Shown here one piece after another: positions 1 through 21,817 of a stretch of DNA of 21,817 bases. Within the stretch, counting starts at the first letter, position 1. Each line of letters begins with the position of its first letter. This DNA is from a virus, in IMG/VR virus record IMGVR_UViG_3300025079_000034, positions 1 to 21,817 of that record; one strand, 5' to 3'. The notes below the pieces were generated by a model. That model ran no database searches, was not told where the DNA came from, and was given only the letters and a program-made list of their open reading frames with translations. The position numbers and the translations under genes were made by a program.

Positions 1-1118
1 GTTGTGTTATTAAACGATGCAGAAGTACCTAAAGCGGTGTTGTTTGCACCTGTGGTATTGCATCTGAAAGAATTATCTCCGAAACTAGCATTTAGTGTTC
101 CTGTTGTATTACCAAGTGATGACTTAAAACCAAATGCTGTATTAGTAGCACCTGTTGTGTTAGCTGATAAAGCACAAAAACCCATTGCTGTGTTGTTATT
201 TGCTGTTTGATTTGCAAATAAGGCTTTATATCCTACACCTGTATTAAAATCTCCTGTTGAATTTGTGTAAACAGAACAAGTTCCAAAAGATGCATTTTGA
301 CAACCTGTTGTATTACCTTTTAAAGCTCTATAACCAACACCTGTATTTTCTCCAGCTGTTGTATTTTGTTCAAGTGCTTCATATCCTACAGCAACATTTA
401 CACCACCTGATGTATTACATACCATCGCACAAAGACCAATTGCTGTATTTGAATCTCCGGTGTTAGCTAATAAAGCATCTTTACCAACTGCTGTATTAAA
501 GTCTCCAGTTTGATTAGTTGTTAAAGCGTCTTTACCTATTGCTACATTACCATCGCCTTCCGATATTGCTGTACCAGCATGATCTCCAATTGCTACATTG
601 TTTGCACCAGATGTCAAACTATCTAAAGCTGTATCTCCTAATCCTACGTTATCTGATCCTGCTGGATGGTTACCATCTAGTTTTATTGTGCCACCATCTG
701 TAGAAAAATTACCAGCGTTAGTTATTCCGTCTGTTGTAGTATTACCATCAACATCTAAATCAACAGCAACAGTTAAATCTGCTGGAAGTGTAACGTCACT
801 GTTTGCATCTTCTACAACTGCTTTTGTTGCAGGTAGAGTACAGAATACATCTTTTGTACCTGCTGAAAAGTTTACAGCATTATTTGAATTTGATGAAGTA
901 ATAGGTGTTGTTCTTGCTAATGTACCAGCTGCAACGGTTCCAAGACCGACTTCGAATTCTGCATTTGCTTGGTTAATGATTGCATAATAAGTTGTATTAC
1001 TATTTCCTATTGCACTAGAAAAAGTTTCAAAGCCTTGAACGGCTCCCGATAAACTAAATGTACCTGTACCTGTAGTAGTAGAGGTTTCTCTTACTCTGTC
1101 ATGTATAACTAATGCCAT
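1..1118 (-). CDS. Tail fibre/adhesin-like protein with YadA-head-type repeats (3' truncated by window)
   Basis: The frame starts at ATG 1118 behind a TTAGGAGTATTAA Shine-Dalgarno region and stays open for 372 codons to the window edge, so the C-terminus is missing. Residues 1-105 (MALVIHDRVRETSTTTGTGT onward, ending near GTKDVFCTLPATK) look like the conserved N-terminal domain of many marine phage tail fibres, probably the virion-anchoring part. From about residue 157 there are 13 tandem units with consensus N-[TV]-A-x-G-x-x-A-L-x-x-N-T-T-G-x-x. Twelve are 17 residues long or cut by the edge, and one (208-223) has 16. Such repeats form the trimeric beta-roll head of YadA-like adhesins. Several cysteines fall at repeat positions 7 and 11. 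The role is probably host receptor binding. It is last in the structural operon, the usual place for a fibre. The sequence supports the call strongly; receptor and fold are inferred. Confidence 0.85.
   Translation of the reverse strand, partial: MALVIHDRVRETSTTTGTGTFSLSGAVQGFETFSSAIGNSNTTYYAIINQANAEFEVGLGTVAAGTLARTTPITSSNSNNAVNFSAGTKDVFCTLPATKAVVEDANSDVTLPADLTVAVDLDVDGNTTTDGITNAGNFSTDGGTIKLDGNHPAGSDNVGLGDTALDSLTSGANNVAIGDHAGTAISEGDGNVAIGKDALTTNQTGDFNTAVGKDALLANTGDSNTAIGLCAMVCNTSGGVNVAVGYEALEQNTTAGENTGVGYRALKGNTTGCQNASFGTCSVYTNSTGDFNTGVGYKALFANQTANNNTAMGFCALSANTTGATNTAFGFKSSLGNTTGTLNASFGDNSFRCNTTGANNTALGTSASFNNT
3..650 (-). repeat. 51-bp tandem coding repeat (13 units)
   Basis: This is the DNA behind the 17-residue units of the fibre gene. 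The units are diverged at nucleotide level but keep the N-T-A-x-G core and N-T-T-G turn. One unit is short by exactly one codon (residues 208-223), so frame and repeat phase are otherwise kept. The array runs off the left edge, so its true copy number is unknown. Confidence 0.85.
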
Positions 1119-1127
1119 TTAATACTC

Positions 1128-1580
1128 CTAACCAGAGATTCTTAATATAGCTGCTGAAGTTGTAAACGCTGGAAATACAACTGTAAAAGTCCCTGATGTG
1201 CTGGTTTTATCTGCTCCAAAATCTAACGCTGCAACAGCTGCATTAGTTGTAGCTGAAGATGTGTTATATATTAATGCACCTCTTGCTGTGATTGTCGCTG
1301 AAGTAAATGACAAATCTGCAAAATCAACAATAGCTACACCTTTACCAGTTCCTGAACCGATAGAAGTACCACTGTTAACTAAAGCTTTACCACCAGCTGA
1401 ATATGTACCTGAATTACTAACTTCGTTAGTAGATGCATAAGCAGTTGTAGTTGAGTTTAGAGTTGCTGAAGAAGTATAGAGAGCTAGTTTAAATTTATCA
1501 CCACCAGATTGTTTAAAATTGTGATCAGCTTCTAGTAATTGTTTTTTAAATGCGTTTGCAATTGCTTGTGTTATAGCCAT
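1128..1580 (-). CDS. Virion-associated structural protein, uncharacterised
   Basis: A 150-residue protein. The N-terminus (MAITQAIANAFKKQLLEADH) is helical. The rest is Ser/Thr/Gly/Ala-rich and strand-forming, with ALYTSSATLNSTTTAY at about 33-48 and SAGGKALVNSG at about 61-71. This type of protein is common just before fibre genes in marine phages and is usually a small virion surface or tail protein; I cannot name its role. It ends 9 bases before the fibre start. The start is preceded by a weak AAGAGA, while a stronger GGAGG lies about 20 bases upstream inside the end of the previous gene. A structural role follows from composition and position. Confidence 0.6.
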   Translation of the reverse strand: MAITQAIANAFKKQLLEADHNFKQSGGDKFKLALYTSSATLNSTTTAYASTNEVSNSGTYSAGGKALVNSGTSIGSGTGKGVAIVDFADLSFTSATITARGALIYNTSSATTNAAVAALDFGADKTSTSGTFTVVFPAFTTSAAILRISG

Positions 1581-1590
1581 AATTTATCTC

Positions 1591-2235
1591 TTATTTTCCT
1601 CCGACTCTGGGAACACCTGATTGGTATTCATCACGTCGTCTTCTTCCCATTTGTTCTATTGAGAATCCTTGCACCGCTTGTTTATATCTTCCTTCGTATA
1701 ATTGTAAAAGATCTGCTGGACCTTTTAAAAAACTAAAGGCTTCGACTAAACATGCATACAAAAGTCCGTTGGGAAAATACTTACTCAAGTATGTTTGTGT
1801 ATTTGTACTAGATAAACCTGGGTCTTTCAAGATATAATTAACTTGAACTTGATATGTTGAGTTAGGAGTAGGAGCTAAAACCATTTTATCATCCTCCCAC
1901 ATACCATAATACTTAGGTTCTCCTGTTACCCCCGTAGAGTTAAATTCTGACATGAAACTTGTATCTCTAAACTCTAAAAAATTTCTCGTGGACCCTGAAC
2001 CACCGTTCACTATTTGTACAGATCTTACTATTAAAGCATCTGCTGGAGTAGAAATAAACCTGTCATTTGTAACTAAATTAGCTGTAGCATATCTTCTATT
2101 ATTGTCAGAATCTACATCTCTATAAATTCTCCATTCAGAATCTTCGATAAAACCATTTACAATAGCAGTAGTTAAAACATTACTATCTACCTCTGTGTAA
2201 TCGCTAATTTTTTGTACTAATTCTGCGTATGTCAT
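1591..2235 (-). CDS. Head-tail adaptor, phage SU10 adaptor-like
   Basis: A 214-residue protein that begins MTYAELVQKISDYTEVDSNV, a typical first helix of the adaptor family described in phage SU10 and found widely in podovirus-like and siphovirus-like phages. Family-like features include the AEWRIYRDVD-type helix (here EDSEWRIYRDVD, about 31-42), the STPADALIVRSVQI strand, the GEPKYYGMWEDDKMVLAPTP segment (about 105-124), and the helical ACLVEAFSFLKGPADLLQLYEGRY (about 161-184). It would sit below the portal and close the head channel. Its ATG overlaps the stop of the preceding 39-codon gene (TAATG), and its last codons contain GGAGG that may serve the next gene. The family assignment is from memory of sequence patterns. 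Confidence 0.65.
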   Translation of the reverse strand: MTYAELVQKISDYTEVDSNVLTTAIVNGFIEDSEWRIYRDVDSDNNRRYATANLVTNDRFISTPADALIVRSVQIVNGGSGSTRNFLEFRDTSFMSEFNSTGVTGEPKYYGMWEDDKMVLAPTPNSTYQVQVNYILKDPGLSSTNTQTYLSKYFPNGLLYACLVEAFSFLKGPADLLQLYEGRYKQAVQGFSIEQMGRRRRDEYQSGVPRVGGK

Positions 2236-2354
2236 TATTCAGGACTTCCTTTATATTTTAAACGTATTTTTTTTATTTTACGATCTTCTATTTCTGCCTC
2301 TTGTCTTTTAGGTGTAAACATGTCTTTAATAAATTTAATAAATTTTCTAATCAT
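2235..2354 (-). CDS. Small basic protein, 39 residues, unknown
   Basis: This short frame exactly fills the gap between two structural genes. It begins in an ATGA overlap with the 206-residue gene and ends in a TAATG overlap with the adaptor gene. The product begins MIRKFIKFIKDMFTPKRQEA, an amphipathic basic helix, then a charged stretch rich in Lys, Glu and Ile. The double overlap suggests translational coupling and argues for a real gene, because 40 codons would not be expected to fit both junctions by chance. It resembles small basic proteins often found beside phage adaptor genes. The function is unknown. Confidence 0.6.
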   Translation of the reverse strand: MIRKFIKFIKDMFTPKRQEAEIEDRKIKKIRLKYKGSPE

Positions 2355-2971
2355 GGTGATATTGTTATAGGTCCTACTGAGCACCCATAACCTCCTCCTT
2401 TTATACTACCACTTGTAGCAGTATCTGTGTTAACTGTAAAATGGAAAAAATTACTTAATGAATAGTCTGATGTATTTGTTCCTGGGTTTCCACTTCCTGT
2501 ATTACTAACATATTTTCCTGTTGTGATAGCGTATCCTGAACCTTGTCCTATTTGTGCACCTGTAATTCCATCAAAACTTGGAATAGTTGCATAAGCAAAA
2601 ACAGGGTTAGTAGCTGTTCCTGTACCAGGTGATATTGTTGGGGGACCTCTAAATAAATAAGTTGTACCACTTGTTAAACCATGTCCAGGAGAAAAAACAT
2701 TTATTATTCCTGACCCTGCTGCATAAGTTTCAAAACCATCTTGTGTTATCATGACAGTTGTAATGGGTTCTGTTCTATCTGTTCGGACATTAAGTAATGC
2801 AACACCATCTCCACCAATTGCTTTAGGTTCGAGTTGTGGTTGCTTAGGTTCATATTCTGTGTAATGAACAAAAGAACCATTCCATTCTTTGACCATTTCT
2901 TTATATGGAAATTCCATACCTGATCTATCTGAAATAGCTTTTGAATGTTTTCCTGTTGCGTACTTAGACAT
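2351..2971 (-). CDS. Conserved virion protein, unknown role
   Basis: A 206-residue protein with a two-part layout. The N-terminal 60 residues (MSKYATGKHSKAISDRSGME, then FPYKEMVKEWNG and PKQPQLEPK) match a pattern I recognise from many marine phages, where this gene sits between adaptor genes. The remainder is Gly/Ser/Thr-rich and strand-forming (SPGHGLTSGTTYLF, TGKYVSNTGSGNPG), resembling a beta-sandwich virion protein. It starts by a TAATG overlap with the gp4-like adaptor gene and ends by an ATGA overlap with the 39-residue gene. A head-completion or neck role is plausible, but nothing in the sequence proves it. Confidence 0.55.
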   Translation of the reverse strand: MSKYATGKHSKAISDRSGMEFPYKEMVKEWNGSFVHYTEYEPKQPQLEPKAIGGDGVALLNVRTDRTEPITTVMITQDGFETYAAGSGIINVFSPGHGLTSGTTYLFRGPPTISPGTGTATNPVFAYATIPSFDGITGAQIGQGSGYAITTGKYVSNTGSGNPGTNTSDYSLSNFFHFTVNTDTATSGSIKGGGYGCSVGPITISP

Positions 2972-3720
2972 TAAGTTCCTGGGTAATAAGCTTTAGGTGT
3001 AATAAATGTACTTGAAGCTGAACCATCTTCTTGTAATGCTCTTTGAAACTCATCTTCATAAATTAATTTCATACCTTGCATTAATTGTGGAGCATATTTC
3101 ATAGAAAGATAATAAGCTAAACCAGAAACCATACATGGTACAAATCTAAAAGGCATGTCCGTTGCGTTTGTATATTCTCCAGCATCTTGAATTCTTTTTA
3201 TGTAATAAAAATGCATATCTTTAGATGCATTCGTAGAATCAGGAGTTGGATAAACATTAACACTAACATGATCAATAAATCTTTGTACCCAATATTGATT
3301 AGGTGTACCTTGAGATAGTTTATTAGAAAAAGCACCATAAGTTGATCTATCAACTTTTGTCATTGGACTATCTGATTGATCTGTTGCTGTTCTATTGCTT
3401 CTTAATTGTGCTTCAAGGACATCGGATATTCCATACACTCCATTTGGATTTGAAGTAGCACTTGTACCGTCAGAGGATGCTCTAAAAAATTTGTATTCAG
3501 CTTGCCCTTGAATTAAATCAAGATCAAGTTCTCCTATTTCCCAATAGTGAATACCTCTATTGCCCCATTCTTGAAGCATTATATTTAAAGAACGTCTAGC
3601 CGTTTTTAATTGAAAACCAGAATAATCTAGTACTCCAATTCTTTCATAAGCTTCTTCTACTATTTCATCAATAGAAAAAGTCTTATCAAATGTAGTTGTA
3701 CCCGAAGTTGTGTTAGCCAT
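2971..3720 (-). CDS. Head-to-tail adaptor, P22 gp4-like
   Basis: A 249-residue protein. The pattern FSIDEIVEEAYERIG (about 16-30), then LKTARRSLNIMLQEWGNRGI (about 38-57), is characteristic of a connector family widespread in short-tailed phages and comparable to P22 gp4. It also has the family-like YVQRFIDH strand (NQYWVQRFIDHVSVNVYPTP, about 141-160), YIKRIQDAG (about 173-181) and the C-terminal helix DMPFRFVPCMVSGLAYYLSM (about 188-207). It would bind the portal ring and lengthen the DNA channel. A clear AGGAGG precedes the ATG, directly behind the TAG stop of the 134-residue gene. The family call is by recalled pattern; P22 gp4 itself is shorter. Confidence 0.65.
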   Translation of the reverse strand: MANTTSGTTTFDKTFSIDEIVEEAYERIGVLDYSGFQLKTARRSLNIMLQEWGNRGIHYWEIGELDLDLIQGQAEYKFFRASSDGTSATSNPNGVYGISDVLEAQLRSNRTATDQSDSPMTKVDRSTYGAFSNKLSQGTPNQYWVQRFIDHVSVNVYPTPDSTNASKDMHFYYIKRIQDAGEYTNATDMPFRFVPCMVSGLAYYLSMKYAPQLMQGMKLIYEDEFQRALQEDGSASSTFITPKAYYPGT

Positions 3721-3728
3721 TTAGCCTC

Positions 3729-4133
3729 CTATTCGTAGACTTTAATCCATTCACAAACAACTGTAACTGTATCTCCTGCTGTGCAAGCTGGTAAAGTTAA
3801 ATTAACATCTCCTGAATATCCACTTGCTTTAGTGTTTTTAAGACCACCAAAATCAGAATAATCAAAAGCCATTTCTCCTGCTAATGTTTGAAAAGCAACA
3901 TCTGTTGTTGCATCCCAAAGTAATCTTACAGCATCCGCTGGTGCTGTAACTGATACATTAAAACTAACTTTGTTAAGTCTTACTGTTTTGCAAGTTTTAC
4001 CATTGTTTGATGCTAATGCTGAAACATCAACTATTTTAGTTGAGCCTCCTGAACTATCAGAAACATTGTTATAATGTGTTATAAGTTTTTTTGCTCCGTC
4101 GAATACAGTTGTGTTTAATACTGTGTCTGCCAT
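3729..4133 (-). CDS. Small virion structural protein, beta-rich
   Basis: A 134-residue protein with MADTVLNTTVFDGAKKLITH at the N-terminus and alternating strands rich in Val, Ala, Thr and Ser (TVRLNKVSFNVSVTAPADAV, VNLTLPACTAGDTVTVVCEW). It looks like a single beta-sandwich domain, as in capsid or tail decoration proteins. The ATG follows AAAAGGAGAAAAAT. It lies after the 9-bp hairpin that separates it from the 172-residue gene, and 8 bases before the gp4-like adaptor. No enzyme motif is seen. Virion surface protein is the best guess. Confidence 0.55.
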   Translation of the reverse strand: MADTVLNTTVFDGAKKLITHYNNVSDSSGGSTKIVDVSALASNNGKTCKTVRLNKVSFNVSVTAPADAVRLLWDATTDVAFQTLAGEMAFDYSDFGGLKNTKASGYSGDVNLTLPACTAGDTVTVVCEWIKVYE

Positions 4134-4150
4134 ATTTTTCTCCTTTTAAA

Positions 4151-4174
4151 AGGTGCCTGCATTACCAGGCACCT
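4151..4174 (-). terminator. Intergenic hairpin, weak terminator or processing site
   Basis: A perfect 9-bp stem AGGTGCCTG/CAGGCACCT with a 6-base loop starts 12 bases beyond the stop at 4187. In the transcribed direction the stem is followed by only TTTTAAAAGG, which runs into the RBS of the next gene. The short U tract suggests partial termination, pausing or mRNA end protection rather than a full stop. Confidence 0.5.
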
Positions 4175-4186
4175 CGAGTTAATTTA

Positions 4187-4705
4187 TTACGCGTCTGCGT
4201 ATGGTGTTACTATTGTACCTGATCCAATCAATAAAGAATTGTGAACCAAATATGTAATTGCATCAACCGCGGTAAACGAAACTATGCTACCAACGATTCC
4301 ACCTTTTGTAGAACCATTCATAGTTATAACATCATTTGTTGCAGCTGGTACAAAAGCTTTTTTTGCACCGTCGTTTACACCAATTAAGATTGCACCTTTA
4401 AATTTATCAGTACCGTCTGTTTTGATATCCATATCAGTTGCAGCTGTTTCCACTACAAAGTGAAAAGTTGCACCAAGGTTATTTAAGTTGTTGACGTCGT
4501 TATCACCTGCTGATGCTCCATTTGCACTTATATTGATACTCGGTAAAGTAAATTTACCATCAGCATCATTTGTAAGTAAAATTTTGCCAGCGTGTGCAGC
4601 AACTGTCAAAGTTGTGTCAGCTGTTAAGCTAACAGTCATACCAGGACCTGTATTTATAAAGCCATTTTTAGAAATGACCGGTCCCGAAAAGGTTGTGTTT
4701 GCCAT
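4187..4705 (-). CDS. Virion surface/decoration-like protein
   Basis: A 172-residue protein. MANTTFSGPVISKNGFINTG opens it, followed by repeated strand segments (VSLTADTTLTVAAHAGKILL at about 25-44, TFHFVVETAATDMDIKTDGT at about 80-99). The composition (Ala, Thr, Asn, Gly, few charges) and the FSGPVISKNGF opening are typical of marine phage head or tail surface proteins, sometimes annotated as decoration proteins. It is the first gene after the only convincing internal promoter of the structural region, so it may be made in large amounts. The RBS is AGGAG eight bases before ATG. The exact role is unknown. Confidence 0.55.
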   Translation of the reverse strand: MANTTFSGPVISKNGFINTGPGMTVSLTADTTLTVAAHAGKILLTNDADGKFTLPSINISANGASAGDNDVNNLNNLGATFHFVVETAATDMDIKTDGTDKFKGAILIGVNDGAKKAFVPAATNDVITMNGSTKGGIVGSIVSFTAVDAITYLVHNSLLIGSGTIVTPYADA

Positions 4706-4730
4706 GATTATTCTCCTAGTTAAATTCTAC

Positions 4731-4753
4731 ATAGTCTCTAGGCCGTCGACTAT
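4731..4753 (-). other. Leader hairpin before the 172-residue structural gene
   Basis: A perfect 6-bp inverted repeat ATAGTC/GACTAT with an 11-base loop lies in the untranslated leader between the promoter at 4795-4823 and the start at 4705. A weaker CTGC/GCAG dyad lies beside it at about 4755-4768. It could protect the mRNA 5' end or tune translation. The sequence shows only the dyads. Confidence 0.4.
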
Positions 4754-4794
4754 ACTGCGTCTATGCAGAATATTAATTTATGTATAGTGCCAAA

Positions 4795-4823
4795 AGTATA
4801 TACTAGTTTTGAGTAGAGTGCAA
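4795..4823 (-). promoter_or_regulatory. Sigma70-like promoter within the structural cluster
   Basis: On the minus strand TTGCAC (4818-4823) and TATACT (4795-4800) are separated by exactly 17 bases. The expected start of transcription is near 4788, giving a leader of about 80 bases to the 172-residue gene. It lies in a 166-bp gene-free gap, the largest inside the structural region. The match is near consensus. Confidence 0.65.
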
Positions 4824-4871
4824 GAGAGCCTGTAGTGTGGAGTGGATTTTTTCCAACGATGTAGCTTTTTA

Positions 4872-5081
4872 CTAAGTAGCTACTGAAACTTCAGGAGTTA
4901 AACCTTCGACAGTATTCTGTCTGTGGGCAATTGCTGCTTCTTCCAGCTTGATCTTTGTGATGACTTCTTTAACTTTGTCATCAATTCTGACCATTTCAAG
5001 AGTATATCTATTATTAGATAGGTGCTCTTGTTCCCACTTCAACTCCAAGGACCTTTTTGCTTTGTATAGGTCTTGTATCAT
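4872..5081 (-). CDS. Small helical charged protein, unknown
   Basis: A 69-residue protein (MIQDLYKAKRSLELKWEQEH at the start) predicted almost wholly helical and rich in Glu/Lys/Arg, with a possible coiled coil around MVRIDDKVKEVITKIKLEEA. The start is chosen because the strongest RBS nearby, ATGAGGAGGTTATAG, stands directly before ATG 5081. This places the first 68 bases inside the end of the preceding 85-residue gene in another frame. It lies between the major capsid gene and the promoter at 4795-4823. No known family is recognised. Confidence 0.55.
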   Translation of the reverse strand: MIQDLYKAKRSLELKWEQEHLSNNRYTLEMVRIDDKVKEVITKIKLEEAAIAHRQNTVEGLTPEVSVAT

Positions 5082-5271
5082 CTATAACCTCCTCATAGGT
5101 TATTCTATTTACCTTGTCGTCATAACTTACTCCAAGGTTTTCCCAAACTATACTGTTTTCTCCTAGTTTGTCAAGGATTGATTGTTCTAGTGAAGTTGGG
5201 GAATCTTCAGAATCAACTTTAAACTTTGCGTGATAATTGTATGCCCAAATGTTGATTATGAATTTTTTCAT
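5014..5271 (-). CDS. Small unknown protein downstream of major capsid gene
   Basis: An 85-residue protein that begins MKKFIINIWAYNYHAKFKVD, followed by SPTSLEQSILDKLGENSIVW and EEVIDDTRPIQSKK. The pattern suggests a small alpha/beta domain; no family is recognised. The RBS is weak (AGAAAG with an A-rich spacer). The gene shares 68 bases in a different frame with the next gene, whose strong RBS is embedded here. It begins after the hairpin that follows the capsid gene. It could be a capsid accessory protein from position alone. The C-terminal 23 residues lie in the overlap and are less certain to be under independent selection. Confidence 0.55.
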   Translation of the reverse strand: MKKFIINIWAYNYHAKFKVDSEDSPTSLEQSILDKLGENSIVWENLGVSYDDKVNRITYEEVIDDTRPIQSKKVLGVEVGTRAPI

Positions 5272-5294
5272 GGTTTTTTCTTTCTATATTGTAA

Positions 5295-5320
5295 ATGAGG
5301 CGGTTTTAAGGCCGCCTCAT
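5295..5320 (-). terminator. Hairpin after major capsid gene
   Basis: A perfect 9-bp stem ATGAGGCGG/CCGCCTCAT with an 8-base loop starts 12 bases past the capsid stop. In the direction of transcription only TTTAC follows, so a strong intrinsic stop is unlikely on the minus strand. Partial attenuation or protection of the abundant capsid mRNA is the likely role. The GC-rich arms stand out in this AT-rich sequence. Confidence 0.5.
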
Positions 5321-5332
5321 AAAAAGTATTAA

Positions 5333-6244
5333 TTAAGCACCTTCAACGCCAAAGATACCTCTAGGGTCAGAAACTCCAAAAGAGTATCTTTCTCTAGCTT
5401 TATATCTAACGTTACCAGTATCGAAATCGCCTTCCATTGCAGTTGTCAATGGAGCTCTATTGAACATTTTCATGCCATTAGGGACATCTGTTAAGATATA
5501 AAACGCATCTGAGTCTGTTAGGTAGTTGTTCACTCTATAACCTTGAGGAATCATACCCATAGAAACAATTGCATTGATATCGTTATCAGCTGTGCTTGTT
5601 CTACCTTGAGATTTCATCAATCTCTCAGCTGTGAACTGAAGCTCAGAAGGAATAATCATTTTTACTCCTCTTGCTGCGATTCTAAGGCCTCTTTCGTCAC
5701 TCATTTGACCAATGTCTATTAAAGACTGCTCTAATGAAGTTTCGTTAAGGTCAGCTTGAGTTGCTAAAGTGTTAGCAAAAGTTCCAGCTACTGTAGGGTG
5801 AGAAGTGTTAAATAAAGAAACACCGTCACCTGAATCAAAAGCATCTGCAGTTGGCAGACCATTGATTAGTGGCTCGACTGATTTTACTTGTTTAGCATTA
5901 CTCATAGATCTAGCTAAAGCTTTTGTATATCTAGACGCAAGTCTATCATACAAGTTGTCCTCAATCGCTTCTTCAGTGATTGCGAACGCTAAAGCTACAG
6001 TCTCATGAGTGTATCTAGCTGTGAAAGTTTCTTGTGCTTCATCAAATGAAACTCCAGAACCTTCACCTTTTACTTGTGCGTTTGCGAAACCAGATAACAT
6101 TACTTCCTCTTCGAAAGCTCTGTCAGATGATTCCTCGTTATAAATCTCAGCATGCTGATTTTCGTAACGTTTATATTCCAGGCCGAATAGTGCATTCAAA
6201 CCTGGCTCTAACTCTTTTACGAGTTGGGATCGTGATATAGCCAT
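5333..6244 (-). CDS. Major capsid protein, HK97-fold type
   Basis: A 303-residue protein. The N-terminal arm MAISRSQLVKELEPGLNALF leads to LEYKRYENQHAEIYNEESSD (about 22-41), then the helix-strand segments VALAFAITEEAIEDNLYDRL (about 83-102), SLFNTSHPTVAGTFANTLAT (about 142-161), and IDIGQMSDERGLRIAARGVK (about 176-195). The ending is KARERYSFGVSDPRGIFGVE. This is the pattern of the major head subunit in many marine phages. The length suits an HK97-fold subunit without a long delta domain, with the scaffold encoded separately upstream. The RBS is AATAGGAG. It assembles 5- and 6-mers of the icosahedral shell. Confidence 0.85.
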   Translation of the reverse strand: MAISRSQLVKELEPGLNALFGLEYKRYENQHAEIYNEESSDRAFEEEVMLSGFANAQVKGEGSGVSFDEAQETFTARYTHETVALAFAITEEAIEDNLYDRLASRYTKALARSMSNAKQVKSVEPLINGLPTADAFDSGDGVSLFNTSHPTVAGTFANTLATQADLNETSLEQSLIDIGQMSDERGLRIAARGVKMIIPSELQFTAERLMKSQGRTSTADNDINAIVSMGMIPQGYRVNNYLTDSDAFYILTDVPNGMKMFNRAPLTTAMEGDFDTGNVRYKARERYSFGVSDPRGIFGVEGA

Positions 6245-6265
6245 AATTTATTCTCCTATTCTAGC

Positions 6266-6826
6266 TTAGTTTTGTAGTTCGATTAGATTAGCAACTACTA
6301 CTACTGATCTGAAAGCCGCATTTTCATCGTTTTCAGGATCTTCAGCAGATCTTAGCAGTCTCCATGAAGCCGCATCAGCACTTGTATCATCATGATCCAA
6401 AGTTGCTGAAGATTGTCCAGTAGTTGTACTACCAGCAGAAGCATTCATGTCATACGTTTCAAGGTATCCTGCTTGTGCTAATGCAGCATCAATAGCTACT
6501 ACATATTGTTGTTGAGGGTTATCGAATACAAATGCATCGATATCTTCTGAGTTTGCTGGTGTTACTTGTACGTAATGGTTCGCAAACGTCGGCTTTAAAG
6601 TTGTAGCCGCGTTATAGAATATTCCATTTAATACGCCAAGAATCGGAGTGTCAGTTCCCTGACCTTCGACAATATAACCAGCAGCAGAAGCAACCGCACC
6701 ACCATGAAATATAGTAGTTGCGTAGTTGGCGTCGATTTTATATTTGCCTTGACCAGAAGTCGCTGGAGTTGATCCAAGCGTTCCTGCAGCAATCAAACCG
6801 AAACCTTGTGTGTTTCTATTTGCCAT
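6266..6826 (-). CDS. Capsid decoration-like structural protein
   Basis: A 186-residue protein that opens with MANRNTQGFGLIAAGTLGST, a pattern I recognise from proteins encoded directly before major capsid genes of pelagiphage-like phages. It is strand-rich and low in Lys, with an acidic loop (DHDDTSADAASWRLLRSAED, about 144-163) before a final hydrophobic strand (SVVVVANLIEL). A small trimer-like decoration or head-stabilising protein is a sensible guess. The RBS is AAGGAG nine bases before ATG. It lies 21 bases upstream of the capsid gene, so the two are probably co-translated at high level. Confidence 0.6.
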   Translation of the reverse strand: MANRNTQGFGLIAAGTLGSTPATSGQGKYKIDANYATTIFHGGAVASAAGYIVEGQGTDTPILGVLNGIFYNAATTLKPTFANHYVQVTPANSEDIDAFVFDNPQQQYVVAIDAALAQAGYLETYDMNASAGSTTTGQSSATLDHDDTSADAASWRLLRSAEDPENDENAAFRSVVVVANLIELQN

Positions 6827-6844
6827 AGTTATTTTCTCCTTATG

Positions 6845-6871
6845 TACCTGCCTCGAAAGGCCTCCAGTACG
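6845..6871 (-). other. Imperfect dyad between scaffold-side genes and decoration-like gene
   Basis: The segment begins and ends with GTAC and contains GCCT/AGGC around a CGAA tetraloop, with mismatches between. It occupies the 71-base gap before the decoration-like gene, just as two perfect hairpins occupy the gaps after the capsid and 172-residue genes. It is much weaker than those. Confidence 0.25.
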
Positions 6872-6897
6872 ATTGATTTAATTCAGTGATTTAAAAA

Positions 6898-7362
6898 TTA
6901 CTTTTTAGTACCACCGAAGGTTACACGAGATTGCCTTTCAATATTGATTGGCATTCTACTATCTTGCTCCTTCATTAAATCGTGTTTGACAGCTTCGTCT
7001 CTTTGTTTATGACGGTCTGTCATATACTCTTGACGTTGTTGCGCGATTTCTGTTGGTACCTTCGCAAGTAGAAGGCCACCTACCCCAATCACTCCCTTGT
7101 ATTTACCGTCTTCGACAGTAGGATAGTCAGATGCATTTTCAACTTCTTCAGATCTTACTAATTCATACCCTTCTCTTAATCTTCCAGATATGTTTTTCGT
7201 ATCTTGAAAGCCAACGCTTTCTGCTCTAATCCATCTATACCTGAATCCATCAGGTGCAGGGGGTGCATCTAGAGAAGATGGTGGAACCCACACTTTTGGT
7301 CTTTCAGACTTTGACCGTGTTTGATCCGCACGTTGAGAAGTATTTTTATTTTCTTTTTCCAT
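6898..7362 (-). CDS. Conserved head-module protein, unknown
   Basis: A 154-residue hydrophilic protein. The N-terminal 20 residues are disordered and charged. It then has the segment KVWVPPSSLDAPPAPDGFRY (about 23-42) followed by RWIRAE, a pattern I recognise from marine phage head modules beside the scaffold gene. The centre has a small globular part (GKYKGVIGVGGLLLAKVPTE, about 87-106). The end is a basic helix (QQRQEYMTDRHKQRDEAVKH). It starts one base after the TAA of the scaffold gene, with AAGGAG formed by the scaffold's last codons. A scaffold cofactor or head-vertex protein is possible; the function is unknown. Confidence 0.55.
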   Translation of the reverse strand: MEKENKNTSQRADQTRSKSERPKVWVPPSSLDAPPAPDGFRYRWIRAESVGFQDTKNISGRLREGYELVRSEEVENASDYPTVEDGKYKGVIGVGGLLLAKVPTEIAQQRQEYMTDRHKQRDEAVKHDLMKEQDSRMPINIERQSRVTFGGTKK

Positions 7363-7363
7363 G

Positions 7364-8326
7364 TTACGCTCCTTCCTTCGTGAGTTTTAATTGTTTTGCG
7401 TAGTCTTCGAGTGGCACACCTAATTTTTTAGCTATTGCTACTTGTGAAGATGTGAGTCTCACAGTTTTGCGACCAGGCTTTACGCTTCTTGTGGCTGAAG
7501 CCACTGTCTGAACAGGGGCGGTCGTTTGCCTATTGTTAGTATTACCAAATTTATGAGGGAAGTCAACTCTAATTCTTTTATCAACTTCTGCATAATATTC
7601 GTCAGAATTGGGATCATAACCTTCTTTATCAGTTAAGTCCTTATGTATCTCAAAAGCAGTATATGTCATTGCTCTATCGTTGCCAAACCAACTATTATTA
7701 GATGCCCAAGCATCAGCTCTGGGATCTGTATTAATCGGTTCTTGCATTGTTTGAGCAGGTTGCATAACCTGGTTTTGAGGAACATTAACAGGTATTTCTT
7801 CCTGTCTTCGTTCTCTACCTTCTTTAGTTTGTTCAAGTTTTGCATTCTCAAAAGCAAGAGTTGCAATTCTTTTGTTAGCTTCTACTTGAGCAGTAGCATC
7901 TCCGTTTTCAATAGCTGACGATAATTCTTTTTGTGCAGCTTCTAAACCGGTATTAATACTAGTCTCAAACTTCTTAACATATTCAGAATCAGTTTTTTCA
8001 AACTTCTTTTCTAGAACCTGTCTTTTTTCTTCAACAGCTCTTGCGTACTGAACAGCAGCTTGTTCTCTTCTTTCTGCTTCTCTCATTTTACGAGTTAATT
8101 TCGCAATACGAGATTGTACCCCTTTACTGTAATCTTCAAGATTTTCATCTTGTTTTTTTTCGTCTAACCTTGTTTCTCGTTCGTTTTCAAATGTTTTATC
8201 TGTTCCTGTATCTTGTTCCGTGTTTTCCGTTTCTACAACGGATTCGTCTTTTGTTTCTTCAATAGAAACTTCTGCATCAGGTCCTGATGTATCTATTGGT
8301 ACTAATTTATTTTCTTCGTCTGGCAT
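7364..8326 (-). CDS. Capsid scaffolding protein
   Basis: A 320-residue, very charged, low-complexity protein. An acidic Asp/Glu/Thr-rich N-terminus (1-65) leads to a long coiled coil (about 66-180: VQSRIAKLTRKMREAERREQ onward). A Gln/Pro-rich linker (PVNVPQNQVMQPAQTMQEPI) follows, then a more conserved part (DPRADAWASNNSWFGNDRAM, about 201-220). A basic C-terminal domain begins at about 285 (PGRKTVRLTSSQVAIAKKLG). An acidic/coiled body with a basic C-terminal capsid-binding end is typical of scaffold proteins, and the position before the capsid gene agrees. No separate head protease gene is visible. The RBS is AAAGGAG. Confidence 0.75.
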   Translation of the reverse strand: MPDEENKLVPIDTSGPDAEVSIEETKDESVVETENTEQDTGTDKTFENERETRLDEKKQDENLEDYSKGVQSRIAKLTRKMREAERREQAAVQYARAVEEKRQVLEKKFEKTDSEYVKKFETSINTGLEAAQKELSSAIENGDATAQVEANKRIATLAFENAKLEQTKEGRERRQEEIPVNVPQNQVMQPAQTMQEPINTDPRADAWASNNSWFGNDRAMTYTAFEIHKDLTDKEGYDPNSDEYYAEVDKRIRVDFPHKFGNTNNRQTTAPVQTVASATRSVKPGRKTVRLTSSQVAIAKKLGVPLEDYAKQLKLTKEGA

Positions 8327-8344
8327 AGTTACTCCTTTCTATGA

Positions 8345-8758
8345 TTAAAACTCATGCAAGATGTCCTCTGGACTATCAATTGTTGCTAATACTTCGTCGT
8401 CATTTAATAAACGCATTTCTCCGCCGTCTATTTTAATTCGGCTGCCTGCATAACGTGCAAACATTACCCAATCTTTGACCTTGCACCACGGGCCTTCGGG
8501 ATATCTTTCTTTATCCTTGTAACATTGAGGACCCATAGCCATAACCAAACCAACTTGAGATGCAACTTGTTGCCTCTCTAAAGTTGTTTCAGCTAATACT
8601 AATCCACCTTTAGTTTTATCTTTCATTTTAAAAGGTAAAACTATTAACCTCCACCCAGTAGGCTTTGGTAACTTAGGTTCTTTCTCTTCTTTTTTCTCTG
8701 ATTTTTTTACACCAACAAGATCATTGTTCGGTGTTAATATTGATGACTGTTCCTTCAT
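8345..8758 (-). CDS. GroES-like co-chaperonin (Cpn10)
   Basis: A 137-residue protein. An acidic/basic extension of about 33 residues precedes a Cpn10-like barrel. PTGWRLIVLPFKMKD (33-47) is the first strand, KTKGGLVLAE (48-57) corresponds to the mobile loop that binds GroEL, GLVMAMGP (70-77) to the conserved GxVxAVGxG-type strand, and VKDWVMFARYAGSRIKIDGG (94-113) to the GDxVLFxxYxGxxIKxxGxE region. DDEVLATID ends the fold. Phage co-chaperonins such as T4 gp31 replace host GroES so that the capsid protein can be folded; the position in the head cassette supports that role. AAGGAG precedes the ATG, which lies inside the end of the 74-residue gene (38-base overlap). The N-terminal extension is longer than in bacterial GroES. 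Confidence 0.8.
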   Translation of the reverse strand: MKEQSSILTPNNDLVGVKKSEKKEEKEPKLPKPTGWRLIVLPFKMKDKTKGGLVLAETTLERQQVASQVGLVMAMGPQCYKDKERYPEGPWCKVKDWVMFARYAGSRIKIDGGEMRLLNDDEVLATIDSPEDILHEF

Positions 8759-8945
8759 TGTGCTCCTTATCGTTTAGCAGGTTAGAGATTTCCTGACGCA
8801 CTGATTCCAGTGCATTGATTTGTCCTATTATATACTTGTAATTTTCCATACTGTCAACCCCTCCAGAAGTTACGGATATTGACAAATCTTCTATTCTTGA
8901 ATCTAAAAATCTTAAAGTTTTATTTATTACTGTTTCTAATTGCAT
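8721..8945 (-). CDS. Small helical protein, unknown
   Basis: A 74-residue protein, mostly helical (MQLETVINKTLRFLDSRIED; YIIGQINALESVRQEISNLL at about 39-58), with a short acidic tail. Its ATG overlaps the TAA of the preceding 55-residue gene (TAATG). Its 3' end carries the AAGGAG and start of the co-chaperonin gene in another frame. It may form a coiled-coil dimer. Small proteins of this kind are common in this position in marine phages; the function is unknown. Confidence 0.55.
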   Translation of the reverse strand: MQLETVINKTLRFLDSRIEDLSISVTSGGVDSMENYKYIIGQINALESVRQEISNLLNDKEHNEGTVININTEQ

Positions 8946-9112
8946 TATTTCTTCGCTACCTTTCCTGTGTTTTCACCTTTTTTAATAACATAATCTTGAG
9001 TACCATTAGCTCCCGTATTCACTTCTTTTTTTAGTTCTTTAAAAAGGTTCATTTGTTTTTTATCTTTTTCTTTCTTTTTAGAATATTCTTCTAAAGCTTT
9101 TGTATCTCTCAC
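8945..9112 (-). CDS. Lys-rich microprotein, 55 residues (GTG start)
   Basis: The frame runs from a GTG that shares its first G with the TAG stop of the preceding gene (TAGTG) to a TAA that shares its last A with the next ATG. It encodes RDTKALEEYSKKKEKDKKQM after the start, then an FKELKKEVNTGANGTQDYVI segment and a basic end (GKVAKK). The N-terminal half is a charged helix. An internal ATG at 9052 would give 35 residues but has no RBS; the GTG start fits the overlap pattern of its neighbours. No family is recognised. Confidence 0.55.
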   Translation of the reverse strand: MRDTKALEEYSKKKEKDKKQMNLFKELKKEVNTGANGTQDYVIKKGENTGKVAKK

Positions 9113-9405
9113 TAGCAATTCCACTTTCTAAGTGATTTAGATAATCTATCCTCTCCAGTATTATTACTAGCCTTTTGTCTTTTACGCATCCCCTTCATAC
9201 GCGCGCAGAACGACTTACGTCTTTTTGCAGCTTTAGATCCTTTTTTTAATTTTGATGGTTTTGTTGTAACAGCAGTTTTTAATTTAGAACCAGGGTTCGC
9301 TGCTTTATACGAATCAACACCTTTTTGATTTAATCCACCGGACTCTGACTTACCTTCTTTTCTAGTCCACGCTGGACTACCACCTCTTTTAAAATCTTGT
9401 CTCAT
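9112..9405 (-). CDS. Basic Cys-containing protein, DUF6321-like
   Basis: A 97-residue, strongly basic protein. DFKRGGSPAWTRKEGKSESG (4-23) and GLNQKGVDSYKAANPGSKLK (24-43) match a recurrent phage domain that I believe is DUF6321. The second half, KRRKSFCARMKGMRKRQKAS (about 61-80), ends with LSKSLRKWNC, a tail seen in many marine phages. Two cysteines (one in SFCARM, one as the last residue) are conserved parts of these motifs. It begins by an ATGA overlap with the 84-residue gene. A nucleic-acid-binding or virion-internal role would suit the charge, but this is inference. Confidence 0.65.
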   Translation of the reverse strand: MRQDFKRGGSPAWTRKEGKSESGGLNQKGVDSYKAANPGSKLKTAVTTKPSKLKKGSKAAKRRKSFCARMKGMRKRQKASNNTGEDRLSKSLRKWNC

Positions 9406-9656
9406 GTGAATGTTTTTACGTTTGTAGGTTTACCACCTGGATTACCAGCTGCTCTTTTTCGTTTGACAGCACTCACCTTTTGCCCTTTTGACATCTGTGT
9501 GGCTTTTGCAAGTGGGACGCATTTTGGATATTTCCTCTTTGAGCCTTTGCTTCTCCCGCAAGGTTGATACTTCCCGTCTTTCTTCGGCGCTCCAATATCG
9601 ACCCATTTTTCCGATACCCATTTTCTCAACCCACCTTTTGAAAAGTGAGTACGCAT
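9402..9656 (-). CDS. Basic Cys-containing protein, DUF5872-like
   Basis: An 84-residue, basic protein. LRKWVSEKWVDIGAPKKDGK (10-29) leads to YQPCGRSKGSKRKYPKCVPL (30-49), with a CGR...YPKC pair that could bind metal. The end is KRKRAAGNPGGKPTNVKTF. I recognise this set of motifs from a small domain common in marine phages and marine bacteria, probably DUF5872. It starts by TAATG overlap with the 67-residue gene, behind AAGGTGG. Another open frame over the same bases (9442-9669) lacks these conserved motifs and is not the gene. The function is unknown. Confidence 0.65.
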   Translation of the reverse strand: MRTHFSKGGLRKWVSEKWVDIGAPKKDGKYQPCGRSKGSKRKYPKCVPLAKATQMSKGQKVSAVKRKRAAGNPGGKPTNVKTFT

Positions 9657-9859
9657 TAAACACAGCCACCTTTAACGTATTTCATTCTAGTCATATCCAT
9701 CATTCCACCACCCATAGCTTTTTTTCTAGTTTTCTTTTTGCCACCTGGTGTAACTTTTCCTGAACATACGGCTGAACCGTACATGTTAGCATATGCTGAA
9801 GGGTATACTTTGAATTTTCTTTTAGCGGCTGCTTTGCCTTTTGCACAAAGTTTAGCCAT
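9656..9859 (-). CDS. Basic Cys-containing microprotein with YPSAYAN motif
   Basis: A 67-residue protein. MAKLCAKGKAAAKRKFKVYP (1-20) is followed by SAYANMYGSAVCSGKVTPGG (21-40), a KKKTRKKA stretch, and a Met/Gly-rich end with KGGC. The KVYPSAYAN...CSGK block is a recurrent marine phage motif. Cysteines at 5, 32 and 66 could coordinate metal. It is translationally coupled on both sides by TAATG overlaps. With its two neighbours it forms a run of three Cys/Lys-rich genes which may be parts of one modular family. The role is unknown. Confidence 0.6.
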   Translation of the reverse strand: MAKLCAKGKAAAKRKFKVYPSAYANMYGSAVCSGKVTPGGKKKTRKKAMGGGMMDMTRMKYVKGGCV

Positions 9860-9996
9860 TATTTTTTCGCTTTCCCACCTGTTTTAGCAACCATTCTTTT
9901 TGGATTATATCCAAACTTTTTTGCTAACTCAGGGTTTGATTTAGCTAGTTTAGCTAATCCTTTATTTTTACTTTTACTAATTGGTTTTCCTGGCAT
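9859..9996 (-). CDS. Lys-rich microprotein, 45 residues
   Basis: This frame is bounded on both sides by TAATG overlaps, with AAAGGAGAATA directly before its ATG. The product starts MPGKPISKSKNKGLAKLAKS and continues through NPELAKKFGYNPKRMVAKTG to a basic end. The LAKSNPELAKKFGYNP segment looks like a small conserved helical motif. The MPG start is shared with the 80-residue protein two genes upstream. It is too short for ordinary ORF cut-offs, but the RBS and double overlap support it well. The function is unknown. Confidence 0.6.
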   Translation of the reverse strand: MPGKPISKSKNKGLAKLAKSNPELAKKFGYNPKRMVAKTGGKAKK

Positions 9997-10301
9997 TATT
10001 CTCCTTTAGCTTTTTTAAACATTCTACCTATTACTTTGGTATTATCTTTTTGTATTCTTTTATATGCTTCTTTATTTGATTCAGATTTTTTTGTACTTTT
10101 TTTAAAAGTTAAAGGCATATCATTTTCTATTTCAAAAGCAGTTTGTTTTAATTTTGCTGTTGAACCTTTTAATTTTTCTGTACCAATTTTTAAATCTCTT
10201 GTTGCTTTTTGTATTTTTGTCTCAGGTACGTTTGTTTTAGTTTTGTTGATAGCTTTACCTGCAGCTTTTAAAGCTTTGTATCCGTATGATAAAATTCCCA
10301 T
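9996..10301 (-). CDS. Basic helical protein, unknown
   Basis: A 101-residue protein, about a quarter Lys. MGILSYGYKALKAAGKAINK (1-20) could be an amphipathic helix. ETKIQKATRDLKIGTEKLKG (27-46) looks like a short coiled coil, and the basic end is KVIGRMFKKAKGE. A strong AAAGGAGG precedes the start, encoded in the last codons of the 14-codon leader-like ORF. The final codons (AAAGGAGAA) in turn provide the RBS for the next gene. No family is recognised; a DNA-condensing or virion-internal role would fit the composition only. Confidence 0.55.
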   Translation of the reverse strand: MGILSYGYKALKAAGKAINKTKTNVPETKIQKATRDLKIGTEKLKGSTAKLKQTAFEIENDMPLTFKKSTKKSESNKEAYKRIQKDNTKVIGRMFKKAKGE

Positions 10302-10345
10302 TATTTTTTTCCTCCTTTAAATATTTGTTTTTTTAATTTATCCAT
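10301..10345 (-). CDS. 14-codon coupling ORF
   Basis: A complete mini-frame (MDKLKKQIFKGGKK) lies exactly between two genes. Its ATG shares an A with the TAA of the 80-residue gene, and its TAA shares an A with the ATG of the 101-residue gene. Its codons for K-G-G-K contain the AAAGGAGG of the downstream start. It may be a coupling device that carries ribosomes across a 42-base gap rather than a functional peptide. Its QIFKGGKK end resembles QIFKAGKKG, the end of the 128-residue membrane protein two genes upstream. Confidence 0.4.
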   Translation of the reverse strand: MDKLKKQIFKGGKK

Positions 10346-10587
10346 TATGAATTTCTTCCAAATGCTCTACCACCACCTTTTAGTGCTACACCACCTCTTT
10401 TCATAGGTTTTTTTGGTTGTTGCAAAAAATTACCTGTTTTAGAATTAAAAGTTCCTAGACCTCTATCAATTATACTTTGTTGGTAATCTGTTGGAAAAAA
10501 AAGTTTTTCTTCTCTCTCAACTGGTTTAGATTTTGAAGCTTTACCTTTAGTAGCTCTTATTTTTTTTTTTGGATTTTGTCCTGGCAT
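10345..10587 (-). CDS. Basic Gly-rich protein, unknown
   Basis: An 80-residue protein. The N-terminus is Lys-rich (MPGQNPKKKIRATKGKASKS) and likely disordered. A short ordered core (LFFPTDYQQSIIDRGLGTFN, about 29-48) follows, then PMKRGGVALKGGGRAFGRNS as the end. The RGGVALKGGGRA tail is recurrent in pelagiphage-like small proteins and recalls the Gly-loop motifs of the two large proteins upstream. The RBS is AAGGAT. It starts 3 bases after the stop of the membrane protein. The function is unknown. Confidence 0.55.
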   Translation of the reverse strand: MPGQNPKKKIRATKGKASKSKPVEREEKLFFPTDYQQSIIDRGLGTFNSKTGNFLQQPKKPMKRGGVALKGGGRAFGRNS

Positions 10588-10590
10588 ATT

Positions 10591-10977
10591 TTATCCTTTT
10601 TTTCCTGCTTTAAATATTTGTGTTCCTTTTATACCATAGATTGACGCTACTACAAGTATCCAAAGATTAGTAAACCATTTTGGTAGCTCTGAGAACATCT
10701 CGAAAAACAATTTTACCTTGTCCATTGCTGTTGGATCGTCACTTACGACTGCCCAGGCTAAGATTGCGATTGGCAAACTTAAAATTATTAAAACTGCCTC
10801 GTCTTTCCAGTCTGATTGTCTAGCTTCAAGTAGTTTTCCTTGGTAAGCTTCTTCTCCCGAAGCCATACGAGAAGCATGCATCAATTGTGCATCCGACATT
10901 GCCATTTTAGTCTTCTGTTTGTTAGCGTAAATTTTACTACCAGCAGAGACGGCTAATTTAATTGCCGAAAACCACAT
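10591..10977 (-). CDS. Small membrane protein, holin-like candidate
   Basis: A 128-residue product from ATG 10977 (MWFSAIKLAVSAGSKIYANK). A helical, charged region (about 21-62, ending QSDWKDEAV) precedes two hydrophobic segments, LIILSLPIAILAWAVV (about 63-78) and WILVVASIYGIKGTQI (about 107-122), then a basic tail. The WFSAIKLAV...RQSDWKDE pattern is recurrent in marine phages. With two membrane spans it could be a holin or a virion membrane-channel protein; neither is proven. A longer frame from GTG 11073 is possible but would cover the intact 59-codon gene just upstream, so the internal ATG is preferred. It lies one base after that gene's TAA. Confidence 0.6.
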   Translation of the reverse strand: MWFSAIKLAVSAGSKIYANKQKTKMAMSDAQLMHASRMASGEEAYQGKLLEARQSDWKDEAVLIILSLPIAILAWAVVSDDPTAMDKVKLFFEMFSELPKWFTNLWILVVASIYGIKGTQIFKAGKKG

Positions 10978-10978
10978 A

Positions 10979-11158
10979 TTAGTACCAAGTAGCTGTTTTC
11001 TTTTTATTAGATAGCATTCTTTTAGTTCCTTTAACTTGTTCCTTGTCTCCAGTAGGAATATAGTTGAAGGCACTGTTGGCAGTAGTCTTAGATCTTGGAT
11101 CTATTTCAACATTCTGCGATGGAACTGCTATTTGTTTTTCTTTTTTATAGTTCATCAT
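10979..11158 (-). CDS. Small basic protein, 59 residues, masked by a longer frame
   Basis: The frame runs ATGATG at 11158 to TAA at 10979. The product is MMNYKKEKQIAVPSQNVEID, then PRSKTTANSAFNYIPTGDKE and a basic end QVKGTKRMLSNKKKTATWY. The VKGTKRML...TATW ending is a pattern I have met in other marine phage microproteins. AAAGGT lies eight bases before the first ATG, and the stop is one base before the membrane protein start. Overlapping out-of-frame coding from a GTG at 11073 is the competing reading. The better RBS, tidy junctions and sensible composition favour this gene. Confidence 0.6.
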   Translation of the reverse strand: MMNYKKEKQIAVPSQNVEIDPRSKTTANSAFNYIPTGDKEQVKGTKRMLSNKKKTATWY

Positions 11159-11188
11159 AGTTTTTACCTTTGTTAACTTAATATATCA

Positions 11189-13642
11189 TTATTTTTCATC
11201 AAAGATAGACATTTGTTGCATGCCAGATTTAGCTAAACTTGTATTAGCTCTTAATTCTGCTAATTCTTCGTTCTGATCCATCTTATCTTCGGCTAAATCT
11301 CTTGCTTGCATTAGTTTTGCTCTATCAAAATTGGTTTTTGCTTCATCAGCTTCTCTTTTTCTATCATTTTCCATTGCTCTTAAATCAACTTCACGTGATT
11401 TTAACTTTAATAGTGGGTCATTATCAAATTGAGAAGTAATTTTATTTTCTTCTTTCATAAATTCTTCTGTCATCTCAGCAATTAACACTGCTTTTCTACC
11501 TTCTACTTCGTTATTTAACATTTGAACTTGTTCTTGTATCTGTGGGTTAGTTGCTGCCATCTGTTGCATCTGTTGTATCTGTGCAAGCTGTTCTCTAAAC
11601 TCCATTTGAACTTGTTCTTGAGCCATAATTGAAATGTGCTCTAATATATTTTTTTGAACTGCAGCCATAACTGGTGGATTATTTCTTACCATGTTAACAG
11701 ACATAAAATTCAAGTGAGCTGTAATGTGTGCTCTATGATCTTGACCAGGAAAAGCTTTGAAAGGTTTACCACCCATAGCATCAATGTGTTCTAAAGAAGG
11801 ATCTTTAGGTGCTTCTGGTGGTGTTGGAGGCAGAACGGCATCTACATCTTTTACACCAATCGCATTATACATGTTTCTATAAATTTGATACATGTTGTGA
11901 AGTTGTGGATTGCTTGTTGCAATTTGTAATTGCGTTTGAGCTAAAGTTATTCTTTGTGACATTGAAAATATATTAGGGTCAGCAACTGGGACCACGTCTA
12001 CTCTATCATCAAAATCAGATTGTTTAATATTTCTTTCACCACCCACAACATCATAAGGATATTCTGGTGGTAAATACTGTGCAACTATTTTTCCTAACAA
12101 TCTAAATTCATTCTTCATTGCTGCATAACATCTTTTATGTATTGCAGACATTACACGTGAACCACGCTCAAGAAGTGCAACTGTAGTTCCAACTGCAGCA
12201 CCTTGATTTCCGTCACCCACTTGCATATCAGCAATAGCCGCGAATCTTTGACCTGCTTGTACAACCACTCCTAATAATTGTAGAAGTGTTTGACTTGGTT
12301 CTTTGTAGGGTAGTGGAAAGAATGCATCTCTTAAATTACCACCTGGTGCATCTACATCTTTAAATTCACCTGGTTGTATTGGCGACGCTTCATCTCTAAC
12401 TCTAACTCCACGTTGTTTAAATCCAGCAGGTAAGTTAGCTAAAGTTCCAGCATCTAATAACTGTCTTAAAGCTGAAGTCGCTGTTCTCGACAATCCACCA
12501 ATCATGTGAATTAAACCAAAACCATAAAAACCTAATCCTGGTAAAAATTTAAAATGCACAAAATATTGTATTTTGTTTTTCTTTACATCTTCTGGAGCAT
12601 AGTTTCTTCTTATAGCTAGAACTGATCTACTTCCTTCTTCAACAGTTACAATGTAAGGTAGTTTAATTCCAGTTGGTTCTTTATCTTCACCAACATCTTC
12701 AAAACCTTCTAAATCTAAATTAACATGACATTCTAATAAAGTGTAGACAGGTTCGTTTGTACCTGATTTTTTAGTTCCTTCTAGTTCACGTTCTTTTTTT
12801 TCTAAATCATTATTTAAAGGTGTTCCTGGAGGACCTAATTCTACATCTCTATAGAATCCAGACACTTGTTGTTTTCTCAGTTCGTTCTCTGAAATTTTCA
12901 CGGTATGAATAACTGCCTCCGCATCTTCTAATGAGGTAGCAGTATACGGGACAACTAATTCATCCGCTGGTACAAACTTTGATACCGCTCTTCCAAGTGG
13001 CACATCGTAGTAAATTTTTTTAAATGTAGAACCTGCTAATGGTAAATGAAATAACATAGAATCAAATTCAGATTCATATTCTTTAATCTGATCCATAATT
13101 AAATAGTTCATGAAATCTTTGACACGTTGTGCCTGCTGTTCTACCTGAGGACTTTTTTTACCAATAACTTGTGTTCTTACTGGTCCATCACTTGGTAATA
13201 ATTCTTTGTAAGCTTGAGCTTGAAATTGTGTAACAGCTTCTGCTAGAACTGGGTGCGTTGCACCTGAAGCTCCTTGAAAAGGCTCTGTTCTGTTTTCGTA
13301 TTTAAAACCTAGAAGATCTAATCCTGTTCTATAAGATTGTTCCCATTCTTTTCTAGATGATTTGTAATCCATAAAATTTTGAACCATTTCATTTCCAACA
13401 GGTTCTAAAATATCATCAGGTAAAATATCAGCTAAGTTATCAAAGTGTGATTCTGTTCCAGAAATATTAATTGCACTGGGATCAAAGTCTAACGTAGCTC
13501 CGCCGTCTTCTTCTTGAATAATCTCTACAGGTTCTTTATTAACGTCTTCTTCCTGAATATTAACTTCTTCTGACATCTCTTCTTCTGAAGGAATGTCAAT
13601 CTTAGTCCTAGTATTAGGAAGTCCTTTGTCTATATCTGCCAT
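11189..13642 (-). CDS. Portal protein, P22-like
   Basis: An 817-residue protein. A long acidic N-terminus (1-80) precedes the portal core: FMDYKSSRKEWEQSYRTGLD (about 89-108), EPFQGASGATHPVLAEAVTQ (about 118-137) and the fold's stem and clip region. The conserved DMQVGDGNQGAAVGTTVALL block (about 470-489) is followed by ERGSRVMSAIHKRCYAAMKN. The last 150 residues are a Gln/Met/Glu/Lys-rich coiled coil, probably the barrel inside the capsid. It forms the dodecameric DNA gate at one vertex and docks terminase and adaptors. The length is above the 725 residues of P22 portal, mainly at both ends. The RBS is AGGAGAAATAA, with the previous stop (TAG) inside it. Confidence 0.85.
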   Translation of the reverse strand: MADIDKGLPNTRTKIDIPSEEEMSEEVNIQEEDVNKEPVEIIQEEDGGATLDFDPSAINISGTESHFDNLADILPDDILEPVGNEMVQNFMDYKSSRKEWEQSYRTGLDLLGFKYENRTEPFQGASGATHPVLAEAVTQFQAQAYKELLPSDGPVRTQVIGKKSPQVEQQAQRVKDFMNYLIMDQIKEYESEFDSMLFHLPLAGSTFKKIYYDVPLGRAVSKFVPADELVVPYTATSLEDAEAVIHTVKISENELRKQQVSGFYRDVELGPPGTPLNNDLEKKERELEGTKKSGTNEPVYTLLECHVNLDLEGFEDVGEDKEPTGIKLPYIVTVEEGSRSVLAIRRNYAPEDVKKNKIQYFVHFKFLPGLGFYGFGLIHMIGGLSRTATSALRQLLDAGTLANLPAGFKQRGVRVRDEASPIQPGEFKDVDAPGGNLRDAFFPLPYKEPSQTLLQLLGVVVQAGQRFAAIADMQVGDGNQGAAVGTTVALLERGSRVMSAIHKRCYAAMKNEFRLLGKIVAQYLPPEYPYDVVGGERNIKQSDFDDRVDVVPVADPNIFSMSQRITLAQTQLQIATSNPQLHNMYQIYRNMYNAIGVKDVDAVLPPTPPEAPKDPSLEHIDAMGGKPFKAFPGQDHRAHITAHLNFMSVNMVRNNPPVMAAVQKNILEHISIMAQEQVQMEFREQLAQIQQMQQMAATNPQIQEQVQMLNNEVEGRKAVLIAEMTEEFMKEENKITSQFDNDPLLKLKSREVDLRAMENDRKREADEAKTNFDRAKLMQARDLAEDKMDQNEELAELRANTSLAKSGMQQMSIFDEK

Positions 13643-13651
13643 TTATTTCTC

Positions 13652-15940
13652 CTATATCTTCTTAACACGATTAAATAGACCTTGCAACCCTTGAGGTGTA
13701 GGTCCTGATTGTGGTGCAGGGCCTGATCTATCGCCTGCTTCTTTTGCAATACCACCGCCTGCGAGTTCAATTGCCTCTAAACCTGTTGAGGGTTTTAATA
13801 TATCTCTTTTTTTAGATCTCATTTTCTTTTCTTTTGCAAACTCTTCTCTTCTTTTTTGATCAAGAGCTTGAGCATTAAAAAACATATTTAAATCAAAGTC
13901 TCCTTTAAAACCTTTGCTTGGGGGCAGGATAGTATTAAATGTTTTTGATTGTTCTAAAACCTTTTTGTTTAAATTTTCTGCTTTTAATTTATTCATTGCT
14001 TGTGTTCTATATCCACCACCTTGAGTAGATAAATTTTCTGCTCTTAATGAATCATCATATGTATCTTTCAATTTTTGTGCTTTCCCATAGTCTGCATATT
14101 TTTCTTTTAACTGTTCTTCTTCACTTTTACCAAACAAACCATAAGTGGCATTAGATATAATTTCATCTTTGTTTGCACCTTTTGCATACTCATACGCAAC
14201 AAATGGAGCAGCAAATAACGCTTCATAAGCCAAGGCTGTTGGACCTAACATATTTTTTAAAAATCTCCCACCTTGAATTGTTTTAGTTATAGCTGTTACA
14301 TTTGCTTTATCACCTGGTGTCAGTTTACTAGGATCTCCTTTTAATTTTTCCACACCTTTTGTAGCACACGCTGTTACATTTAAACCTTGGTCAAAACCTA
14401 TTCGACCACCATTAGCCTTACCTGGACAACCTATTTTTGCTAAACGTATTTGATCCGGTTTAGCTATAGTTTTTAATACATTATCTAAACTACCAAATTT
14501 TTTATCAATCGCTGTTTTACCTTTTGGATCGTTGTATATTTTTTCTGCATACTGACTAAATCTATCTGCTTGTGTTGTAGCTGTAGTTATGGGTTTTGAT
14601 GCAAGTTTGCCATCTTTAATAGAATAGATATTTGATTTTACACCTAAGTCTTTATAAGCATCTTTAGTTAATTTATTTAAACTAGCTACGTTATCTTTTA
14701 CATTAACACCGGCTTCTATATCTCTTATCAAAGCTCCTCTAGTTGCTTCAAACCCTCCAAACCCAATCTTCGTGTTTTGTCGTCTTGTAGTTCCAATTAA
14801 ATCATTTAAGGCAGTTCTCATTAAATCTTTATTACCGCTTCGTGCTGCAGCAGATAAACCTTGACCATGATCTATACTGTATAGTAAACCTGTATCATCT
14901 AAATCAGTTAAACCAAAAAATTTAGCAGCAACTTTTTGTTCTCTAACCATTGAGTTTTTAATAGAGTTTTTTTTAAGACCTAATTCTTTTTCGATTAAAT
15001 TAGCATTCACTTTCCAACCTTCACTTTTATTTATCTTGGCTGTAAATTCATTATAAGGTTTTGCAAGATCATCAAAACTATTAAACACTTCAAATTTAGA
15101 ACCTTTCTGTAATCCAGAATCTTTTTCTGAAAGTAAATATAAAACATCTTTATCTAAAATGTTTTTAAAAGATTTTATAGTCTGACCTCCTGGAGCTCCT
15201 CTTTTATCTAAATTAATAAAATCAAAATAATCATTAATCTTATTTTTCAAACCAGGTGTTGTTTGAATTTTGTTTTTATAAAAGATCTTTTTCCATTGAG
15301 CTTGATATTTATCAACACCACTTGGATTTTCAGGTGTATAGAATGTTACATTATCATAACTAAAAGGATTTTTACTTACTGCAGTCCCTTTACCTTTACT
15401 TGTACTTAAATTAGGAAAACCACTTTCAGTAGTCGTTTTTATTTTATTTGTTGATATTTTTTTAGATTGTGTTTTAAAATCTTTCTTAAGTTGGCTAGTC
15501 ATTTTTTCAAAATCTCTAACACCATAATTTTCAAGATTATTGTTTAGCCAATTAGAAGTCCAAGAATCTATTTTACTTCTTGCATCAACTATTTCTTTGG
15601 TAAATTTCCCTGTTCTTTCAGCTGCCGTTTCAGTGCTGTAATTAGAAACTCTTTTAAAAAATTGTTTTTTAGTTTCGTCAAGATTTTGAGTTAAAAGTTT
15701 TTTATCTCTTCCTACTTTTTTAGAATACAGTTTAGTTTTCTTATTATAAATGGTATTATAATTATCTGAATAAACCTTGTCTCCATTATACCCGGGCCGT
15801 GATCCGTCGACATTGGGTTGTACTAACTGGCCGTCTGCAAACATGGGCCGTGATCCTTGGTCCATGGCGCTTGGGCCATCGTCATCGTAGATAGATGAAA
15901 AGTTCTCTAGTCTCTGTCCTATAAGATCAAAGGGGTCCAT
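13652..15940 (-). CDS. Large putative internal/ejection virion protein with GGRIG and DGSRPGY motifs
   Basis: A 762-residue Lys/Asn-rich protein. The N-terminus holds two related blocks, GSRPMFADG (29-37) and DGSRPGYNG (46-54), encoded in unusually GC-rich DNA. The middle (about 200-500) is mostly helical and includes YSIDHGQGLSAAARSGN (354-370) and ALNDLIGTTRRQNTKIGFGG (377-396). CPGKANGGRIGFDQG (505-519) is a Gly-loop motif shared with the neighbouring 644-residue protein. A hydrophobic stretch (LGPTALAYEALFAAPFVAYE, 565-584) could insert in a membrane. The C-terminus is Pro/Gly-rich, with AGGGIAKEAG (727-736). Its place between terminase and portal and these motifs fit large pelagiphage-type proteins, perhaps ejected with DNA. 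It starts directly after the previous stop (TAAATG). Confidence 0.5.
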   Translation of the reverse strand: MDPFDLIGQRLENFSSIYDDDGPSAMDQGSRPMFADGQLVQPNVDGSRPGYNGDKVYSDNYNTIYNKKTKLYSKKVGRDKKLLTQNLDETKKQFFKRVSNYSTETAAERTGKFTKEIVDARSKIDSWTSNWLNNNLENYGVRDFEKMTSQLKKDFKTQSKKISTNKIKTTTESGFPNLSTSKGKGTAVSKNPFSYDNVTFYTPENPSGVDKYQAQWKKIFYKNKIQTTPGLKNKINDYFDFINLDKRGAPGGQTIKSFKNILDKDVLYLLSEKDSGLQKGSKFEVFNSFDDLAKPYNEFTAKINKSEGWKVNANLIEKELGLKKNSIKNSMVREQKVAAKFFGLTDLDDTGLLYSIDHGQGLSAAARSGNKDLMRTALNDLIGTTRRQNTKIGFGGFEATRGALIRDIEAGVNVKDNVASLNKLTKDAYKDLGVKSNIYSIKDGKLASKPITTATTQADRFSQYAEKIYNDPKGKTAIDKKFGSLDNVLKTIAKPDQIRLAKIGCPGKANGGRIGFDQGLNVTACATKGVEKLKGDPSKLTPGDKANVTAITKTIQGGRFLKNMLGPTALAYEALFAAPFVAYEYAKGANKDEIISNATYGLFGKSEEEQLKEKYADYGKAQKLKDTYDDSLRAENLSTQGGGYRTQAMNKLKAENLNKKVLEQSKTFNTILPPSKGFKGDFDLNMFFNAQALDQKRREEFAKEKKMRSKKRDILKPSTGLEAIELAGGGIAKEAGDRSGPAPQSGPTPQGLQGLFNRVKKI

Positions 15941-17875
15941 TTACTCTCCTAACATTCGAGCAATACCGCCTGATGCTTTTTTAATAGATTGTGTTTGATT
16001 AATAGTTTTTGATGTAATTGGTTTAACTTGGTCACCTACTTCTGTAAGTATATCATCAGATATACTTGAAGATTCATCGACAATTTCCCCTGCAAATTCT
16101 CTGTCACTTCTTATATACGCTGTACCTTCTTCATACTCAGGTTTTGTTTTAACAGGTTTGCCACCTTTACCGATAATAGTTTCACCGGGTGTATAACTCA
16201 TGTAAGTTTCTTCGGTTAATGGTTGACCATAATAATCAGCTGCATCATCATCTAATTTTACTTTCATTCTTTGAATTTCTTGTCTACCGGTTACTGCATC
16301 TTCTGTTAATTGATAGTCTTTAAATTTTGTAACTTTTTGTCTTTCTTGTGTTGAAGCTGTTTGAGTTACATCATCACCTAGTCTTTTAATTTTATCTACC
16401 AATTTAAAAAAGTAAGGTGGAACTCCTCCACTAGATGTTGCTACTTCTTTAGCAACTTCTTTAGTTGCTTGTTTACCACCAATTCCAAGTATACCTGTTT
16501 TAATAGCCGCGGCCCCTGCACCAAGGCTACCTAGTAATTTTAAAAATCCTCTACGACCCATACCGCCACCTACAAAAGGTGCTCTCATTATTCCGCCGTC
16601 AGCTTTATTTTCTACGTTCGGTGTATTAAATTCATCTATTGTTTTCATTAATTTTTCTTGATCTATTTCGTTCATTCTTCTTCCTATAGCTTTTATACTT
16701 CCACCTTTAATAGATGTAGTTGCACTATCTATTGCATTATTCATATCTTTTTCAGCAGCTTCAAAAATAATTTTTTGTATTTCATCGTTATTAGGTTTTC
16801 TTCCAGTTACTTTCATAAAACCTCTTGCTAATCTTAATACAAGATTAGTTATACCCCCTCCTACTAAACCAATACGTCCGCCGTCAGCTTGTTTAGTTCT
16901 AGTTACATTTTTAAATGTTTCTATGATTTCATCAGTGCCTTTACCTTTTTCCATCATCTTAAATGCCTCATCTATTGTTGCCAATACTTCTGCTTTTCTT
17001 TGCATATTATCATCAATTAATATTTTGTCTAACAGATCGTCTGTAATGCCTGGGTATTTTTGTTTTAACTGTAGTCTTTCTACCATTTTAGGAGCGAGAG
17101 ATTTTGCTACGTCCATTTCAGTTCCAAGATCAAATGAAGATAGTTCTTCTATTTCATCTACACTCATTAATTTTCTATCACCACTTCCTTCCATATCTTC
17201 AAGTTTTTGTTCTAAGAATCTTTTTCTAGCTTCTGATTTGTCACCTGGTTCTGGATCTAGTTTACCCATTCTGTATTGTTGATACATATCATCCATATAT
17301 TCTTTATGTTCTATTCTTATTCTGTTTGCAGAACCAACTGTGCCATCAAAATTATAAGCCTCTAATTCTCCTCCTATATCCTCTGCAAAATCGTAAATTT
17401 CATCCTCGGTCATTTCTCTGTTTGGATCAGGATTTCTGTCTTTAAATTTTTTAAACATATCTCTGTCTAAAGTTTTTTGTGGTGTTTTAAGTTTGTCTGC
17501 AGTCGTAATTGCTTTTTTACCAAATTTATTTTGTAATGCTTTTAATAAACCTTGAACAACTTTACTTCCACCTGCATAACCAATACGTCCGCCCATTGCT
17601 TTTTTCTCTGGGTCATCTAGTTTATTTTTTAGATTTGCAATACCTTGCTCATTTTGTTTTATAAGTCTTTCTCTAATCTGTTCTTCAGTCTCATCAATAT
17701 TTTTACCACCTAGTATAGGTTTGTTAGGATTAACTGGTTCACGGTCAAACATGTTAACAACTTTTCTTTCGTCAACAGCTTGATTAGCTGCTTTCTGTTT
17801 TAACAAAAGCATTTCTAAGTTATTTGGATTTCTACCATTCTTTTTAATAAATAGTGATAGTAAAAGTTTAAACAT
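15941..17875 (-). CDS. Large putative internal/ejection virion protein with repeated Gly-loop motifs
   Basis: A 644-residue hydrophilic, helical protein. A short unit occurs twice: LFIKKNGRNPNNLE (8-21) and GFMKVTGRKPNNDE (352-365). Gly-loop motifs occur at 95-103 (GGRIGYAGG), 332-340 (GGRIGLVGG), 427-438 (GGIMRAPFVGGG) and 636-640 (GGIAR). At 440-468 lies GRRGFLKLLGSLGAGAAAIK followed by TGILGIGG, which looks like a twin-arginine signal but is internal. The last third is acidic and probably disordered. It starts by TAATG overlap with the terminase gene. Its last codons (GGAGAG) give the RBS for the 762-residue gene. A virion-internal, membrane-active role is inferred only. Confidence 0.5.
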   Translation of the reverse strand: MFKLLLSLFIKKNGRNPNNLEMLLLKQKAANQAVDERKVVNMFDREPVNPNKPILGGKNIDETEEQIRERLIKQNEQGIANLKNKLDDPEKKAMGGRIGYAGGSKVVQGLLKALQNKFGKKAITTADKLKTPQKTLDRDMFKKFKDRNPDPNREMTEDEIYDFAEDIGGELEAYNFDGTVGSANRIRIEHKEYMDDMYQQYRMGKLDPEPGDKSEARKRFLEQKLEDMEGSGDRKLMSVDEIEELSSFDLGTEMDVAKSLAPKMVERLQLKQKYPGITDDLLDKILIDDNMQRKAEVLATIDEAFKMMEKGKGTDEIIETFKNVTRTKQADGGRIGLVGGGITNLVLRLARGFMKVTGRKPNNDEIQKIIFEAAEKDMNNAIDSATTSIKGGSIKAIGRRMNEIDQEKLMKTIDEFNTPNVENKADGGIMRAPFVGGGMGRRGFLKLLGSLGAGAAAIKTGILGIGGKQATKEVAKEVATSSGGVPPYFFKLVDKIKRLGDDVTQTASTQERQKVTKFKDYQLTEDAVTGRQEIQRMKVKLDDDAADYYGQPLTEETYMSYTPGETIIGKGGKPVKTKPEYEEGTAYIRSDREFAGEIVDESSSISDDILTEVGDQVKPITSKTINQTQSIKKASGGIARMLGE

Positions 17876-19383
17876 TAATAATAATTCCTTTTAGCTTGTT
17901 CGACTTTTTCGTCGATATAGTCTTCTGGGTGACCTATTAATCCACCTTGTCTAAAACGCATAATTGCTTGAGTCGTTGAATCGACTAAGTCATCATGATC
18001 TCCATATGGAAAAGCAGCGCATTCTTCTATAACTTCTTCTGCGAACTTTTGTTCAGGAGCCCATATCATACCACTTTCAAATAAAGGTGCAACAGCATTT
18101 ACACGGGCATGCTTATCATTTCCTTTACTAGGTGTGAAATTGACAACTGGGATATCCATTTGTCTAAGCTCATAAGTTAAAGGTAAACCAGAGGCTTTGG
18201 CCTCAACTATAACTGATTCGGGCTGCCAATATTCATACTGCTCTAGTGCTTTACGCCTAAGCTCAGGAAATTCATATCTACCCTTTACAGCATCAAGTAA
18301 AATTAAATTAGGTGGATCGTCATCGGTCGGTCTAAAAATACCCCATGTAGTAATCGCTGAATAGTCAGCTGTTTCTTTTTTAAGAAATGCTGTATCATAA
18401 GATTGTATGACATGATCTAGTCTTGGAATATAATCTTTAGTATATGTTCTCCACCATTCTCTTTTTAAGATTGCACCTTCTTCACTAGTTGGCTGTTGCA
18501 TCCATTGAGCATTCCACTTACCAACAGGAAGAGCTGCTTTTACTTTTTCTAATTCATCTAAGTTCCAATACTCAGGCCATACAGGAACTTGTTTTGTTCC
18601 TTGGTCCATGATTGCTGGAAATTCGACCACGTGCCACTGATCAGATTTAGCTTCTTTTTGATTTTTAACTAACATACCTGTCAAGTCTTTTGTATTCCAT
18701 CTCGTCATTACAAGCACAATTTTACCACCAGGTTGAAGACGTTGCCTAGGTCCTGATGTGTACCATTCATATGCAGACTCCATTGCATTAGGGGATAATG
18801 CATCTTGCTCAGAATGCGGATCATCAATTATTAATAGGTCAGCACCCCGTCCGGTTATAGCACCGCCAACTCCAGCTGCAAAATACTCCCCACCTTGTGC
18901 TGTTTCCCACCTACCAGCGGCTTGCGAATCTTCTCTTAGAGTTGTTTGAAATACCTTACGATAGTCATCACTATCAATAAGTGTTTTAGCTTTACGACCA
19001 AAACGCACTGCAAGTTCTCCTGTGTGCGTTGCTTGAATGATCTTTAATTTTGGATTACGGCCCACCATCCATGCTGGCAATAAGTATGAAGCAAACTCTG
19101 ACTTCGTGTGCCTTGGCGGCATATTTATAATCAATCGGTTTATTTCACCTTTTGCAAGTTGGTTAAATTTTTCTGCAATATGTCTATGATGTGAGCCTTC
19201 CACAAAATCTGGCCACACGCATTTTACAAAACTTAGGAAATCATTTTTGGCTTTTGTCTGTATTTTCTTCTCAGCATGCATAACCTGTAGTTGTAAAAAT
19301 TGTTTACGGACGTCTGAGGGTAATTTAGTTATGTCTATATTATTCAAATTCATAAAAATTTTTATAAAATTTTTTTGCATCAC
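17875..19383 (-). CDS. terL: Terminase large subunit
   Basis: A 502-residue packaging motor (positions from the GTG start). The ATPase domain has MPPRHTKS (88-95) as a deviant Walker A, LLIIDDPH (183-190) as Walker B and TRWN (227-230) as the probable coupling motif. The RNase H-like nuclease domain has SYDTAF (328-333), VIVEAKASG (391-399) and GDHDDLVDS (461-469), giving the expected acidic triad D330, E394 and D465 or D468. It cuts concatemers and pumps DNA through the portal. No small subunit is recognised nearby. The start is uncertain: GTG 19383, ATG 19380 and ATG 19353 are all in frame and none has a good RBS. The gene follows the structured intergenic region 19384-19602. Confidence 0.92.
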   Translation of the reverse strand: MMQKNFIKIFMNLNNIDITKLPSDVRKQFLQLQVMHAEKKIQTKAKNDFLSFVKCVWPDFVEGSHHRHIAEKFNQLAKGEINRLIINMPPRHTKSEFASYLLPAWMVGRNPKLKIIQATHTGELAVRFGRKAKTLIDSDDYRKVFQTTLREDSQAAGRWETAQGGEYFAAGVGGAITGRGADLLIIDDPHSEQDALSPNAMESAYEWYTSGPRQRLQPGGKIVLVMTRWNTKDLTGMLVKNQKEAKSDQWHVVEFPAIMDQGTKQVPVWPEYWNLDELEKVKAALPVGKWNAQWMQQPTSEEGAILKREWWRTYTKDYIPRLDHVIQSYDTAFLKKETADYSAITTWGIFRPTDDDPPNLILLDAVKGRYEFPELRRKALEQYEYWQPESVIVEAKASGLPLTYELRQMDIPVVNFTPSKGNDKHARVNAVAPLFESGMIWAPEQKFAEEVIEECAAFPYGDHDDLVDSTTQAIMRFRQGGLIGHPEDYIDEKVEQAKRNYY

Positions 19384-19602
19384 AAAAATGATGAAAATGT
19401 TTCTAACAGCTGTAACTGTCTAAATCAAGCAATATATACGAAAGCAGTGGGACCCCTTTTATATATAAAGGGTGATGGGGGTCAGTGTTTCATGCTACAT
19501 TGAGATTGAGTCTGGTACCTCTATCCGGTACAGTTCCGCAAAATGCGATACAACCTGTGGTTGGTAAGTGTGTGTCCTACAGGACACACACATGTTTGTG
19601 TA
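19384..19602. other. Structured intergenic region upstream of terminase
   Basis: About 220 bases without a gene. It contains consecutive dyads: CCCTTT/AAAGGG (19454-19472) with a competing GACCCC/GGGGTC (19451-19483), GTACC/GGTAC (19515-19531), CGCA/TGCG (19537-19547), CAACC/GGTTG (19551-19563), and a 10-bp stem at 19568-19591. An ACAGCTGT palindrome lies at 19406-19413. No strong promoter is found on either strand, although TTGATT-N17-TAGAAA is a weak minus-strand candidate. Possible roles are a structured RNA, a packaging (pac/cos) site or a transcription control region before the late genes. Confidence 0.5.
19568..19591 (-). terminator. Strong hairpin after the 81-residue gene
   Basis: A perfect 10-bp stem GTGTGTGTCC/GGACACACAC with a TACA loop (its complement TGTA on the transcribed strand) begins 11 bases past the stop at 19603. 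No U tract follows on the minus strand (ACTTACC), so it is either a factor-dependent stop, a processing site or part of the structured region. On the plus strand there is likewise no T run. Confidence 0.45.
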
Positions 19603-19848
19603 TTAGTCTAGCAAGACCATGTAAGCTGATGCATTGTGCTGTCTAAAGTAGTCTAAGTCTTTACGTACTTTGTCCCAAAGCTTTGACGTACCATCGACGC
19701 CTGCTGCTTTGTCCTCTAGTGTAGCTGCTAACTCATTGATAAATATTCTATCATGAATGATAGACTCTTCCTTTGTTAGCATAACAGACTCGCCATTCAT
19801 TCTATTCTTACGTTCCTCGGTCTTATTGTTTGTTTGTTCTTGTATCAT
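19603..19848 (-). CDS. Small acidic/helical protein, unknown
   Basis: An 81-residue protein. The first 25 residues are charged and probably disordered. The rest is helical, with MLTKEESIIHDRIFINELAA (23-42) and TSKLWDKVRKDLDYFRQHNA. It has its own promoter/RBS cassette (repeat copy 1, 19850-19882), with AGGAG five bases before ATG. It is the last gene before the structured region and terminase. No family is recognised; an early regulatory or accessory role is possible from position. A small terminase subunit is not excluded by position, but the protein is short and no DNA-binding motif is evident. Confidence 0.5.
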   Translation of the reverse strand: MIQEQTNNKTEERKNRMNGESVMLTKEESIIHDRIFINELAATLEDKAAGVDGTSKLWDKVRKDLDYFRQHNASAYMVLLD

Positions 19849-19849
19849 G

Positions 19850-19882
19850 TTTCTCCTGTATTTGTTATAGGACTATCCTATT
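19850..19882. repeat. 33-bp direct repeat, copy 1 (promoter/RBS cassette)
   Basis: Identical over 33 bases to 20401-20433. It comprises the -10 element, a 6-bp dyad (ATAGGA-TAG-TCCTAT on the minus strand) and the RBS region of the gene that follows. Confidence 0.9.
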
Positions 19883-19903
19883 CTACAATCTGTCCGTTGT
19901 CAA
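19875..19903 (-). promoter_or_regulatory. Promoter of the 81-residue gene, operator-like dyad
   Basis: On the minus strand TTGACA (19898-19903) is followed after 17 bases by TAGGAT (19875-19880). The predicted start is near 19868, giving a leader of about 20 bases that ends in AGGAG. The -10 element is the left half of the dyad ATAGGA/TCCTAT, so a bound repressor would block polymerase. The TAG of the -10 element is also the stop codon of the preceding zinc-finger gene. Confidence 0.7.
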
Positions 19904-20210
19904 CCCTTTCGATAGAATAATCTCCACCCCAACGATCTTCGTTCTTAACCTTGGCATATCCTTGGCTCTCGCGTCTGTGTCTGATAAACTCTATTGGTCG
20001 ACCATGTTCAATGTTTTCCATATGTTGATTAAGCCACTCCCCCTCACATGAAGTACTACAAAAATATCTACTTCGTTTATACCAAGTTGCTTTATGGTCC
20101 ATTGTTAAGTTTGCATAGCGCCCTCGAACCACGCCACGAGATTTTAGAAACCTATCTTGTGTAGTTCTAGTATGGCAATCTGGTCCTTGGCAAAAATGTT
20201 TATTTGGCAT
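19878..20210 (-). CDS. Small zinc-binding protein
   Basis: A 110-residue product from ATG 20210, which overlaps the TAA of the preceding gene (TAATG) behind GTGAGGCACTA. A TTG at 20228 in frame is less likely. Two cysteine pairs, C7-x4-C12 (HFCQGPDC) and C51-x3-C55 (RYFCSTSCEGEW), are about 40 residues apart with aromatic and basic residues between. This suggests one treble-clef or FCS/MYM-like zinc site. The C-terminal third is charged (RHRRESQGYAKVKNEDRWGG). It may bind nucleic acid. The gene shares its stop with the -10 element of the next promoter. Confidence 0.6.
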   Translation of the reverse strand: MPNKHFCQGPDCHTRTTQDRFLKSRGVVRGRYANLTMDHKATWYKRSRYFCSTSCEGEWLNQHMENIEHGRPIEFIRHRRESQGYAKVKNEDRWGGDYSIERVDNGQIVE

Positions 20211-20395
20211 TAGTGCCTCACTTTCCAACTAGTAGTTGCTGTTCTGTAACCATGACTATCTAAGTCATAATAAACATAATATGGAACACCTTGTTTTGAT
20301 GTACCATAACGAGATTTCTCGTCATGCTTTCCCTGTCTTGTAATGTGTTTCTTGTGCTTACTAGCCCAGTAAGTGATATAAAATGTTTTGTCCAT
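20210..20395 (-). CDS. Small basic Tyr-rich protein, unknown
   Basis: A 61-residue protein with MDKTFYITYWASKHKKHITR at the start and SKQGVPYYVYYDLDSHGYRT (33-52) in the second half. It has eight Tyr and many Lys/His, which suggests a small beta-rich nucleic-acid-binding or toxin-like fold; no family is recognised. The RBS AGGAGAAAGAAAC is part of the second promoter cassette. The stop overlaps the start of the zinc-finger gene, so the two are likely made together. Confidence 0.5.
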   Translation of the reverse strand: MDKTFYITYWASKHKKHITRQGKHDEKSRYGTSKQGVPYYVYYDLDSHGYRTATTSWKVRH

Positions 20396-20400
20396 GTTTC

Positions 20401-20433
20401 TTTCTCCTGTATTTGTTATAGGACTATCCTATT
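20401..20433. repeat. 33-bp direct repeat, copy 2 (promoter/RBS cassette)
   Basis: Identical to 19850-19882 at a distance of 551 bases. This copy has four extra bases (AAAG) between the RBS and ATG and a longer dyad next to it. Confidence 0.9.
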
Positions 20434-20454
20434 ACAGATAGTCCTAGTTGTCAA
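20419..20454 (-). promoter_or_regulatory. Promoter of the two-gene unit 20395-19878 with extended operator-like dyad
   Basis: On the minus strand TTGACA (20449-20454), a 17-base spacer and TAGGAT (20426-20431). A perfect 10-bp inverted repeat, TAGGACTATC/GATAGTCCTA with 8 bases between (20419-20446), covers the -10 and spacer. Such a site could bind a dimeric regulator or, if transcribed from upstream, act as a hairpin after the 326-residue gene. The start of transcription is expected near 20419. Confidence 0.7.
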
Positions 20455-20457
20455 ACT

Positions 20458-21438
20458 TTAATTTATACTTTCTTCATATTGTTTTCTTGCCAATATTTTT
20501 GCCTCCCTTGTATTAGCTGATTGTTTGTTCTTCATGCCCTTAATCATACTTGCTAGATTACTTGGATTGTAGATAGTCAAGCCAGTTGAATTAGTTCTAA
20601 TTAATTCTGCCTCATCAACTTGTATTCCAAGTTCAGTTGCAAGTTCAATACCCTCGCTAAGATATCTGTATGCTTTCAATCCAATCTTTAACTGGTCGCA
20701 TTGTTTTTGAATTGTATCAATCCATGATTGATGTTTAGTGACTAGATTACCTTTTGCAATTCTCCATGCCTCTAAATGTTCGTACTCATCTTTAGTACAT
20801 GCTATTGCTCTTGATCTGCAATAAGATGTTCCAATGACATCAAGAAAATATGGTTCATCAAAAGTTTTTGCCATACCAATATTACTATCGCCACCACTAC
20901 TATGATTATAACCACTATATCCAAGTGCTTTCATACATTCATCAACATGTTTTGTTTTGTGTGGATTATCTTTGTTTTCTGATTGTTGTGCAAAGATATC
21001 TGGGTTGCAATCCATAGCTTTTAAATCTTCTCTAAAATATGCAACTGCAAACTTTTTACCCTCATCACTACCATACTCACTACCATTTAGATTACCAAAC
21101 AAACCAAAATCAAAATGTGATTTAGTTTCTGTGATATCTCCGTCCTCATCTTTGTCCTCATTGTGTGCAAAGTAAAAACATTTATCTTTTGCTACAACAT
21201 CACAAGGACTTCCATATTTCTTTTTGAAAGTTCTAAGAACAGAAACATCTTCTGTTGGATATGCTCTCTCTACAATTTCTTTTGCAAACTCATGTGCAAT
21301 TACATACTCATCATTTACTTTTTCCCTAGCTTGAAGATAGCCCTCTCGTTCTTGTGTGTCCTCGTTCTCAAAAACATTTTTGATCTTATTAAAAAGTTTG
21401 TTTCGCAACTCTGTATTCATTCTTATTTTTTGTGTCAT
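20458..21438 (-). CDS. Uncharacterised phage protein, 326 residues
   Basis: The N-terminus (MTQKIRMNTELRNKLFNKIK) is helical and followed by a charged coiled stretch (21-60). A central mixed region has several Cys/His (C79, C87, C144, H160, H164, C168, C207, C214) but no clear metal-site spacing. The C-terminal third is helical (LKAYRYLSEGIELATELGIQ, 254-273) and ends in a basic helix. No enzyme motif is recognised. The opening recalls phage proteins of the nucleotide-modification-associated kind, but the likeness is too weak to call. It is transcribed from the divergent promoter region at 21471-21509. The RBS is poor (AAAGAAAG). Confidence 0.6.
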   Translation of the reverse strand: MTQKIRMNTELRNKLFNKIKNVFENEDTQEREGYLQAREKVNDEYVIAHEFAKEIVERAYPTEDVSVLRTFKKKYGSPCDVVAKDKCFYFAHNEDKDEDGDITETKSHFDFGLFGNLNGSEYGSDEGKKFAVAYFREDLKAMDCNPDIFAQQSENKDNPHKTKHVDECMKALGYSGYNHSSGGDSNIGMAKTFDEPYFLDVIGTSYCRSRAIACTKDEYEHLEAWRIAKGNLVTKHQSWIDTIQKQCDQLKIGLKAYRYLSEGIELATELGIQVDEAELIRTNSTGLTIYNPSNLASMIKGMKNKQSANTREAKILARKQYEESIN

Positions 21439-21470
21439 GTTTTTACTTTCTTTGTTAATTAATTTAATTT

Positions 21471-21509
21471 GTTTTATACCTTGACAATAGGATAGTCAAG
21501 GATTATATA
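21471..21509. promoter_or_regulatory. Divergent promoters over an operator-like inverted repeat
   Basis: Plus strand: TTGACA (21481-21486), 17-base spacer, TATATA (21504-21509). Minus strand: TTGACT (21494-21499) with TATAAA (21473-21478) at 15 bases, or TAAAAC at 17. Both -35 elements form the arms of a perfect 7-bp inverted repeat, CCTTGAC/GTCAAGG (21479-21501). The centre holds ATAGGATA, the same core as in the two repeat cassettes. The minus promoter would serve the 326-residue gene. The plus promoter points to the right-hand non-coding region and beyond the window. Confidence 0.6.
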
Positions 21510-21615
21510 TTAATTATTCCCTTTTGTTATTTACGGAATTAAAAAACTCAAAATAACGAGATTGATAGCACCCTGGAAGATAGCCATTGGGTGCTACTGA
21601 TCATTATTTGCTGGA

Positions 21616-21684
21616 CTAATGCAATCCTTGTCGCGTTGGTCCTGCTAATAATAGTATCAGTAAGTGTACAACCAGCGTCCACAT
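21616..21684 (-). CDS. Possible 22-residue hydrophobic peptide
   Basis: A short frame, MWTLVVHLLILLLAGPTRQG plus two residues, is preceded by AGAGGCAAG. It looks like a single membrane segment or a signal-like peptide. It lies inside the structured region upstream of the minus-strand promoter at 21473-21499, has no visible promoter of its own, and could be chance. Confidence 0.2.
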   Translation of the reverse strand: MWTLVVHLLILLLAGPTRQGLH

Positions 21685-21802
21685 CTTGCCTCTGGCATTT
21701 CCCTGTACGTTAGCGATGATCCGCAAGGTAGCAATGGGTGTACCACCAGCCCGCGCCGGGTCCTCTGATCAAGGGGCGCGGATGGTAATATGAATTGCCA
21801 CT

Positions 21803-21817
21803 TTAGAATGATTCTAA
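21803..21817. promoter_or_regulatory. Inverted repeat at window end
   Basis: TTAGAAT-G-ATTCTAA is a perfect 7+7 dyad around one base and ends exactly at the window edge. It could be an operator or part of a longer dyad outside the window. Confidence 0.35.

Follow-up and report, generated by a model that had tools for sequence, protein, structure and literature searches.

The window, a 21,817-nt stretch of viral DNA (IMG/VR record IMGVR_UViG_3300025079_000034), carries eleven small minus-strand genes of 14-128 codons each (g1-g11, from the ORF list) between the genes for the portal protein and the co-chaperonin GroES (Table 1). With a probability of about 0.5, we read the core of this block as a counterpart, split into separate genes, of T4-GC119, a modular virion protein of cyanomyoviruses that is proposed to be divided by proteolysis; the products are probably inside the head. 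The conserved core is g7 (YPSAYAN), g8 (CGR/YPKC) and g9 (DUF6321), and the block as a whole is a mosaic, fast-shuffling late-gene island of an HTVC023P-type pelagiphage.

Table 1. Genes of the portal–GroES interval and its flanks, in window positions
Feature	Coordinates	Strand	Basis
Portal protein (flank)	11189..13642	-	phrog_1216 6e-70, SU10_portal 6e-16
g1, 59 aa, basic, first after portal	10979..11158	-	ORF; homologues HTVC027P gp45 and many portal–GroES loci
g2, 128 aa, membrane protein, candidate holin	10591..10977	-	phrog_2524 E 1.8e-34
g3, 80 aa, basic, no known family	10345..10587	-	ORF; Pfam/phrog profile searches
g4, 14-codon ORF between TAATG junctions	10301..10345	-	Doubtful gene
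g5, 101 aa, basic, strong Shine-Dalgarno	9996..10301	-	ORF; homologues in few relatives
g6, 45 aa, basic	9859..9996	-	ORF; g7 directly after
g7, 67 aa, YPSAYAN module	9656..9859	-	phrog_27331 E 9.5e-27
g8, 84 aa, KWVDI/CGR/YPKC module	9402..9656	-	phrog_23735 3e-42, phrog_727 1e-4
g9, 97 aa, DUF6321 (PF19846), C-terminal SLRKWNC	9112..9405	-	phrog_727 C-terminus 5e-33
g10, 55 aa, GTG start at TAGTG	8945..9112	-	phrog_32989 E 4.6e-23 from residue 1
g11, 74 aa, acidic, pI 4.5	8721..8945	-	phrog_32603 E 2.8e-16
Co-chaperonin GroES (flank)	8345..8758	-	PF00166 E 9e-12

Gene block and junctions

An earlier note on this DNA had described eleven small genes between portal and co-chaperonin, joined by stop/start overlaps. 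The coordinates and strand of the ORFs bear out the genes, and all the junctions it named are correct, that is, TAATG at 10345, 10301, 9996, 9859, 9656 and 8945, TAGTG at 9112 and ATGA at 9402-9405; g11 and groES overlap by 38 nt. Across homologous loci, g7 and g8 share a 1-nt overlap in 62 of 93 cases and are adjacent in 81 of 93, and g6 and g7 overlap by 1 nt in 7 of 7, while neighbouring head genes stand 10-100 nt apart (GroES to scaffold 65/65, p154 to p186 63/63, p186 to capsid 36/40). The short overlaps are a trait of the small-gene block and not of the adjacent head genes, and because they are kept across homologous loci that space their head genes in this way, they are not chance. Several TAATG starts (those of g5 and g6) come with a Shine-Dalgarno sequence of their own, as does groES. 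Neither g9 nor g10 has one, which makes these two the best cases for reinitiation.

Core modules

Profile searches, as suggested in the earlier note, place g9 in Pfam family DUF6321, with a match to positions 1-72 of the 72-position profile (E = 8.3e-18; 65.2 bits, over the curated cut-off of 28.5). The other suggested family, DUF5872 (PF19197), is matched by g8 over profile positions 53-103 only (E = 9e-4), at 20.2 bits and under the curated cut-off of 27.5; its profile gave no match to g7. The DSL-LC04 homologues cover DUF5872 separately, the g7-like protein at positions 1-39 and the g8-like protein at 53-106. Through this homologue we infer that g7 is the N-terminal half of DUF5872, and the family would appear to be split here into g7-like and g8-like genes, with the break at the 9656 junction. 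The pI of g7-g9 is 10.3-11.2, and two Cys residues are conserved in 77 of 78 g8-type sequences. DUF6321 occurs in 465 of 50,697 phage records.

The AlphaFold2 model of g9 (pLDDT 73) consists of three helices; searched against BFVD it found other DUF6321 proteins and weak matches only, and against PDB it found none. The corresponding model of g8 (pLDDT 54) was set aside as unusable. No solved structure matched g8, g9, the g9 profile or GC119 in sequence searches, and our literature search for DUF5872 and DUF6321 returned one passing mention, concerning an algal virus.

Variation among relatives

The earlier note described most of the products as Lys/Arg-rich and read the genes as a set of DNA-condensing or injected virion proteins. 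Basic character holds for g7-g9, with six basic products in the block, and fails for the acidic g11; a single function does not fit a set that includes g11 and the membrane protein g2. Nor does the whole set travel together in a gene-neighbourhood comparison: g7-g8 is the only stable pair in the block across relatives, g9 is exchanged independently, and g7 and g8 are absent from many relatives that have g9. In the isolate HTVC023P, the portal–GroES interval holds gp32-gp35 only. Genes g3, g4 and g10 show little conservation or vary among relatives; no counterpart of g4 was found in close relatives, and this ORF may be spurious. A fused g7-g8 ORF in contig L022 was discounted, since reading frames are broken elsewhere on that contig. 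The main-text passages of the HTVC027P transcriptome paper (PMC12753301) do not give the timing of gp44-gp54.

The g2 protein has a single strong hydrophobic segment at about residues 57-82, with a hydropathy peak of 2.57 at 61-79. Its family covers 28 phage records, 26 of them pelagiphages; its gene is often next to one for an endolysin, and in HTVC033P and Greip the start of the homologue overlaps lysozyme/M15 endolysin genes. The profile search gave no Pfam holin match for g2; from its predicted transmembrane segment and the endolysin neighbourhood in other pelagiphages, it looks like a candidate holin. One may ask on this basis whether the block is a late accessory or lysis island, whose small basic proteins stay out of the particle and either work with holin and endolysin as infection ends or bind intracellular nucleic acid. 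Besides g2, HTVC100P, HTVC033P, HTVC023P and L164 have homologues of DUF6321 or g8 close to genes for an M15 peptidase or an amidase, and the DUF6321 genes of HTVC033P and HTVC100P lie beside lysis genes, at the tail/lysis end of the late genes. We nevertheless consider this explanation unlikely: most relatives have the core in the portal–GroES interval or between the capsid and tail genes, and the cyanomyovirus modules are found near terminase genes, beside virion proteins, and are themselves recorded as virion proteins. The earlier note had counted against its own reading any homologous genes outside virion modules or scattered without their overlaps; the two tail/lysis-end cases are of the former kind and in part tell against that reading, and the overlaps are conserved in relatives. 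In the T7-like phage P-SCSP1c, an isolate related to P-SCSP1u as judged by its name, the DUF6321 gene lies between the capsid and gp11 genes; a term search of the P-SCSP1u cryo-EM paper found no mention of these proteins.

T4-GC119 in cyanomyovirus virions

The GC119 proteins of S-SM1, S-P4, S-B43, S-SM2 and S-SCSM1 each contain all three motifs. The g9 profile matches them at 1e-14 to 2e-17 and the g8 profile matches those of S-SM2 (3e-7) and S-B43 (4e-5), while the g7 profile alone did not reach the cyanophage WPSAYAS stretch, so that g7 is linked to GC119 by motif only. All three modules are thus present in the window (g7 with this qualification), as three separate genes and not as a single polypeptide with linkers.

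In the S-SM2 record, 18 proteins carry a flag of similarity to S-SM1 proteins; GC119 is among them, and terminases and replication genes are not. Members of this flagged set, namely gp4, 14, 21, 25, 53, GC15 and GC190, were detected in S-SM1 virions according to PMC3037559. S-SCSM1_29 is labelled as a virion protein in its record, and the paper behind that record reports virion mass spectrometry (PMC9602691). Taken together, these database records and papers indicate that purified S-SM1 and S-SCSM1 virions contain GC119. Among the 30 proteins listed as detected in virions of S-SZBM1, the DUF6321 protein S-SZBM1_192 is absent, and we found no virion proteomics in the literature for any HTVC023P-type phage or other pelagiphage. 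The suggestion that the block encodes virion proteins is retained for the core, since segments of GC119, which records place in cyanomyovirus virions, are related to g8 and g9 by profile and to g7 by motif. These records also weigh against scaffold or assembly aids that work in the prohead and are gone before packaging, an improbable explanation to which the location between portal and GroES/scaffold, and the fact that the modules are seen in no solved virion structure, would otherwise lend itself.

Predicted prohead-protease sites

In 84 non-redundant GC119-type ORFs, the pattern [ILVMFT]xE[GAS] was counted ahead of modules A, B and C and compared with shuffled controls. It occurs before module A in 58 of 74 cases, before B in 37 of 65 and before C in 39 of 74, against shuffled means of 5.2, 3.6 and 2.4; the excess per single protein is modest (z 0.9-2.7). 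A Glu two residues ahead of AAW is found in 69 of 71 GC119-type sequences. The hydrophobic-x-Glu site followed by Gly, Ala or Ser before each module thus appears to be of the T4 prohead-protease type, and the conserved Glu-Gly linkers could instead reflect descent. The stand-alone proteins start near the predicted cut points of GC119, with Met-to-anchor distances of 18, 5 and 21 residues versus cut-to-anchor distances of 16, 7 and 13. We know of no cleavage product of GC119. Among the scanned head-region proteins outside the block in the window, none matched a protease family, and the window has no recognised prohead protease. The N-terminal capsid targeting sequence that the prohead protease removes from T4-type internal proteins was not found in the pelagiphage proteins, which start close before their modules. 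Such an N-terminus was dropped as a general feature: S-SZBM1_192, with MKTFKQYITE, is the only DUF6321 protein with a start resembling it.

Proposed role of the core

In the split-gene reading, g7, g8 and g9 would be one-module, translationally coupled versions of the basic two-cysteine modules strung together in T4-GC119. The cyanomyovirus protein is probably a polyprotein that enters the prohead, where a gp21-type prohead protease would cut past the hydrophobic-x-Glu sites ahead of each module, so that small basic proteins remain inside the head. In the SAR11 phage the modules would already be independent ORFs starting approximately at the cut points, their translation linked by the stop/start overlaps, in an island that also carries the probable holin g2. 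The products are most likely in the head, DNA-associated or ejected with the DNA, at a copy number of perhaps tens to low hundreds. Protamine-like condensation of a large share of the genome, along the lines of the DNA-condensing role suggested in the earlier note, is the least probable explanation: despite the high pI of g7-g9, the net charge of +13 to +23 of the six basic products and the precedent of basic DNA-bound proteins in chlorovirus virions (PMC3281028), about 118 copies of each of the six would neutralise only 10% of a 60-kb genome, the same paper states that there is no evidence of much phage-genome neutralisation by basic proteins, and relatives do not keep the set whole.

The results suggest a common, uncharacterised internal head protein set in the SAR11 phage and ocean cyanophages. 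More tentatively, one kit of small, basic head modules with two cysteines may be common to marine tailed phages and be used in two equivalent forms. T4-like cyanophages would make the modules as a protease-cut polyprotein, and phages in which no prohead protease is recognised would make them as mini-genes coupled by stop/start overlaps; modules would be exchanged between cyanophages and pelagiphages. The ocean phages that carry the module proteins are very abundant, and no function is known for these proteins. Tying the mini-genes to GC119, as a proposed gene-level versus protease-level separation of shared modules, brings many unannotated ORFs under a single question that can be tested, namely whether marine phages carry these products inside the head and eject them.

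Comparison with known systems

HTVC027P gp44-gp54 occupies the same location, with several 1-nt overlaps and homologues of g1, g2 and g7-g11, but has other basic ORFs in place of g3-g6 and a g9 of a different subtype. The g7-like and g8-like proteins match the first and second halves of DUF5872, in order; that family is one domain, whereas here there are two genes with a 1-nt overlap and scores below the curated cut-off. The T4 internal proteins IPI-IPIII, small head-internal proteins freed after Glu by the prohead protease, offer a proposed likeness, although no sequence homology is known and the pelagiphage proteins carry no recognised targeting sequence. T4-GC119 (phrog_727; "gp114" in Syn9 and S-RIM8) is basic, has YPSAYAN-like, CGR/YPKC-like and DUF6321 modules, and is encoded between virion and packaging genes, near the terminase genes; it differs in being a fused protein of 427-708 aa with extra modules and xE|G linkers, where the pelagiphage has separate coupled ORFs.

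Composition of the gene block

The window, a 21.8 kb record of the HTVC023P pelagiphage type for which HTVC027P is the nearest isolate found, carries between its portal and GroES genes all eleven small ORFs (g1 to g11) and every junction described in the earlier note, on the minus strand. Across homologous loci g7 and g8 overlap by 1 nt in 62 of 93 cases and are directly adjacent in 81, against gaps of 10-100 nt between downstream head genes in almost all cases, and stop/start overlaps therefore exceed chance. Clear Shine-Dalgarno sequences precede g5, g6 and groES and are absent for g9 (ATGA) and g10 (TAGTG), which are the best candidates for termination-reinitiation.

The idea of a single uniform set of basic proteins did not hold. 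The product of g2 is a membrane protein whose family is represented in 28 phage records, of which 26 are pelagiphages belonging to several types; since in HTVC033P and Greip the start of its homologue overlaps the gene for a lysozyme or an M15 peptidase, g2 is most likely a holin, and phrog_2524 a candidate SAR11-phage-wide holin. The g11 product is acidic; g3, g5 and g6 differ from relative to relative, with no convincing family match for g3 and g5 and a marginal one for g6 (E 0.009) in family profile searches, and no counterpart of the 14-codon g4 was found in close relatives. The stretch from portal to GroES is a variable island: in HTVC023P it holds gp32 to gp35 only, and the g7-like and g8-like genes (gp51, gp52) lie elsewhere, after a peptidase M15 gene. 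Between TerL and portal, two long ORFs of 762 and 644 aa have GGRIG-type motifs and no PHROG or Pfam match.

Coordinates of features in the window and in compared loci
Feature	Location	Description
g2	10591-10977	membrane protein, phrog_2524
g9	9112-9405	cyanophage subtype, FCARMKGMRKRQ...LRKWNC
g7/g8 junction	9656	TAATG
Two long ORFs	13652-17875	762 and 644 aa
S-SZBM1_192	L089:4755-5252	DUF6321 protein
P-SCSP1c genes	L188:4959-5377	DUF6321 and GLYANIHAKRKR genes
Fused ORF	L140:1179-2864	g8-like and YPSAYAN modules

Conserved core and apparent exchange of g9

The conserved core of the block is g7 (YPSAYAN), g8 (KWVDI...CGR...YPKC) and g9, found in portal-GroES, capsid-tail and TerL-portal settings. 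Exactly two cysteines are present in 77 of 78 g8 and 60 of 64 g9 homologues, and g9 matches DUF6321 (E 8e-18). The g7-like and g8-like proteins of DSL-LC04 match DUF5872 positions 1-39 and 53-106, and g8 of the window matches 53-103, so that DUF5872 appears to be divided into two genes by the TAATG. One compared ORF fuses g8-like and YPSAYAN modules with a stretch that, by eye, looks like a nucleotidyltransferase, and one protein with a DUF6321 match in BFVD bears the name AAA domain containing.

Identity of g9 shows no positive correlation with that of GroES (Spearman -0.30, n=68; capsid +0.79 and g8 +0.59 in the same comparison), and g9 thus appears to be exchanged independently. The g9 of the window is of the cyanophage subtype and most close relatives carry another, SYCARSLGQ...RRWKC, an apparent case of gene exchange between pelagiphages and cyanophages. 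In P-SCSP1c, a T7-like cyanophage, a DUF6321 gene and a GLYANIHAKRKR gene are located between major capsid and tail tubular gp11.

Link to a virion protein

All three core motifs occur on one chain in the cyanomyovirus protein T4-GC119 of S-SM1, S-P4, S-B43, S-SM2 and S-SCSM1. Pelagiphage profiles reach it from g9 (E 1e-14 to 2e-17) and g8 (E 3e-7, 4e-5); the g7 profile did not recover GC119 proteins, and its link is the (Y/W)PSAYA(N/S)...C motif. The S-SM2 record annotates 18 proteins as "similar to Synechococcus phage S-SM1 protein" (gp53, 4, 25, 6, 13, 14, 15, 18, 19, 20, 21, 23, 3, VrlC, PA14 protein, GC15, GC190 and GC119). Because these overlap the newly detected S-SM1 virion proteins, which include gp4, 5, 14, 21, 25, 48, 53, GC15 and GC190 (PMC3037559), the label seems to mark virion-detected orthologues, GC119 included. 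Independent support comes from GC119-like S-SCSM1_29, labelled "virion protein" in a record that goes with a mass-spectrometry study (PMC9602691). Against the link, the S-SZBM1 DUF6321 protein is missing from that phage's detected-protein list (PMC9146016).

Presence in pelagiphage virions is an inference, as are cleavage, disulfides, DNA binding and a location in the head interior. The main rival reading is a late accessory or lysis role, since the modules lie near lysis genes in HTVC033P, HTVC100P and HTVC023P. Bulk DNA condensation is unlikely on grounds of charge.

Possible separation of the modules

T4 gp21 and related proteases cleave head proteins on the C-terminal side of Glu, after a short motif, and processing is governed by positions 8 and 10 of the IPIII targeting sequence (PMC9026906). 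In a non-redundant set of 84 GC119-type ORFs, taken from cyanophages and from viral contigs, [ILVMFT]xE[GAS] sites precede modules A, B and C in 58/74, 37/65 and 39/74 cases (shuffled means 5.2, 3.6 and 2.4; maxima 12, 9 and 7), counts that are not independent events, as the sequences share descent. Glu precedes AAW of the DUF6321 module in 69/71, and Gly, Ala or Ser comes next in 68/71. Such sites are plentiful in the prohead core protein gp22 of cyanophages but not in sheath, portal, terminase or polymerase; the excess in each protein is modest. S-SZBM1_192 has a T4 internal-protein-like N-terminus, MKTFKQYITE|A, the sole example found among DUF6321 proteins.

Stand-alone pelagiphage ORFs start close to the predicted cut points, with median distances to the anchor residue, from ORF start and predicted cut respectively, of 18 and 16 (A), 5 and 7 (B) and 21 and 13 (C). 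Other basic modules show a similar pattern: HTVC033P has YTDENP as a small gene, whereas in S-SM2 it forms the N-terminus of GC119 (E 2e-13), and GLYANIHAKRKR is a small gene adjoining DUF6321 in several portal-GroES loci as well as in P-SCSP1c and HTVC033P. The simplest joint explanation is that the same modules would be separated by a protease in cyanomyoviruses and by stop/start overlaps in the phage of the window.
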